A stretch of DNA of 64,000 bases from contig RXIV01000004.1 of assembly GCA_003989085.1 (NCBI GenBank), positions 1-64,000 on the forward strand. Reading direction: 5' to 3'. The notes beneath the pieces are model-generated. The model searched no databases. It was not told where the DNA came from and saw nothing but the letters and a program-made list of their open reading frames with translations. Shown in pieces: positions 1-64,000 of the stretch (the first letter of the stretch is position 1; each line of letters opens with the position of its first letter). Made by a program: the position numbers and the translations under genes. This stretch comes from Candidatus Competibacteraceae bacterium. GTDB taxonomy: Bacteria; Pseudomonadota; Gammaproteobacteria; Competibacterales; Competibacteraceae.

Positions 1-74
1 AAGGCTTACGCTTTGCCATCCGCGAAGGCGGACGCACGGTCGGCGCTGGCGTCGTCGCTAAGATCCTTGAGTGA
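1..74 (+). CDS. tuf: Elongation factor Tu, C-terminal end (partial)
   Basis: Only the last 23 codons and the stop are present, in the frame beginning at base 3. The peptide [20 protein letters not shown] followed by ILE is the conserved C-terminal beta-barrel end of EF-Tu, the GTPase that brings aminoacyl-tRNA to the ribosome. The gene continues to the left of the window. Its TGA stop at 72-74 is only four bases from the rpsJ start, so the two are almost certainly co-transcribed, as in the str-S10 arrangement of many bacteria. Confidence 0.95.
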
Positions 75-78
75 TCCT

Positions 79-390
79 ATGTCCAGTCAACGTATTCGCA
101 TTCGCCTCAAAGCGTTTGATCACCGGCTGATTGACCAGTCGGCGAAAGAGATCGTCGAAACCGCCAAGCGTACCGGTGCTCAGGTTCGAGGCCCGATTCC
201 GCTACCAACTAAAATGGAGCGTTTCACGGTGCTGATCTCGCCTCACGTCAACAAGGACGCCCGTGACCAGTATGAGTTACGCACCCATAAGCGGCTGATG
301 GATATTGTGGATCCGACCGACAAAACGGTTGATGCGCTAATGAGGCTTGATCTTGCTGCCGGCGTCGATGTGCAGATTAAGCTGAACTAG
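79..390 (+). CDS. rpsJ: 30S ribosomal protein S10
   Basis: A 103-residue protein starting [19 protein letters not shown], full length for S10 of the small-subunit head; the family also acts with NusB in antitermination. The ATG at 79 is chosen because homologues start here; the frame is open upstream only as tuf shadow. The start is four bases after the tuf stop with no strong Shine-Dalgarno (only GAG at 69-71), so translational coupling to tuf is likely. There is no room for the long S10 leader that L4 uses for autoregulation in E. coli. Confidence 0.97.
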
Positions 391-463
391 CCGTTTGGCC
401 CTGGCCATGAGGGGCTGCCTTCCCCTCCTCCGGCCTGAAAAACAGCTTTAAGAGGTTCTTAAA

Positions 464-1108
464 ATGGCAATTGGACTAATCGGCCGCAAGGCCGGCATGA
501 CGCGGGTCTTCACTGAAGACGGCGTTTCGATCCCCGTGACTTTGATTGAAGTCGAGCCAAATCGGGTGACCCAGATCAAGACTGAGGAAACCGATGGCTA
601 CCGTGCTCTACAGGTAACGGTTGGCCAGCGGCGCGCCAGTCGAGTGACTAAACCGATGGCCGGGCATTTTGCCAAGGCTGGTGTGGAACCCGGTCGTGGT
701 CTGTGGGAATTTCGTTTGGCGGAAGGCGAAGGGGCTGAAATCAGCGTCGGCGCGGAGTTCAAAGCGGACCTGTTTCAGGTTGGACAGAAGGTCGATGTAA
801 CAGGCACCAGTATCGGCAAAGGCTTTGCTGGCGTGATCAAGCGCTATCACTTCCGTAGCCAGCGCGCCACTCATGGCAACTCGCTCTCTCATCGCGCCCC
901 CGGTTCTATTGGTCAAAACCAGAGTCCGGGCCGGGTGTTCAAGGGCAAGAAAATGTGCGGCCATCTCGGCGCAGTGCAGCGCAGCACCCAGAATCTGGAA
1001 GTCATCCGGGTTGACGCCGAGCGCAATCTGCTGGCGATTAAGGGGTCGGTGCCGGGCGCCAAGGGCGGTGATGTAATGATTCGCCCTGCTGTCAAAGTGC
1101 GCCGCTAA
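464..1108 (+). CDS. rplC: 50S ribosomal protein L3
   Basis: A 214-residue early-assembly protein of the large subunit, close to the usual 209. It starts [16 protein letters not shown] and contains the extended loop [20 protein letters not shown]. The second Gln of [11 protein letters not shown] lies where PrmB methylates L3 in E. coli. It is preceded by a 73-base spacer, the longest in the first half of the S10 operon, and followed nine bases later by rplD. Confidence 0.97.
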
Positions 1109-1117
1109 GGAGGCGAC

Positions 1118-1744
1118 ATGGAACTTCCAATCAAGAATGCCAGTGGCGCGGCGGCTGACCAACTGACGGTTGCCGAAACGGTTTTTGCACGACCATTCAA
1201 TGAGTCGTTGGTGCACCAGATCGTGGTGGCCTATCAGGCGGGCGGTCGTGCTGGCACCCGCGCTCAGAAAACTCGCGCTGAAGTGCGCGGCGGTGGGGCG
1301 AAGCCGTGGCGGCAGAAAGGTACTGGCCGCGCCCGGGCCGGCAGTTCGCGTGGCCCGATCTGGCGGGGCGGTGGCGTCACCTTTGCTGCTAAGCCTCAGG
1401 ATCACTCGCAGAAAGTCAATAAAAAAATGTACCGCGCCGCGATTTGCTCGATTTTTTCCGAGTTGCTGCGCCAGGATCGGTTGCTGGTGGTCGAAGCTCT
1501 TAATCTGCCAGAAATTAAAACTAAACAGATGATCGCCCATCTGGCGATGCTCGGTCTGGCCGGACAGCGGCGGATACTGCTGATCAGCGAAGAAATTGAC
1601 CTTAATTTGTGTCTGTCGGCCCGTAATCTGGGCAATGTCGCTCTGAGCGATGTCGCGGGGCTGGATCCAGTCAGCTTGGTTGGCGCAGATACGGTGGTTA
1701 TCACGGCAGGCGCGATGCAGCGTGTTGGGGAGTGGCTGGCGTGA
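1118..1744 (+). CDS. rplD: 50S ribosomal protein L4
   Basis: A 208-residue large-subunit protein that lines the peptide exit tunnel. The Arg/Gly-rich tunnel extension is visible in the first third ([20 protein letters not shown]). In E. coli L4 also represses its own operon through a leader upstream of rpsJ; the 4-base tuf-rpsJ gap here leaves no space for that leader. The start follows GGAGGCGAC with good spacing. The stop codon overlaps the likely GTG start of rplW. Confidence 0.97.
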
Positions 1745-2037
1745 ACGAAGAACGATTACTCAAAATCCTGTTGGCCCCGCACGTTTCGGAAAAGGCTACC
1801 CGAATGGCTGAACGGCATAACCAGGTGGTGTTTAAGGTTGCTCGTGACGCCGCCAAACCCGAGATCAAGGGTGCCGTTGAAATGCTGTTCAAGGTCAAGG
1901 TCAAGGGCGTCACCGTGGTCAATGTCAAGGGCAAACGCAAGCGGTTCGGAGCGATCCAGGGCCGGCGTTCGGATTGGAAAAAAGCCTATGTTTCTCTGGA
2001 GGCCGGCCATGAGATTGACTTCATGGTGGCTGAGTGA
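1741..2037 (+). CDS. rplW: 50S ribosomal protein L23
   Basis: A 98-residue protein at the tunnel exit, docking site for trigger factor and SRP in the family. [20 protein letters not shown] matches the conserved N-terminus. I prefer the GTG at 1741, which overlaps the rplD stop in a GTGA arrangement and sits eight bases after GGGGAG. A second in-frame GTG at 1732 would add three residues and cannot be excluded. Confidence 0.95.
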
Positions 2038-2080
2038 GCCGGCATTGATCGCCCAGAACCCCAGGACAAGGTAACTCCTC

Positions 2081-2908
2081 ATGCCTATCGTCAAAGCAAA
2101 ACCCACATCGCCTGGCCGGCGGTTCGTTGTTAAAGTGGTTAGCCCGGAATTACACAAGGGTCGGCCTCACGCGCCGCTAATCGAAAAGCAGACCCGTACC
2201 GGTGGCCGTAACAACAGAGGCCGGATTACGACCCGGCATCAGGGTGGTGGCCACAAGCAACACTACCGGATCGTTGATTTCAAGCGTGACAAGGACAATA
2301 TCCCGGCCACAGTCGAACGACTGGAATACGATCCTAATCGTAGCGCCCATATCGCCTTGTTGCTGTATGCGGACGGCGAGCGTCGCTACATCATTGCCCC
2401 GCATGGGGTGGGCGCTGGCGTAAGCCTGCTGTCTGGACCGGCTGCGCCAATTAAGCCTGGCAATGCTCTGCCATTGCGTAGCGTACCGATTGGTAGCCAG
2501 GTGCATTGCATCGAGTTGCGGCCTGGCAAAGGGGCGCAACTGGCGCGTAGCGCCGGTACTTCGGCGCAGCTAGTCGCCCGCGATGGCAGCTATGTCACGT
2601 TGCGGTTGCGATCCGGTGAAATCCGTAAGGTTCACGCTGACTGCAGGGCTACTATCGGCGAGGTCGGGAACGAAGAACATAACCTGCGTTCACTCGGCAA
2701 GGCCGGGGCCAAGCGTTGGCGTGGCGTTCGCCCGACGGTGCGTGGCGTTGCCATGAATCCGGTCGATCACCCGCATGGTGGTGGCGAAGGCCGCACCTCT
2801 GGTGGGCGTCATCCGGTATCGCCGTGGGGGACGCCGACTAAAGGCTACAAGACCCGCTCGAACAAGCGCACCGACAAACTGATTGTGCGCCGGCGCAACA
2901 AGAAATGA
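2081..2908 (+). CDS. rplB: 50S ribosomal protein L2
   Basis: A 275-residue protein of the peptidyl-transferase region, usual length 273-277. The C-terminal signature [20 protein letters not shown] carries the conserved His needed for activity in other L2 proteins. The ATG at 2081 follows AGGACAAGGTAACTCCTC. The gene sits in the expected order between rplW and rpsS. Confidence 0.97.
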
Positions 2909-2932
2909 GGCTGAACCCGGAGGACACCCAAG

Positions 2933-3205
2933 GTGCCACGTTCGATTAAAAAAGGCCCGTTTGTCGATCTCCACCTAATTAAGAAGGTGGAGCAGGCGAT
3001 CGCTACCCACGCCAAACGTCCGATCAAGACTTGGTCGCGACGGTCGATGATTCTGCCCGAAATGATCGGGTTGACCATCGCGGTACACAATGGCCGTCAG
3101 CATGTGCCGATTCTGGTGACTGAAAACATGATCGGCCACAAGCTGGGCGAGTTCGCCGCAACCCGCACCTATCGCGGTCATGCGGCGGATAAGAAGTCCA
3201 AATAG
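2933..3205 (+). CDS. rpsS: 30S ribosomal protein S19
   Basis: A 90-residue small-subunit head protein starting [19 protein letters not shown] after a GTG initiator. The GTG at 2933 is preceded by GGAGGA with suitable spacing and homologues begin at this point. The conserved block [18 protein letters not shown] is present. It is followed 12 bases later by rplV. Confidence 0.96.
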
Positions 3206-3217
3206 GGAAACGATCCG

Positions 3218-3547
3218 ATGCAAGCCGTCGCTATTTTGAAACATGCTCGTATTTCGCCGCAAAAAGCCCGGCTGGTGGCCGATCAGGTTCGTAATCTGCC
3301 GATAGATCGTGCTTTACAGATTCTGGCTTTCAGCGATAAGAAAGCTGCTCCACTGATTAAGAAAGTGCTGGAATCGGCTATCGCTAACGCTGAACACAAC
3401 GAAGGCGCGGACATTGACGAGTTGAAGGTCGCCGCTATTTGCGTGGATTGCGGCCCGCTGTTGAAGCGGATGCATGCCCGCGCCAAGGGGCGTGGCAACC
3501 GGATCGTCAAGCGCACCAGTCATATCACCGTGACCGTCGCCGAGTAA
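3218..3547 (+). CDS. rplV: 50S ribosomal protein L22
   Basis: A 109-residue large-subunit protein whose hairpin reaches into the exit tunnel near L4. It starts [20 protein letters not shown], and the hairpin tip is seen as [19 protein letters not shown]. Length and position between rpsS and rpsC are as expected. Confidence 0.96.
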
Positions 3548-3563
3548 CAGGAGCGAGAACGAC

Positions 3564-4259
3564 ATGGGTCAGAAAGTCAACCCCACCGGAATTCGGCTCG
3601 GTATCGCCTCCGACTGGACTTCCAAGTGGTACGCCAGCAGCAAGAATTTCCCTGATTTACTGGAAACTGACCTTAAGGTGCGGCAGTTCCTGAAGAAAAA
3701 GCTATCCACCGCCTCGGTGAGCCGAATTCAGATTGAGCGGCCCGCACGGTTAGCCCGGGTAACTATTCACACCGCCCGGCCCGGCGTGGTGATTGGCAAG
3801 AAAGGTGAGGACATCGAAGCTCTGCGTAAAGCAGTCGCCAAGATGATGGGCTTGGAAATCAAGGATCTCCAGATCAACATCGAGGAAATTCGGAAGCCAG
3901 AGCTGGATGCGCAGCTGGTCGCCGAGGGTGTAGCCCAGCAGTTGGAGCGGCGGATTATGTTCCGCCGGGCGATGAAACGCTCGGTCGCCAACGCTATGCG
4001 GTTGGGAGCGCTCGGGATCAAGATTCAGGTGGCAGGCCGCTTGAATGGCGCCGAGATCGCCCGGAGTGAATGGACCCGCGAAGGACGAGTGCCGCTGCAT
4101 ACCCTCCGCGCTAATATTGACTACGGCCTTGCCGAAGCCCATACCACTTATGGGGTAATTGGCGTTAAGGTTTGGATTTTCAAGGGCGAGGTGTTTGGCT
4201 TCGACCGGCCCAGCGAGGCTAAGTCTGACAAGCCGGCGGATCGTCGGGAACGGGAATGA
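3564..4259 (+). CDS. rpsC: 30S ribosomal protein S3
   Basis: A 231-residue protein at the mRNA entry channel. A KH RNA-binding domain is visible around residues 62-78 with the GxxG loop GKKG in [17 protein letters not shown]. The C-terminal domain ends in a short charged tail ([15 protein letters not shown]). The start ATG follows CAGGAGCGAGAACGAC. Confidence 0.97.
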
Positions 4260-4309
4260 GCGCGAAACGCGGCTTTGCCGAGTTTTCTTGCTGCCAGATG
4301 AGATAGAAC

Positions 4310-4723
4310 ATGTTACAGCCGAAAAGAACCAAATTCCGTAAACAGCGCAAAGGGCGCAACCAAGGTGTGGCTACCAGCGGCGCCTCGGTCAGTTTCGGCG
4401 AGTACGGGCTGAAATGCACTACCCGTGGGATGCTGACCGCTCGCCAGATCGAAGCAGCCCGCCGCGCCATCAATCGTTATATCAAGCGTGGCGGCAAGGT
4501 ATGGATCCGCATCTTTCCTGATAAGCCCATCACTAAGAAGCCCCTTGAAGTGCGGATGGGCAGTGGTAAGGGGAGCGTTGAGTACTGGGTTGCGCCAGTG
4601 CGGCCAGGGCGAGTGCTGTATGAAGTCGAAGGCGTATCCGAGGAGGTCGCCCGTGAGGCGTTCCGGCTGGCAGCAGCTAAGCTGCCGGTACAGACGATCT
4701 TTGTGACCCGGATGGTGATGTAA
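4310..4723 (+). CDS. rplP: 50S ribosomal protein L16
   Basis: A 137-residue protein organising the A-site side of the large subunit. It starts [19 protein letters not shown], full length. The TAA stop overlaps the rpmC ATG by one base (TAATG). The upstream spacer of 50 bases carries no obvious strong Shine-Dalgarno, so read-through coupling from rpsC is possible. Confidence 0.97.
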
Positions 4724-4917
4724 TGAATGCAAGCGAGCTGCGGCAGAAAAGCGTGGATGATTTGAGGCAGGAGTTGCTGGCGCTGTTGCGTGAGCAGTTC
4801 AATCTGCGGATGCAGAAAGCGACCGGTCAGGCGACCAAGCCCCACCTGTTCCGGCAGGCACGGCGTAATATCGCCCGGGTCAAGATGGTGATGAGCGAAA
4901 AGGCGGGACAGGCATGA
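4723..4917 (+). CDS. rpmC: 50S ribosomal protein L29
   Basis: A 64-residue two-helix protein near the tunnel exit. The sequence [18 protein letters not shown] and the helix [16 protein letters not shown] are typical. It overlaps rplP by one base and rpsQ by four bases (ATGA), indicating strong translational coupling. Confidence 0.96.
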
Positions 4918-5174
4918 CCACGGAAACCCAAGCGGATCGCACCCTGAGCGGGCGCGTTATCAGCAATAAGATGGACAAGACCATCACCGTCGCCATCGAG
5001 CGATTGGTCAAGCATCCGGTTTATGGTAAGTACGTTCGCCGGACCACTAAGCTGCATGCCCACGATGAAAACAACGAATGCCGTGAGGGCGATCTGGTGG
5101 CTATCAGACCGAGCCGGCCCTTGTCCAAGACCAAAGCTTGGATGCTGGTCAGCGTGGTTGATCGAGCGCAATAG
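4914..5174 (+). CDS. rpsQ: 30S ribosomal protein S17
   Basis: An 86-residue OB-fold protein binding the 5' domain of 16S rRNA. The core [20 protein letters not shown] and [20 protein letters not shown] is diagnostic. It is the last gene of the S10 operon in E. coli; a hairpin followed by TTTT lies four bases after its stop. Confidence 0.96.
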
Positions 5175-5177
5175 CTG

Positions 5178-5195
5178 CGCCCCGGCGGGCGTTTT
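5178..5195 (+). terminator. Terminator-like hairpin at the S10/spc boundary
   Basis: CGCCC and GGGCG form a 5-bp GC stem around the loop CGGC, followed directly by TTTT. It begins four bases after the rpsQ stop, exactly where S10 and spc operons divide in E. coli. The stem is short, so it may only attenuate. Confidence 0.5.
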
Positions 5196-5223
5196 CCCTA
5201 ATTCGTAGACGGAATTTAAAACC

Positions 5224-5592
5224 ATGATTCAGATGCAAACGATGTTGGAAGTCGCCGATAACAGCGGCGCCCGCCGGCTGATGTGCATCAAGGTGCTGGG
5301 CGGCTCCCATCGCCGCTATGCGCAGATCGGCGACGTCATCAAGGTCAGTGTCAAGGATGCGATCCCGCGTGGTAAGGTCAGCAAGGGCGAGGTCTACAAC
5401 GCAGTGGTGGTGCGGACCCGTAAGGGCGTCCGCCGGCCGGATGGTTCGTTGATCCGCTTCGATGGCAACGCTGCGGTGTTGCTTAATAATAAGTTGGAGC
5501 CGATTGGCACCCGCATCTTTGGGCCAGTTACCCGTGAGCTGCGTAGCGAGCGGTTTATGAAAATCATATCACTGGCCCCGGAAGTGCTGTGA
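5224..5592 (+). CDS. rplN: 50S ribosomal protein L14
   Basis: A 122-residue protein at the subunit interface, first gene of the spc group. [20 protein letters not shown] is the conserved N-terminus. The 49-base gap before it is AT-rich next to the start (GGAATTTAAAACC) and could contain a weak promoter; I could not identify a convincing -35/-10 pair. Confidence 0.97.
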
Positions 5593-5610
5593 GGCGGGAG
5601 GAAAGCGGCA

Positions 5611-5931
5611 ATGCGTAAAATACGAAGAGACGATGAGGTCATCCTCATCGCAGGTAAGGATAAGGGCCGGCGCGGTAAGGTGATGCGGGTGGTGGAGGGT
5701 GGCCAGCGGGTCATCATCGGTGGCGTCAATCTGATCAAGCGTCATACTAAACCTAATCCCGCGAAGGGTGTGTCTGGCGGCATCATTGAGCGCGAGGCAG
5801 CAATTCATGTGTCCAACGTGATGCTGTTCAATCCCATGACCAAAAAGGGTGACCGGACTGGCTTTCGGGTGCTGGAAGATGGCCGCAAGGTGCGCTACTT
5901 CAAGTCCAATAATGAAGTCGTGGACGTCTGA
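5611..5931 (+). CDS. rplX: 50S ribosomal protein L24
   Basis: A 106-residue assembly initiator of the large subunit. The KOW motif appears at about residues 8-35 ([14 protein letters not shown]). ATG at 5611 follows GGCGGGAGGAAAGCGGCA. Order rplN-rplX-rplE is conserved. Confidence 0.96.
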
Positions 5932-5940
5932 GGAAAAGTC

Positions 5941-6480
5941 ATGGCCCGACTGCAACAGTTTTATCGTGAAACCGTGGCGCCCAAACTGCTTGAGCAGTTT
6001 CAGTACCGCAACGTCATGGAAGTGCCGCGCATCGCCAAGATTACCCTGAATATGGGCGTCGGTGAGGCGGTCGCCGACAAGAAAATTATGGATCATGCGG
6101 TCAGCAACCTGACCCAGATCGCCGGGCAGAAGCCCATTGTGACCCTGTCGCGCAAATCGATCGCCGGCTTTAAGATCCGTGAGGGTTGGCCTATCGGCTG
6201 CAAAGTAACGCTGCGCCGCGACCGGATGTACGAATTTCTGGATCGGCTGGTTAACATCGCCATTCCGCGTATCCGCGACTTTCGCGGTTTCAGCGCCAAG
6301 GCTTTTGACGGGCGAGGAAATTATAGCCTTGGAGTGCGCGAACAAATCATCTTCCCGGAAATCGACTACGACAAAATCGATACCATTCGTGGCCTCGATA
6401 TCACCATCACCACTACGGCGCGAACCGATGAAGAAGGCCGCGCTCTACTGGCGGCGTTTAACTTTCCGTTCCGGAATTGA
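5941..6480 (+). CDS. rplE: 50S ribosomal protein L5
   Basis: A 179-residue central protuberance protein contacting 5S r[23 protein letters not shown] and [11 protein letters not shown]-like [18 protein letters not shown] are family signatures. The start follows GAGGAAAAGTC. Length is the usual 178-180. Confidence 0.97.
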
Positions 6481-6491
6481 GGATTGAGAGT

Positions 6492-6797
6492 GTGGCAAAA
6501 CTGAGTATGGTTAACCGCGAGATCAAGCGGGCGCGCATTGTCAAGCAGTATGCCGCGAAGCGGGCCGAGTTGAAGGAAGCCATCCGCGATCCGGCCAACA
6601 GTGATCAGCTTCGGCGGGAAGCGCAGCAAAAATTGCAGGCGCTGCCTCGTGACGCTAGTCCAAGTCGGTTGCGGAACCGTTGCCGGTTGACAGGGCGTTC
6701 ACACGGCTTCTATCGCAAGTTTGGTTTGGGCCGGAATAAGCTGCGTGAAGCCACTATGCGTGGTGACGTACCGGGCTTGCGCAAGGCAAGCTGGTAA
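6492..6797 (+). CDS. rpsN: 30S ribosomal protein S14 (zinc-free form)
   Basis: A 101-residue protein starting at GTG 6492 ([20 protein letters not shown]). This start fits homologues and follows GAGGATTGAGAG; an in-frame TTG at 6477 would only add five unsupported residues. The C-terminal block [19 protein letters not shown] has only one Cys, so this is the long form without the four-cysteine zinc site, as in most gammaproteobacteria. Confidence 0.95.
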
Positions 6798-6907
6798 GTT
6801 TAATTGATCGCCCAATAAGTGCTCTATCCGCCACGACCCTTTAAGTTCATGGGTTTACCACGCCCCCGGCATGGCCCCGCGACTGACTCTGTGGAGTAAT
6901 TTGAAGA

Positions 6908-7306
6908 ATGTGTATGACCGACCCTATCGCGGATATGCTGACCCGCATCCGCAACGCCCAGACTGCCGCCAAAACCCAAGTGACTATGCCGGCTTCCAAG
7001 TTGAAAGCCGCTGTCGCCCAAGTATTGCGCGATGAGGGCTACATCACTGATTTCACGGTCGCGCCTACTGCGCCGGGCAAGGCTGAGCTGACAGTCATCC
7101 TTAAATATTTCGAAGGGCGTCCGGTGATCGAGCGCATTGACCGAATCAGCAAGCCTGGTCGGCGGGTGTTTCGTGGCAAGGGCAACCTGCCGAGAGTGAT
7201 CAACGGTCTTGGTGTGGCTATCGTGTCGACCCCCAAAGGTCTGATGAGTGATCGCGCCGCCCGTGCCGCCGGTCATGGCGGTGAAGTGCTGTGCGTTGTG
7301 GCCTGA
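6908..7306 (+). CDS. rpsH: 30S ribosomal protein S8
   Basis: A 132-residue 16S-binding protein; in E. coli it represses the spc operon. [18 protein letters not shown] aligns with the [16 protein letters not shown] start, so ATG 6908 is preferred over ATG 6914; GGAG at 6893-6896 supports it. The 110-base gap from rpsN is unusually long for this operon and holds no feature I can name. Confidence 0.96.
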
Positions 7307-7319
7307 AGGAGCGGCTCTC

Positions 7320-7892
7320 ATGTCAAGCCTTATCAAGGAAAAGAAAATTCGCACTTCGCGAGTTGGCAAGAAGCCTATCCCAGTGCCAGTTGGCGTAGAA
7401 GTGACCATTACCGGTCAGCAGGTTGCCCTCACTGGCAAGAATGGCGCGGCGGAGTTGCTGGTGCATCCGTGGGTCGTGGTCGAGCGCGACGGCGGCGAGT
7501 TGAAAGTCAGCCCTCGGGTTCTCACTAATGAGGCTAAATACCGGGCGATGACCGGTACTATGCGGGCCTTGCTGAGCAATATGGTGATCGGCGTCACTCA
7601 AGGCTTTCAGCGTAAGTTGCAGCTGGTTGGGGTCGGCTATAAGGCTCAAGCGCAGGGCAACATATTGAACCTGACGCTTGGCTTCTCGCATCCGGTCGAG
7701 TTCAAAGTCCCGGAAGGTATCGCTATCCAGACGCCTACCCCGACCGAGATTATGATCCGGGGTGTGGATAAGCAAAGGGTCGGTGAAGTCGCTGCCCAAA
7801 TCCGCGCCTATCGTCCGCCCGAACCCTACAAGGGCAAAGGGGTGCGCTATGCGGATGAGACTATCATCCTGAAAGAAGCCAAGAAAAAGTAG
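7320..7892 (+). CDS. rplF: 50S ribosomal protein L6 with N-terminal extension
   Basis: A 190-residue protein, about 12 longer than usual because residues 1-12 (MSSLIKEKKIRT) precede the normal SRVGKKPIPVP start. ATG 7320 has an excellent AAGGAG eight bases upstream and no ATG or GTG exists at the conventional start, so the extension is probably real. The C-terminal motif RAYRPPEPYKGKGVRYADE is typical. Confidence 0.95.
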   Translation: MSSLIKEKKIRTSRVGKKPIPVPVGVEVTITGQQVALTGKNGAAELLVHPWVVVERDGGELKVSPRVLTNEAKYRAMTGTMRALLSNMVIGVTQGFQRKLQLVGVGYKAQAQGNILNLTLGFSHPVEFKVPEGIAIQTPTPTEIMIRGVDKQRVGEVAAQIRAYRPPEPYKGKGVRYADETIILKEAKKK

Positions 7893-7901
7893 GGACCCGT
7901 T

Positions 7902-8276
7902 ATGGATAAGAAAGCAGCCGACAAGAAAACCGCCCGTTTGCGGCGTGGGTTGCGCACCCGCTACAAGATTCGCGAGTTGGGTGTGTGCCGTTTGTGTATC
8001 AATCGTACTCCCCGGCATATCTATGCCCAGATCATTGTCCCGGCAGAGTCCGGCGATAGGACACTGGCCGCTGCTTCTACCTTGGAGCCGGTCTTGCGTC
8101 AGGCGCTCAAAAGCACCGGTGATGTTGCAGCGGCTAAGGCGGTCGGTAAGGCGATTGCCGAGAAAGCCAAGGCTGCTGGTATTACCCAAGTTGCTTTTGA
8201 TCGTTCTGGCTTCAAGTATCACGGCCGGGTCAAGGCATTGGCTGACGCCGCCCGCGAAAATGGTTTGCAGTTTTAA
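7902..8276 (+). CDS. rplR: 50S ribosomal protein L18
   Basis: A 124-residue 5S rRNA-binding protein, slightly longer than the usual 117 owing to a lysine-rich N-terminus ([16 protein letters not shown]). The C-terminal [20 protein letters not shown] is the family signature. It starts nine bases after the rplF stop. Confidence 0.96.
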
Positions 8277-8285
8277 GGAGCCGAT

Positions 8286-8795
8286 ATGGCGATGAACGTG
8301 GAAAGTTCCCAAAATAGCGACGGCCTACAGGAAAAGTTGATTGCCGTCAACCGCGTAGCCAAGGTAGTCAAGGGCGGTCGGCAATTCGGCTTCACTGCGC
8401 TAACGGTGGTCGGTGATGGCAATGGCCGCGTTGGGCTGGGTTATGGCAAGGCCCGTGAAGTGCCGATGGCGATTCAGAAGGCGATGGACAAAGCCCGCAA
8501 AAATATGAGCAAGGTGCCGCTCAATGGCGTCACCCTGCAATACCCGGTGACTGCACGGCATGGCGCAGCTCAGGTGTTCATGCAGCCCGCCTCGGAAGGT
8601 ACCGGCATTATTGCTGGCGGCGCGATGCGGGCAGTGTTCGATGTGGTCGGGGTCAAGGATGTGCTGGCCAAGTGTATTGGCTCGCGTAATCCGATCAATG
8701 TGGTGCGGGCGACCATTCACGGTTTGAGTACGATGAAGTCGCCTGATTACCAAGCGGCCAAACGCGGTAAAAGCGTGGATGAGATTCGGAGTTAA
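8286..8795 (+). CDS. rpsE: 30S ribosomal protein S5
   Basis: A 169-residue fidelity protein with the N-terminal dsRNA-binding fold. [20 protein letters not shown] and [20 protein letters not shown] are diagnostic. AAGGAG lies just upstream of the ATG. Confidence 0.97.
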
Positions 8796-8800
8796 GAAGC

Positions 8801-8998
8801 ATGGCCGACAATAAATTGAAAGTGACGCTGGTTAAAAGCGCACATGGCCGGTTGGCTAACCACCAGGCCTGTGTGCGAGGGTTGGGGCTGCGGCGGATGC
8901 ATAGCAGCGCGGTAGTTGCCGATACCCCGGAGAATCGCGGCATGATCCGTAAGGTTTCGTATTTGCTCAAGGTCGAGGAGGCCGTTCATGCGTCTTAA
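8801..8998 (+). CDS. rpmD: 50S ribosomal protein L30
   Basis: A 65-residue protein; the motif [20 protein letters not shown] followed by LGLRRMH identifies it. It begins five bases after rpsE and overlaps rplO by 11 bases. Confidence 0.95.
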
Positions 8999-9422
8999 TA
9001 CCCTGAAGCCGGCGGCCGGTAGCCGCCCGGATAAACAGCGGGTCGGGCGCGGTATCGGTTCCGGTCTCGGTAAAACTGGTGGGCGCGGTCATAAAGGCCA
9101 ACATGCCCGCGCCGGCGGTTATCACAAGGTTGGTTTTGAAGGCGGCCAAATGCCGTTGCAGCGGCGGTTGCCCAAGCGTGGCTTCCGCTCGATGACAGCT
9201 AAGGATACCGCCGAGGTGCGGCTGTCCGCGCTGGACAAAGTAGGGGCCGAAGTCATCGACTTGGCAGCGCTCAAGGCCGCTAACCTGATTCCAATCTTCG
9301 CTAAAAAAGCCAAGGTTATCTTGGCTGGAAAGCTGGAGAAGCCCGTGGTGCTGCATGGTCTGGCGCTAACCAAGGGCGCCCGTGATGCGGTGCTGGCGGC
9401 TGGCGGAACAATTCAAGAGTAA
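8988..9422 (+). CDS. rplO: 50S ribosomal protein L15
   Basis: A 144-residue large-subunit protein. The Gly/Arg-rich N-terminal arm [20 protein letters not shown] is typical. The ATG lies inside the last codons of rpmD (GAGGAGGCCGTTC upstream), implying coupling. secY follows five bases after the stop. Confidence 0.96.
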
Positions 9423-9427
9423 CCGTG

Positions 9428-10756
9428 ATGGCCGCTGCCCTGCCGGATTTCGGTAAAATGACCGAACTGCGTCAACGCCTGCTATTTTTGTTGGGGGCGC
9501 TTGTGGTGTTTCGGATTGGCACCCATATCCCGGTTCCGGGTATCGACCCGCATGCTATGGCGCAGTTGTTCGATCAGCAGCGTGGCACCATCCTTGACAT
9601 GTTCAATATGTTTTCGGGCGGCGCGCTGCGGCGCTTGAGCATCTTCGCCCTGGGGGTCATGCCCTACATCTCTGCGTCGATCATCCTGCAACTGATGTCG
9701 ATGGTCGTGCCGGCGTTGGAGCAATTGCGTAAGGAAGGCGGGGCTGCCGGACGTCATACCCTGACGCGCTATACCCGTTATTTGACAGTAGTGCTGGCGG
9801 CATTTCAGGCGATCGGCGTCAGCATTGCTTTGCAGAACCAGATGGCGGGCGGCGCTTCTGTGGTGATTGCCCCCGGTATCGGTTTTATCATGACAGCGAC
9901 GATCACCTTGGTGACTGGTACCCTGTTTCTGATGTGGTTAGGTGAGCAGGTGACTGAGCGTGGCATTGGGAATGGTATTTCCATGATCATCTTCGCCGGC
10001 ATCGTCGCGGGGTTGCCGCAAGCGGTGGGTGGCACCTTGGAGTTGGCCCGCACCGGCGAACTACACGTTATTCTGGTGCTGTTCCTGTTATTGCTGTCGG
10101 TGGTGGTGACTGGTTTTGTGGTTTTTGTCGAACGTGGCCAGCGTCGAATTACGGTTAATTACGCCAAACGTCAGCAAGGCCGGCGGGTGTACGCTGCCCA
10201 GACTACCCATCTGCCCTTAAAGTTGAATATGTCGGGAGTCATTCCGCCCATTTTTGCCTCTAGCCTGATTCTATTTCCGGCGACTTTGGGCAGCTGGTTT
10301 GGCAATGCTCCGCATATGGGGTGGCTGCGTGACATTAGCTCGGCGCTGTCGCCGGGACAACCGCTGTATGTGTTGCTCTATGCCGGGTTAATTGTTTTTT
10401 TCTGCTTCTTCTACACAGCGCTGGTGTTTAACTCCAAGGAGACCGCTGATAACCTGAAGAAGTCAGGGGCGTTTATTCCGGGCATCCGTCCAGGGTTGCA
10501 GACGGCGACCTATATCGACAAGGTGCTGACCCGGTTGACCTTGGTTGGGGCAGCCTATATCACTGTTGTCTGTCTGTTGCCTGAATTCCTGATCCTGTAT
10601 TGGCGGGTGCCGTTCTATTTTGGTGGGACGTCGCTGCTGATCATCGTCGTGGTGGTGATGGATTTTATGGCCCAGGTTCAGGCGCATCTGATGTCGCATC
10701 AGTACGAGAGCCTGTTGAAGAAAAGCAGTTTTAAGGGCCAAAGCCTGCTGCGCTGA
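9428..10756 (+). CDS. secY: Preprotein translocase subunit SecY
   Basis: A 442-residue inner-membrane protein forming the SecYEG channel. About ten hydrophobic segments can be read; the first ([20 protein letters not shown]) and the plug region after [11 protein letters not shown] are typical, as is the loop [24 protein letters not shown] 9428 is chosen over the adjacent GTG 9425. It is in its usual place between rplO and rpmJ. Confidence 0.97.
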
Positions 10757-10777
10757 TGAAGCCACTCTATAGACTGC

Positions 10778-10800
10778 GCGTCGCTACTTAGGCGACGCTT
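10778..10800 (+). terminator. Weak hairpin after secY
   Basis: GCGTCGC and GCGACGC form a 7-bp stem around TACTTAG, followed by only TT. It may attenuate transcription between secY and rpmJ or act as a processing site; the T run is too short for a confident terminator. Confidence 0.3.
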
Positions 10801-10828
10801 GCTGAATTGAATCTGGAGAATTAATGAG

Positions 10829-10942
10829 ATGAAAGTGCGCGCCTCGGTCAAAAAAATCTGCCGCAATTGTAAGATCATCCGTCGCGATCGTGTGGTCCGG
10901 GTGATTTGTAAGGATGCCCGCCACAAGCAGCGGCAGGGATAA
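10829..10942 (+). CDS. rpmJ: 50S ribosomal protein L36
   Basis: A 37-residue protein, too small for most ORF cut-offs. It reads [20 protein letters not shown] and ends [12 protein letters not shown]. The C-x2-C, Cys and His form the zinc ribbon of the zinc-binding L36 type. CTGGAG lies ten bases before the ATG. Placement between secY and rpsM is canonical. Confidence 0.96.
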
Positions 10943-11040
10943 CCGACGATTCTGATTGATTTTACAGCGCCGACCCCAGTACACTTCCGCTTCTTTGCGT
11001 GGGTGAATCACTATAGCGGCGATGGAAGGAGTTTCAAAGC

Positions 11041-11397
11041 ATGGCCCGTATTGCAGGCATCAACATTCCGGTCAATAAACACGCGGTCATCGCGTTACAG
11101 TCCATCTATGGCATTGGTTCGACCCGCGCCAAGCAGATTTGTGCGTCAGCTAATGTTCCGCCAGATCGTAAGGTTAAGGATCTGGATGAGATTCAGGTCG
11201 ATGCCTTGCGCGTCGAAGTTGGCAAGTACAGCGTGGAAGGCGATCTTCGCCGCGAGGTGTCGATGAGCATCAAGCGGCTGATGGATTTGGGCTGTTATCG
11301 CGGTGTGCGGCATCGGCGTGGTTTGCCGGTGCGCGGTCAACGTACTCGCACGAATGCTCGGACGCGCAAGGGTCCGCGCCGCGCCATCCGTAAATAA
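11041..11397 (+). CDS. rpsM: 30S ribosomal protein S13
   Basis: A 118-residue head protein contacting P-site tRNA and L5. [20 protein letters not shown] and the basic tail [20 protein letters not shown] are diagnostic. AAGGAG is well placed upstream. It starts the alpha group after a 98-base gap. Confidence 0.97.
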
Positions 11398-11439
11398 ATC
11401 CGCAAAACCTTTTGAAATTCCGTTGGCATAGGTCGAAGC

Positions 11440-11829
11440 ATGGCAAAGCCGGTTACCAAGACGCGCAAGCGCGTCAAGAAAAATGTTGTGGACGGCATCG
11501 CCCATGTCCACGCCTCATTTAATAACACCATCATCACCATTACCGATCGCCAAGGCAATACCTTGGCATGGGCCACTTCGGGCGGATCAGGCTTTCGTGG
11601 TTCCCGTAAAAGTACTCCGTTTGCAGCGCAGGTCGCTGCTGATCGGGTCGGTAATGTGGTGAAGGAGTACGGCGTCAAGAATCTGGAAGTCAACGTCAAG
11701 GGTCCAGGGCCTGGCCGCGAATCGGCAGTTCGTTCGTTGAACGCCGCTGGGTTCAAGATCATGAGTATCATGGATGTAACGCCGATTCCCCACAATGGCT
11801 GCCGTCCCCCGAAACGTCGGCGCGTCTAG
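11440..11829 (+). CDS. rpsK: 30S ribosomal protein S11
   Basis: A 129-residue platform protein. [20 protein letters not shown] and the end [15 protein letters not shown] are conserved. The Asn-Gly in PHNG is the usual isoaspartate site of S11. Confidence 0.97.
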
Positions 11830-11844
11830 CCCAGGAGTTCTATC

Positions 11845-12465
11845 GTGGCGAGATATCTCGGTCCTAAATGCAAGCTGAGCCGTCGGGAAGGCGTGGATCT
11901 GTTTCTGAAATCCGCTGCTCGGCCAGTCGAGTCTAAGTGTAATCTGGAACGGCCACCTGGCCAGCATGGTGCCCGTCGCCCCCGGTTGTCTGACTATGGC
12001 CTGCAGCTGCGCGAAAAACAGAAACTTCGCCGCACCTATGGCGTGCTGGAGCGACAGTTTCTTAATTATTATAAAGAAGCTGCTCGCCGCCGTGGCGCGA
12101 CAGGCGAGAACCTGCTGAAACTATTGGAATGCCGACTGGACAACGTGGTGTACCGGATGGGTTTCGGCAGCACCCGTGCTGAGGCTCGACAACTGGTTTC
12201 TCACCGGGCGGTTATGGTCAATGGTCAGCGGGTCAATATTCCCTCTTATCAGGTTCGTTCGGAAGATGTGGTTGCGGTCCATGAAAAAAGCCGCAACCAG
12301 ACCCGTATCCAGTACTCGCTGCAACTGGCCCAGGGACATGGTTTCCCGGAATGGGTGCAAGTGGATGTCAGTAAGCTCAGCGGGGTGTTCAAGCGGGTTC
12401 CTGATCGCGGCGACTTACCGCCGGATATCAATGAATCCTTGGTAGTGGAGTTGTATTCCAAGTGA
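11845..12465 (+). CDS. rpsD: 30S ribosomal protein S4
   Basis: A 206-residue assembly initiator of the small subunit with a GTG start. [16 protein letters not shown] and an S4 RNA-binding domain at about residues 95-155 ([20 protein letters not shown]) are visible. In E. coli S4 represses the alpha operon. The stop is next to the rpoA start region. Confidence 0.97.
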
Positions 12466-12485
12466 CCGACTCCGAGGGCAAACGG

Positions 12486-13604
12486 ATGGTGGGCGCATTT
12501 GATTTGCTGAAACCGACCCGTGTCGAAGTCAAAATACTCGATGATCGACGGCGGTCGGCGCAAGTGACCGTAGAGCCGCTGGAGCGTGGCTTTGGCTATA
12601 CCCTCGGCAACGCCCTGCGGCGGATTCTGCTGTCGTCCATTCCTGGCGCGGCTATTATTGAGTGTGAGATCGATGGGGTATTGCATGAATACTCCACCAT
12701 AGAGGGCGTTCAGGAAGATGTGATTGATATTCTCCTTAACCTGAAGGGGGTGGCGGTCCTGCTCCAAGAAGGTGCTGAGGAGGCCAATCTGACGCTAACC
12801 AAAAAAGGTCCAGGGCCAGTAGTGGCTGGCGATATCGAAACGACGCATGCAGCACAGATTGTGAATCCAGCGCATGTGATCGCCCATCTCACCAAGAGCG
12901 GCGAGCTGTGCATGCGACTTAAGGTTGAGCGGGGACGCGGTTACTCGCCGGCTACACAACGGGAGAACCTTGATGGTGAAACTCGCCCGATTGGCCGCTT
13001 GCGCCTGGATGCCTCATTTAGCCCGATTGAACGGATTAGCTATCGTGTAGAAAGCGCCCGCGTCGAGCAGCGGACTAATCTCGACAAGCTGATCTTGAAC
13101 TTGGAGACGAATGGCACGATTGATCCAGAGGATTCCATTCGTACCGCAGCCCGGATTCTGTTGGATCAGTTATCGGTGTTTATCGACCTCCAGGGAAAAC
13201 GGGATGAGCCGATCCTGATGCCGTTGGTGGATATCGATCCAGTGTTGGTCCAGCCGGTGGATGATCTGGAGCTTACCGTGCGTTCGGCCAACTGCTTGAA
13301 AGCAGAGAATATCAACTACATTGGTGATTTGGTGCAGCGCACCGAATCAGAGTTGTTGAAAACGCCGAATCTTGGCAAGAAGTCGCTGACCGAGATTAAG
13401 GATGTGCTGTCCAAGTTCAAGCTGTCCTTAGGGATGAAAGTTGAAAATTGGCCGCCACCGAACCTGAATCTGGAGCAAGCCGAAGAGCGATCTGCCGCCC
13501 GGCGTGCGGAGATGGCTGCTGATGCAGCGGGCGCAGACCAATCTTCCCAGCCGGATTCGCCCGCTGCAACGGCAAGTGGCGAAGCGGAAATCGAGGTGGA
13601 ATAG
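12486..13604 (+). CDS. rpoA: RNA polymerase alpha subunit with acidic C-terminal tail
   Basis: A 372-residue alpha subunit: N-terminal dimerisation domain ([20 protein letters not shown]), linker, then the DNA- and activator-binding C-terminal domain ([20 protein letters not shown]). After the normal end ([14 protein letters not shown]) some 45 extra residues rich in Ala, Glu and Ser follow, ending EAEIEVE; E. coli stops close to that point. ATG 12486 fits homologues and follows GAGGG with seven bases; a GTG at 12462 overlapping the rpsD stop would add eight residues. Confidence 0.96.
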
Positions 13605-13673
13605 TCCTCGTTCTGGTGGGTTTGCCCAAGCCGTTCGTATTCAAATTTTTTTGTTTTTCAAGGAACTGTCGTC

Positions 13674-14054
13674 ATGCGCCATCGTAAAGCCGGTCGCAAG
13701 TTAAACCGCACCAGCAGTCACCGCAAAGCCATGCTGCGTAACATGGCCGCTTCGCTGTTCACCCATGAATTGATCCAGACAACGCTGCCCAAAGCTAAGG
13801 AATTGCGGCAGCTTGCCGAACCGTTGATCACCTTGTCCAAACAGGACAGTGTGGCCCATCGGCGGCTAGCGTTTGACCGGTTGCGTGATCGGAGCGTGGT
13901 GACCAAGCTCTTTAACCAGCTGGGGCCGCGTTACCAGTTGCGGCCGGGTGGTTACCTGCGGATTCTGAAATGCGGGTTTCGAGCCGGCGATAATGCGCCG
14001 ATGGCCTATGTCGAACTGGTGGATCGTCCGGAAATGGTGGCAGTAGCCGAGTAG
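13674..14054 (+). CDS. rplQ: 50S ribosomal protein L17
   Basis: A 126-residue protein starting [20 protein letters not shown], followed by the conserved [18 protein letters not shown] precedes the ATG. It is the last gene of the alpha operon and is followed by an intrinsic terminator. Confidence 0.97.
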
Positions 14055-14074
14055 AACCGTGTGAGTTGCGAACG

Positions 14075-14098
14075 AAACCGGGCCTGTCCCGGTTTTTT
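14075..14098 (+). terminator. Intrinsic terminator of the ribosomal super-operon
   Basis: AAACCGGG and CCCGGTTT form an 8-bp stem with loop CCTGT and run straight into a T tract, 20 bases after the rplQ stop. It also separates the operon from the convergent gene at 14132. Confidence 0.9.
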
Positions 14099-14131
14099 GC
14101 GTCTGTCAGGGACAAATTTCAAGTAATCAGC

Positions 14132-15094
14132 TCAAGCCAGGGCGCGAGTAGTGGCTTGCAGCAAGTCCCACAAGTCGAAAATTCGTGCAGCATAAGCGTC
14201 ATGCAAACGGTAACCATCACCTCGGCCGGTTAACTCCTGTTCCAGCGCATCCAGTAGTTTCAGTAACTTGCGTTGATGCAGGCCGACAGCTTGCTGGATT
14301 GGATCGGTGATGATGCCCGTGAGGGCGCTTAGAATGCCCAGCGCCATAACCAGACCGCCGGTGGTTGCAACCAGCAGTCCGGTCGAGGCGACGGCGGGAA
14401 ACACCCCGTAATACAACGATCCAACTGTTGATCCGAGCACACAGTTAGCGATCGCCAGTTGATTGGCGAGGGCGGTTGCCGCTGCGCCGCCGATAGCTGC
14501 CGCTCCGGGCGTCACTTGTTTGAATGCAGCAACGCCAGCTGCCAAGCTGAGTAGGGAACCGGATAGATCGGCCGCTGCAGTACGACTGCTGGCGTAGGTG
14601 ACCAAATATTCTTTGAGTCGTTGCTGGAAGTTCTGCTGGTGCGAGATCTGATCGAGCCGCTGTAGTTCCGAGATCAATAATCGGTGGATGAGTGGATGCG
14701 CCAGAATCTGCTCCAGCAGAGCGTCTTTGGTGCAGCAACGGCCGTCTTGGGTAAAGGGCAGCTCCAATAACTCACGGTAAATCAGCCATTCGATTTCCCG
14801 CTCAACATCCGTCTTGAACCCGTGGGGCAGTCGGCTGAGTTGCCGGGTTAGCATGCTGAATCCTAGCTTGTGGCTTAGGGTTGCGCCACTGTGCGCCAGC
14901 AGTTGCGGTATTGCCCACAGCACGTTAGCTGGAGTGCGTAGTAAGTCCTTGCCGAGGGCGCACCGGTTGATCCGCCAGGCACCTTTGATCGAGAAATGCC
15001 GCCGGGTGAACGGCGCGACCAAGGTGCGGCGTTCACCCAGGTACTGGCGCGTTGCGGCGCTGACCGCAGCGTGAATCCCGGCATCCGATTCCAT
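14132..15094 (-). CDS. Uncharacterised membrane-associated protein (DUF6635-like)
   Basis: A 320-residue protein I cannot assign a function. The N-terminal third is basic (RHFSIKGAWRINRCALGKDL, then RTPANVLWAIP), resembling from memory the DUF6635 family; this needs a profile search. Residues about 190-275 are Gly/Ala-rich and hydrophobic with two or three possible membrane segments (VFPAVASTGLLVATTGGLVM). A soluble helical tail follows. No enzyme motif is seen. It starts 16 bases after the small gene at 15111-15284, so the two probably form an operon; GAGG lies 11 bases before the ATG. Confidence 0.75.
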   Translation of the reverse strand: MESDAGIHAAVSAATRQYLGERRTLVAPFTRRHFSIKGAWRINRCALGKDLLRTPANVLWAIPQLLAHSGATLSHKLGFSMLTRQLSRLPHGFKTDVEREIEWLIYRELLELPFTQDGRCCTKDALLEQILAHPLIHRLLISELQRLDQISHQQNFQQRLKEYLVTYASSRTAAADLSGSLLSLAAGVAAFKQVTPGAAAIGGAAATALANQLAIANCVLGSTVGSLYYGVFPAVASTGLLVATTGGLVMALGILSALTGIITDPIQQAVGLHQRKLLKLLDALEQELTGRGDGYRLHDAYAARIFDLWDLLQATTRALA

Positions 15095-15110
15095 TTCTGA
15101 TGTGCCTCGA

Positions 15111-15284
15111 CTAGCCAGAGATAGCTTCGCGGAGCTGCCGACTCAGGCCTTGAATCACCAAGAGGTTGTAGCGGGCTTCAGTTAACTCCTGATAAGGACC
15201 AAAGCATTCGCCGAAGACCTTGAACCACCAGCCGCCATTTTCAAACCAGACAAACGGATGATGAAATTTATAGCGGGTGCGCAT
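15111..15284 (-). CDS. Small aromatic-rich protein of unknown function
   Basis: A 57-residue protein starting MRTRYKFHHPFVWFENGGWW, with seven Phe/Trp in the first 32 residues and then a helix ending RQLREAISG. The start at 15284 is chosen because AGAGGTTGG lies about eight bases upstream; an in-frame ATG at 15365 would give 84 residues but has no ribosome binding site. It lies directly upstream of the 320-residue gene on the same strand. No known family recognised. Confidence 0.55.
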   Translation of the reverse strand: MRTRYKFHHPFVWFENGGWWFKVFGECFGPYQELTEARYNLLVIQGLSRQLREAISG

Positions 15285-15569
15285 GGGATTCCAACCTCTC
15301 TTTCTATGGTGTAACCGGGGACGCTTGCCGGCCAATGCGTCCGGCGCAATCGCGTTTTTTGACATGCTGATTATCGTGGGGACGCCGAACTGGCTTTGAT
15401 GCCTTCAGCAGAGAAGGCTAGGCATCACAGGCAGCGCCAACTTTAACTTTAGCTGATGGACAGCGGTTTTTTCGACGATCAGCGATAACGCGTCAGCTAC
15501 GGTAAGGACACCATAGCCGACTTTTTGTTGCAATGCAGAATAAGTTATCGGTGGCGCTGGATTGGTGAT

Positions 15570-16574
15570 TCAGATGACCTGCAACAGCAGTTTGCCGATG
15601 TGACGGTTCGATTCCATCAGTTCATGGGCGGCAGCTACTTCGGCAAGAGGGAAGATGCGGTCGATCATTGGACGGATCGTGCCGTTAGCGAGTAGCGGCC
15701 AGACGATTTTTTGCAGGGCGGCGGCGATGGGCGCTTTGTGCTCAACCGGGCGGGCGCGCAGGGTTGAGCCGGTAATAGTCAGTCGTTTCATCATGACTGG
15801 AGCTAGATTCAGCTCCATTTTGGCGCCGCGCAGGAAGGCGATGAACACCAGTCGGCCTTCGACCGCCAAGGCGCTTAGATTGCGTTGGACATAGTCGCCG
15901 CCAACCATGTCCAGAATGACATCCACACCCTGATGACCAGTAACCGTCTTGATCACCTGGACAAAATCTTCCTTGCGGTAGTTGATAACGCGCTCTGCGC
16001 CTAAGTCGAGACAAGGCTGCTCCTTGCTCTCGTCGCCGACGGTGACAAACACTCGGGAACCCAGCGCCCGGGCCAGCTGAATCGCGGTAACGCCAATTCC
16101 GGACGCACCACCGTGAACCAACAGGCTTTCGCCAGGTTGCAATCGCGCCCGGTCAAATACATTGCTCCAGACCGTGAAGAAGGTTTCTGGCAATGCAGCG
16201 GCTTGCTGCAAGGTCAGCCCGGCGGGAACCGGCAGGCATTGTGGAGCGGGCGCAGTGCAGTATTCGGCATAGCCACCACCGGTTAGCAGGGCGCAAACTT
16301 CGTCACCGATTTTCCAGGTCTCCACGCCTTGGCCCAAAGCGGCCACCGTACCGGCTACTTCCAGTCCCGGAATATCGGACGCGCCCGGCGGCGGCGGATA
16401 ACCGCCTTGACGTTGTAGGCAATCGGGGCGATTGACGCCGGCGGCCGCAACCTTGATCAGCACTTCGCCGGGCGCAGGCGACGGAAGCGGACGGCGGGCG
16501 GCCACCAGTTTTTCCGGGCCGCCGGGTTCGGTGATTTCAATGACCGTCATCGTGTCGGGCAGATTCGGTTGCAT
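15570..16574 (-). CDS. NAD(P)H quinone oxidoreductase, zinc-free MDR family (PIG3-like)
   Basis: A 334-residue cytosolic reductase of the medium-chain dehydrogenase superfamily, expected to reduce quinones with NADPH. The N-terminal GroES-like domain (GEVLIKVAAAGVNRPDCLQR) lacks the zinc ligands of alcohol dehydrogenases; the Rossmann motif is GASGIGVTAIQLA at about residue 155. Homologues often start at the internal MTVIEITEPGG (16550), so the true start may be there. It lies 20 bases after nrdJb on the same strand and may be co-transcribed. Confidence 0.85.
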   Translation of the reverse strand: MQPNLPDTMTVIEITEPGGPEKLVAARRPLPSPAPGEVLIKVAAAGVNRPDCLQRQGGYPPPPGASDIPGLEVAGTVAALGQGVETWKIGDEVCALLTGGGYAEYCTAPAPQCLPVPAGLTLQQAAALPETFFTVWSNVFDRARLQPGESLLVHGGASGIGVTAIQLARALGSRVFVTVGDESKEQPCLDLGAERVINYRKEDFVQVIKTVTGHQGVDVILDMVGGDYVQRNLSALAVEGRLVFIAFLRGAKMELNLAPVMMKRLTITGSTLRARPVEHKAPIAAALQKIVWPLLANGTIRPMIDRIFPLAEVAAAHELMESNRHIGKLLLQVI

Positions 16575-16594
16575 GGCTCAGTCTCGCTTTAATT

Positions 16595-17281
16595 TCAGGA
16601 ACACTTGGAGTCGCCGCAATTCAGGCAGGTCAGGCAACCATCCATGCTAATGACAGCTTTCGTCTGGCACTTGCTGCACAGCGTGGCTTCCGGCGGAAAG
16701 GTATTGGCGGCGGTGTCCTCGACCGCCTTCATGCCGAGTTCATATTTCTTGCGCTGCGCTTCGATCAACTGGCGCTGATGCTCATCGAGTCCGTCTTCCT
16801 TGAACAGGCCGATGGAGCGCATGTGCGATTCAATCACGTCGCCGATCTCGGCCACCAGCGATGGCATGTATTTACCGCCTTTTTTGAAGTAGCCGCCCTT
16901 GGGATCGAAGACCGAGCGCATTTCCTCGACCAGAAAGGTCACGTCGCCGCCCTTGCGGAAGACCGCTGAGATAATCCGGGTTAAGGCGACAATCCATTGA
17001 AAATGCTCCATTGCCTTGGAATTAATGAAAATCTCGAAAGGGCGGCGGATTTCGTGTTCAGTGCCGGGATTGAGGACCACATCGTTAATGGTGATATAGA
17101 GCGCGTGATCCGATAGCGGAGTTTTCACTTTATAAGTCGCACCGGGCAATACATCAGGTCGTTCCAGGCTTTCATGCATTTGCTGCACGGCCGGGGTCGG
17201 ACCACTCGCGGGCGCGGGTGGGGTGTCGTCGGACTTGACGACGCTATAGGCGACGATTTTTTTGTCGATTTTGATGACCAT
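16595..17281 (-). CDS. nrdJb: Class II ribonucleotide reductase, NrdJb subunit
   Basis: A 228-residue protein matching the separate C-terminal part (TSCPD domain) of split vitamin B12-dependent ribonucleotide reductases. PFEIFINSKAMEHFQWIVAL and GGDVTFLVEEMRSVFDPKGG are typical, and the end holds a five-Cys cluster (CSKC, CLTC, C, C) likely to be redox or zinc sites. The start at 17281 (MVIKIDKKIVAYSVV) follows GGAGGGG nine bases upstream. In Pseudomonas nrdJa and nrdJb are nearly contiguous; here 559 bases separate them and a terminator-like hairpin precedes this gene. Confidence 0.9.
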   Translation of the reverse strand: MVIKIDKKIVAYSVVKSDDTPPAPASGPTPAVQQMHESLERPDVLPGATYKVKTPLSDHALYITINDVVLNPGTEHEIRRPFEIFINSKAMEHFQWIVALTRIISAVFRKGGDVTFLVEEMRSVFDPKGGYFKKGGKYMPSLVAEIGDVIESHMRSIGLFKEDGLDEHQRQLIEAQRKKYELGMKAVEDTAANTFPPEATLCSKCQTKAVISMDGCLTCLNCGDSKCS

Positions 17282-17302
17282 AACTTTCGTCCCCTCCGGT
17301 GG

Positions 17303-17334
17303 AAGAAAACAGCCCCTATATTGCAAGGGGCTGT
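17303..17334 (-). terminator. Terminator-like hairpin immediately upstream of nrdJb
   Basis: On the minus strand ACAGCCCCT and AGGGGCTGT form a 9-bp stem around an 8-base loop, followed by TTTCTT. It ends about 22 bases before the nrdJb start, overlapping the space just ahead of the Shine-Dalgarno. It could end the transcript of the upstream element or work as an attenuator for nrdJb. Confidence 0.65.
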
Positions 17335-17341
17335 GAGACAT

Positions 17342-17600
17342 CGGGGCGCGAGTTGAGCGGCACCCGCGCGCGGGTTGAAAGGACGGCTGGCCGGCCTGGA
17401 AACCCCAAGCGGGCGCAAGCCGCGAACGTAGTGAGCGGTGTCCGCTCCAACGAGGGTTCGACGGCAGCGAAGCGCCGAGAACCCGACGTTGGACTCAACT
17501 CGCGCCCCGTTCGTCGGCGCGAAGCGCCGACGAACACAAGATTAGACGGAGTCTAGCGAGAGGGAGGGCTGCGCCAGTGCGCTCTTACACACTCCCACTT
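17342..17600. other. GC-rich structured element between nrdJa and nrdJb, possible non-coding RNA
   Basis: Bases 17342-17357 and 17494-17509 are perfect 16-bp inverted repeats enclosing about 136 bases. Inside are a palindrome 17362-17375, small stems at 17409-17423 and 17434-17446, and a tiered hairpin 17446-17493 (7-bp TCCAACG/CGTTGGA enclosing GGGTTC/GAACCC) abutting the outer helix. A perfect 12-bp hairpin with loop GAA follows at 17509-17535, and GGGAG/CTCCC pair near 17562-17596. No plausible protein is encoded. The layout looks like a structured RNA or a small mobile element; an IscB-associated (HEARO/omega) RNA is one untested possibility. Confidence 0.5.
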
Positions 17601-17798
17601 GCCAAGCCTAAATCTTGAATACTCGTTTACAAATATGGTCTTATGACCACTCATGAGGTTGTACCTCGTCAGTTGAGGCGCAACCGAGCCTTAAAACCTT
17701 GGTTGAAGGGCTTGATAACAGGTGCTATTGTTACCCTCAGTATTTGTCAGATACACCAAGGGGGAGACGCTCGGTTACCGAATTTGTCTCCTCACACG
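17601..17798. other. Remaining nrdJa-nrdJb spacer with further stem-loops
   Basis: This part is less GC-rich but still structured: TGGTC/GACCA with loop TTAT at 17636-17649, and a nested hairpin at 17763-17791 (GGAGAC/GTCTCC enclosing TCGGT/ACCGA). A 64-codon plus-strand open frame at 17643-17837 lacks a ribosome binding site and recognisable similarity, so it is not called. Confidence 0.35.
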
Positions 17799-17826
17799 CG
17801 GGGACCGAGCGCCAACTCGGTCCCCG
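17799..17826. terminator. Strong 11-bp hairpin just downstream of nrdJa
   Basis: CGGGGACCGAG and CTCGGTCCCCG pair perfectly around a 6-base loop, 14 bases beyond the nrdJa stop. There is no T run on the minus strand, while the plus strand continues TTCGCTTTT. It may stabilise the 3' end of the nrdJa transcript or border the inserted element. Confidence 0.45.
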
Positions 17827-17840
17827 TTCGCTTTTGAAGC

Positions 17841-20000
17841 CTAGAATTTCCCGTAGTACCCCTCCTTGATCGCATCAAACAAATTCGCCGCCGTGTGAAC
17901 CTCACCGTCGTACTCGATCTCCTCGTTGCCCTTGACCTCGATTTCCGAACCATCCTCCAGCACAAACCGGTAGCCGGTGTTGGCCAGATCCTGCTCCTTG
18001 ACCAGTACGCCCTGAAACGCCGCCGGGTTGAAACGGAAGGTAGTACAACCTTTCAAACCCTGCTCATAGGCGTAGAAATAAATGTTTTTGAAGTCTTCGT
18101 AGGGAAAATCAGGCGGGACATTGGCCGTTTTCGAAATGCTGGAGTCGATCCATTTTTGGGCCGCCGCTTGAATATCGACGTGCTGGCAGGGCGTTACATC
18201 GTCGGCTGTAATGAATACTTCTGGCAGGCGTTCTTCAGCCGATTCGGCATTGGGTATAGCCTGTGGATTGATCAGGTGCCGATAGGCCAGTAACTCAAAG
18301 GAAAACACATCGACCTTTTCCTTGGATTTCTTGCCGGGGCGGATGATGTTGCGGCAGTAGTGATGAGCGAAACTAGGCTCAATGCCATTGCTGGCGTTGT
18401 TGGCAATGGACAAGGCGATGGTGCCGGTTGGGGCGATAGAAGTGTGATGGGTGAAGCGAGCGCCCACTTCCGCGAGTTTTGCCACCAAATCTGCATCAAG
18501 TTCGGCGATCCGTTGCATATAGCGGCTATAGCGGGCGTGTAAAACCTTACCCTTGACCCGATCGCCTTCCTGGATCCCATCGCGAGCCAGTTCCGGGCGC
18601 TGGCGCAGCATTGCGGCAGTGATGGTGAAGTCCTGTTCCAGAACGGGAGCGGGGCCTTTCTCTTGCGCCAGTTCCAAAGCAGTGCGCCAACCGGTCAACG
18701 CCATCTCGCGGGTGATTTTTTCGGTGAATCCTAGCGATTCCGGCGATCCATACTTCATGCCGAGCAGGGCCAGCGTGGAACCCAGCCCCAGATAGCCCAT
18801 GCCATGCCGGCGTTTGCTAAGGATTTCCCTGCGCTGTCGTTCTAGCGGCAGGCCATTGATTTCTACTACGTTATCCAACATCCGGGTAAAAATGGCGACC
18901 ACCTTCCGATAGGTTTCCCAATCGAAGCTGGCTTGGGCGGTAAATGGGTTCTGGACAAACGGGGTGAGATTGATCGATCCGAGCAGACACGAACCATAGG
19001 GCGGAAGCATCTGTTCACCACACGGATTGCTGGCCCGGATGGTTTCGCAGAACCAGTTATTATTCATCGCATTGACTTCATCAATCAGGATAAAGCCCGG
19101 CTCCGCGTAATCGTAGGTGGAGGTCATGATGGCGTCCCATAACCGGCGGGCGCGGATTTTCCTGTAAATTTTGCAGGCAACCTGCCCAATCCCGTTGAGA
19201 GTCAGGCCGGTAGTGATCGGCCATTCACGCCAGACAATCCGTTCTGGATCGCTCAGATCGATCTGATCTTGCTCAACTTCCTTGGCCAATAATGGAAACG
19301 CCAGCAGCCAGTCAGTGTCCTGCCGGACTGCTTCCATGAATTCGCGGGTGATCAGCAAGGACAGGTTGAACTGCCGCAGCCTGCCTGCCTCGCGCTTGGC
19401 GCGGATAAACTCCATGACATCCGGGTGGCCGATGTCGAAGGTTCCCATTTGGGCACCTCGCCGCCCGCCGGCTGATGACACGGTGAAACACATCTTGTCG
19501 TAAATATCCATGAACGACAGCGGCCCGGAGGTATAGGCGCCTGCACCGGAAACGTAAGCGCCGCGTGGGCGGAGGGTGGAAAATTCGTAGCCGATGCCAC
19601 AACCGGCTTTGAGTGTTAATCCGGCTTCATGCACTTTGCCAAGGATAGCGTCCATCGAATCCTGAATCGCGCCTGACACCGTACAATTAATGGTCGAAGT
19701 GGCTGGCTTATGGTCCCAAGCGCCAGCGTTGGAAACAATGCGCCCTGCCGGAATTGCACCATGTCGCAGTGCCCACAGAAATTTTTCGTACCAGCATTCC
19801 CGCAATTCCGGCGTGGCTTCTACTTCGGCCACCGCCCGCGCCACTCGCTGACAGGTTCCGTCAATCGTCTCATCAATCGGACGCCCATCTTTAGCTTTGA
19901 GCCGGTATTTCTGATCCCAGATATCCCAGGAGGCCGGTTGCATTGGCACGTCGGCGGCAGTGATCGGACGGTCGGCGGGTTGCAGGTGCGCGGTCTTCAT
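17841..20000 (-). CDS. nrdJa: Class II (adenosylcobalamin-dependent) ribonucleotide reductase, NrdJa
   Basis: A 719-residue catalytic subunit that makes deoxyribonucleotides using adenosylcobalamin and needs no oxygen or iron centre. Visible motifs: the N-terminal redox Cys in TSTINCTVSG, the active-site block ASNPCGEQMLPPYGSC (Asn-x-Cys-x-Glu), the phosphate-binding SIAPTGTIALS, and GRRGAQMGTFDIGHPDVMEF. It ends before the TSCPD domain, which is encoded by nrdJb. A GGAG precedes the start. The 349-base region upstream shows no cobalamin riboswitch that I can recognise. Confidence 0.93.
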   Translation of the reverse strand: MKTAHLQPADRPITAADVPMQPASWDIWDQKYRLKAKDGRPIDETIDGTCQRVARAVAEVEATPELRECWYEKFLWALRHGAIPAGRIVSNAGAWDHKPATSTINCTVSGAIQDSMDAILGKVHEAGLTLKAGCGIGYEFSTLRPRGAYVSGAGAYTSGPLSFMDIYDKMCFTVSSAGGRRGAQMGTFDIGHPDVMEFIRAKREAGRLRQFNLSLLITREFMEAVRQDTDWLLAFPLLAKEVEQDQIDLSDPERIVWREWPITTGLTLNGIGQVACKIYRKIRARRLWDAIMTSTYDYAEPGFILIDEVNAMNNNWFCETIRASNPCGEQMLPPYGSCLLGSINLTPFVQNPFTAQASFDWETYRKVVAIFTRMLDNVVEINGLPLERQRREILSKRRHGMGYLGLGSTLALLGMKYGSPESLGFTEKITREMALTGWRTALELAQEKGPAPVLEQDFTITAAMLRQRPELARDGIQEGDRVKGKVLHARYSRYMQRIAELDADLVAKLAEVGARFTHHTSIAPTGTIALSIANNASNGIEPSFAHHYCRNIIRPGKKSKEKVDVFSFELLAYRHLINPQAIPNAESAEERLPEVFITADDVTPCQHVDIQAAAQKWIDSSISKTANVPPDFPYEDFKNIYFYAYEQGLKGCTTFRFNPAAFQGVLVKEQDLANTGYRFVLEDGSEIEVKGNEEIEYDGEVHTAANLFDAIKEGYYGKF

Positions 20001-20244
20001 AAGCCGGGCGATCTCCGGGAGAGCATGGTTGGGACAATGCGGGGTTTGAAGCGGGAGCGAATCAGAGAGGGTAGGACAGCCCGCCGGGCGACGGATTCTA
20101 GCAGAAGCAGCGCTAGTAAGGCTATGGCGTGGAATTAAGAAAATACTATAAGTAACTTATTGAAATTGATATGTAATACCTTATTTTTATGACTAATCAA
20201 CTGGCTTGAAAATCAGTATGGCGGCGGCGGGCGGAACCTTGTAG

Positions 20245-20280
20245 TTCCAGTCCTTTGACAATGTTGTCAAAGGACTGGAA
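20245..20280. repeat. 17-bp perfect inverted repeat with 2-base centre
   Basis: TTCCAGTCCTTTGACAA is followed by TG and then its exact reverse complement. It is not followed by a T run on either strand, so it is not a terminator. The right arm contains the -35 hexamer of the promoter at 20264-20293, which suits an operator; a recombination site or hairpin-forming element is also possible. Confidence 0.75.
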
Positions 20281-20293
20281 GCGGTGGTATAAC
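20264..20293 (+). promoter_or_regulatory. Predicted sigma-70 promoter of the lipoprotein operon
   Basis: TTGTCA (20264-20269) and TATAAC (20288-20293) each match five of six consensus positions with an 18-base spacer. The start point would be near 20300, about 50 bases before the first gene. Confidence 0.5.
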
Positions 20294-20349
20294 CAGCTAA
20301 AATCCAGTGGATGTGTCCACTAATGGGCATAAAAACCGAGGGAGAAACC

Positions 20350-21027
20350 ATGAAGACATTGTATGCCGCTCCTCTCATCCTGCTTTGCCTGGGATTGGGG
20401 GCCTGTATGTCCCAGGTGCCGGTTGCCACCACCTATCCGGTGACGTTCCAAAAGAAAATGCAGGCGGCCGGGCATTGGGATGTCCTGACGACTGACGTGG
20501 CCAAACGGCTGCATGATTCTCTGTTAGGTTCCGGCGAGCAGCAGGGGCGTCCAGTCTCCTTGTATGTTCAACGCCCAAAATATGACAGTGATTTCGGCAC
20601 CGCCTTCCATGATCTGCTGATTACCCACTTGATGGAGCAAGGGTTCGTTGTCAGCGAGAACCCGTCCGGCGGTCTGCCGCTCACCTACAGCATCCAGGTC
20701 GTGACGCACAAGGATCGCGGTTTCATCCGCCCGACCCCGGGATTATTTACCGCGCTGGCAGGCAGCGTGTATGTGTTGCGCAGTGTGGCGGACAGTAGTA
20801 CTACGTCAGCAGTGATGCTTGGCGCAGTGGCTCTGGATGTGGCCTCGGGCTTCATCACTGATAATCCAAACAGCGAAATCATCGTAACTACATCGGTGAT
20901 GAGCAGCGATCGTTATGCCGCCCGTCTGCGAGATATCTACTATATCAGCGACAACAATGTCGATCAGTACATCGCCAAGGGACCGGCGCCAGTCACCACC
21001 CGTATTGTAGAGGTAGTCGGACCATGA
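20350..21027 (+). CDS. Uncharacterised outer-membrane-type lipoprotein
   Basis: A 225-residue protein with a lipoprotein signal peptide: basic MKTLYAAP, hydrophobic LILLCLGL, lipobox LGAC with Cys19; the next residue is Met, not Asp, so outer-membrane sorting is expected. The body is mixed alpha/beta without a family I can name. ATG 20350 follows GGGAG; longer starts upstream lack support. It overlaps the FlgO-like gene by four bases (ATGA), so the two products probably act together. Confidence 0.8.
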   Translation: MKTLYAAPLILLCLGLGACMSQVPVATTYPVTFQKKMQAAGHWDVLTTDVAKRLHDSLLGSGEQQGRPVSLYVQRPKYDSDFGTAFHDLLITHLMEQGFVVSENPSGGLPLTYSIQVVTHKDRGFIRPTPGLFTALAGSVYVLRSVADSSTTSAVMLGAVALDVASGFITDNPNSEIIVTTSVMSSDRYAARLRDIYYISDNNVDQYIAKGPAPVTTRIVEVVGP

Positions 21028-21581
21028 TCGGACACCTGGTTTCACGTGGGCTGGTAGTGGCGCTGGCCGTCGCCAGCCTGGGCATTTTAGGATGCTCCTC
21101 CTTGGCGGATGATGTGCCGGTTCGTCCGATCATTCAGGACGCCAACCTGATCGACAAGAATTATGGAGCAGCCGATGCTTTATTGATGAGGGCTTCTTGG
21201 CTTAAGGAACGGCGCGAGCCGCTGTTGGCAGCCACCTTCGTCGATATCAATAATCTCGAAGTGTCATCCGGACTCGGGCGGGTGATCGGTGAACAACTGG
21301 GTTCCCGATTTGCGCAGCAGGGTTTTACGGTGATTGAGATCAAGATGCGAAATAACATCTTTGTCAGAGAAGGCTCTGGCGAATTTGCGTTGTCGCGGTC
21401 GGTCAAGGAAATTAGCCAGTCGCATAATGCAGCAGCGGTGATCGCCGGCACCTATGCGGTTGGGCGGCAATCGGTATTCGTCAACGCCCGGCTGATTCGC
21501 GCCACTGATAATCTGGTGTTGGCGTCATATGACTATGTGTTGCCAATGGGGCCGGATGCCAAGGCGCTGCTCGCCGAGTAA
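21024..21581 (+). CDS. FlgO-family lipoprotein
   Basis: A 185-residue lipoprotein with lipobox ILGC at residues 21-24. The region from about residue 45 (NYGAADALLMRASWLKE) through AATFVDINNLEVSSGLGRVI and ISQSHNAAAVIAGTYAVGRQ matches the FlgO domain, known from the Vibrio outer-membrane flagellar protein FlgO but also found in non-flagellar envelope proteins. No flagellar genes are present in the window, so a different envelope role is possible. Confidence 0.8.
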   Translation: MIGHLVSRGLVVALAVASLGILGCSSLADDVPVRPIIQDANLIDKNYGAADALLMRASWLKERREPLLAATFVDINNLEVSSGLGRVIGEQLGSRFAQQGFTVIEIKMRNNIFVREGSGEFALSRSVKEISQSHNAAAVIAGTYAVGRQSVFVNARLIRATDNLVLASYDYVLPMGPDAKALLAE

Positions 21582-21588
21582 GTGCGGC

Positions 21589-21612
21589 GGTGGGTTTCCC
21601 CACCCTGTTTTT
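21589..21612 (+). terminator. Intrinsic terminator after the FlgO-like gene
   Basis: GGTGGG and CCCACC pair around TTTC and are followed by CTGTTTTT, eight bases after the stop codon. Confidence 0.75.
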
Positions 21613-21623
21613 GTGCTTCCCTG

Positions 21624-21653
21624 ACGCCCTTCCTTTCAACAGGGGAAGGGCGT
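21624..21653. terminator. 10-bp hairpin between convergent genes
   Basis: ACGCCCTTCC and GGAAGGGCGT pair perfectly around a 10-base loop. It lies 18 bases beyond the metF stop on the minus strand. There is no long T run, so it may be a 3'-end stabilising stem or weak terminator. Confidence 0.45.
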
Positions 21654-21670
21654 TGCTGTTGGCGGTGGGT

Positions 21671-22534
21671 TCAACTTGTCTGCGTCCAAATCAAGCCCAG
21701 TCGTTCCGCAATCGCCAGCGTCGGTCCCGCCAGATTCATCGTGTAGAAGTGTAGTCCTGGCGCGCCGCCATCCAGCAAGCGCTGGCATAGATTGCTTACG
21801 ACATCCAGACCAAAGGCGCGGATCGCGGCGCGGTCCTCGCCCAGGCTTTCCAGCGGCTTGCGGACCCAACGGGGAATTTCCGCCCCGCAGGTATCGGAAA
21901 ACCGGGCCAGTTGGACGAAGTTGGTGATCGGCATGATTCCGGGAACAATGGGAATGGCGATACCGGCCTTGGCGCACTGATCGACGAAACGGAAGTAGGC
22001 GTCAGGGTTGTAAAAATATTGGGTAATGGCGCTGTCGGCCCCAGCCTCAACCTTGCGTTTGAAATTGGCGAAATCCTGCTCAGGACTGGGTGCTTGCGGG
22101 TGATATTCCGGATAGGCGGCGACTTCGATATGAAACTGGTCGCCGAATTCGGCCCGGATGAAGCTGACTAGTTCATTGGCGTAACGGAATTCACTGGGAT
22201 CACGCATTCCCGAGGGCATGTCCCCACGCAGGGCGACGATACGACGGATACCGTGTATTCGGTAATGGTTCAATAGATCGCGGACGCTGTCCTGAGTTGA
22301 GGCAATACAGGTCAGATGCGGAGCAGCGGGTACTCCGCTATGCGCTTGAGTATCCAGCACGACTTCCACGGTGCGGTCGCGAGTGGAGCCGCCAGCGCCA
22401 TAAGTCACCGAGAAATAGGCGGGGCGCATCGCCAGCAATTGCTCACGGACGGCTTGTAGTTTGATGACGCCTTCGGTGGTAATGGGCGGGAAGAATTCGC
22501 AACTCAAGGTTTGGAGCCAACGGGACTGAGACAT
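21671..22534 (-). CDS. metF: Methylenetetrahydrofolate reductase
   Basis: A 287-residue flavoprotein TIM barrel that makes 5-methyltetrahydrofolate for methionine synthesis. SCEFFPPITTEG and PAYFSVTYGAGGSTRDRT at the N-terminus, RGDMPSG, and GADSAITQYFYNPDAYFRFV are family hallmarks. AGGA lies 12 bases before the ATG. It stands alone on the minus strand; no SAH riboswitch was recognisable in the 450 bases upstream. Confidence 0.95.
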   Translation of the reverse strand: MSQSRWLQTLSCEFFPPITTEGVIKLQAVREQLLAMRPAYFSVTYGAGGSTRDRTVEVVLDTQAHSGVPAAPHLTCIASTQDSVRDLLNHYRIHGIRRIVALRGDMPSGMRDPSEFRYANELVSFIRAEFGDQFHIEVAAYPEYHPQAPSPEQDFANFKRKVEAGADSAITQYFYNPDAYFRFVDQCAKAGIAIPIVPGIMPITNFVQLARFSDTCGAEIPRWVRKPLESLGEDRAAIRAFGLDVVSNLCQRLLDGGAPGLHFYTMNLAGPTLAIAERLGLIWTQTS

Positions 22535-22959
22535 GATTTAAGCAGTTTCCTGAGGATGAAGCATGCAAGCTTTCCGGCAGTCTCCCGCAACAGCGTGTAA
22601 ACCTCTCCAAATTGGGGGACGCCTTTCCGATTTTAGTGTATGTACGCTGTTTGTAGCGCTGGTAGGTAAAGTGAAAGAGTGATAGGCGTGCGCGAAATCA
22701 AGATTCCGCATGTACAGCGATAGTTTCCTTTCATATGTATGTATATGTGCGTGGTTGATCTACTGCCCATCAGGGTGGCGGCGGTTGCCTGAGCACGTTT
22801 TTCAACCTGCCCGGCGGTATGTCCGATAGGAAAGTGATTGCGGAAACTGTTCACCAAAGCACGGGGCTTGCCGAGTCACGCTGGCGTCATGATGACTGAG
22901 CGCCGCGCCTGCTTGGCTCCTGAAAATGTCGAGACGGGCTGCCGCTTTTATCCCTGAAA
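22535..22959. other. Intergenic region without recognisable genes
   Basis: This stretch between metF and tRNA-Ala contains only short open frames without ribosome binding sites and a small ATGTATGTATATGTG tract near 22735. I see no supported gene. Confidence 0.5.
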
Positions 22960-22986
22960 GCAAAACAGCAGCCATAGGCTGCCGTT
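22960..22986 (-). terminator. Terminator of tRNA-Ala
   Basis: On the minus strand GCAGCC and GGCTGC pair around TAT (plus-strand 22968-22982) and are followed by TGTTTTGC. It lies about ten bases beyond the tRNA 3' end. Confidence 0.65.
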
Positions 22987-22991
22987 TGAAT

Positions 22992-23067
<76 letters not shown>

Positions 23068-23089
23068 ATGACCAAATGAGGGAACTCGA

Positions 23090-23118
23090 ATCATACAATC
23101 TGCCATCGTCATTGGCTA
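23090..23118 (-). promoter_or_regulatory. Predicted promoter of tRNA-Ala
   Basis: On the minus strand TAGCCA (-35, four of six) and TATGAT (-10, five of six) are separated by 17 bases. The -10 lies 22 bases before the tRNA 5' end. Confidence 0.5.
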
Positions 23119-23227
23119 GATCTGACCACGAAAAACCTGCTATCCAATCCGGATTGTAAAACCGCAAGGTGTACTGCGTATTTCAGCCTGATCCTGAGAG
23201 GCAGGGAGGATGTTAAACTCCTTCCAG

Positions 23228-23467
23228 CTAAAGCAATTCATGAAGTACTACCGCATTGAACGGCCAATTCAGCTCCTCGCCAGTATCCCGGCGACGCAAT
23301 ACCGGAATCCGGACACCGTAGCGTTCCAGCAACGCCGGATCATCGGCAATCTCCACCGCATCGAACGTCAGACCCGCCTGTGCAAGCAGCTTTTCCGCCT
23401 GTTCGCACAAATGGCAACCGCTAGTTGTGTACAGCGCCCATGCCGGGCCAGCCTCCTGATGGTTCAT
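23228..23467 (-). CDS. Glutaredoxin-like protein (DUF836 type)
   Basis: A 79-residue thioredoxin-fold protein with the redox motif C18-H-L-C21 in YTTSGCHLCEQAEKLL and a cis-Pro region RIPVLRRRDTGEELNWPF. The family reduces disulfides or binds iron-sulfur clusters; its partner is unknown. The start at 23467 (MNHQEAGPAW) is placed about six bases after GAGGG; the ATG three bases earlier is too close. It diverges from the acyl-CoA ligase gene by 72 bases. Confidence 0.82.
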   Translation of the reverse strand: MNHQEAGPAWALYTTSGCHLCEQAEKLLAQAGLTFDAVEIADDPALLERYGVRIPVLRRRDTGEELNWPFNAVVLHELL

Positions 23468-23539
23468 CATTTTCCCTCTATGCTTAGCTATAGGTCCGAT
23501 GGTTAATCGACTGTTGCTACTCAACTCCCGGAACTACGC

Positions 23540-25129
23540 ATGGCCAGATTGCTGCACGAACTCATTCTTGAACAGGCGGAGCACCGCCCGGAAGCCACCG
23601 CCATCGTCTACCGGCAGACGAGCCTGGATTACGCCGATCTGGCTGGTCTAATTCAAAGTGCGGCGCGAGGGTTGCTGGCGCTGGGCCTGAACCGGGCAGA
23701 GCGGGTCGCGGTGTACCTACCGAAGCGGGTGGAAACCGTTGCTGTGCTGTTTGGCGCGGCTCGGGCCGGTGGAGTATTCGTTCCCATCAATCCACTGTTA
23801 AAACCCGAACAAGTCGTCTACATCCTGCGCGATTGCAATGTGCGCGTCCTGGTTACCGCCCGCGACCGGGCGGAGTTGCTGCGACCGCTACTGGCCGATT
23901 GCCCTGATTTACATAGTTTAGTCCTGGTGGATGGCCCCATTGCTCCACCTCATCCGGTCCGTCCGGTGCAAATCATCGACTGGCCGACGTTGTTGGCAAG
24001 CGACGATCAGCATCAGCCGGCGCGAGCCATTGATCTGGACATGGCGGCGATTCTCTACACCTCCGGCAGCACTGGCAAACCCAAGGGCGTCGTTCTCTCA
24101 CACCGGAACCTGCTGACCGGAGCGTACAGTGTCGCCGAGTATCTGGGCAATCGGGCTGAAGACCGGATTCTGGCGGTTTTGCCACTCAGCTTCGACTACG
24201 GCCTTAGCCAGCTCACCACCGCCTTTGTCGCCGGAGCGCGGGCGGTGCTGATGGATTACCTGTTGCCTCGCGATGTGATCAATACCGTCGCTCGCGAAGG
24301 CATCACCGGGCTGGCGGCAGTGCCGCCGATGTGGGTGCAACTGGCCCCACTGGATTGGCCGGAAGCCGCAGTGACCGGACTGCGTTACATTACCAATTCC
24401 GGCGGCGCCATGCCCCGCGCCACACTGGACGCCTTGCGCCAATCGTTGCCAAATACTACCCCCTTCCTGATGTATGGTTTGACTGAAGCGTTCCGTTCCA
24501 CCTACTTGCCGCCGGCAGAACTGGATCACCGTCCTGATTCCATCGGCAAGGCTATTCCCAACGCTGAAGTGCTGGTCGTGCGCGAAGACGGGACACCTTG
24601 CGCTCCCGGTGAACCGGGCGAACTGGTGCACCGCGGCTCGCTGGTGGCGTTGGGTTACTGGAACGATCCGGTCAAGACTGCGGAACGGTTCCGCCCGGCT
24701 CCCGGCCAGCATCCCAGTCTGCCGCTGCCCGAACCGGCCGTGTGGTCGGGCGATACGGTGCGCATGGATGAAGATGGCTTTTTGTATTTCATTGGCCGCA
24801 AGGATGATCTGATCAAGACCTCCGGCTACCGGGTCAGCCCTACCGAAATCGAGGAAGTGCTGTATGGCAGCGGGCAGGTTGCCGAAGCGGCTGCGCTGGG
24901 GATTCGGCATCCGGCGCTGGGTCAGGCTATCGTCGCAGTGGTCAAGCGCTTGCGGGAGGAGATCAGCGAAGGGGGGCTGATTAGCCATTGCCGGCAGCAT
25001 CTGCCCAATTTTATGGTTCCACTGCAAATTATCATTCGCACCCGCAGCCTGCCGCGCAATCCCAACGGTAAAATCGACCGGAAAATGCTGGTGGAGGAAC
25101 TGCGTGGGCTGTTTCAGGAAGAAAGTTAA
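23540..25129 (+). CDS. AMP-forming acyl-CoA ligase, exosortase-A-associated type
   Basis: A 529-residue adenylate-forming enzyme. The ATP loop YTSGSTGKPKGVVLSH lies near residue 175, the acyl-adenylate motif MYGLTEAFRSTYLPP near 310, and the C-terminal catalytic Lys in NPNGKIDRK near 515. The TEAFRSTYLPP variant is, from memory, characteristic of the ligase found beside exosortase A (EpsH) exopolysaccharide loci; no such locus is within the window. Substrate is unknown; a fatty or amino acid is possible. Confidence 0.8.
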   Translation: MARLLHELILEQAEHRPEATAIVYRQTSLDYADLAGLIQSAARGLLALGLNRAERVAVYLPKRVETVAVLFGAARAGGVFVPINPLLKPEQVVYILRDCNVRVLVTARDRAELLRPLLADCPDLHSLVLVDGPIAPPHPVRPVQIIDWPTLLASDDQHQPARAIDLDMAAILYTSGSTGKPKGVVLSHRNLLTGAYSVAEYLGNRAEDRILAVLPLSFDYGLSQLTTAFVAGARAVLMDYLLPRDVINTVAREGITGLAAVPPMWVQLAPLDWPEAAVTGLRYITNSGGAMPRATLDALRQSLPNTTPFLMYGLTEAFRSTYLPPAELDHRPDSIGKAIPNAEVLVVREDGTPCAPGEPGELVHRGSLVALGYWNDPVKTAERFRPAPGQHPSLPLPEPAVWSGDTVRMDEDGFLYFIGRKDDLIKTSGYRVSPTEIEEVLYGSGQVAEAAALGIRHPALGQAIVAVVKRLREEISEGGLISHCRQHLPNFMVPLQIIIRTRSLPRNPNGKIDRKMLVEELRGLFQEES

Positions 25130-25212
25130 AGCAGCAGTCTAGCCGTTGAAGCCATTTCATCATCTTCCGTTCTTTCCATGTGTTTCGCATTTTCCTGGAC
25201 AAAGGTTTAACG

Positions 25213-26238
25213 ATGAGACTGCGCCCTGATCAACTGGCCGCGCATTGTCGCAAGACGCTGGCGGCGCTGTATCTGGTTTATGGCGAGGAGTTGCTGGTGG
25301 TTCAGGAGGCCGCTGACATGATTCGTGCTGCGACCCGCGACCAGGGTTACCACGAACGGGAATGCCTGACAGTAGCGACCGGCTTTGACTGGAGCGCCTT
25401 GCGGCAATGCGCCGCCAGTCCGTCGCTGTTCGCTAATCGGCGTTTGCTGGAAGTACGCTTGGGCGATGCCAAGCCGGGCGATGCCGGAGCCAAGGCGCTG
25501 GTTGACTATGCGGGGCGTCCAGCCGACGACGCGGTACTGCTGATCACGGCTGGCAAACTGGACTGGCAAATGCAAAAAAGCCGCTGGTTCACTGCGCTGG
25601 ATGAGGCTGGCGTGACGGTGCCAGCGGCGGCAGTCGAGTTGCGGCAACTGCCTGGCTGGATTGAAAAACGGTTTCAAACGCGCAACCTGCAACCTACCTC
25701 GGAGGCCGTGGCGCTGTTGTGCGAGCGAGTCGAAGGCAATCTGCTGGCGGCCGCCCAGGAAATCGACAAACTGGCTTTGATCGTCAGCGACCGGCAAGTC
25801 ACTGTTGAAACCGTCATGGCAACAGTGGGTGACAGTTCCCGCTTCAGCATCTATGATTTTGTCGATGCCGCGTTGCTCGGCCAACCGGGGCGAACCGCAC
25901 GGATTCTGTATGGCCTGCGCAGTGAAGGCGTCGAACCGGTGCTGGCTAACTGGGCCTTGCATCGCGAGGTCCGCATCATCAACGCTTTGGCTTTCGCCCG
26001 CAGTCAGCGCCGGCCACTGGACGCGGTATTTGCCGCTTACAAGGTCTGGGACAAACGCAAACCACCGCTAAACCAGACGTTGCAACGACTTACCCTCGCC
26101 GCCTGCCGACAGCTATTGGGCGACTGCGCCCGCACTGACCGGATCATTAAGGGTATGGAACCCGGTTCGCCGTGGGATGCGCTGCTGGCCAATGGTCTGC
26201 GGCTGGCAGGGGTGGGGCTGTGGTCTGAAGCGCTTTGA
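25213..26238 (+). CDS. holA: DNA polymerase III delta subunit
   Basis: A 341-residue clamp-loader subunit that opens the sliding clamp. MRLRPDQLAAHCRKTLAALY followed by LVYGEELLVVQEAAD, and the central GNLLAAAQEIDKLAL, are typical HolA. ATG 25213 is preferred because AAAGG lies seven bases upstream and homologues start here. Usually holA follows lptE; here it follows the acyl-CoA ligase and precedes proA. Confidence 0.93.
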   Translation: MRLRPDQLAAHCRKTLAALYLVYGEELLVVQEAADMIRAATRDQGYHERECLTVATGFDWSALRQCAASPSLFANRRLLEVRLGDAKPGDAGAKALVDYAGRPADDAVLLITAGKLDWQMQKSRWFTALDEAGVTVPAAAVELRQLPGWIEKRFQTRNLQPTSEAVALLCERVEGNLLAAAQEIDKLALIVSDRQVTVETVMATVGDSSRFSIYDFVDAALLGQPGRTARILYGLRSEGVEPVLANWALHREVRIINALAFARSQRRPLDAVFAAYKVWDKRKPPLNQTLQRLTLAACRQLLGDCARTDRIIKGMEPGSPWDALLANGLRLAGVGLWSEAL

Positions 26239-26263
26239 CCCTCATCAGCCAAGAGGTTGATTA

Positions 26264-27547
26264 ATGAACAATACCCAGACTGAAACTGCCACCGCCATCG
26301 GTCAATACATGACCAATGTTGGACAACGCGCCCGGGCGGCCTCCCGTATCATTGGCCGCGCCGATACCCGCGCCAAGGATGCCGCCTTGCTCGCCATTGC
26401 CGCCGCACTGGAAACAGCGGAAGAACGGCTGATCGCAGCAAACCGGCTGGATATGGACGCGGGCCGGGCGGCCGGGCTGGAGCCGGCGCTGCTGGATCGG
26501 CTGGAACTGACGGTCAAGGGCGTCAAGGCGATGGCGCAAGGCTTGCGCGAAGTCGCCGCTCAGACTGATCCCATTGGCGAAATCACCGATCTCAAATACC
26601 GTCCATCAGGGATCCAGGTCGGACGGATGCGGGTGCCACTAGGCGTGATCGGCATCATTTACGAGTCGCGCCCGAACGTGACCGCCGACGCCGCCGCCCT
26701 GTGTTTAAAGGCGGGTAATGCGGCAATTTTGCGCGGTGGGTCTGAGGCGTTGCATTCCAATCAGGCCATTGCCGCTTGTATCCAGCAAGGGTTGGCCGCC
26801 GCCGGATTACCGGCAGATACGGTGCAAGTGATTGAAACCACAGATCGGGCAGCCGTCGGCGAGCTGGTGCGAATGGCCGAATACGTCGATGTGCTGGTGC
26901 CACGCGGCGGCAAGAGCCTGATTGAGCGGATCAGTCGCGAGGCTCGGGTGCCAGTGATCAAGCATCTGGACGGGGTTTGCCATGTCTATATTGATGAGTT
27001 CGCTGATCCAGAAAAAGCCATCAAGATTGCCTACAACGCCAAGACGCAGCGTTATGGCACCTGCAACACGATGGAAACCTTGCTGATTCAAGAACGTATG
27101 GCGGCAGGCTTGTTGCCGGTGCTGGGTGCGATGTATGCGGAGGCCGGGGTGGAACTGCGTGGCTGTAGCCAGACCCGCGATCTGCTGCCTGGCATCAAGG
27201 CGGCGACTGAAGACGACTGGTACGCCGAATATCTGGCCCCGATTCTGGCGGTGCGGGTGGTCAAGGACATGGACGAGGCGATGCAGCATATTGCGACCTA
27301 TGGCTCGGCCCATACCGACGCGATTGTGACTGAGGACTACAGCCGGGCGCGGCGTTTCCTGCGCGAGGTGGATTCCAGTTCGGTGATGGTCAACGCCTCG
27401 ACCCGCTTTGCCGACGGCGGTGAATACGGGCTGGGCGCGGAAATCGGCATCAGCACCGACAAGCTACATGCTCGTGGTCCGGTCGGGGTGGAAGGTTTGA
27501 CCACCCTGAAATTCGTGGTGCTGGGCGACGGCCAGATCCGTCAGTAA
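26264..27547 (+). CDS. proA: Gamma-glutamyl phosphate reductase
   Basis: A 427-residue NADPH-dependent dehydrogenase making glutamate-5-semialdehyde for proline. [20 protein letters not shown], the catalytic Cys near residue 267 in [12 protein letters not shown], and the end [20 protein letters not shown] are diagnostic. It lies 25 bases after holA and ten before the DJ-1 gene, consistent with one operon. Confidence 0.96.
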
Positions 27548-27556
27548 GATAGCTGC

Positions 27557-28144
27557 ATGAATCCCCGTAACGTCGCTATCCTGCTGTTTGATGAAGTCGA
27601 AGTGCTGGACTTTGCTGGCCCGTTCGAGGTGTTCGCGGTCGCCAGCGAATTGCATGACCACACCCTGTTCCGGGTGTTCACCGTTGCGGCGTCCGCCGGG
27701 CCGATCCGCGCTCGTAATGGCCTGTCGGTTCATCCAGACTATTTGCTGGAAAGTGCGCCCCGCCCTGATATTCTGATTATCCCCGGTGGCCTAGGCACTC
27801 GTCCCTTAATGAACCATACGGCGGTATGTCGCTGGATTGCTGCTGCCGCCGGACAGGCGGAATTAACGCTTTCGGTGTGTTCCGGCGCATTGCTGCTGGC
27901 TAAAGCTGGATTGCTGGCAGGACTGAAAGCGACCACGCATCATCAGGTGCTGGATCTGCTGCGGGAAGTCGCGCCGGATACCGAAGTCGTCGCCGGCGAG
28001 CGGTATGTGGACAATGGCCGGATTGTCACTGCCGCCGGGATTTCCGCCGGGATCGACGCCAGCCTGTATGTGGTCGGGCGCTTGTGCGGAGAAACCGTCA
28101 GCGCCCGCACCGCTGACCACATGGAATACCGCATGAGTCCGTGA
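27557..28144 (+). CDS. DJ-1/PfpI family protein
   Basis: A 195-residue class I glutamine-amidotransferase-like protein. The nucleophile Cys sits in LSVCSGALLLAKAGLL, with the conserved Glu in LFDEVEVLDFAGPFEVFAV. It resembles isonitrile hydratase and the sensor domain of GATase1-type AraC regulators but has no DNA-binding domain. Substrate is unknown. It sits ten bases after proA. Confidence 0.85.
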   Translation: MNPRNVAILLFDEVEVLDFAGPFEVFAVASELHDHTLFRVFTVAASAGPIRARNGLSVHPDYLLESAPRPDILIIPGGLGTRPLMNHTAVCRWIAAAAGQAELTLSVCSGALLLAKAGLLAGLKATTHHQVLDLLREVAPDTEVVAGERYVDNGRIVTAAGISAGIDASLYVVGRLCGETVSARTADHMEYRMSP

Positions 28145-28209
28145 GCCTTTTTCTCCAATCCGTCTGCCGCATTCCACCGAGACCGACCGCAATGGCGGAA
28201 GGCTGAATC

Positions 28210-28860
28210 ATGACGCTCATCGCTCCTCGTCCCATTGGCATTCTCGGCGGCACCTTCGACCCAATTCATTACGGCCACTTGCGCCCGGCGCTGGATTTAC
28301 TGGAAGAGCTGGAACTGGCCGAAATCCGCTTTGTCCCCTGCCGGATTCCCGCCCATCGCGGGACGCCGCAGATGACCGCTGAACAACGGCTGACCCTGGT
28401 GCAACTGGCGACGGACGGTCAGCCCGGCTTTATCACGGATGATCGGGAGTTGCGCCGGGAGGGTTTGTCTTACATGTTTGATACCCTGGTGTCGTTGCGC
28501 GAGGACTTTGGCGACGAAATCCCGTTATGCCTCATTGTCGGGACCGACGCCTTCCGCGAACTGCACACTTGGCATCGCTGGCGGGAATTACCGAAACTGG
28601 CGCATATCGTGGTGATGCAGCGACCCGGTCTGCTGAAACCCCTGGTTCCAGTGTTGGAGGCGTTCACGACGCCACGGCTGATTTACGATAGATTTGCGCT
28701 GCAGCGAAAACCTGCGGGCGGTATCCTGTTTCAGCCCGTGACGCAACTGAATATTTCCGCCACCCGGATTCGCGCCTTGTTAGCAAGAGGCCAGTCGCCC
28801 CGCTATTTGTTGCCGGAAGCGGTCTTGGCGTATATCCATGCCCAGGCGCTCTATCGGTAA
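28210..28860 (+). CDS. nadD: Nicotinate-nucleotide adenylyltransferase
   Basis: A 216-residue enzyme of NAD synthesis (NaMN to NaAD). The nucleotidyltransferase motifs GGTFDPIHYGHLRPA and NISATRIRALL are both present. ATG 28210 follows GGAAGG. It precedes rsfS and rlmH, a widely conserved order. Confidence 0.95.
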   Translation: MTLIAPRPIGILGGTFDPIHYGHLRPALDLLEELELAEIRFVPCRIPAHRGTPQMTAEQRLTLVQLATDGQPGFITDDRELRREGLSYMFDTLVSLREDFGDEIPLCLIVGTDAFRELHTWHRWRELPKLAHIVVMQRPGLLKPLVPVLEAFTTPRLIYDRFALQRKPAGGILFQPVTQLNISATRIRALLARGQSPRYLLPEAVLAYIHAQALYR

Positions 28861-28889
28861 CGCTTGTCAACGGAAACAACAGAACACTA

Positions 28890-28906
28890 TAAAGGCGAAG
28901 CCTTTA
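28890..28906. promoter_or_regulatory. Small hairpin in the nadD-rsfS gap
   Basis: TAAAGGC and GCCTTTA form a 7-bp stem around GAA, 31 bases before the rsfS start. It has no T run; it could affect rsfS translation or mRNA processing. Confidence 0.3.
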
Positions 28907-28936
28907 ACCTGTAACCATGAGGATCAACCAGACTCC

Positions 28937-29287
28937 ATGCAACTTGAAGCCTTGCAGACCATCGTTGTGAACGCCCTGGAAGAAATCAAAGCCCAGGATA
29001 TTGAAGTGCTGGATGTGCGCCGCATCGCCAGTTTTACCGATCTGATGATCATCGCCAGCGGCACATCCACCCGCCAGGTCAAGGCCTTGGCGGACAAGGT
29101 GGTGGAAAAGTGCGTCGCCGCCGGGGTTCGCCCACTCGGCGTCGAAGGGCAGCAGGAAGCCGAATGGGTGCTGGTCGATCTGGTGGACATTGTGGTTCAC
29201 GTTATGCTGCCCCAGACCCGCGATTTCTATAACCTGGAGAAATTGTGGGCGGCGGATTCCACCGGGCTGCGCCATTCTACCGGGTGA
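28937..29287 (+). CDS. rsfS: Ribosome silencing factor RsfS
   Basis: A 116-residue protein of the DUF143/Iojap family that binds L14 and blocks subunit joining in starvation. VLDVRRIASFTDLMIIASGT, DKVVEKCVAAGVRPLGVEGQ and EWVLVDLVDIVVHVMLP are conserved. ATG 28937 fits homologues, although GAGG is about 14 bases away. Its stop overlaps the rlmH GTG start. Confidence 0.94.
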   Translation: MQLEALQTIVVNALEEIKAQDIEVLDVRRIASFTDLMIIASGTSTRQVKALADKVVEKCVAAGVRPLGVEGQQEAEWVLVDLVDIVVHVMLPQTRDFYNLEKLWAADSTGLRHSTG

Positions 29288-29754
29288 AGATTCATCTGCT
29301 GGCAGTCGGGACCCGGATGCCGGAGTGGGTCAAGGCGGGTTATGCCGAATACGCCGGGCGACTCACGCAAGAGTGTACGCTGAAGCTGGTTGAGATCCCC
29401 ACCGACCGGCGTGGCGCTAGTCTTGATGCGGCCCGCAGGGTCCGCGCTGAAGGCGAACGGTTGCTGGCGGCGGTTCCAATCCACTCCCGCCTCATTGCCC
29501 TGGATGAACGCGGTCAACAGTGGCGCACCGCTGAACTGGCGGAGCAACTAGCTGGCTGGTTGCGCGAAGGTGGCGATGTCAGTCTGCTGATCGGCGGCCC
29601 GGATGGACTGGATTCCGCATGCCGCACCCGTGCTGCCCAACTCTGGTCTCTGTCACCACTGACCTTGCCGCATCCCTTGGTACGGGTTCTCGTCGCCGAA
29701 CAGCTTTACCGGGCCTGGAGTCTGTTGCACCACCATCCCTATCACCGCGCTTGA
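29284..29754 (+). CDS. rlmH: 23S rRNA pseudouridine-1915 N3-methyltransferase
   Basis: A 156-residue SPOUT methyltransferase with the knotted SAM site seen as [16 protein letters not shown] and the C-terminal [23 protein letters not shown] end typical of RlmH. The GTG at 29284 overlaps the rsfS stop (GTGA) and corresponds to the normal [13 protein letters not shown] start. Confidence 0.94.
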
Positions 29755-29755
29755 C

Positions 29756-30340
29756 ATGGCTACTTTTCAAATCTACCTCGCCTCTGCTTCGCCGCGCCGC
29801 TGCGAATTACTGCGCCAAATCGGCATCACGTTCTGCCAGCTCCCAATCGTCATTGATGAAACCCCTTTGACCGGCGAGAGTCCTCCCGCTTACGTTAGCC
29901 GGTTGGCGCGAGCCAAGGCGCGGGCTGGGGTGCGCAGCCTGAACCGGCGTCAGCTCCATCCAGTGCTGGGCGCCGACACCGTGGTGGTGGTCGAAGGCGC
30001 GATGCTCGGCAAACCCCGCGACCGGGCGGAGGGACTGGCGATGCTGGCTCGGCTGTCCGGGCGGGAGCATCAGGTGTTGAGCGCTGTGGCGCTGGCAACC
30101 CTGAAGCGCGATGCGGTCAAAGTCCAGGAAAGCCAGGTCCGCTTCCGTGCGTTGTCGCCCGTCGAATGCGCCGCCTATTGGGAAACCGGCGAACCCTGTG
30201 ACAAGGCCGGCGGTTACGCGATTCAGGGCCAGGCGGCCGCTTTTATCACCGAATTGCATGGCAGCTACTCCGGGGTCATGGGTCTGCCGCTGTTTGAAAC
30301 TGCCGAACTGCTGCGGGAGTTCGGCCTTCACCTTTTTTGA
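29756..30340 (+). CDS. Maf family nucleotide pyrophosphatase
   Basis: A 194-residue house-cleaning dTTP/UTP-type pyrophosphatase (YhdE-like). It begins [19 protein letters not shown] with the signature [26 protein letters not shown] and [14 protein letters not shown] supply the catalytic Asp and substrate loop. The start is one base after the rlmH stop. Confidence 0.92.
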
Positions 30341-30355
30341 AGGGGACTGAACCCT

Positions 30356-31852
30356 ATGGCTACCCGCACCGAAGGCGGCACTGGCGACGACATCCTGATT
30401 AACGTCACCCCCCGCGAAACCCGGGTCGCCGTGGTCGAGAACGGCGTCCTGCAGGAAATTCTCATTGAACGGGCCGGCAGGCGCGGCCTGGTTGGCAATA
30501 TCTATCAGGGCCGGATTTGCCGGGTGCTGCCCGGCATGGAAGCGGCTTTCGTGGACATTGGTCTGGAGCGGGCCGCATTTCTGCATGTTTCCGATATCCG
30601 CCCGGAAACCCTGCCTGGGACTGACGCCGCTAGCGGCGACCGGGCTGAGTCTGCCATCACTGAACTGGTGCGTGAAGGTCAGGAACTGGTGGTGCAGGTG
30701 ATCAAAGATCCCATCGGCACCAAAGGGGCGCGGTTGACCACCCATGTCACCTTGCCTTCCCGCTTTCTGGTATTTCTTGCGGATGCTGACGTGGCCGGGG
30801 TGTCGGTCAAGATCGATGGCGACCGTGAGCGGCAACGGCTAAAAGAAGTCGTTAATGCGTTCCGGGCCGAATTTGGCGGCGGCTATATCGTTCGCACCGC
30901 AGCGGAAGGCGCGGAATCGGAGGCGTTGCGAGCGGATATGCAGTTCCTGCAACGGTTGTGGACCTCGATCCGTGAACGGATCGGTCAGACTTCCGGTATC
31001 GGCGTGTTGTACGAAGATCTGCCGCTGGTGCTGCGGGTGTTGCGCGATTTCGTCGGCGACAGCGTGGAAAAAGTCCGTATTGACTCCCGTGAGACCTGCC
31101 AGCGGATGTTGCAGTTCGCCGATCAGTTTGTGCCCGACATGGCACCGCGGCTGGAACACTACCCCGGCGAACGGCCCATTTTCGAGTTGTACGGGATTGA
31201 GGATGAAATTCAGCGGGCGTTGGGCAAGAAAGTGCCGCTCAAATCCGGTGGCTACCTAGTGGTCGATCAGACCGAAGCGATGACCACCATTGATGTAAAT
31301 ACCGGCGCTTATGTCGGGCATCGCAATCTCGAAGAGACCATCTTCAAGACTAATCTGGAAGCCGCCGCCGCGATTGCCCGACAACTGCGGCTGCGTAATC
31401 TGGGCGGGATCATCATCCTCGACTTTATCGATATGCTCAGCGAGGAACACCGCCAGGCGGTGCTCAAGGCGTTGGAAAAGCATCTGGAGAAGGACCGCGC
31501 CAGGAGCCATATTTCCCAGGTGTCGCCGCTGGGACTGGTGGAAATGACTCGTAAGCGTACCCGTGAGAGCCTGGAGCAGGTGCTGTGCGAACCCTGTCCA
31601 CTCTGCGACGGGCGCGGCACGATCAAGACTGCGGAAACGGTGTGCTACGAAATTTTCCGCGAATTGTTGCGCGAAACCCGCCAGTACTCGCCGCGCCAGT
31701 TCGTCGTGCTCGCCGCGCCGGATGTGGTGGATGCGATGCTGGATCATGAATCGACCAGCGTCGCGCAACTGGAAGCCTTCATCGGCATTCCCATCAAGTT
31801 TCAGGCGGAAACCCTTTACACCCGTGAGCAGTATGACGTGGTGCTGATGTGA
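30356..31852 (+). CDS. rng: Ribonuclease G
   Basis: A 498-residue endoribonuclease that matures 16S rRNA 5' ends and turns over mRNA. An S1 domain occupies about residues 38-125 (GNIYQGRICRVLPGMEAAFV), the catalytic Asp motifs are TTIDVNTGAYVG and IIILDFIDM, and the zinc-link is CEPCPLCDGRGTI. The length lacks the RNase E scaffold tail, so it is RNase G. maf-rng-yhdP order is common in gammaproteobacteria. Confidence 0.95.
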   Translation: MATRTEGGTGDDILINVTPRETRVAVVENGVLQEILIERAGRRGLVGNIYQGRICRVLPGMEAAFVDIGLERAAFLHVSDIRPETLPGTDAASGDRAESAITELVREGQELVVQVIKDPIGTKGARLTTHVTLPSRFLVFLADADVAGVSVKIDGDRERQRLKEVVNAFRAEFGGGYIVRTAAEGAESEALRADMQFLQRLWTSIRERIGQTSGIGVLYEDLPLVLRVLRDFVGDSVEKVRIDSRETCQRMLQFADQFVPDMAPRLEHYPGERPIFELYGIEDEIQRALGKKVPLKSGGYLVVDQTEAMTTIDVNTGAYVGHRNLEETIFKTNLEAAAAIARQLRLRNLGGIIILDFIDMLSEEHRQAVLKALEKHLEKDRARSHISQVSPLGLVEMTRKRTRESLEQVLCEPCPLCDGRGTIKTAETVCYEIFRELLRETRQYSPRQFVVLAAPDVVDAMLDHESTSVAQLEAFIGIPIKFQAETLYTREQYDVVLM

Positions 31853-34800
31853 GTCGACCGCCGCCGGGCGCGATCCGCCGCGCCTTGCGCTGGACCCGCC
31901 GGCTGATTCTGGCGCTGCTGTTGCCGCTGCTGTTGCTGGCCGGAGCCGGTCAATGGTGGTTGTTGCCGCGCTTGAACGACTACCGCGACGCCTTGGCCGA
32001 TATTCTTGGCGATGCGCTCCAGGTTCCAGTGCAAATCGATGCGGTGGCTGGGGGACGGGAAGGCTGGCGATTGGCGCTGCGCCTGCGCGGCGTCACCCTC
32101 CATGATCCGCAAACCGGCGCGACGCTGGCTCATTTCAGCCGGGCGACCGCCACGCTGAATCTGTGGCAGTCATTGCGGGAATGGCGACCGGCGTTCCGCC
32201 ATATCCGCTTGGAAGGCGTCAACCTGACTCTGGAACAGGGACAGGATGGAACGCCGCGTTTGCGGGCGGACGCTGGTTCGATGGAAACCGCATCCACACT
32301 GTCGGAAGTCGCCCGCTGGCTGTTTACAGTGGGCCGGCTGGAAATTTTCGGCGAGCAACTGACTCTATTGCGCCCGGATGGAACCGTATTGCGTCTGCTA
32401 CATCCCTGGTTTCAGATGCGAGACACCAGGAACGTCCGGCAACTGGTTTTTACCGCCGAGTTGCCTGCCGAACTGGGTGAGCGGCTGCAATTCACTGTGG
32501 ATCGCACTCCCAACCCTTCTGATCGCTGGCAAGGTCGGTTCGCGTTCCATGCGGATCGTTTGAATCTCGCCGGCTGGCCGTTGCCGCTGCCGTTCACCGC
32601 CGGGCAAGCCAGTATCAACGTGCAAGGCGATTGGCAGGACTGGCGACCGGTTCGTGTTGCCGGACAGTTGCGGTTGCAACAGGCGGCGCTGGACCCTCAA
32701 CCACGTTTTGCCCTGCTGCATCATTGGCTCGACCGGCAGCCAGACAGCGTTTTGGAGTTCAGCGGCGACCAGCAGGAAAGCGGCTGGCAGTGGCAAGGCC
32801 AAACCCGATTCAGCGATAGTGCCGGTCGGCGCGTGGCCCAGTCCACTGCCCAGTTGCGCCAGACCGGGGCGGTTTGGCAGGGCAGTTTCCATGATCTACG
32901 TGCTGAGGATACACTGGCCTGGCTCACCCCTTGGCTCGGTGAACCGGCTCAACGCTGGCTGATTCCGCTCGATTTGCGCGGCACCTTGCCGGAGATCGCC
33001 GTCCAGGTTGACCCGGTTGCCGGGACTTTTGCCGTGACGGCACAAATGCACGAGCTGGTATCCCAACCGGGGCACGGTCTGCCGGGGTTGACGGGCGTTA
33101 CCGGAACTTTGGCGCTTTCCCCAGCGGGTGGCCGGCTTGAACTCGATAGCCGTCAACTCAAAATTGATACCGCCGGTCGGCTTCGCGCCCCGGTCACCCT
33201 TGATACTTTGAAAGGTGTCCTGAACTGGCAACATTCCGCCCAAGGCTGGACGCTGGACAGCCCCGGCATTGAATTGGTTAACCCCGATCTGAACGGGCGA
33301 TTCTGGGGCAGTGTCACCCTTCCCGACGCCGGCGAGCCAACACTGGATTTACGGGGCCAGTACCAATTACAGATCGGGGCAGTGCGGCGCTATCTCCCAT
33401 TCACTGCAATTCCACCCGGCGGCTTGGCCTGGCTGGATCAGGCGCTAGTCAGTGGCCGGGCAACCGCTGGCGATTTCACCTTGCGCGGACGACCAGGCCG
33501 GTTTCCCTTCGATCACGACGAGGGTCTGTTTGAAACCCGCTTCCAGGTACAGGATGCAGTGCTGGATTACATGCCCGGCTGGCCACGGCTGGAACAGGTG
33601 CAGGCAACGGTCGCTTTCCGTAACCGGACGTTGCAGGTCGAAGCTAACGGAGGTCGGTTGCTGGATGCCCATGTCGAACGGATTAACGCCCGGATTGACG
33701 ATCTGGCTAAGTCGGTGGTGCAGGTCAAAGGCCGCGCCAAAGGTCCCAGCGCCAGCCTGTGGCGGGCCTTCCAGAATAGTCCGGCAGCCCGTGATCTGAG
33801 TGAGGATCTGCCCAGCCCACGCTGGGCTGGAACCAGCAGCCTTGATCTGGAGTTGAGCATTCCCTTGGACCCCCGTCCTAACCGGGTGCGTGGGCGAGTG
33901 GGATTGCTGGACAACAGCCTGACGCTGCCGGCCTGGAACCTTGCACTGGGGCGGTTGCGCGGTGAGGTACGGTTTACCGAGTCTGGCCTGGAGGCCAAAG
34001 ATCTGCGAGCGGTTTTGCGCGGCGAACCCATCCGGCTCGATCTAAATTTGGCTGGGCGTGAAGGTCGGCGCGAATTGCAGACTCGGCTGCGAGGCCGATT
34101 GGGAATGCAAACCTTGCTCGGTGGACCCGCAGCGGCGCTGGAACCGTATCTCAACGGCAAAAGCCATTGGGAAGCCCTCCTGACCATTCCGACGGGTCGT
34201 CGTGACCGGCGGGATACCGCGCCGTCCTTCGCGTTGGAGATGAACTCGGATTTGCGCGGTATGGCGGTTCAGTTGCCGGAGCCACTTGGCAAACTGGCGG
34301 ATGTGGATCGGCCACTGAAGATGACGGTGCAATCCCGTGAACAGCACGCGCTGGAATTAACCCTGGACTATGGCGCGGAGACACAGGCAGCATTGGCGCT
34401 GGGTGGATGGCCGGATGATCTCCATCTGGAACGGGGCGAATTGCGGATTAATGCCGGTGCGGCAATAGTGCCGGAAACACCCGGACTAACGGTCGTCGCC
34501 CACCTGCCACGCTGGACACTGGCTGCGTCGCCAGATTTGCCGGAAGCCCCTCTTTCCGCCACCGGGACAGGCCTAAATCAGATTGATGCCCGGATTGATG
34601 AACTGCTGATTGCCGGCCAGGTATTTCCCAACGTGGCGCTGCACGCTCGCCGTGAGCCAGGCGGATTGCACATCGCGCTGGACGGCAAAATGCTGGCGGG
34701 GCACGTGATCGCGCCGGATCAGCCAACCTCGCAACAGCCGGTCAGCGTCGAATTACAACGGTTGTATCTGCGCCGGGTGAGTGATAACGCGGCTACTGGC

Positions 34801-35670
34801 AAGGCTGAGTCGGATCCACGCCAATTACCGCCGCTGGTGCTGACTGCCGATGATCTGAGGCTAAACGATGCCGCCTTGGGCCAATTGCGGTTGACCGCCC
34901 TGCCTCAGTCTGACGGTGCCTGCCGGATTGACCTCAATGTGCGTTCTGAACAGCAGCAGATCAGCGCCAGTAGTGAATGGCGGCGGACGCTCGTCGGTTA
35001 CGCTTCCCGGTTGCAGGCTACTTTGCACAGTCCGGCGCTGGGGGAAACCTTAGCCGCTTTTGGCTATCCTGGCATGGGCATTGCTCGTGGCAAAACCGAG
35101 GCGGAACTGATCGCGCAATGGCCGGCGGCATTAGCCGATGTCGCGCTGGATCGGATCGATGGCGTGTTGAGCTTCCAGGTCGGCCCCGGCCAGCTGCTGG
35201 ATATTGATCCAGGTGTGGGGCGGATGGTTGGGCTGTTCAACGTACAGAACCTGATTCGCCGTCTAAGCCTGGATTTCAGCGACCTGTTTCAACCGGGCAT
35301 GGGTTTTGATCAGATTAGCGGTGTGATCACCTTCAAGCATGGGCAGGCCTACACCGATAATTTGCAAATTGACGCGCCTGCCGCGCAAATTCAGGTTCAG
35401 GGCCGGATCGGGTTGCAGACGCGGGACTATGATCAGCGCATCACGGTCACGCCCCAGCTGGGTGGGGCGTTGCCGCTGGCCGGCGCGCTGGCGGGTGGGC
35501 CGGCAGTTGGCGCGGCGGTGTTTCTGGCCGAACGGCTGCTGCAAAAGGGGATTGAACAAGTCACCCGCTATCGCTATGCCCTGAAAGGCTCCTGGGATGA
35601 CCCGGTGCTGGAATCACTACAAGAACCTTCTTCTGCTACGCCCGTCAAGGCGTTTACGGGAGATCACTGA
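31849..35670 (+). CDS. yhdP: YhdP family AsmA-like envelope protein
   Basis: A 1273-residue protein with one N-terminal membrane anchor (LILALLLPLLLLAGAGQWWL) and a long beta-rich periplasmic part ending in the AsmA-type domain (IDGVLSFQVGPGQLLDIDPG; ITVTPQLGGALPLAGALAGG). Members are thought to carry phospholipid between membranes, related to TamB. GTG start overlaps the rng stop by four bases. Full length for the family (about 1270). Confidence 0.93.
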   Translation: MSRPPPGAIRRALRWTRRLILALLLPLLLLAGAGQWWLLPRLNDYRDALADILGDALQVPVQIDAVAGGREGWRLALRLRGVTLHDPQTGATLAHFSRATATLNLWQSLREWRPAFRHIRLEGVNLTLEQGQDGTPRLRADAGSMETASTLSEVARWLFTVGRLEIFGEQLTLLRPDGTVLRLLHPWFQMRDTRNVRQLVFTAELPAELGERLQFTVDRTPNPSDRWQGRFAFHADRLNLAGWPLPLPFTAGQASINVQGDWQDWRPVRVAGQLRLQQAALDPQPRFALLHHWLDRQPDSVLEFSGDQQESGWQWQGQTRFSDSAGRRVAQSTAQLRQTGAVWQGSFHDLRAEDTLAWLTPWLGEPAQRWLIPLDLRGTLPEIAVQVDPVAGTFAVTAQMHELVSQPGHGLPGLTGVTGTLALSPAGGRLELDSRQLKIDTAGRLRAPVTLDTLKGVLNWQHSAQGWTLDSPGIELVNPDLNGRFWGSVTLPDAGEPTLDLRGQYQLQIGAVRRYLPFTAIPPGGLAWLDQALVSGRATAGDFTLRGRPGRFPFDHDEGLFETRFQVQDAVLDYMPGWPRLEQVQATVAFRNRTLQVEANGGRLLDAHVERINARIDDLAKSVVQVKGRAKGPSASLWRAFQNSPAARDLSEDLPSPRWAGTSSLDLELSIPLDPRPNRVRGRVGLLDNSLTLPAWNLALGRLRGEVRFTESGLEAKDLRAVLRGEPIRLDLNLAGREGRRELQTRLRGRLGMQTLLGGPAAALEPYLNGKSHWEALLTIPTGRRDRRDTAPSFALEMNSDLRGMAVQLPEPLGKLADVDRPLKMTVQSREQHALELTLDYGAETQAALALGGWPDDLHLERGELRINAGAAIVPETPGLTVVAHLPRWTLAASPDLPEAPLSATGTGLNQIDARIDELLIAGQVFPNVALHARREPGGLHIALDGKMLAGHVIAPDQPTSQQPVSVELQRLYLRRVSDNAATGKAESDPRQLPPLVLTADDLRLNDAALGQLRLTALPQSDGACRIDLNVRSEQQQISASSEWRRTLVGYASRLQATLHSPALGETLAAFGYPGMGIARGKTEAELIAQWPAALADVALDRIDGVLSFQVGPGQLLDIDPGVGRMVGLFNVQNLIRRLSLDFSDLFQPGMGFDQISGVITFKHGQAYTDNLQIDAPAAQIQVQGRIGLQTRDYDQRITVTPQLGGALPLAGALAGGPAVGAAVFLAERLLQKGIEQVTRYRYALKGSWDDPVLESLQEPSSATPVKAFTGDH

Positions 35671-35690
35671 ACGAGACGAGGTACGCCATT

Positions 35691-36518
35691 ATGCCGATTA
35701 TGGCCGCAATTCAAATGGTGTCTGGTCATAGCGTTGCCGGGAATCTGGCTGAAGCGGCCGAGCTGCTCAGTGAAGCGGCCGATCGGGGGGCGCAACTGGC
35801 CGTCCTGCCGGAAAATTTTGCGCTGATGGGACGGCGGGAAACCGACAAGCTGGCGATATGGGAAACCGAGGGCATTGGACCGGTTCAGGATTTTCTTGCC
35901 GAACAGGCGCTGCGGCATCGGCTATGGCTGGTTGGGGGGACGGTCTCATTGCAAGCCAGCGGCAGTAACCGGGTACGGGCCGCCTGCCTGCTGTTTGACG
36001 ATCAGGGCCGGCGGGTCGCCCGCTACGACAAAGTTCATCTGTTTGATGTACGGGTCGTGGGTAGCCGGGAACGCTATGCTGAATCGGCTACTATCGAGCC
36101 AGGGAATCGCTATGTGGTCGTCGATACCCCGTTTGGACGGCTGGGATTGGCGGTGTGTTACGACCTGCGCTTTCCGGAGCAATTTCGGGCGATGGTCGAT
36201 CAAGGCATGGAGATCATGGCGTTGCCCGCCGCCTTCACCGCTACGACCGGGGCCGCGCACTGGGAGGTTTTGCTCCGCGCCCGTGCCATTGAAAATCAAT
36301 GCTATGTGATCGCTGCGGCTCAGGGTGGGCGACACAGCAATGGCCGGGAAACCTTCGGTGATAGCCTGCTGATCGATCCGTGGGGATTGATTCTTGACCG
36401 GTTGGCGTGGGGACCAGGGGTAGCGCTGGCGAACCTGGATCGGGCATTTCTGGAGAGCATCCGGCGGCAGTTTCCGGCGCTGGAGCATCGGGTGCGCTTC
36501 CTGGACTCGGAAAATTAA
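35691..36518 (+). CDS. Nitrilase-superfamily amidohydrolase (Nit/YbeM-like)
   Basis: A 275-residue carbon-nitrogen hydrolase. The Glu-Lys-Cys triad is visible in LAVLPENFALMG, ARYDKVHLFDV and LGLAVCYDLRFPEQF. Such proteins near rng-yhdP are often omega-amidases or deaminated-glutathione amidases. An in-frame ATG at 35700 is an alternative start. It lies 20 bases after yhdP and probably closes the operon. Confidence 0.9.
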   Translation: MPIMAAIQMVSGHSVAGNLAEAAELLSEAADRGAQLAVLPENFALMGRRETDKLAIWETEGIGPVQDFLAEQALRHRLWLVGGTVSLQASGSNRVRAACLLFDDQGRRVARYDKVHLFDVRVVGSRERYAESATIEPGNRYVVVDTPFGRLGLAVCYDLRFPEQFRAMVDQGMEIMALPAAFTATTGAAHWEVLLRARAIENQCYVIAAAQGGRHSNGRETFGDSLLIDPWGLILDRLAWGPGVALANLDRAFLESIRRQFPALEHRVRFLDSEN

Positions 36519-36709
36519 AGGCTCAGTACTTATTGCTTTGCTTGCCTACACTTTTTCATCCTGCCCGGCGCAAGCGGGTACCCAGCCTTTTCAGCGAATG
36601 ACTGGATTTCCCGCTGGCGAAAGCGGGAGGTCTGAGGTTAAAGAACTTCTTCCCGGCTTTTAATTTTCCGTGTTTTCCAAGTGGTTCGTGGATAAAGAAG
36701 GTTGGGAGG

Positions 36710-37669
36710 TCAACGCATCGGCGTTTCGAGTAAAGCGTCGATCACCGCGACCCACGCCTTGCCGACGTTACGCAGATCGTAGCCACCGCCGCCAACCGCG
36801 AGCAACCGGCCATCCGCAAACTCTTCGGCAATCTGGCACAGGCTACGAGCGGCGCGACTGTGGGCACGGGCTGAATAATGCAAGTGGGCCAGCGGATCGC
36901 CATCCAGACCATCCGCCCCGCAGTTCATGATGATGAATTGTGGCTCCCACTGTCGGACAAAACTCTCAACCTTGTCCCACATCATCAGAAAATCATCATC
37001 CGCCGACAGCGGCAGTAGTGGGATATTGAGCTTGCGGCCCTTGGCTGGCCCTTTGCCGACCTCGTGCGGAAAGCCGCTTTGCGGAAAGTTGTAACGGCCA
37101 TCTTCGTGAATGTCAGCGAAAATAACCGTCGGATCGGATTCAAACGGATAGAACAGACCATCGCCATGATGGGCGTCAATGTCCACATAGGCGATCCGCT
37201 CCAGGCCATATTCCTGCTGGAGAATTCTGATGGCTACGCCCACATCATTGAAGACGCAAAACCCGGAAGCCGTGTCGGGCATGCTGTGATGCAGGCCGGC
37301 AATTGGTACAAACACCCGCCGCGCTTCGTCGTTCATGATTTTGTGGACGGCGTCAATGACGGTGCCAACCACGACCGCCGCATCATCAAAGACTCCCTTG
37401 TAAGCCGGGGTATCGCCGTAATCGAGCAGACCGTCGCCGGTCTCGGAAAGAATTTTGACCTTTTCGACGTAATCACGGGTATGGAACAACCGCAGTTGCT
37501 CTTCAGTCGCCAAGGCAGGTGAGAACACTCGCACCTGGTAGTCCAGTTGACGGATGTGCATTTCATCCCAGAAAGCATGGATGCGATCCTCGCCGAAAGG
37601 ATGATCCTCGAATCCGTAGCGACCCAGTTCTTCACCGGCATAAACGGCCACCGCTTTACTTCGCGCCAT
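36710..37669 (-). CDS. Histone deacetylase / AcuC family deacylase
   Basis: A 319-residue zinc hydrolase. The active site is seen in IAGLHHSMPDTASGFCVFND and YVDIDAHHGDGLFY, with the second Asp region GADGLDGDPLAHL and the Tyr loop GGGGYDLRNVG. Bacterial relatives remove acetyl groups from proteins, polyamines or acetoin-linked targets; the substrate here is unknown. Start 37669 (MARSKAVAVYAGEELGRYGF) fits homologues; GAGG is about 12 bases upstream. Confidence 0.9.
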   Translation of the reverse strand: MARSKAVAVYAGEELGRYGFEDHPFGEDRIHAFWDEMHIRQLDYQVRVFSPALATEEQLRLFHTRDYVEKVKILSETGDGLLDYGDTPAYKGVFDDAAVVVGTVIDAVHKIMNDEARRVFVPIAGLHHSMPDTASGFCVFNDVGVAIRILQQEYGLERIAYVDIDAHHGDGLFYPFESDPTVIFADIHEDGRYNFPQSGFPHEVGKGPAKGRKLNIPLLPLSADDDFLMMWDKVESFVRQWEPQFIIMNCGADGLDGDPLAHLHYSARAHSRAARSLCQIAEEFADGRLLAVGGGGYDLRNVGKAWVAVIDALLETPMR

Positions 37670-37840
37670 TTTACTTTCAACCTCATTTTGGAGAGTGGCG
37701 ATGTGGACTGTGCTGATCATAGCCGAATTGACTGTCGGTTTAGTGGGCGGGATTAGGCAAAATAACCTCTACCGCCGCCTTGCCGACATCCTTCGTGCTC
37801 CCAAGGCGCAGTTCCACCCCATCGCGATTAAGGAGTCCTC

Positions 37841-38290
37841 ATGTCCACCATGACCACCGTCGAACCGCAGGATACGCCAGACATTTTTCCCCGAGACCGG
37901 CAACCGACCGTCCGCATTCTGGCGATGCCAGCCCACACCAATCCGAACGGCAACATTTTTGGTGGCTGGATTATGGCCCAGATGGACGTGGCGGGCAGCG
38001 TGGTAGCGGTCGAGTACGCCGGTGGCCGGGTAGCGACCATCGCGGTGACTTCAATGGAATTCCATAAGCCGGTATTCGTAGGCGATTTGGTGAGCTGTTT
38101 CGCTCGAATTCAGAAGGTCGGCTCAACCTCGATCACGGTCAAGGTGGAGGTTTTTGCACAACACGCCAGAGATGGCCAACTGCTGTCGGCTCAAGTGACT
38201 GAGGCGGTCATTGTCTATGTCGCCGTTGACGACCAAGGCCAGCCGCGCCGATTGCCGGAACGAGGGCCGGATTTTGGCGGATATTGGTGA
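37841..38290 (+). CDS. yciA: Acyl-CoA thioesterase YciA
   Basis: A 149-residue hot-dog fold thioesterase. HTNPNGNIFGGWIMAQMDVA, followed by TIAVTSMEFHKPVFVGDLV, is the YciA signature with the catalytic Asp. It hydrolyses a broad range of acyl-CoAs in relatives. AAGGAG precedes the ATG. It converges with the DUF6056-like gene. Confidence 0.93.
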   Translation: MSTMTTVEPQDTPDIFPRDRQPTVRILAMPAHTNPNGNIFGGWIMAQMDVAGSVVAVEYAGGRVATIAVTSMEFHKPVFVGDLVSCFARIQKVGSTSITVKVEVFAQHARDGQLLSAQVTEAVIVYVAVDDQGQPRRLPERGPDFGGYW

Positions 38291-38324
38291 GCGATTGCAA
38301 TGGTGCTGTCCGGGTAGCCGTTAT

Positions 38325-39755
38325 TCATCGCTGGGCGGGAGCGCCCAAGCGAATGGACTTGATTTGATAATACTCGCTCATGCACTGGTTTCTGAAATTG
38401 CTGGGATCCGTTGCAATCTCAGTGGCAAATAAAGTGCGCGGCGGGTGGGAAAGACTGGCAACCGTGATGTCGGTCTCCCCCCGCTGCTTTTCTGCCTGAA
38501 TGTGAGCAATCCGCGCCTGCATTTCCTGCCCGTAGCGATAACCTCGGTAAGCGTCCTTGTACGCCTCAAAGACATTCGGCGTCCCCAACAGACTGACCAC
38601 AAATAACGCCAGTGCTGGCGTAATCAGCCGCCGGTCGTAATATCTGGCGTCAGCGCCAATTAGACTATGCATGATAATAACGAAAGCTGGCGGCCATCCA
38701 ATGAGAAACAACAGATAAATCACGCTTTCCGCCCGTTCTGGCAACGGATAGCGATTGATGAGAAAGCCGATGGCGCTGAGTAGAAAAATCAGGCTGATCC
38801 ATAATGCAGGCAGAATAAGCAAGGATTTTCTAAATTTCCCGTTGACATAAAATCGCGATCTGGCGAAGTCAAAGGTTATGATCAGCAGAATGAATGCCGA
38901 AAGCCATAAACTCAGGTTGGAAAGCCAGTACAGGATTCGCAGTGCAACCCAGGGAAGGTAAAGAGATGCAGCGAGCCACGGTGCTGGCCGGAGCATTGAA
39001 TCAGTCGCGATCCCGGAATAGCGCTCATAATTTCCGGGCGCCAACAGACTGATCAGCGCAGCAATAAGGGCTACCACCAATAGTCCTATCCAGAAAGCGC
39101 GGGAATCACGGTGCGTCCACAGCGCATAACTGGCGCCGCCGCAGACGATCGAACCGGTTAATAATAGGGAAATTTCATTTGCGCCAATAATAGCGATAAC
39201 TAATAAACCGGAAGTCCAGAAAATCAGCGTTCTCAAGCGGTGGCTTATTGCTGTCGTCTCCCGCCAAATCAATAATCCGGCCAGAAAAAGCAGCAGCACA
39301 TTCGCTAGTTGATAAGTAATACTGCCACCCTGCCAGTAGAAGGTCTGGGCGACATCGGGGATGCCGGAAATAAACAGCACGGTCGCTACTCCACCCAATA
39401 ACAGGCTGAATGGCTTGGCCAGTTGTCCCTGAGCCGCTCGACCCAGAAAAAAGCTGAAACCAAGCCAGGTCAAAACCAGCAGAATTACTGGTGGCCAGCG
39501 GTAAGCGCGAATGATATCGGCGGGCATCATCAGCGCGGTCCAGGCTGCATTCAAGGTATAGCGACCAGCCCAGTGTTCATACCAAAAGGCTTGCGCCCTA
39601 AAAAAACCAAGGTCTCTGGCTTTGGCGGCAAAGCAAAAATCATCGGCAGCCGGATAGTTAAACCAGGATAGGCCGATAAAGATCGCAAGGATTGCCGCCA
39701 CCACAACGGTTAACCCGCCGATGAGGATTTTTTCGGTGCGATTGAGTGGATTCAT
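38325..39755 (-). CDS. Polytopic membrane protein (DUF6056-like)
   Basis: A 476-residue inner-membrane protein with roughly 11-12 hydrophobic segments. The N-terminal loop NYPAADDFCFAAKARDLGFF and WYEHWAGRYTLNAAW resemble the DUF6056 family, related to GT-C type membrane glycosyltransferases; that assignment is from memory. Start 39755 (MNPLNRTEKIL) is chosen because a longer frame runs through the pckG terminator. It follows pckG on the same strand but behind that terminator. Confidence 0.7.
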   Translation of the reverse strand: MNPLNRTEKILIGGLTVVVAAILAIFIGLSWFNYPAADDFCFAAKARDLGFFRAQAFWYEHWAGRYTLNAAWTALMMPADIIRAYRWPPVILLVLTWLGFSFFLGRAAQGQLAKPFSLLLGGVATVLFISGIPDVAQTFYWQGGSITYQLANVLLLFLAGLLIWRETTAISHRLRTLIFWTSGLLVIAIIGANEISLLLTGSIVCGGASYALWTHRDSRAFWIGLLVVALIAALISLLAPGNYERYSGIATDSMLRPAPWLAASLYLPWVALRILYWLSNLSLWLSAFILLIITFDFARSRFYVNGKFRKSLLILPALWISLIFLLSAIGFLINRYPLPERAESVIYLLFLIGWPPAFVIIMHSLIGADARYYDRRLITPALALFVVSLLGTPNVFEAYKDAYRGYRYGQEMQARIAHIQAEKQRGETDITVASLSHPPRTLFATEIATDPSNFRNQCMSEYYQIKSIRLGAPAQR

Positions 39756-39793
39756 CAAATCAACCGTCGGGTCGTTGTCCCATATTGCGTTAT

Positions 39794-39821
39794 AAAAAAA
39801 GCCGGCTTGCGCCGGCTTTTT
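39794..39821 (-). terminator. Intrinsic terminator of pckG
   Basis: On the minus strand AAAAAGCCGGC and GCCGGCTTTTT form an 11-bp stem around GCAA with a run of seven T, about 50 bases beyond the pckG stop. It also has the A/T symmetry of a bidirectional terminator. Confidence 0.92.
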
Positions 39822-39871
39822 CATGAATCAGGTCACAGCTACGGCTTTAACCAGCGCCGCGCCCCTGGACC

Positions 39872-41722
39872 TCAGGCCGCTTCAGCAACAGTCCACACTT
39901 CAGGCGCTTTCTCGGCCCGCTGACCGAACGCCTGGCGTTGGGCTTCCAGTTCCGGCGGCAGTTGAGCGCCAAATTTGGCGAAGAACTCCTTGATATCGCT
40001 GATCTCGTTGAGCGCTTCGGCGCGGCTGATGCTGGTGATGGTCTCGAACTGCGCTTTGGAGAAATCCAGACCTTCCATATCGAGATCTTCATAACGCGGC
40101 ATTAACCCGAACGGGCTTTCCACCGCACCAACCTGACCATTGACTCGCTCCACAATCCACTTCAGCACCCGCATGTTCTGACCATAGCCCGGCCAGACGA
40201 ACTTGCCATCCGGGCCTTTGCGGAACCAGTTGGTGCGGAAGATCTTGGGCAGCTTGAGGCCCGATTTCTGGCCCATCTTGACCCAGTGGCCCCAGTAGTC
40301 AGCCATGTTGTAGCCGCAGAACGGCAGCATGGCGAACGGATCGCGGCGGATGCCGGTAACGCCAATCGCCGCAGCGGTGGCTTCCGAACCCATCGTGGCC
40401 GCCATGAATACGCCGTGGTTCCAGTCGAAAGCCTGATAGACCAGCGGGAAGGTCTTGGACAGCCGACCGCCGAAGATGAAGGCGGAAATCGGCACGCCGG
40501 CAGGATCTTCCCAGGCCGGGTCGATGGTCGGGCATTGCGCGGCGGGAGCGGTGAAGCGGGAGTTGGCATGTGCGCCGACCCGACCGCAATCCGGGGTCCA
40601 GTCGTTGCCCTGCCAGTCAATCCCGTGCGCCGGCGCAGCAACGCCCATGCCTTCCCACCACACATCGCCGTCGTCGGTCAGCACGACATTGGTGAAGATG
40701 GAGTTGGCCTTGCAGGATTCCATCGCCATGGGGTTGGAGTCATAGGAGGTGCCGGGCGCGACGCCGAAGAAGCCGGCTTCGGGATTGATCGCCCGTAACG
40801 TACCGTCAGCGGTGGGTTTGATCCAGGCGATGTCATCGCCGACCGTCAGCGCCTTCCAGTTGCCGAAGCCCTTGGGCGGCACGATCATGGCGAGGTTGGT
40901 CTTGCCGCAGGCGCTGGGGAACGCCGCTGCGACGTAGGTCTTTTCGCCCTGGGGATTTTCCAGACCGAGAATCAGCATGTGTTCGGCCAGCCAGCCTTCG
41001 TCACGGGCCATCGACGAGGCGATGCGCAGCGCCAGGCACTTCTTGCCCAGTAGCGCGTTGCCGCCGTAACCGGAACCGTAGGACCAGATTTCACGGGTTT
41101 CGGGGAAATGGACAATGGCTTTGCGGCCAATGTCCGGTTCGCACGGCCACGGCACGTCTTTCTGGCCGGGGGCCAGCGGAGCGCCGACCGAGTGAACGCA
41201 GGGGACGAAGAACCCGTCGCCGAGCGCTTCAAGGACCTTGCTGCCCATGCGGGTCATGATCCGCATATTGGCTACAACGTAGGGCGAATCGGTGATCTCG
41301 ATGCCGATCTGGGCAATCGGACTGCCAATAGGACCCATGCTGAAGGGGATGACGTACAGGGTGCGACCCTTCATGCAGCCGTTCATCAGTTCTTTCAGCT
41401 GCGCCCGCATTTCATCCGGCGGCGCCCAGTTGTTGGTCGGGCCGGCGTCCTCTTTTTTCAGGCTGCAAATGAAAGTGCGATCTTCAACCCGCGCCACATC
41501 AGACGGGTGCGAGCAGGCCAGATAGGAGTTGGGGCGCTTTTCCGGGTTCAACTTGACGAAGGTGCCGGAGGCGACCATTTCGTTGCATAGACGCTGATAT
41601 TCCTCCTCCGAGCCATCGCACCAGACTACATGATCAGGCTGGGTCAGGGCCGCAATTTCATCTACCCATGTCAGCAGTTTGGCGTTGCTGGTCCGTGTTG
41701 CGCCGTCGTGAGTGATTGCCAT
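39872..41722 (-). CDS. pckG: Phosphoenolpyruvate carboxykinase (GTP)
   Basis: A 616-residue enzyme converting oxaloacetate to PEP with GTP. The GTP-family kinase motif [13 protein letters not shown] near residue 275 contains the reactive Cys and P-loop; [17 protein letters not shown] and the end of the catalytic part (GWPGYGQN-like [12 protein letters not shown]) are typical. The ATP-type enzyme common in enteric bacteria is unrelated in sequence. GAGGAGAG lies before the ATG. It would support gluconeogenesis or glycogen cycling. Confidence 0.96.
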
Positions 41723-41741
41723 CGATGGACTCTCCTCTGAA

Positions 41742-41761
41742 ATTGACTGTGATTGACTGTG
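41742..41761. repeat. Tandem 10-base repeat upstream of pckG
   Basis: ATTGACTGTG occurs twice in a row, 20-40 bases before the pckG start. It could be a regulator site or chance; no other copies were noticed nearby. Confidence 0.4.
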
Positions 41762-41882
41762 ATGGGGATGCTAAGGCCGGTCAAATAAGGTCTGGTTGAA
41801 CGACGTCTGCGCCGGGGGAAGACCGGAGAGAACCGTTGCAGGGCCGGTTTCATCACGGCGCACAAGGTTATCATCAAGCAGG

Positions 41883-43793
41883 CTAGGTTGCCACCGGACT
41901 AATCGCCTCCAGCGCTTCATGCAAGGCTAGCCACTCTTCTTCCAATTCCGCCAGCTCCCGATCAGTCTCGCCTTTCCGCAACAGCCAGGTCTTGAGCCGG
42001 GTTTTATTGGCATCGTCGTAGCTGGCTGGATCGGCAAGAGCGGCGTCCAGGGTTTGTTGCTCCGCATGTAGTTGATCCATGCGCTGTTCAATTTTTTTGA
42101 TTTTCTGCTCCAGAGGTTTGCGTTGCGCCGCCCGCTGCTGACGGCGTTCGGCGTCCTGCCGTTTCTGATCGCGGCGATCAACGGCGCTGTTGCCGTTGCT
42201 GGCATTGCGCGGATCAGCAGCCCGTTGTCGAGCGTTGAGCCAATCGCGGTAGTCGTCCAGGTCGCCGTCGAAAGGTTGCGTCCGACCTTCGGCCACCAGC
42301 AGCAACTCATCAGTAACGGTGCGGAGTAGATGTCGGTCATGGGAGACCACAATCAACGCGCCCGGATAGTCCTGTAAGGCTAGGGTCAAAGCGTGGCGCA
42401 TATCGAGGTCGAGATGGTTGGTTGGCTCATCCAGCAGTAGCAAATTAGGTCGCTGCCAGATCAGTAGCGCCAGCGCCAGCCGGGCTTTCTCGCCGCCGGA
42501 AAAAGGTGCAACCGGATCCAGCGCCCGTTCGCCAGCAAAGCCGAATCCGCCGAGAAAATCGCGCAATTGCTGATCGCTGGCGCGTTGCTCAGATTGCTGC
42601 AAATGGCGGAGCGGACTCCAGTCGGGCCGTAACTGCTCCAGTTGGTGCTGGGCGAAGTAGCCGATGCTCAGACCTTGTCCAGTTTCAATCTGCCCGGCCA
42701 GTGGCGGCAGCACCCCGGCCAACAGCTTGATCAAGGTGGATTTACCCGCGCCGTTCGGGCCAAGCAGCCCGAGCCGGGCGCCGGAACCGATCACCAGATT
42801 GACGTTTTCCAATACCCGCCGCCCCGCATAACCGGCAGCCACTTTTTCGACTGCCAGGAGTGGGTTGGGCAGCCGCTCCGGTTCGACAAAGCTGAATTCA
42901 AACGGGGAATCAACATGAGCGGCGGCGATCCGCTCCATTCGTTCCAGCGCCTTGATCCGGCTTTGCGCCTGCCGGGCCTTGGTCGCCTTGGCGCGGAAGC
43001 GGGTGATGAAACTCTCCAAATGGGCAATTTCACGCTGCTGCTTTTCAAAAGCCGCTTGTTGCAAGGCCAGACGGGCAGCGCGCTGCTCTTCAAACGCACT
43101 GTAATGGCCGGAATACAGCGTGATGCGGCACTGGTCAATGTGGGCGATGTGATCGGCGACGTTGTCCAGCACATCGCGGTCATGGGAAATCAGCAGCAAT
43201 GTCCCCGGATAAGTCCGCAGCCATTGCTCCAGCCATAGCACTGCATCGAGATCGAGATGGTTGGTCGGCTCATCGAGCAGCAGCAGGTCAGAACGGCACA
43301 TCAGCGCCCGCCCCAGATTCAGCCGGACTCGCCAGCCGCCAGAAAATTCCGCGACCGGCTGCGCCAGTTGTTCTGTGGAAAAGCCCAGCCCGGCCATCAG
43401 TTTGCCGGCGCGGGCCGGGGCGCTATACCCACCAATGGCATCGAATCGAGCGTGGAGTTCAGCCTGGCGGGTTCCATCATGGGCGGCTTCGGCAGCGTGC
43501 AACTCCTGTTCGATCTGGCGCAGCTCAGCATCCCCGTCCAGCACAAATTCCAGCGCCGGCGTCGGCAAGGCTGGCGTTTCCTGAGCGACATGGGCGATGG
43601 TCCAGCGCGGTGGCAAGGTGAGATCACCGGCATCCGGGTGCAACTCATTCAGCAGCAAGGCGAACAGACTGGATTTTCCGCAGCCGTTGGCCCCAATCAA
43701 ACCGACTTTCCAACCGGGTTGCACGGTCAGGGCGACATTTTCTAGCAGCGGTTTACCGCCGCGTTGCAAGGCGAGTTGAGACAAAGTGATCAA
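41883..43793 (-). CDS. yheS: ABC-F ATPase YheS
   Basis: A 636-residue soluble protein with two ABC domains: Walker A GANGCGKSSLFALL and GPNGAGKSTLIKLL, signatures EFSGGWRVRLNLGRAL and FSGGEKARLALAL, Walker B LLLDEPTNHLD in both. The linker helix between them and a C-terminal coiled coil (QRKPLEQKIKKIEQRMDQLH) are typical of ABC-F factors acting on ribosomes. The start is TTG at 43793, supported by alignment with the MI start of E. coli YheS and AAGGA upstream. Confidence 0.93.
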   Translation of the reverse strand: MITLSQLALQRGGKPLLENVALTVQPGWKVGLIGANGCGKSSLFALLLNELHPDAGDLTLPPRWTIAHVAQETPALPTPALEFVLDGDAELRQIEQELHAAEAAHDGTRQAELHARFDAIGGYSAPARAGKLMAGLGFSTEQLAQPVAEFSGGWRVRLNLGRALMCRSDLLLLDEPTNHLDLDAVLWLEQWLRTYPGTLLLISHDRDVLDNVADHIAHIDQCRITLYSGHYSAFEEQRAARLALQQAAFEKQQREIAHLESFITRFRAKATKARQAQSRIKALERMERIAAAHVDSPFEFSFVEPERLPNPLLAVEKVAAGYAGRRVLENVNLVIGSGARLGLLGPNGAGKSTLIKLLAGVLPPLAGQIETGQGLSIGYFAQHQLEQLRPDWSPLRHLQQSEQRASDQQLRDFLGGFGFAGERALDPVAPFSGGEKARLALALLIWQRPNLLLLDEPTNHLDLDMRHALTLALQDYPGALIVVSHDRHLLRTVTDELLLVAEGRTQPFDGDLDDYRDWLNARQRAADPRNASNGNSAVDRRDQKRQDAERRQQRAAQRKPLEQKIKKIEQRMDQLHAEQQTLDAALADPASYDDANKTRLKTWLLRKGETDRELAELEEEWLALHEALEAISPVAT

Positions 43794-44320
43794 GCGCGGG
43801 GAGTCCTTCTCAAAAGCTTCGGTAGAACATGAAATGATCTCTTGAACACAGCTTCCAGGGTGTCAGCATCCAGGAGTTATTTTGCCCATTGTTCCCGTTC
43901 TGGAGGTGTTTCCGCCCGTAAGCAGCTTTTCACTCGGACAGAAAGCCAGGGCGGCGCTGTAGTTGCTCATGCAATGCCTAAGTAATGCCCACTTGCAAAC
44001 CGTGTGGCAAGCCTTGCCGTCAATCCGATTCCTGTCCGCGTCTTCGGTCGAGCATGGATTTTATCCAGACTGAGATGTTTTCCAGAGCATTCGGCGGCAA
44101 CGCCATAACCAGTCGATGAATTCCTATAGATCAAGGGTTTCCTATCATGTTTCACCAGCGGACTATAAATTTTTAAGCATAACCAAATAATTTTTTATTC
44201 CTTTTTAACCTAGAAATTCTGCTTTAAGCTGACCATTAAACCCAGTAAAACACTCGGATATTAGGCGGCTTCCAACTGCCGCCGTCCATCTTGCCCTGAC
44301 CTTCGACCGGAGCGGCTCCG
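43794..44320. promoter_or_regulatory. Divergent intergenic region between yheS and fpr
   Basis: No supported gene lies here. Bases 44160-44250 are strongly AT-rich and probably contain the fpr promoter, though I cannot pick a convincing pair of hexamers. Two hairpins lie close to the fpr start and are listed separately. Confidence 0.45.
44264..44320 (+). promoter_or_regulatory. fpr leader hairpins, one covering the Shine-Dalgarno
   Basis: GGCGGC (44264-44269) pairs with GCCGCC (44278-44283). A second stem pairs CGGAG (44308-44312) with CTCCG (44316-44320) around CGG, directly before the ATG; its left arm is the GGAG ribosome binding site. Folding would hide the site, so translation may be controlled by structure. 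Confidence 0.4.
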
Positions 44321-45097
44321 ATGAAAACCAGCGATAAGTATACCATTGAAACGATTACTGAAATTCAGACTTGGGCGGCCAATCTGTTTTCGTTTAAGAC
44401 GACTCGCAATCCGTCCTACCGCTTCATCGCCGGGCAATTTGCGCGGCTGGGCGTCGAGGGTGACGACGGTGAACTGGTGTGGCGAGCTTATTCGATCTGT
44501 TCGGCGCCCTATGACGACTTCCTGGAGTTTTATTCCATCGTGGTCCCCGACGGTGCGTTCACTTCGCGGTTGTCGCAACTAAAAGTGGGCGACCCGGTGC
44601 GGCTGGAAAAGAAAAACTACGGTTATTTAACCACCGACCGCTTTGAGTGCGGCAAGGATTTGTGGCTGCTGTCGACCGGCACCGGGTTGGCCCCGTTCCT
44701 GTCCATCCTCCAGGAATTTGATACCTGGGAGCACTACGAAAATATCGTGCTGGTGCATAGCGTCCGCTATCAGCATGAACTGGCCTACGAAGAGTTCATT
44801 CATTCTTTCAAGGAAAATGAACTGTTCGCCGAACACGCTCACAAGCTGAAGTATGTCCAGGCTGTGACTCGAGACCTGGCCTCGCCGTCGGCGCTTAATG
44901 ACCGCATCACGACCTTGCTCGATAGCGGCGAGCTGGAAGCGCATGTCGGGTTGCCAATCAATGAGGAGCGATCCCGCGTCATGATTTGCGGCAATCCCGA
45001 CATGGTTCAGGAGACCCGGCAACTGCTTATCGACCGAGGGTTGACTTTGAGTCTGCGTGGTAAGCCGGGGCACTTGGCTGTGGAGAATTACTGGTAA
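44321..45097 (+). CDS. fpr: Ferredoxin-NADP+ reductase
   Basis: A 258-residue FAD protein exchanging electrons between NADPH and ferredoxin or flavodoxin. The FAD site RAYSICSAPYDDFLEFYS, the NADP site LLSTGTGLAPFLSIL and the C-terminal aromatic end HLAVENYW match the bacterial subclass of Azotobacter and E. coli Fpr. GGAG lies eight bases before the ATG within a hairpin. Confidence 0.95.
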   Translation: MKTSDKYTIETITEIQTWAANLFSFKTTRNPSYRFIAGQFARLGVEGDDGELVWRAYSICSAPYDDFLEFYSIVVPDGAFTSRLSQLKVGDPVRLEKKNYGYLTTDRFECGKDLWLLSTGTGLAPFLSILQEFDTWEHYENIVLVHSVRYQHELAYEEFIHSFKENELFAEHAHKLKYVQAVTRDLASPSALNDRITTLLDSGELEAHVGLPINEERSRVMICGNPDMVQETRQLLIDRGLTLSLRGKPGHLAVENYW

Positions 45098-45208
45098 GGA
45101 TTAGAAACAGTGTGGAAAATAACACATTGATTGCTGGCAAAGATTAAGGAATATGTAATCCTGCTTGAGTCAATACAGTTCAATACGACAGGGCGCGAGG
45201 GCAGAATC

Positions 45209-45607
45209 ATGCCGATTTGGGCGAGGATTTTTCTGGTTTTCGGCAGCCTGGCGCTGTTGCTGGCGGTGGCGATGGGCGCGTTTGGGGCGCACCTCCTGAA
45301 AAAAACGCTGACGCCGGAAGCGCTGACCGTGTATGAAACCGCCGTACACTATCATTTCTACCATGCCTTAGGCCTGCTGGCGGTTGGTCTGCTCGTCCTG
45401 CATCTGCCGGCGACGGTGCTGCTGCGATGGGCGGGTGTGCTGATGACGGTGGGTCTGATTTTATTTTGTGGCAGCCTGTATGGCCTTAGCCTGAGTGGTA
45501 TGCCCTGGCTGGGCGTGATGACCCCCATCGGCGGTCTTGCTTTTATCATGGCCTGGCTACTACTGGCGGTTGCAGTTTGGCGGACCAGTCCGGCCACCCT
45601 TCGTTAG
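45209..45607 (+). CDS. DUF423 small membrane protein (YgdD-like)
   Basis: A 132-residue inner-membrane protein with four hydrophobic segments. AVAMGAFGAHLLKKTLTPEA, HYHFYHALGLLAVG and CGSLYGLSLSGMPWLGVMTP are signatures of DUF423. Function is unknown. ATG 45209 follows GAGGG by seven bases; the longer upstream frame lacks support. Confidence 0.88.
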   Translation: MPIWARIFLVFGSLALLLAVAMGAFGAHLLKKTLTPEALTVYETAVHYHFYHALGLLAVGLLVLHLPATVLLRWAGVLMTVGLILFCGSLYGLSLSGMPWLGVMTPIGGLAFIMAWLLLAVAVWRTSPATLR

Positions 45608-45635
45608 AACTTCAATGTGTTATGGAGCTGAATTT

Positions 45636-46322
45636 ATGGAACCCCCGACTTATGCCCTAGGCTTTGATGTCTACGGCACCTTGGTAGACCCGTTGGCGCT
45701 GGCTGAACCGTTGCAGGCGCTGATCGGTGAACAGGCGGTGGCGTTTGCCAACCTATGGCGGATCAAACAACTTGAATTTTCATTTCGGCGCGGCCTGATG
45801 CGGCGCTATGTCGATTTCGATGTCTGCACTCGACAGGCGCTGCGTTACACCCAGCAGGTGCTCGGCTGTCAGTTACCGGAATCCGATCATGATCGACTGA
45901 TGGAGGCGTATCTTTATCTGCCGACCTTCCCGGAAGTAGTCGCCAGCCTGATGGCGCTCAAGGCGCAAGGTCATCGGCTAGTGGCTTTTACCAACGGTGT
46001 GGAAGCCAGCATCCGGGCGCTGTTGAACAACGCTGGCGCTTTGTCGCATCTGGAAGAAGTGGTCAGCGTCGATGACCTGCGCACCTTTAAGCCCGACCCG
46101 GCGGTGTACGCCTATCTGGCGCGGCGCACCGGACGGTCACCGGGGGAAACCTGGCTGGTGTCCAGTAACGCCTGGGATGTGATCGGAGCCAAGGCCGCCG
46201 GTTTGCGAGCAGTCTGGGTCAAGCGCCAACCGGAGGCGGTGTTTGACCCCTGGGATGTAGCGCCGGACTTGATGATCAACGGGCTGGATGAGTTGCCCAC
46301 CGAATTCGCCCGCCGGACCTGA
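45636..46322 (+). CDS. Haloacid dehalogenase, type II (HAD superfamily)
   Basis: A 228-residue HAD hydrolase. The nucleophile motif is LGFDVYGTLVDPL, motif II VAFTNGVE, the Lys FKPDPAVYAY, and the type II signature SSNAWDVIGAKAAGLRAVWV matches L-2-haloacid dehalogenases. Activity on halogenated acids is inferred from family only. ATG 45636 follows GGAG with eight bases. Confidence 0.88.
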   Translation: MEPPTYALGFDVYGTLVDPLALAEPLQALIGEQAVAFANLWRIKQLEFSFRRGLMRRYVDFDVCTRQALRYTQQVLGCQLPESDHDRLMEAYLYLPTFPEVVASLMALKAQGHRLVAFTNGVEASIRALLNNAGALSHLEEVVSVDDLRTFKPDPAVYAYLARRTGRSPGETWLVSSNAWDVIGAKAAGLRAVWVKRQPEAVFDPWDVAPDLMINGLDELPTEFARRT

Positions 46323-46323
46323 G

Positions 46324-46926
46324 TCAGTCCCGCACCCAGACCAGCGTGTGGTTGTTGACTGGCATTGGATAGTCCTGCCGCAGTTGTAGCCCGTTGTCCC
46401 GCGCCAGCCGGTTGAGATCGGCGAAGTCCCGAATCCCGCTGGCCGGGTCGCGAAGTTTCAGCCAGGCGTCAAATTCGGCGTTGCTGGCGCTGGTGTAGCG
46501 ACCGCCATAGTTGAACGGCCCGTACAGGCAGAATGCGCCGCCGGAGGCCAAGCACCGGCCTACGCCCTGGAATAAACCTTCTACTGCCGGCCAGCCCATG
46601 ATGTGTGTGGTGTTGGCGGAAAAGACACCCGCCGCCTGCATGATCGGCCATAGCGCGCTGCTGGCGTCCAGTTCCAGCGGTTGACGCAGGTTCACTAAAC
46701 CCGCTTCAGCGATCCATTGCCGGATACCGGGCAGGTAATCGCTTTGATCGGTGGGTTGCCAGTCCAGATACGGCAAGGCCCGCGCAAAGTGAACAGCGTG
46801 TTGTCCAGTGCCCGCGCCGATTTCCAGAATGAGCCCTGGCGCAGTGAAGACCTCCCGCAATACGGTCAGAATCGGTCCCTTGTTTTGTTCGCAGGCTTCG
46901 GAATACGGTTTGGCGTGAGCATTCAT
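46324..46926 (-). CDS. DUF938 SAM-dependent methyltransferase-like protein
   Basis: A 200-residue protein with the SAM-binding motif LILEIGAGTGQHAVHFARAL and the DUF938 features PYSEACEQNKGPIL, NTTHIMGWPAVEGLF and FCLYGPFNYGGRYTS. The target is unknown. It converges with the HAD gene, one base apart, and follows hppA on the same strand behind two hairpins. Confidence 0.88.
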   Translation of the reverse strand: MNAHAKPYSEACEQNKGPILTVLREVFTAPGLILEIGAGTGQHAVHFARALPYLDWQPTDQSDYLPGIRQWIAEAGLVNLRQPLELDASSALWPIMQAAGVFSANTTHIMGWPAVEGLFQGVGRCLASGGAFCLYGPFNYGGRYTSASNAEFDAWLKLRDPASGIRDFADLNRLARDNGLQLRQDYPMPVNNHTLVWVRD

Positions 46927-46946
46927 GGTGTTTCCCGGAAAGGTAG

Positions 46947-46965
46947 AACAGGCTTCTTGCCTGTT
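46947..46965. repeat. Short dispersed hairpin, copy A
   Basis: AACAGGC and GCCTGTT pair around TTCTT, preceded by GTAG. A second element with the same layout but compensating base changes lies at 49673. On the minus strand it may add to termination after hppA. Confidence 0.45.
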
Positions 46966-46967
46966 TC

Positions 46968-46991
46968 ATCCCCGGTTTGAAGGCCGGGGAT
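46968..46991 (-). terminator. Hairpin after hppA
   Basis: ATCCCCGG and CCGGGGAT pair over 8 bp with an 8-base loop, 11 bases beyond the hppA stop on the minus strand. The T run is absent, so it may act with the next hairpin. Confidence 0.5.
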
Positions 46992-47002
46992 GCGGTCGAT
47001 GC

Positions 47003-49045
47003 TCAGGTAATAAATGGCACCAGAATCAGCGAGACGATGGACAGCAGCTTGACCAGGATATTCATGGCTGGGCCGCTGGTGTCCTTGAACGGATCGCCGA
47101 CGGTATCACCGATCACCGCTGCTGCATGGGCCTCGCCGCCCTTGCGTTCACCGGCTAACTGACCGCCTTCAATCGACTTCTTGGCGTTATCCCAAGCACC
47201 GCCAGCGTTGGCCATCAGCAGAGCAAAGGTGACGCCGGTCAGCATTGCGCCCAGTAGCAGGCCACCTAAGGCGACCGGGCCGAAAAAGAAACCGACAATC
47301 ACCGGCGCCAGCACCGCCAGCAGACCGGGCGGAATCATCTCGCGCAACGCCGCATCGGTGGCGATGGTGACGCAGCGAGCGGTATCGGGCTTACCGGTGC
47401 CTTGCAGCAGGCCGGGAATTTCGCGGAACTGGCGGCGAATTTCCGTCACCATCTCCATCGCCGCCTTACCGACCGAGCTCATGGTCATAGCTGCCGCCAG
47501 CAGCACCACCACCCCGCCCAGAAACACGCCGATCACCACCTGCGGATCAGTGATGTCCATCGCGATCGGATGACCAACCGCCAGCGTCACGGCTTCTTTA
47601 TAGGCGACAAACAGCGCCAATGCCGTCAGCGCCGCAGAACCAATGGCAAAGCCTTTACCGGTCGCGGCAGTGGTGTTGCCGATGGCGTCAAGATGGTCGG
47701 TGATTTTGCGGACTTCGGGCGGTTGGTGGGACATTTCGGCGATACCGCCGGCGTTATCGGAAATCGGCCCGGAAGCATCAATGGTCATGGTGACGCCGGC
47801 GGTCGCCAGCATCCCCACCGCAGCAATGGCGATGCCGTACTGGCCGGCGGTATGGAAGGCCACGAAGATCGCCGCTACGATGATCAGTATCGGCAACGCA
47901 CAGCTTTCCAGTCCGACCGCGAGGCCAGTGATGATATTGGTGGCCGCTCCAGTCCTGGAAGCCTGGATAATCCGCGTCACCGGTTTGGATGAGGTGTAAT
48001 ACCAGGCCGTACGGCCAATGGCGACCCCGGCCAGATTACCGGCCAGAATGGCGAAAAATGCCGGCCAGCCATAGCCGAACAGCAGCATGATCAACAGGGT
48101 CAGGGTTAGAAACAACCCGGCGGAACTGAATTCCGAGATCGCCAGCGCTTTTTCCGGCCCGTGTTTCTTGAAAGCGGTCATCCCGTAAATCCCGACCAGC
48201 GACGAGAGCAGACCGATGATCGCTAGCGTCAGCGGCAGCGCCAGCAGCATGGGCCGGGTCACATCCGCGCCGAAATAGTGAGTCAAGTCGGCAGCGCTGG
48301 CGCTGGCCGCCAGGGTGATCGCTGCGACCATCGAGCCGACGTAGGATTCGTAAATGTCGGCACCCATCCCGGCGATGTCACCCACATTGTCGCCGACGTT
48401 ATCAGCGATGACGCCGGGATTGCGTGGATCGTCTTCGGGAATGCCGGCTTCAACCTTGCCGACCAGATCGGAACCGACATCAGCGGCTTTGGTGAAGATG
48501 CCGCCGCCCACCCGGGCGAACAGGGCGATGGAGGACGCGCCCATCGAGAAGCCCCAGATACTGGAAGCGGATTGGGGATCGACCGCAAGCTGGGTGGACA
48601 GCCCGGTGAAAAACAGACCCAGCCCGATCAGGCCGAAACTGGCGACCGCCAGGCCCATCACCGCGCCACCGTCGAAGGCTACCAGCAACGCCTCGCCGGC
48701 GCCGTGGTCACGAGCGGCGGCGGTGGTGCGGACGTTAGCCTTGGTGGCGGCTTTCATGCCGATCAGCCCGGCCAGCGCCGAGGTCAGCGCGCCCGCCAGA
48801 AACGCAATGCTGGCGCCAAATCCGTGCTGTTTAGAAACTGCCAGCAGAATGGCGACCACCAGGGCGAAAATACCGATTTTGACGTACTGGGCACGCAGAT
48901 AAGTCATCGCGCCCAGTTGTATTTCTTCGCCGATAGCGGTCATCAACCCATCTCCGGTGGAACGGCGGGCGACCGACTGGTAGAGCATTGCGGCGGCGGC
49001 CAGCCCCATCAGGCCAGCCAGCAGCGACAGGATTCCAACGAACAT
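47003..49045 (-). CDS. hppA: Membrane-bound pyrophosphatase, K+-dependent type
   Basis: A 680-residue integral membrane pump with about 16 helices that couples pyrophosphate hydrolysis to H+ or Na+ export. The pyrophosphate-binding loops [20 protein letters not shown] and [11 protein letters not shown], and a C-terminal [10 protein letters not shown], are present. The motif [20 protein letters not shown] has Ala where K+-independent enzymes have Lys, indicating K+ dependence. H+ versus Na+ cannot be settled by eye. ATG 49045 follows GGAGG. Confidence 0.94.
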
Positions 49046-49221
49046 AAAAGCATCCTCCGCAGGTTTGTTTGCTCGGTTGATGGCGCCTCGATGCACAGTG
49101 GGCCAGCATAGGCAATAATGATAACTGATTCACGTACTATGAATCCGGGCATTGTCTGGTTTATGTCCGGATCGAGGCGATGAGTATCGCCGGCTTGAAA
49201 CCGTTGAGGAGCAACCCGAAC

Positions 49222-49650
49222 ATGAGATGTAAACACTACATGTTGTCTGCGCCTACCTGTGTATTGGATACCGCGCCATTGTCCGAAGCACTGTCCATCA
49301 TGATCCGCAAGCACATGCAGGATTTGATGGTGGTCAATGCTCAGGGCGAGTTTCTCGGCACCATTACCTCGTTTACCTTTTCCAAGATGTTGTTGCCGGC
49401 AACGCCGCAGTTACCGGACGAGTCGGATCGTGAAACGGCTGAAGACGTTGATAACCGGTTAATGCCGCACTTGCACCGCAAGGTGGGCGATTTTACCGGC
49501 GCTCATCCGGTGGTTGACGCCGAAGCGCCATTGACCGAGGCGCTTAATCTGCTGGCGGCGGGCTATATCCGCCTACCAGTGGTTGGGCCGGAGAATAAAC
49601 TGGTTGGGGCGCTGTCATCGCTAACTATTCTGCGCCGGTTCCGGTTCTAA
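49222..49650 (+). CDS. CBS-domain pair protein
   Basis: A 142-residue soluble protein made of two CBS motifs: MLSAPTCVLDTAPLSEALSI with MIRKHMQDLMVVNAQGEFLG, then GAHPVVDAEAPLTEALNLLA with GYIRLPVVGPENKLVGALSS. CBS pairs bind adenine nucleotides and regulate partners. ATG 49222 is preferred because GAGGAG lies ten bases upstream; ATG 49180 would add 14 residues. It is divergent from hppA, a possible partner. Confidence 0.82.
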   Translation: MRCKHYMLSAPTCVLDTAPLSEALSIMIRKHMQDLMVVNAQGEFLGTITSFTFSKMLLPATPQLPDESDRETAEDVDNRLMPHLHRKVGDFTGAHPVVDAEAPLTEALNLLAAGYIRLPVVGPENKLVGALSSLTILRRFRF

Positions 49651-49672
49651 TCCAGTGGGGAGTTGGGGAGTA

Positions 49673-49693
49673 GCACGGGCATCCCGCCCGTGC
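49673..49693. repeat. Short dispersed hairpin, copy B
   Basis: GCACGGGC and GCCCGTGC pair perfectly around ATCCC, preceded by GTA. It parallels the hairpin at 46947, with the stem kept by paired changes. It lies after the CBS gene and has no T run. Confidence 0.45.
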
Positions 49694-49817
49694 CACGCAT
49701 TGCATCATGGAGGCTATGCCATCAACGGTGGCAATCAATGATCGGGTTGATCCGCTGGTTGGCTTGACTCGTGCGAAAATTGCCCTAATCGAAATAGCGC
49801 GATAAGGCCAGGCTGAT

Positions 49818-51812
49818 TCAGGCCCGGAATCGTCGGGTCAACCGTTGCAGTCGCCGCACGGCCGCCGGCGTTGTCACCGGGCCATAGCGCAACGCGCTGT
49901 AAAGCCTCCCGATTTCCTGCGCCAGCGTCGCTAATTCCGGGCGCTGAACCGCCACCCGTTCCACGAATGCCAATGGCCCTTCATGCGGGCTTCGCGCCAG
50001 CCCACGCCGGGCTAACCGGGCGCAGAATCGCTGCCATGAACGCGCCACCGGATCGCGGGAAAACTGGCTCCGCCAGCGCAGCCCGGCGAAAATCAGCCCA
50101 AAGCCGCTCAGCGCAACGACCATCGCCACGGTCATTTCACCCCAGTCCACCGGCCCGAAACCCAGTCCCGATAACAATTCCTTTTGCCGGTCGGGGCCAT
50201 AGGCCAGCACCCATTCGTTCCAGGAATTGTTCAGCGAATCCCAGCTCAAGGCTAATTGTCGCAACCATTCGCTATGGCCACCGCGCCGCAGTAGAAAGGG
50301 CAGCGAACCGGGATCGGCCACCGCCGCGTAAAGGCCGTCCTGAATCCGGTTTGGCGCAACTGCCGCCGTCGGGTCCACTCGCACCCAGCCGCGTTCCGGC
50401 AGCCAGACTTCAGCCCAGGCATGGGCGTCGGCCTGCCGGACGATTAAATAATCGCCGATTGCGTTGCGCTCGCCGCCCTGATAACCGGTCACGATCCGCG
50501 CCGGCACGCCCGCCGCCCGCATCAGAAATACAAACGCGCTGGCGTAATGCTCACAAAACCCCTGGCGAGTGCGGAACAGAAAATCGTCGACGCTGTTAGC
50601 GCCCAGCAATGGCGGCGTCAGGGTGTAATAAAACGCCTGTTCCCGAAACAGAGTCAGCGCCGCGTTGATCAGCGCTTCAGGCTGGGGATCGTGCTCCCGC
50701 CATTGCGCCGCCAGCTCTCTGGCGCGGGAATTGCCCCGTCCTGGCAACCGCAGAACGCGACTGCGTTCCAGCGTGGTTAATTCACCAGTGCGATAGCTGG
50801 GATAAGACCGGACTTCATAGCGGTATACCTCATTCACCGGCTGATCACGCAGCAATTGAAATGAGGGCGTCATTCCGGTTCGGGGCGGCAGGCTGGCGGG
50901 TAAATCCAGCGCCAGTAGCCAGCGCCGGTTACTCGGCTCCATGATCACCGCGTACTCAACCGCCGGACCTTCCGGGGTGAATGCGACGGGCGTCTTGGCT
51001 GGCAACTCTTCATGACGGGTCCATTTCCGGCCATCGAAATTCCACAACACGGGCCCGCGCCAATACAACTGTTTTGGCGGCGGTGGTGGGCCAACAAAGC
51101 GCACCCGGAACGCCACTGCGTCCGACTTGCTCAGCTCACTGACCGAACCGGGCGACATCTCCTCGGACAGACCGGTGCGACCCTGATGAGCGTCTTTGGG
51201 CAGGCCCCATAACGGGCCGGGAATGCGTGGAAACAGCACAAACAGAATCAGCATCATCGGAATCGCCTGCACCACCATTTTGCCGGCCAGCCGCACCGGC
51301 GCGAGCGCAGTCAACCCAGCGTGTTGGCGATAAATCAGGGTCTGCGCCGCCAGCATCACCACTACCACCGCGAACAGCCAGGCCACCATCAAAATTTCCT
51401 GGCTATACAGCAGATTGCTCATCACCAGCAGATAACCGAGAAACACCAGCACCAGCCCATCGCGCAAACCACGGGTTTCCAGCAGTTTGCAGGCGGTCAT
51501 TGCTGTTAGCAGCGCGATTCCGGCATCGCGACCCAGCAAGGTTCGATACTCGATCATCACCCCGGCTCCAACCAGCAGCGCCAAGGGCAACAGCAGCCAG
51601 CGCGGCGGCAGTGACCGGTTGCGAGTGGCGATAAACCCGCGCAAACCGATCAGCGCGTAAAACAGCAGTGTGAGCCAAATGGGCAACTCGCCCGTGTGCG
51701 GTGCGACCGCCATCGCCAGCGTGACCAGCAGCCAGATCACCGCCAGCGGCAGCAACGGTTCAATCGGTGGCGGGTTAGGCTTTAGCCGACTTTTGCGGCG
51801 CCACGGCATCAT
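49818..51812 (-). CDS. Transglutaminase-like membrane protein (TgpA/DUF3488)
   Basis: A 664-residue protein: five or six membrane helices in residues about 20-200, then a periplasmic transglutaminase core with the Cys-His-Asp triad in RQGFCEHYASAFVFLMRAAG, DAHAWAEVWL and WVRVDPTAAVAPN, a further helix near 560 and a DUF4129-like tail. Relatives (TgpA of Pseudomonas) are envelope proteins. Start 51812 lies ten bases after GAGGG. It completes the MoxR-DUF58-TgpA block. Confidence 0.9.
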   Translation of the reverse strand: MMPWRRKSRLKPNPPPIEPLLPLAVIWLLVTLAMAVAPHTGELPIWLTLLFYALIGLRGFIATRNRSLPPRWLLLPLALLVGAGVMIEYRTLLGRDAGIALLTAMTACKLLETRGLRDGLVLVFLGYLLVMSNLLYSQEILMVAWLFAVVVVMLAAQTLIYRQHAGLTALAPVRLAGKMVVQAIPMMLILFVLFPRIPGPLWGLPKDAHQGRTGLSEEMSPGSVSELSKSDAVAFRVRFVGPPPPPKQLYWRGPVLWNFDGRKWTRHEELPAKTPVAFTPEGPAVEYAVIMEPSNRRWLLALDLPASLPPRTGMTPSFQLLRDQPVNEVYRYEVRSYPSYRTGELTTLERSRVLRLPGRGNSRARELAAQWREHDPQPEALINAALTLFREQAFYYTLTPPLLGANSVDDFLFRTRQGFCEHYASAFVFLMRAAGVPARIVTGYQGGERNAIGDYLIVRQADAHAWAEVWLPERGWVRVDPTAAVAPNRIQDGLYAAVADPGSLPFLLRRGGHSEWLRQLALSWDSLNNSWNEWVLAYGPDRQKELLSGLGFGPVDWGEMTVAMVVALSGFGLIFAGLRWRSQFSRDPVARSWQRFCARLARRGLARSPHEGPLAFVERVAVQRPELATLAQEIGRLYSALRYGPVTTPAAVRRLQRLTRRFRA

Positions 51813-51880
51813 GCTTGAAGAACCCTCGTCCACAGGAAAACACGGGATAACTAAAGGGTGAAGGCTAAGTTAAAAAACCT

Positions 51881-52834
51881 TCACAACCGAAATAGCGCCA
51901 GCGCCTCCAAACAACGCCGGCGGTGCCCGACTCCGATGGCTGGCGGAATTTTCAGGTTCGGCAACCACAGGCCATACTGGAAGCCTGCGCTATCCGCCTG
52001 CAACACCCATTGGCAAAGCTGCTCCAGACGCGGTTCGACGTTATCAATCCCCAACAGCCGCCAATCCAGCCACAGTTCCGGGCGGGCCTGATCGGTGAAG
52101 CGTTTGACCAGTAACGGCCCGCCTCGGGTCGCCGCCTTCCAGGCAATCCGGCGCGGTGAATCGCCGGGCGCATAGGAACGGAAACCGGCGTAATCCTCAC
52201 TGCCCAAGCCTTGCTCACCCAAACCGCTGCCGCTGCCACCCGGCAATGAGGCTGGCAATGGCCGCCGCCCCCTCGGACGCGGATACGCCAGCCCGCCCCG
52301 CTCAAAATTGACCCAGCTCCATGCCTGCAACAGACCTAGCGGAAAGCGGGTCAGCACCCGGATCGGGCCGGGTTGCAGCCTGCCGCGCCGTTCAGCGGGA
52401 ATGCTCAGCGTGATTGTTGCTGAACCTTGGGCCGGCACATCCACATACTGCGGCGGGCGATCCTGCCATTGCAGGGCAATGCCGTAGCGCGGGGCAGTTC
52501 CGGGATGATCCAGCCGGTAGCTGAATTGCGCCTCCTGCCCGACAAACACCGGTTCGGCGACGCCTGGGTGAATGACCAGTCCCAGCAGGTTGTCATGCGC
52601 CCGCCACATACTGTTCAATGCGACTGCGGCCAACAGAAAAGTGAAGGCGAACCCCATGCTGTTGCTGTAATTAACCGCCCACAGGAACAACAGGAACAGC
52701 AAGGCGGCGAAGGCATAGCCATAGCGGGTCGGCAGGATGTAGAGGCGGCGGCGGATCAATGCCACCGGCTCACTGGCGGGGGGATGACGGCGCATCACCC
52801 AGGACTCAAAGCGTTGCCGCAGCCCTTGACCCAT
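51881..52834 (-). CDS. DUF58 domain protein
   Basis: A 317-residue protein with two N-terminal membrane helices (YAFAALLFLLFLWAVNYSN) and the DUF58 signature DYAGFRSYAPGDSPRRIAWK. DUF58 proteins partner MoxR ATPases and may fold like von Willebrand A domains. It starts ten bases after moxR and ends 68 bases before the transglutaminase gene. Confidence 0.9.
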   Translation of the reverse strand: MGQGLRQRFESWVMRRHPPASEPVALIRRRLYILPTRYGYAFAALLFLLFLWAVNYSNSMGFAFTFLLAAVALNSMWRAHDNLLGLVIHPGVAEPVFVGQEAQFSYRLDHPGTAPRYGIALQWQDRPPQYVDVPAQGSATITLSIPAERRGRLQPGPIRVLTRFPLGLLQAWSWVNFERGGLAYPRPRGRRPLPASLPGGSGSGLGEQGLGSEDYAGFRSYAPGDSPRRIAWKAATRGGPLLVKRFTDQARPELWLDWRLLGIDNVEPRLEQLCQWVLQADSAGFQYGLWLPNLKIPPAIGVGHRRRCLEALALFRL

Positions 52835-52844
52835 TTGCAGGGAC

Positions 52845-53777
<933 letters not shown>

Positions 53778-53778
53778 A

Positions 53779-54303
53779 TTAATCCTGCCGGCGCAGATCG
53801 CGCTTGAATCGTTTGAAATTCTCAACATAGCGGGCGGCCGTCTGGCGCAGACCATTGATTTCCGCTTCAGTGAGGGGGCGAACGACCTTGCCGGGAGAAC
53901 CCATCACCAACGATCCATCCGGGATGACCTTGCTTTCGGGAATCAGGCTGTTAGCCCCGATTAGGCAGTTTTTGCCGATCACCGCTCGGTTCATGATCAG
54001 GCTTTTGATCCCAATCAGACTGTTGTCGCCGATGATGCAGCCGTGCAGCATCGCCAGATGACCGACCGTGACATCGCGGCCCACCGTTAGCAGAATGCCG
54101 GGATCCGTGTGGAGCACCGCGCCATCTTGAATATTGGAATTTTCGCCGATGGTGATGACATCGTTATCGCCGCGGGCGACCACGTTAAACCAGAGGCTGG
54201 CGTTCTGTTTCAGTACGACCGAGCCGATCACGGTAGCGTTATCGGCGATGAACCAGTCCGCGCCATGAAATTCGACCTTGCGGTCGCCAAGGGAATAAAT
54301 CAC
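53779..54303 (-). CDS. Gamma-carbonic anhydrase-like hexapeptide protein
   Basis: A 174-residue left-handed beta-helix protein. Zinc ligands are suggested by His in GAVLHTDPG and [14 protein letters not shown], as in gamma-carbonic anhydrases; many YrdA-type relatives have no proven activity. GTG 54303 follows AGGAG by six bases and gives the normal [18 protein letters not shown] start. Confidence 0.88.
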
Positions 54304-54412
54304 CGGATTCTCCTGAGAGGGGGCGGGGGAAAACCGGGGCAGTATAAACGAGCAGGTGGCGGGGAAATCCCCCTTCACCCCGGTTTTAACCAAGGGGAGG
54401 GGGCGTAGCCGG

Positions 54413-54922
54413 TTACTTGGCGACCTTGGCGTCCAGTTCCTTGGCGGTCAGCGTATCGTCATAGACACCGGCGGCTACCTGGTAATTGCCGGCGCTCAAC
54501 ACATAGGCCACCTTGCGATGATTGCCCTCAGCACCGGGCTTGGTCCACATGTATTCGACCCAGCCGCCGTGAGTGTTCTTGGCGGCGGCGCACAGGGCGC
54601 TGCCAAATTCCTTGCCGGTGGCCTTGTCCTTGAGATCGGTCAGCTTCATGCCCTTGACCTTCTCGCTGGGGTGGGCCTTCATGATCCCGCTGGTGCAGTC
54701 GAGCACAAAAACGTAAGTATCCTTCCAAGCCCACTTGCCATCTTTCTTGTCGAACTCGGTCAGGGCGACATCAGCACCAGCCTGCACGGTGGCGGCGGCC
54801 TCCTTAACCTTGGCGACTACTTCATCAGCAGTTGCCGCGTCCGCCGCCCACGCGCCGGCTGTTAGACCCATCGCGCAGCTCGCCGCTACGCCCAGCAGCA
54901 GTTTCTTGTTCATCACTTTCAT
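54413..54922 (-). CDS. Secreted single-Cache domain protein
   Basis: A 169-residue protein with a Sec signal peptide ([21 protein letters not shown], likely cut before ADAATADEV). The mature part, with [20 protein letters not shown] and [20 protein letters not shown], matches the single-Cache fold of chemoreceptor sensors, but no signalling domain follows. It may be a periplasmic ligand-binding partner. GGAGGG lies nine bases before ATG 54922. It is divergent from the PAS-GGDEF gene. Confidence 0.83.
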
Positions 54923-55147
54923 TGTTTTACCCTCCTTCGGGTTTTGTTTTGTCGATTCAGATTGCGCCGCCACAGACTGAGGCAGCGTCTCTAAACCGTA
55001 GTCGCTGGATGGCAAAGCCACAAGGCCCGATCCCTTTTTGGCTGTTGCGCTGGCCGATGTGGCTGTGTTAATCCCTGAAAATCCAATGATAATGTATGCT
55101 TTATAGTTCAATGAACCAGAGAAATTTCTGCTTGCAGTTGATGACTT

Positions 55148-57598
55148 ATGTCCGATCCGCCTCTTAACGCCTTGTCCGGGCCGCGTCTGCTCGCAGAACG
55201 GACCCTGCTGCGCAGCCTTTATGACGCCATTCCTGATCCGGTCTGGCTCAAGGACCCACAAGGCGTCTATCTTGCCTGTAATCGGGCGTTTAGCGCGTAT
55301 TACGGTGCGTCGGAAAGCGTTATTGTCGGCAAGACCGACATTGATTTCGTGGATGCCGCCACTGCCGAGTTTTACCGGAGCAAGGACTGGGAGGCGATTG
55401 CTGCTGGGGGTGCGCCGTGTCGCAATGAAGAATGGTTTACCTACCCGGATGGTCAGCACCGGTTGTTCGAGACCACCAAGACCCTGATTTTCCAAGCGGA
55501 TGGGCGGTTGCTGGGCGTACTTGGCATTGCCCGTGACATTACCGAGCGGCAGCGGACCGAGGAGGCGCTGCGTCGTTCAGAGCTTAATTTGCGCAGGGCT
55601 CAGGAGGTCGCCAACTTGGGGAGTTGGTCACTGGATGTGTGTAATAGCCGTCTGGAATGGACTGAGCAGACTTACCGGATTTTTGGGGTGACGCCCGGTA
55701 CGCCACTGAGTTACGAACTATTTCTGAGGTGTATTCACCCGGATGATCGCGAAAAGGTCCATCAAGCCTGGCAGGCGGCGCTGACTGGTGCGCCCTACCA
55801 CGTCCTGCATCGGATCGTGGTGGACGGCGCGATCAGGTGGGTACGCGAACTGGCGGAGTTTACTTTTGACCTGCAAGGCCGCCCGCGCAGCGCTATCGGT
55901 ACGGTGCAGGACATCACCCAGTGCCATATAGCTACCCTGAAGTTGCGCCGCCTATCCCAGATCGTTGAACAGACTCCGCTCTCCATCGTCGTAACCGATC
56001 TCAAAGGTCGGATCGAGTACGCCAATCCCTATTTTAGCCAAATCACAGGCTACAGCCGCGCTGAGGTCATTGGTCAGAGTCCAAGCATTTTGAAATCAGG
56101 CGAAACCCCGCAGGAAGAGTATCGGCAGCTCTGGCAAATCATTATTGCTGGCGGGACTTGGGATGGGGTATTGCATAATCGCCGCAAAGACGGCTCGCTG
56201 TATTGGGAACGCGTATTGATTGCGCCGATCCGCGATGCTGATGGTCGGATTGTTCAATATCTGGGTATCAAGCAGGACATCACGGCACAGAAACAGCTGG
56301 AGGACGAACTGTGCCAGCGTCGGTATTATCAACGGGCGCTGCTCGATAATTTCCCGTTCATGGTCTGGCTCAAGGATACCGAAAGCCGCTTTTTAGCGGT
56401 CAATCAGCCATTTGCCAAAGCCTGTGGCCTGTCGGACGCCGATGCAGTGGTGGGCATGACGGATTTTGATGTCTGGCCGCGCCATCTGGCGGAACGCTAT
56501 CGAGCTGATGACCGAACGGTGCTGGCGACGCGGCGCAAGAAAGCGGCTGAAGAAACACTGCTCGAACAGGGCAAGCCGCGCTGGATCGAGACCTACAAGG
56601 CGCCGGTGGTTGACCAGGGCGGGACGCTGCTCGGTACGGTGGGCTTTACCCGCGACATCACCGACCGCAAGCAGGCCGAGGAGCGGCTGCGGCTGGCCGC
56701 CAGTGTATTTGAATATGCGCATGAGGGGATCATCATCACCGATGCGGCGGTCAACATCATCGAGGTCAACCAGGCATTCACTGAACTGATGGGCTATACC
56801 CGTGAAGAAGTGCTGGGTCGCAATCCTCGTTTTCTCCAGTCAGGCCGGCATGACGCCGATTTTTATGCCGCGATATGGCATTCCCTGAGTAGCGCCGGGT
56901 TCTGGATCGGAGAACTGTGGAACCGCAAGAAGGATGGCGAGTTGTGTGTGGGACAGGCCAGCATCTCGGTAGTGCGCGACGCCGCCGGATTGATTACCCA
57001 CTACGTCAGTTTGTTCTCAGATATTACCCCGCTCAAGGAAAGCCAGCGCCAGCTAGAGCAGATGGCCTACCACGATGCTCTGACTCAGTTACCGAACCGG
57101 GTGTTGTTGGCGGATCGGTTGCGTCAGGCGATGGCCCGGACCCAGCGGGAAGGAGGGCTGTTAGCGGTGATTTATCTTGATCTGGATGATTTCAAGCCGG
57201 TTAACGACTGTTTTGGTCATAACGCCGGCGACCAGGTGCTTGTCCAGGTGGCTCAGCGTCTGAGCGCCTGTCTGCGGGGCGGAGACACGCTGTCGCGGGT
57301 TGGCGGCGATGAATTTGTAGCGCTGATCAATAATCTGAGCGACATGCGGGATTGCCAGCAGATGCTGGCCCGGATTATCAAGGTGCTGACCAAGCCGTTT
57401 GTGGTGGCCGGCGGAGATGCGAATCTGTCAGCCAGCTTAGGCGTCACCCTGTATCCCCTGGATTCTACTGATGCCGATGCACTAATCCGTCATGCCGACC
57501 GGGCGATGTACGCGGCCAAGGATGCTGGGCGCAATTGCTACCGGTTGTTTGATCTGGATGACACGACCACCCGGCGACCAGCGTCGGATCAGCCATAA
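55148..57598 (+). CDS. Multi-PAS diguanylate cyclase
   Basis: An 816-residue cytosolic signalling protein with about five PAS modules (roughly residues 18-135, 145-260, 270-385, 395-510 and 518-640) and a C-terminal GGDEF domain making cyclic di-GMP. The active site is VGGDEFVAL near residue 720, and the inhibitory I-site RxxD (RGGD) sits five residues before it, so feedback control is likely. There is no EAL domain and no membrane segment. The Shine-Dalgarno is weak. Confidence 0.92.
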   Translation: MSDPPLNALSGPRLLAERTLLRSLYDAIPDPVWLKDPQGVYLACNRAFSAYYGASESVIVGKTDIDFVDAATAEFYRSKDWEAIAAGGAPCRNEEWFTYPDGQHRLFETTKTLIFQADGRLLGVLGIARDITERQRTEEALRRSELNLRRAQEVANLGSWSLDVCNSRLEWTEQTYRIFGVTPGTPLSYELFLRCIHPDDREKVHQAWQAALTGAPYHVLHRIVVDGAIRWVRELAEFTFDLQGRPRSAIGTVQDITQCHIATLKLRRLSQIVEQTPLSIVVTDLKGRIEYANPYFSQITGYSRAEVIGQSPSILKSGETPQEEYRQLWQIIIAGGTWDGVLHNRRKDGSLYWERVLIAPIRDADGRIVQYLGIKQDITAQKQLEDELCQRRYYQRALLDNFPFMVWLKDTESRFLAVNQPFAKACGLSDADAVVGMTDFDVWPRHLAERYRADDRTVLATRRKKAAEETLLEQGKPRWIETYKAPVVDQGGTLLGTVGFTRDITDRKQAEERLRLAASVFEYAHEGIIITDAAVNIIEVNQAFTELMGYTREEVLGRNPRFLQSGRHDADFYAAIWHSLSSAGFWIGELWNRKKDGELCVGQASISVVRDAAGLITHYVSLFSDITPLKESQRQLEQMAYHDALTQLPNRVLLADRLRQAMARTQREGGLLAVIYLDLDDFKPVNDCFGHNAGDQVLVQVAQRLSACLRGGDTLSRVGGDEFVALINNLSDMRDCQQMLARIIKVLTKPFVVAGGDANLSASLGVTLYPLDSTDADALIRHADRAMYAAKDAGRNCYRLFDLDDTTTRRPASDQP

Positions 57599-57641
57599 TT
57601 TTCAATCTGTTGCTTGTAGATTGATTTCTAGGAGACCACTC

Positions 57642-58634
57642 ATGGCCCTGCCTGCTTTACCCAGGTCTTCCCAACTGTCCGCGCCGGGCTGGCTCAAACA
57701 GCCGATCCTTTTTGCCGTTATGCTGGCCGGGGTGTTGCTTTGGCTCAGTCTGTTTGTGGTGGAACCGACCGAAATGGCTGGAGTGCGCCGCTTCGGCGAG
57801 GTCACTACTCGTGAACCCTATGGGCCAGGCCTGCATCTCAAGTTGCCGCTGATTGACCAGGTGGATCAGTTGCAGGTCTCGCTCGACATCCTGCAAGTAC
57901 AGAATCTGACCATGTACACCGTGGATAACCAGTGGGTGAAAATCTCGGTGGGCATGACCTACCAGATTCCCACGCCTGCGGTGTTCCGCCTGCTCTATCA
58001 GGTGGGGCGATCCGGCAATTTCAGTGTCCGTGAAAACGTCGAGCCAATTATCGCCGACCGGGCGATGCGAGTCTTTGCCCGTCGCAACACCATCAAAATT
58101 TCCGAGGAGCGCGAGATCATCGCCAATGAAATCCGGCAAGCGGTGAGCACCCGGTTGGCGGAGCTGTTTGGCCTGGAGGTGATTGATTTGCAAATCGCCA
58201 AGATTGAATACAGCCCGACTTTTGCGGCCAGTGTCGAGGCGGCGGTCAAGGCCAAGAACGACGCAGTGGCGGCGGAGAATACCGTGAACCGCATCCGGTT
58301 TGAGGCTGAACAAGTGCGAGTTCGCGCCCAAGGCGAGGCCGATGCGGTGGCGATTCAGGCGGAAGGTCAAAAGCGCTCGGCGGTGATTCGTGCGCAGGGT
58401 GAGGCGGAAGCGGTGCGGATTGTCGGTGCGGCGCAGGCGGTTAGTTTGCAGGCGCGGGGCGCGGCGGTTGCGGCTTTTCCGGGTATCGTGTCATTGGTGA
58501 CGGCGGATCGTTGGAATGGAGTGCTGCCACTCACTCTGATGGGTGAGCGCGGTGCCTTGCCGTTGCTGAATCTGAATGCGTTGTCGCCGTCATCTGAGGC
58601 TGCACCTCCGCACCCGAAGGATGAAACTCGTTGA
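57642..58634 (+). CDS. SPFH/prohibitin-family membrane protein (HflC-like)
   Basis: A 330-residue protein with one N-terminal membrane helix (ILFAVMLAGVLLWLSLFVV), an SPFH domain (GVRRFGEVTTREPYGPGLHL) and an alanine/glutamate-rich coiled coil (RVRAQGEADAVAIQAEGQKR). Such proteins scaffold membrane microdomains or control FtsH; its HflK partner is not adjacent. AGGAG lies seven bases before ATG 57642. It follows the GGDEF gene by 43 bases. Confidence 0.87.
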   Translation: MALPALPRSSQLSAPGWLKQPILFAVMLAGVLLWLSLFVVEPTEMAGVRRFGEVTTREPYGPGLHLKLPLIDQVDQLQVSLDILQVQNLTMYTVDNQWVKISVGMTYQIPTPAVFRLLYQVGRSGNFSVRENVEPIIADRAMRVFARRNTIKISEEREIIANEIRQAVSTRLAELFGLEVIDLQIAKIEYSPTFAASVEAAVKAKNDAVAAENTVNRIRFEAEQVRVRAQGEADAVAIQAEGQKRSAVIRAQGEAEAVRIVGAAQAVSLQARGAAVAAFPGIVSLVTADRWNGVLPLTLMGERGALPLLNLNALSPSSEAAPPHPKDETR

Positions 58635-58751
58635 TTGCGCTGTTTCTTGGATAACGAACTAGACGCATGACAAGCCCATACTTTTGATGGTTAAAAATTG
58701 AATACTAGGGATTTGACATTGCATTCTTAGCCAAGATTGCCTTAACTTGAC

Positions 58752-58766
58752 GTTTAAAATTTAAAC
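58752..58766. promoter_or_regulatory. Palindromic site before the HTH gene
   Basis: GTTTAAA, a central A, then TTTAAAC form a 7-bp inverted repeat 13 bases before the HTH start. It is a candidate operator for self-regulation. A TTGACA lies at 58713-58718 but lacks a convincing -10. Confidence 0.4.
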
Positions 58767-58779
58767 CTTGGGTTTCCCT

Positions 58780-59025
58780 ATGATCACAGCAGCCCAACTG
58801 AAAGCAGCACGAGCCTTGGCCGGCATGGATCAGCGGATGTTGGCCGAAGCGTCTGGCTTGTCCCTGCCAACGATTCAGCGCATGGAAGGCAGCGACGGCA
58901 CCATTCGCGGCAATGTTGATTCCCTGGTCAAGCTCATCGCCGCGCTGGAAGCCACCGGGGTCATGATGATTAACGAGGGCGCCACCAGCGAAGGTGGTGG
59001 ACGCGGCGTCCGGCTGAGACGCTGA
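58780..59025 (+). CDS. Small helix-turn-helix regulator (XRE-like)
   Basis: An 81-residue protein that is almost only an HTH domain: ITAAQLKAARALAGMDQRML, then AEASGLSLPTIQRMEGSDGT, ending GGGRGVRLRR. The family binds operator DNA and often regulates neighbouring genes. It lies 55 bases before hyfB on the same strand, so control of the hyf-type operon is possible. ATG 58780 has only a weak ribosome binding site. Confidence 0.82.
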   Translation: MITAAQLKAARALAGMDQRMLAEASGLSLPTIQRMEGSDGTIRGNVDSLVKLIAALEATGVMMINEGATSEGGGRGVRLRR

Positions 59026-59080
59026 ATCGCCAATCAACCCCGCGCTGGATCGCGGCCGGTTAGGGAACGAGTTTCGCCAT

Positions 59081-61096
59081 ATGACCTTAGCTTTGCTCTT
59101 AGCGTTACCGATGGTCCTCCTGGCCGCTGGTGTTTACGCGGTCATCGCTGCCCGACAATCCAATAGCAGCCGCATCGTCTACAGCATTTCGCTGGCGGTC
59201 AGTACGGTTGCGCTAGTCGCGGTGCTTGCTTATCTGATGAGTGGGCAACAGCCGGAGACCCTGCAATTGCCGATTGGGTTGCCGTGGCTCGGCGCTCATT
59301 TTCGCCTGGATGCGCTGGCGGCGTTTTTTCTGATGGTGATTAATTTGGGCAACGCAGTCGCCAGTCTGTTTGCCCTAGGCTACGGTCAGCATGAAAAAGC
59401 CCCGGAACGGGTGTTGCCGTTCTTTCCGGCGTTTCTGGCTGGGATGAACCTAGTGCTGCTGGCCGATGACGCTTTTGCTTTCCTGTTCGCCTGGGAGTTC
59501 ATGTCGCTGAGTTCATGGGCGCTGGTGATGGCTCACCATCAGGAGTCGGCCAATGTTCGCGCCGGCTATCTCTATCTGGTGATGGCCTGTTTCGGCACAT
59601 TGGCGCTGTTGCTGGCCTTTGGGGTGCTGGCCGGCCCCAGTGGCGGTTATGACTTCGATGCGATCCGCGCCGGCCACGCCACGCCTGGCTTGGCGGCGCT
59701 GGTGTTGATTCTGGCCTTGATCGGGACGGGTTCCAAGGCAGGCTTGGTTCCCTTGCACGTCTGGTTGCCGTTGGCTCATCCCGCCGCACCCAGCCATGTC
59801 TCGGCGCTGATGAGCGGGGTCATGACCAAGGTTGCGGTGTATGGCTTCATCCGCATCGTCTTCGATCTCCTCGGCGAACCGGTGGCCTGGTGGTGGGGCG
59901 GGATTGTGCTGGCGCTGGGCGGGGTGACGGCGGTTCTGGGTGTGCTGTATGCGCTGATGCAGCACGATCTGAAGCGGCTGCTGGCCTATCACACTGTCGA
60001 GAATATCGGGATCATTTTTATCGGTCTGGGGCTGGCGCTGGCCTTTCAGGGCAATCAGATGTACGCCAGCGCCGCTTTGGCGCTGACCGCCGCACTGTTT
60101 CATGTCCTCAACCATTCGTTGTTCAAAAGCCTACTGTTTTTGGGAACCGGCGCGGTGTTGACCGCCACCGGCGAACGCGACATGGATCACCTGGGCGGTC
60201 TGATTCACCCGATGCCGTGGACGGCGCTGGCCTTCCTGATCGGTGCGGCGGCGATCTCGGCGCTACCACCCCTGAACGGATTTGTCTCGGAATGGCTGAC
60301 TTTTCAGGCCATTCTGATCAGCCCGGAATTGCCGCAGTGGCTGCTCAAATTTCTGGTGCCGGCGGTTGGAGCGTTGCTGGCCTTGTCCGCCGCGCTGGCC
60401 GCCGCCTGCTTTGTCAAGGCCTTTGGGATGAGCTTTCTCGGTCGGCCCCGCTCGCCAGTGGCCGCCCAGGCGCGGGAGACTGATCGTTATTCGTTAACTG
60501 CGATGTTCATCCTGGCAGGGTTGTGCATCGTGGCCGGAATCCTGCCGGGATTGGTGGTGGACGGGCTGGGGCCAGTGGTGGGCCTGATCAACGGCAGCAT
60601 CCAGTTGACGGCGCAGCACAATCAGCCGTGGCTGACGCTGGTGCCGATTGTGGATGTCAAGAGCAGCTATAACGGCTTGCTGGTGCTGCTGTTCATGGCG
60701 ATTTCGGGAATGCTGGCGGCGCTCTTGATTCACCGGCTGGGTTCCAGCGCAGTGCGGCGCGGCCCGGCCTGGGATTGCGGTTTTCCTGACGCCAGTCCGG
60801 CTACTCAATACACGGCGGGCAGTTTCGCCCAACCGATCCGCCGAGTCTTTGGCAGCGTGGTATTTCAGGCCCGTGAACGAGTCACGATGCCGCCACCCGG
60901 TGATCCGCGTCCGGCTAAGTTCGAGGTCAGGATGCGCGATCCGATTTGGGATGTTGGCTACGCGCCCATTGCCGCCGCAGTGGTCGCCGTCTCGACACGC
61001 TTCAATTATCTGCAATATCTGACTATTCGCCGCTACCTGGGCTTGGTCTTCGGCGCATTGGTGCTGCTGTTGCTGGGGGTGGTGCTATGGCGTTGA
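59081..61096 (+). CDS. hyfB: Hydrogenase-4 component B (NuoL-like proton channel)
   Basis: A 671-residue polytopic membrane protein of the Mrp/complex I antiporter family. The Glu of FLFAWEFMSLSSWALVMAHH and the Lys in GTGSKAGLVPLHVWLPLAHP are the expected proton-path residues; the C-terminal DCGFPDASPATQYTAGSFAQ is typical of HyfB/HycC. It should pump ions when coupled to a group 4 hydrogenase or related module. Overlaps hyfC by ten bases. Confidence 0.9.
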   Translation: MTLALLLALPMVLLAAGVYAVIAARQSNSSRIVYSISLAVSTVALVAVLAYLMSGQQPETLQLPIGLPWLGAHFRLDALAAFFLMVINLGNAVASLFALGYGQHEKAPERVLPFFPAFLAGMNLVLLADDAFAFLFAWEFMSLSSWALVMAHHQESANVRAGYLYLVMACFGTLALLLAFGVLAGPSGGYDFDAIRAGHATPGLAALVLILALIGTGSKAGLVPLHVWLPLAHPAAPSHVSALMSGVMTKVAVYGFIRIVFDLLGEPVAWWWGGIVLALGGVTAVLGVLYALMQHDLKRLLAYHTVENIGIIFIGLGLALAFQGNQMYASAALALTAALFHVLNHSLFKSLLFLGTGAVLTATGERDMDHLGGLIHPMPWTALAFLIGAAAISALPPLNGFVSEWLTFQAILISPELPQWLLKFLVPAVGALLALSAALAAACFVKAFGMSFLGRPRSPVAAQARETDRYSLTAMFILAGLCIVAGILPGLVVDGLGPVVGLINGSIQLTAQHNQPWLTLVPIVDVKSSYNGLLVLLFMAISGMLAALLIHRLGSSAVRRGPAWDCGFPDASPATQYTAGSFAQPIRRVFGSVVFQARERVTMPPPGDPRPAKFEVRMRDPIWDVGYAPIAAAVVAVSTRFNYLQYLTIRRYLGLVFGALVLLLLGVVLWR

Positions 61097-62043
61097 TCAC
61101 TGATTATCTGGTCCAGGGCTGCCAAATGTTGCTGATTCTGCTGCTGGCCCCGCTGTTGACGGGCTGGGTGCGAGTCATCAAGGCCCGACTGTTGCGGCGG
61201 CGCGGCCCGTCCCTGCTGCAACCCTACCGCGACTTGTTCAAGCTGTTAGGCAAGGACGTGGTGCTGGCCGAGTCCGCTTCATGGCTGTTCCGGATCGCGC
61301 CTTATCTGATTTTTGCAGCGATCTGGGTGGCGGCGGCGCTGGTGCCGACCTTCGCCGCCGGTTTGATGTTCAACTGGACAGCGGACCTAATCGCCATTGT
61401 CGCCTTGCTCGGCAGCGCCCGCTTTTTCCTTGCTTTGGCCGGGCTGGATGTTGGCACCAGTTTTGGCGGCATCGGCTCCAGCCGGGAAATGATGATCGCC
61501 TCGCTGGCTGAGCCGGCCATGCTAATGATGGTGTTCACCTTGTCGTTGCTAGCCGGCACGACGGAATTATCCGCTGTTGCTCACTTCATGCTGACGGCTG
61601 AAGTTGGGCTACGCGTATCGTTGGGCTTGGCGTTACTGGCGTTGATGATGGTGGCGATTGCCGAAAACGCTCGGGTGCCAGTGGACAATCCAGCGACGCA
61701 CCTGGAATTGACCATGGTGCATGAGGCTATGGTGCTGGAGTATTCCGGGCGGCATTTGGCGCTGATTGAATTAGCCGCTTCACTTAAATTGTTGCTGTAT
61801 CTGTCGCTGCTGGCCTGTATTTTCGCGCCGTGGGGCATGGCGACGGCAGGCGCGGGACTCATTGCCTATGGATTCGGCATGGCCGTGTATCTGATCAAAC
61901 TGGCATTTGGCGGCTTGTTGCTGGCGTTATTTGAAAGCAGCATCGCCAAAATGCGGGTGTTCCGGGTTGATGAATTTTTAGGCGCAGCGTTGATGCTGGG
62001 ATTGCTCGGCGCATTACTGCTGTTTGTGTCGCGGGGGTTGTAA
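61087..62043 (+). CDS. hyfC: Hydrogenase-4 component C (NuoH-like)
   Basis: A 318-residue membrane protein, eight helices, homologous to complex I NuoH and formate hydrogenlyase subunit 4. RRRGPSLLQPYRDLFKLLGK and ENARVPVDNPATHLELTMVH are diagnostic. The ATG lies inside the end of hyfB and the stop overlaps hyfE by one base, indicating coupled expression. Confidence 0.91.
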   Translation: MALITDYLVQGCQMLLILLLAPLLTGWVRVIKARLLRRRGPSLLQPYRDLFKLLGKDVVLAESASWLFRIAPYLIFAAIWVAAALVPTFAAGLMFNWTADLIAIVALLGSARFFLALAGLDVGTSFGGIGSSREMMIASLAEPAMLMMVFTLSLLAGTTELSAVAHFMLTAEVGLRVSLGLALLALMMVAIAENARVPVDNPATHLELTMVHEAMVLEYSGRHLALIELAASLKLLLYLSLLACIFAPWGMATAGAGLIAYGFGMAVYLIKLAFGGLLLALFESSIAKMRVFRVDEFLGAALMLGLLGALLLFVSRGL

Positions 62044-62708
62044 TGCACGGTCTGGCGTTCGACATCGCTCACTTGTTGGCTGGCGGTATGGTGATCGTGA
62101 GTTTTATGCTGTTGTACCAGGATCGGGTATACGCACTGCTGAAGGTATTCGCCCTGCACTCGCTGGTGTTAGCCTTGGCGGTTGGTTGGCAAGCGCATAT
62201 CCAAAACGCGCCGCATTTATATGTGACGGCCGCCATTGCGCTGATCTTCAAGGCGATCATTATCCCAACCGCATTATACCGTATTGTCCGGCGACTGGGC
62301 ATTCATCGCACTTTGGAAGTCGTGGGTGGAGTGGGCCGCGATATGCTGGCGGGTACCGGTTTGGTCGCGCTGGCAATTCTGGTCATGCTGCCGGTTACTG
62401 CAACGGCTGATCCGCTGGCGAGAGAGGACTTGGCTTTTGCCTTAGCAGTCATTTTATTGGGTTTGCTATTGATGGTTGTGCGCCATAACGCGATCAGTTT
62501 AGTCATTGGGTTTATGTCGCTGGAAAACGGCCTGGTGTTAGCTGCGGCTGGAGCCAGGGGAATGCCGCTGGCAGTAGAAATCAGCGTGGCGTTTTCAGTC
62601 TTGATCGCGCTGATCGTGATCGGCGTTTTTCTGTTCCGGATTCGGGAACGTTTCGATAGTGTGGATATGCAGGCGATGGATACGTTTCGGGAGGAGCGGC
62701 GGCGATGA
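62043..62708 (+). CDS. hyfE: Hydrogenase-4 component E (NuoK-related)
   Basis: A 221-residue membrane protein with six or seven helices. IGFMSLENGLVLAAAGARGM and the tail FRIRERFDSVDMQAMDTFRE match HyfE. It overlaps hyfC by one base and hyfF by four bases. No hyfD gene lies between hyfC and hyfE. Confidence 0.9.
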   Translation: MHGLAFDIAHLLAGGMVIVSFMLLYQDRVYALLKVFALHSLVLALAVGWQAHIQNAPHLYVTAAIALIFKAIIIPTALYRIVRRLGIHRTLEVVGGVGRDMLAGTGLVALAILVMLPVTATADPLAREDLAFALAVILLGLLLMVVRHNAISLVIGFMSLENGLVLAAAGARGMPLAVEISVAFSVLIALIVIGVFLFRIRERFDSVDMQAMDTFREERRR

Positions 62709-64000
62709 CTCATCTGGGTTTTTTAGCAGTAGCAGCGCTGCTCGTGGTTCCGGCAAGTGCGGCGTTATTGCTGATTGGGCTGTCCAGCTATCGATTCGGC
62801 GCTCGCTTGAATGTTGGCGCAGCGTTCATCAGCCTGTTAGCGGCGCTGAGTCTATTTTCAACCCGGCCTGAGGCCAATCTGTATCTACGGGTCGATGATT
62901 TCAATGTCTATCTGATCGCGCTGAATAATCTGGTCAGTTTTACTACCAGCGTCTTTAGCGCCGGCTATATCGGTCATGAACTAGAGACCGGAAGATTAAC
63001 GCCAAAGTACCTACGTTTTTATCACGCCATGTATCAGGCGTTGATCTTTGCCATGAATCTGGCGTTATTGGCAAATAACATTGGATTATTATGGGTCGCC
63101 ATTGAGCTGGCGACTCTGATTACTGTGCTGATGGTGGGTATTTACCGGACTCAGGCTGCACTGGAAGCCGCTTGGAAGTATTTCATTCTTGGCAGTCTGG
63201 GGATTGCCTTGGCGCTGTTCGGGACGATTCTGGTCTATCTGGCGGCGCAGCCTGTCATGGGTCAAGGGCTGCCGGCCATGGCTTGGGATCAATTACTGGC
63301 GAATGCCGCCCGCTTCGAGCCTGCCTTGCTGAATCTGGCCTTCATTTTTCTGTTGCTGGGTTATGGCACCAAGGCCGGACTGGTTCCACTCCATGCCTGG
63401 TTGCCTGATGCGCATGCTGAAGGCCCGACGCCAATTTCAGCGGTATTATCTGGTTTGTTACTCAATGTTGCGCTTTATGCTGTGCTGCGGTTCAAGATGC
63501 TGATGAGCGCTAATCCTGCTGCACTAACGCCGGGGCCGCTGCTGGTTGGCGTGGGCGTGGTGTCGTTGCTGTTTGCGGCCTTGATGATTTACCGGCGCGG
63601 CGACATCAAACGGCTATTCGCTTATTCCTCGATTGAGCATATGGGCATTATTACTTTCGCTTTTGGCATGGGCGGACCACTTGCTAATTTTGCTGGATTG
63701 CTGCACATGACCATGCATAGTTTGACTAAATCAGCGATCTTTTTTACCGTCGGTCATATTTCCCAAGCGAAAGGCACCCAACGGATTTCGACGATTCGTG
63801 GCTTGACCGCAACGCATCCGGCGCTTGGTTGGGGATTGGTGACTGGAGTCATCGCTATTGTCGGGATGCCGCCATTTGGCGTGTTCATGAGTGAATTTTT
63901 GCTGGTCAGCTCGACTTTTGCCCGACAACCGTTATTGGCATTGCTGTTGGTGTTGGGATTACTGCTAGCGTTTGGCACGTTACTCTGGAGATTGCATGGG
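62705..64000 (+). CDS. hyfF: Hydrogenase-4 component F (NuoN/L-like), 3' truncated by window
   Basis: The first 432 codons are present from ATG 62705, with no stop before the window edge. WVAIELATLITVLMVGIY and GYGTKAGLVPLHAWLPDAHA carry the conserved Glu and Lys of the proton path; DIKRLFAYSSIEHMGIITFA is typical of HyfF. The usual length is about 490-520 residues, so most is visible. The hydrogenase-like subunits (HyfG, HyfI) would be expected to the right. Confidence 0.9.
   Translation, partial: MTHLGFLAVAALLVVPASAALLLIGLSSYRFGARLNVGAAFISLLAALSLFSTRPEANLYLRVDDFNVYLIALNNLVSFTTSVFSAGYIGHELETGRLTPKYLRFYHAMYQALIFAMNLALLANNIGLLWVAIELATLITVLMVGIYRTQAALEAAWKYFILGSLGIALALFGTILVYLAAQPVMGQGLPAMAWDQLLANAARFEPALLNLAFIFLLLGYGTKAGLVPLHAWLPDAHAEGPTPISAVLSGLLLNVALYAVLRFKMLMSANPAALTPGPLLVGVGVVSLLFAALMIYRRGDIKRLFAYSSIEHMGIITFAFGMGGPLANFAGLLHMTMHSLTKSAIFFTVGHISQAKGTQRISTIRGLTATHPALGWGLVTGVIAIVGMPPFGVFMSEFLLVSSTFARQPLLALLLVLGLLLAFGTLLWRLHG

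Follow-up and report, generated by a model that had tools for sequence, protein, structure and literature searches.

A probable ORF-less integron mini-cassette between nrdJa and nrdJb in a Candidatus Competibacteraceae bacterium

Integron integrases recognise little beyond a 5'-GNT triplet, which is cut after the G (PMC10127599). A consensus of GWTMW/GNT has been given for secondary sites (PMC4618277), where G^A cleavage of GAT has also been described (PMC10127599). The architecture of the attC site weighs heavily on recombination in VCR sites, where deletion of the extrahelical bases together with pairing of the spacer reduced integration into attI by IntI1 8.5e4-fold (PMC2727003). The sequence described here shares its crossover triplets with these systems and departs from them in the structure of its stem.

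The window, by which is meant the whole 64,000-nucleotide stretch of contig RXIV01000004.1 that was analysed, encodes a class II ribonucleotide reductase in two parts (Table 1). The first-pass annotation had taken the genes flanking a structured element for nrdJa and nrdJb, and this identification holds, the former matching NrdJ_Z and the latter bearing a TSCPD domain. The 559-base gap reported between them stands for an nrdJb start at the ATG near 17281, which is the likely one, and falls to 499 bases when the longest open reading frame (start 17341) is used. The proposal that an element is inserted here was borne out by an empty site in three relatives, namely two congeners (G001 and G002) and a more distant family member (G004), and by many copies elsewhere. 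In both congeners the empty site, ...GAGACATCACAAGATTAG..., equals the two window flanks joined exactly, so that the insertion comprises 193 bp (17342-17534), with no target duplication and a single ambiguous C in the empty-site comparison. The extent originally proposed (17342-17600) thus retains 17342-17534 as the discrete unit, while 17536-17600 is nearly identical in relatives without the element and represents flank. A classical MITE, with terminal repeats and target duplication, is ruled out as no duplication is seen at the empty site.

Table 1. Features of the nrdJ locus and of the inserted element (window positions; sequences of stem arms in brackets).
Feature	Position	Strand	Basis
nrdJb, C-terminal part of class II ribonucleotide reductase, TSCPD domain	16595..17341	-	Match to B12-dependent ribonucleotide reductase, C-terminal part
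Noncoding segment upstream of nrdJb, one half	17290..17341	-	95-100% identity in two congeners over 17297-17609
Target triplet GAT (G^AT), probable secondary-site crossover	17340..17342	-	Junction comparison; PMC10127599 on GAT cleavage
Probable complete mini-cassette, 193 bp	17342..17534	-	Empty site in G001, G002 and G004; copies aligned end to end
Outer stem B, one arm (CGGGGCGCGAGTTGAG)	17342..17357	+	Fold; left edge is the probable cassette 3' (R'-side) crossover
Variable inner domain	17358..17446		Swapped for an unrelated structured stretch in 221-bp subfamily B
Inner hairpin	17447..17493		Compensatory changes among copies (helices 1 and 2)
Outer stem B, other arm (CTCAACTCGCGCCCCG)	17494..17509	+	Fold
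Hairpin A, 12-bp perfect stem with 3-nt loop (GTTCGTCGGCGC-GAA-GCGCCGACGAAC)	17509..17535		Helix 3 covariation
Noncoding segment upstream of nrdJb, other half	17535..17610	-	Conservation in congeners
nrdJa, NrdJ_Z class II ribonucleotide reductase	17841..20000	-	NrdJ_Z match

The element splits a conserved noncoding stretch which, once the element is subtracted, is more strongly conserved in the two congeners than the adjacent coding part of nrdJb (mostly 0.80-0.93 identity per 40-column window), and a minus-strand TGTGA-N4-TCACA palindrome is interrupted as well. The split segment holds a hairpin that covaries in G004. No Rfam match to it was found when the empty-site relatives were examined, and it may act as a leader RNA or operator for nrdJb; an effect of the insertion on nrdJb expression is speculation. 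A role of the element itself as regulator of nrdJb, as had been suggested, is at odds with the relatives that lack it, even though it splits this segment, and the element probably has no dedicated function in nrdJ. Outside the element, two hairpins followed by a T-rich tail (17751-17834, plus strand) resemble BjrC68 at 26 bits, below the gathering score. This double hairpin also occurs in G001 on the 3' side of nrdJa. Since it is encoded opposite to nrdJ, it could represent either a terminator or a small RNA of that strand.

Both the 16-bp perfect inverted repeat and the 12-bp perfect hairpin (17509-17520/17524-17535) of the first-pass annotation are present exactly as it gave them, with base 17509 common to the two. 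Its description of a richly folded domain is likewise accurate, the stability lying far above that of shuffled sequences both for 17300-17860 folded as RNA (z = -8.8) and for the element alone folded as DNA (z = -7.9). No protein could be assigned, in agreement with the same annotation, the open reading frames inside the element being short and overlapping only. The cassette orientation of the nrdJ copy is the minus strand (TTCGTCGG...CGCCCCG), and the plus strand, the counterpart of the attC bottom strand, folds more stably (-77.3 vs -72.4 kcal/mol). In cassette orientation, the members of the family (174-223 bp) begin with hairpin A (11-12 bp, 3-nt loop), which carries an R''-like AAC, followed by stem B (12-16 bp), which encloses the inner hairpin and a variable head of two types, found in subfamily A (174-194 bp) and subfamily B (~220 bp), respectively. 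The variable domain occupies a position comparable to that of the variable terminal structure of attC sites. On inspection, the unit closed into a circle reads GACGAAC...GTTCGTC across the junction, and the two core boxes are therefore complementary, as in excised cassettes. Covariation among the copies, which had been proposed as a check, is well above that of shuffles, with 39 cells in which both partners differ compared with an expected 10.9; 97% of the cells are paired, and the signal is gone when the partners are slid. Hairpin A contributes changes on both sides in 4 of 11 pairs. Its 3-nt loop is found in both orientations (TAC/GTA, TCC/GGA; for example in L157 and L038 compared with the window), as if the tip flips by strand switching.

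A search for further copies, also suggested at the outset, recovered ~18 dispersed copies or large copy parts in the 3.5 Mb, 30-contig genome to which the window belongs, clustered in one orientation at spacings of 0.7-5 kb. The element is found at E <= 1e-8 in 17 of 39 Competibacteraceae genomes. An exact 25-base probe matched 17 stretches among 84,980 species genomes, and all the named records among these belong to Competibacteraceae or to unspecified Gamma-/Proteobacteria MAGs. When 369 genomes sampled from the class were searched with a covariance model built on the conserved 90-nt part, only four gave a match: besides the own genome, these were one congener and two members of other families that matched more weakly. 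Each of the latter two genomes (L178 in G348, L179 in G067) holds one diverged copy of this part. Plasmid, phage, E. coli and viral-contig collections yielded no match, and the element is thus not a common plasmid or phage element. In another species (G021), a clcA-like chloride channel gene is broken at a GAT triplet by a 221-bp family member (L048, G021:C67, 1503-1723), and the ClC reading frame is open throughout once the flanks are joined at G^AT. The earlier suggestion of a decayed mobile element came nearest, although the nrdJ copy is full-length, perfectly paired and apparently part of an integron system.

The ends of the copies are the crossover triplets of integron integrases. Left ends in cassette (minus-strand) orientation read G^TTC(A/G)TC or G^TTGACG in every copy, while the right ends of all 33 full-length copies are G^TT (29) or G^AT (4). 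As in integron gene cassettes, units are bounded by G^TT crossovers without target duplication and are inserted at attI beside intI: 11 of the 46 distinct left (5') junctions, in several species, lie exactly at attI. Seven of these attI sequences end in CTACTTC(A/T)TG and four in CTAAT(T/G)CTAG, and an ordinary first cassette is joined at the same attI base in G017 for the first type and in G010 for the second. At least 13 further left junctions follow a foldable attC-like site, a lower bound given the low sensitivity of the simple, automatic attC finder, with a false-positive rate of 1.6-1.7% in controls for either of the attC-neighbour criteria. The remaining junctions include a few at chromosomal GWT secondary sites, among them those at nrdJ and clcA. 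A position at attI could, however, also arise if the unit were carried along passively in a larger cassette as its 5' leader, so that evidence for movement of the unit itself comes from the solitary copies only.

An intact integron integrase gene (C4:80347-81288; TIGR02249, 487 bits) is located 0.3 kb from a copy and adjoins the element cluster near C4:70-80 kb. A second intI of the same genome (G000:C6:117863-118544, L032) is broken into two pieces, with an in-frame TAG, and has its own attI type, which is occupied by an element copy. An IS200/IS605-type Y1 gene (G000:C4:66440-66805) occurs ~4 kb from the cassette array, with element ends absent nearby. The integrase that a gene cassette would need is encoded in the host and its relatives, intI being found in 18 of the 39 family genomes. 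Element and intI co-occur in 13 genomes, the element alone is found in four, intI alone in five and neither in 17 (Fisher p = 0.0013, a value that ignores relatedness and is inflated by common descent). In the four genomes with the element alone no intI scored above the cut-off; G024 retains an intI fragment near a copy.

Parts of the element also recur within gene cassettes. At C1:304.6 kb, hairpin A alone is combined with an ordinary short attC into a gene-less unit of ~77 bp, the left junction of which is the same as that of the element. Hairpin A is also placed directly 5' of a methyltransferase-like gene (identified by reading) and its attC at C6:109.9 kb. A higBA toxin-antitoxin cassette at C1:652 kb (L036 9951-10735; HigB 53 bits, HigA 100 bits) places the higA stop codon within an R'' box (GCCTAAC); the degenerate attC that comes next is derived from the element, and its spacers appear unpaired by inspection. 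In G049 the array runs attI, truncated element, ankyrin gene, attC, element, acetyltransferase gene, attC, element, both genes being identified by reading. Degenerate copies such as that of higBA thus appear to serve as the attC of neighbouring genes, suggesting that the element may also seed gene cassettes and linking it to cassette genesis.

Read from sequence comparison, the multicopy state, the exact ends, the empty sites, the junction rules, the attI, attC and GWT positions, the adjacency to attI and attC, the presence of intI beside many copies and the covariation suggest that the element is probably an ORF-less integron mini-cassette spread by integron integrase, of which the nrdJ copy was captured at a secondary site between nrdJa and nrdJb. 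IntI would be the catalyst, cutting G^TT at both ends of the element to release a putative single-stranded or circular unit, in which hairpin A stands back to back with stem B and its variable head. The free unit would then rejoin at another G^WT. This would lie in attI or in the last box of an ordinary attC, and in rare cases the target would be a secondary ('attG') site with GWT in the chromosome. On this view, the nrdJ copy would have entered a secondary site by crossover at the minus-strand G^AT, and the element would behave as an integron satellite.

The weak point of the mini-cassette reading is structural. Canonical attC sites have two or three extrahelical bases, an unpaired central spacer between the R and L boxes, and boxes of the form RYYYAAC (R'') and GTTRRRY (R'). 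Stem B, by comparison, is a perfect 16-bp helix with zero extrahelical bases, the central spacer is fully paired, R'' (GACGAAC or CGTCAAC) shares the AAC core only, and R' consists of GTT or GAT followed by variable bases. The element is not classed as a canonical attC because its perfect stem has neither extrahelical bases nor an unpaired spacer, and this is also why the mini-cassette reading is rated as probable and no higher. The discrepancy would be resolved either by tolerant integrases, by movement that is rare and still recorded by evolution, or by another enzyme combined with carriage as a cassette leader. A bolder version, which is possible although somewhat doubtful, has the integrases of this lineage recombining the perfect stem itself, so that the element would be a self-spreading, gene-less 'mobile attC' that lands behind genes at GWT, degenerates to a normal attC, as in higBA, and thereby creates cassettes.

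The chief rival is an IS200-like mini-transposon, that is, a MITE-like non-autonomous element moved by a single-strand (HuH, IS200/IS605-like) or other transposase, inserting after 5'-AWC (plus strand) and subsequently carried by arrays as a cassette 5' leader. The hairpins at both ends and the missing target duplication fit the logic of IS200/IS605, a perfectly paired stem is more in keeping with a transposon than with an attC (PMC2727003), and the own genome has three matches to Y1 transposase. However, no related sequence was seen with a transposase between the same ends, nor was an autonomous IS200/IS605-type relative of this kind found in the own genome. The stretch with the Y1 gene on C4 (L031 1-6500) is devoid of element matches, as are contigs C23 and C5, and the target spectrum of attI, attC crossover and GWT is that of integron integrases. 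The target of IS200/IS605 elements is a fixed tetranucleotide, for which variation at W would be unusual, and the transposon explanation is considered unlikely overall. It is still less likely that the family is an inactive remnant of a large attC, the arms of which became a perfect palindrome by template switching and which now spreads only via array recombination and duplication. Such an origin would account for the perfect arms, the loop inversions of hairpin A and the hybrid copies, but the solitary exact insertions of the perfect form, at the site that is empty in congeners and inside clcA, imply that this form is mobile.

Conservation for the sake of a structured RNA, acting as small RNA or cis-regulator in nrdJ or elsewhere, is very improbable. 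The fold is strong, the helices covary and promoters can reside in ORF-less cassettes (PMC11014356), but folding as DNA alone would yield covariation too, relatives do without the element at nrdJ, and the copies have unrelated neighbours, whether in a chromosomal or in an array context. The interval 17200-17900 yielded no promoter-like site, and the Rfam search of the window at gathering score returned nothing in the element and only tRNA elsewhere, while the permissive search added the BjrC68-like hairpin outside the element and chance-level matches only. The orphan HEARO (IscB omega) RNA put forward by the first-pass annotation found no counterpart in Rfam, whether at the gathering score or with the threshold relaxed to E = 10, the group II intron it named for checking matched no Rfam intron model at gathering or permissive scores, and its standalone structured RNA gives way to a multicopy insertion. 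A riboswitch or known small RNA is likewise not supported by Rfam.

The element bears on cassette genesis, i.e. on how genes first gain an attC, since new cassettes could arise from recombination sites that are themselves mobile. Its natural copies place a gene-less unit at attI, behind attC and at solitary GWT sites, while a degenerate form appears to act as the attC of real cassettes. If a cognate integrase moves it, the rules of attC recognition would need to be widened, and steps of cassette formation would become testable with natural substrates. It also provides integron-associated insertions outside the array, one of which interrupts a gene, in environmental, glycogen-accumulating Competibacteraceae.

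Among known systems, ORF-less cassettes such as those of Vibrio superintegrons (PMC11014356) resemble the element in being discrete, G^TT-bounded units without an ORF within an array. The element differs from these in its much smaller body, consisting of hairpin A only, in not having a canonical attC, and in being highly repeated in one genome, also outside the array. With VCR-type attC sites (Vibrio cholerae repeats) it shares an inverted-repeat stem, a large branched head, repetition in arrays and AAC/GTT bounds, while differing in its perfect stem, free of extrahelical bases and unpaired spacer, in its size of ~165-195 bp and in that its insertions are not confined to positions after genes but also adjoin other attC sites. 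Cassettes at integron secondary (attG) sites are likewise solitary insertions at a GWT triplet with a G^W crossover; the element, by comparison, represents natural gene-less insertions at several loci in different species, and not the product of an assay. Group IIC-attC introns (PMC7923331) are similarly mobile, structured, attC-associated and, if the element is read on the plus strand, opposite in orientation to the cassettes. The element differs from these introns in that its 193 bp contain no intron-encoded protein and match no group II intron model of Rfam, and in its junction, which is G^WT where that of the introns is TTGT/T.
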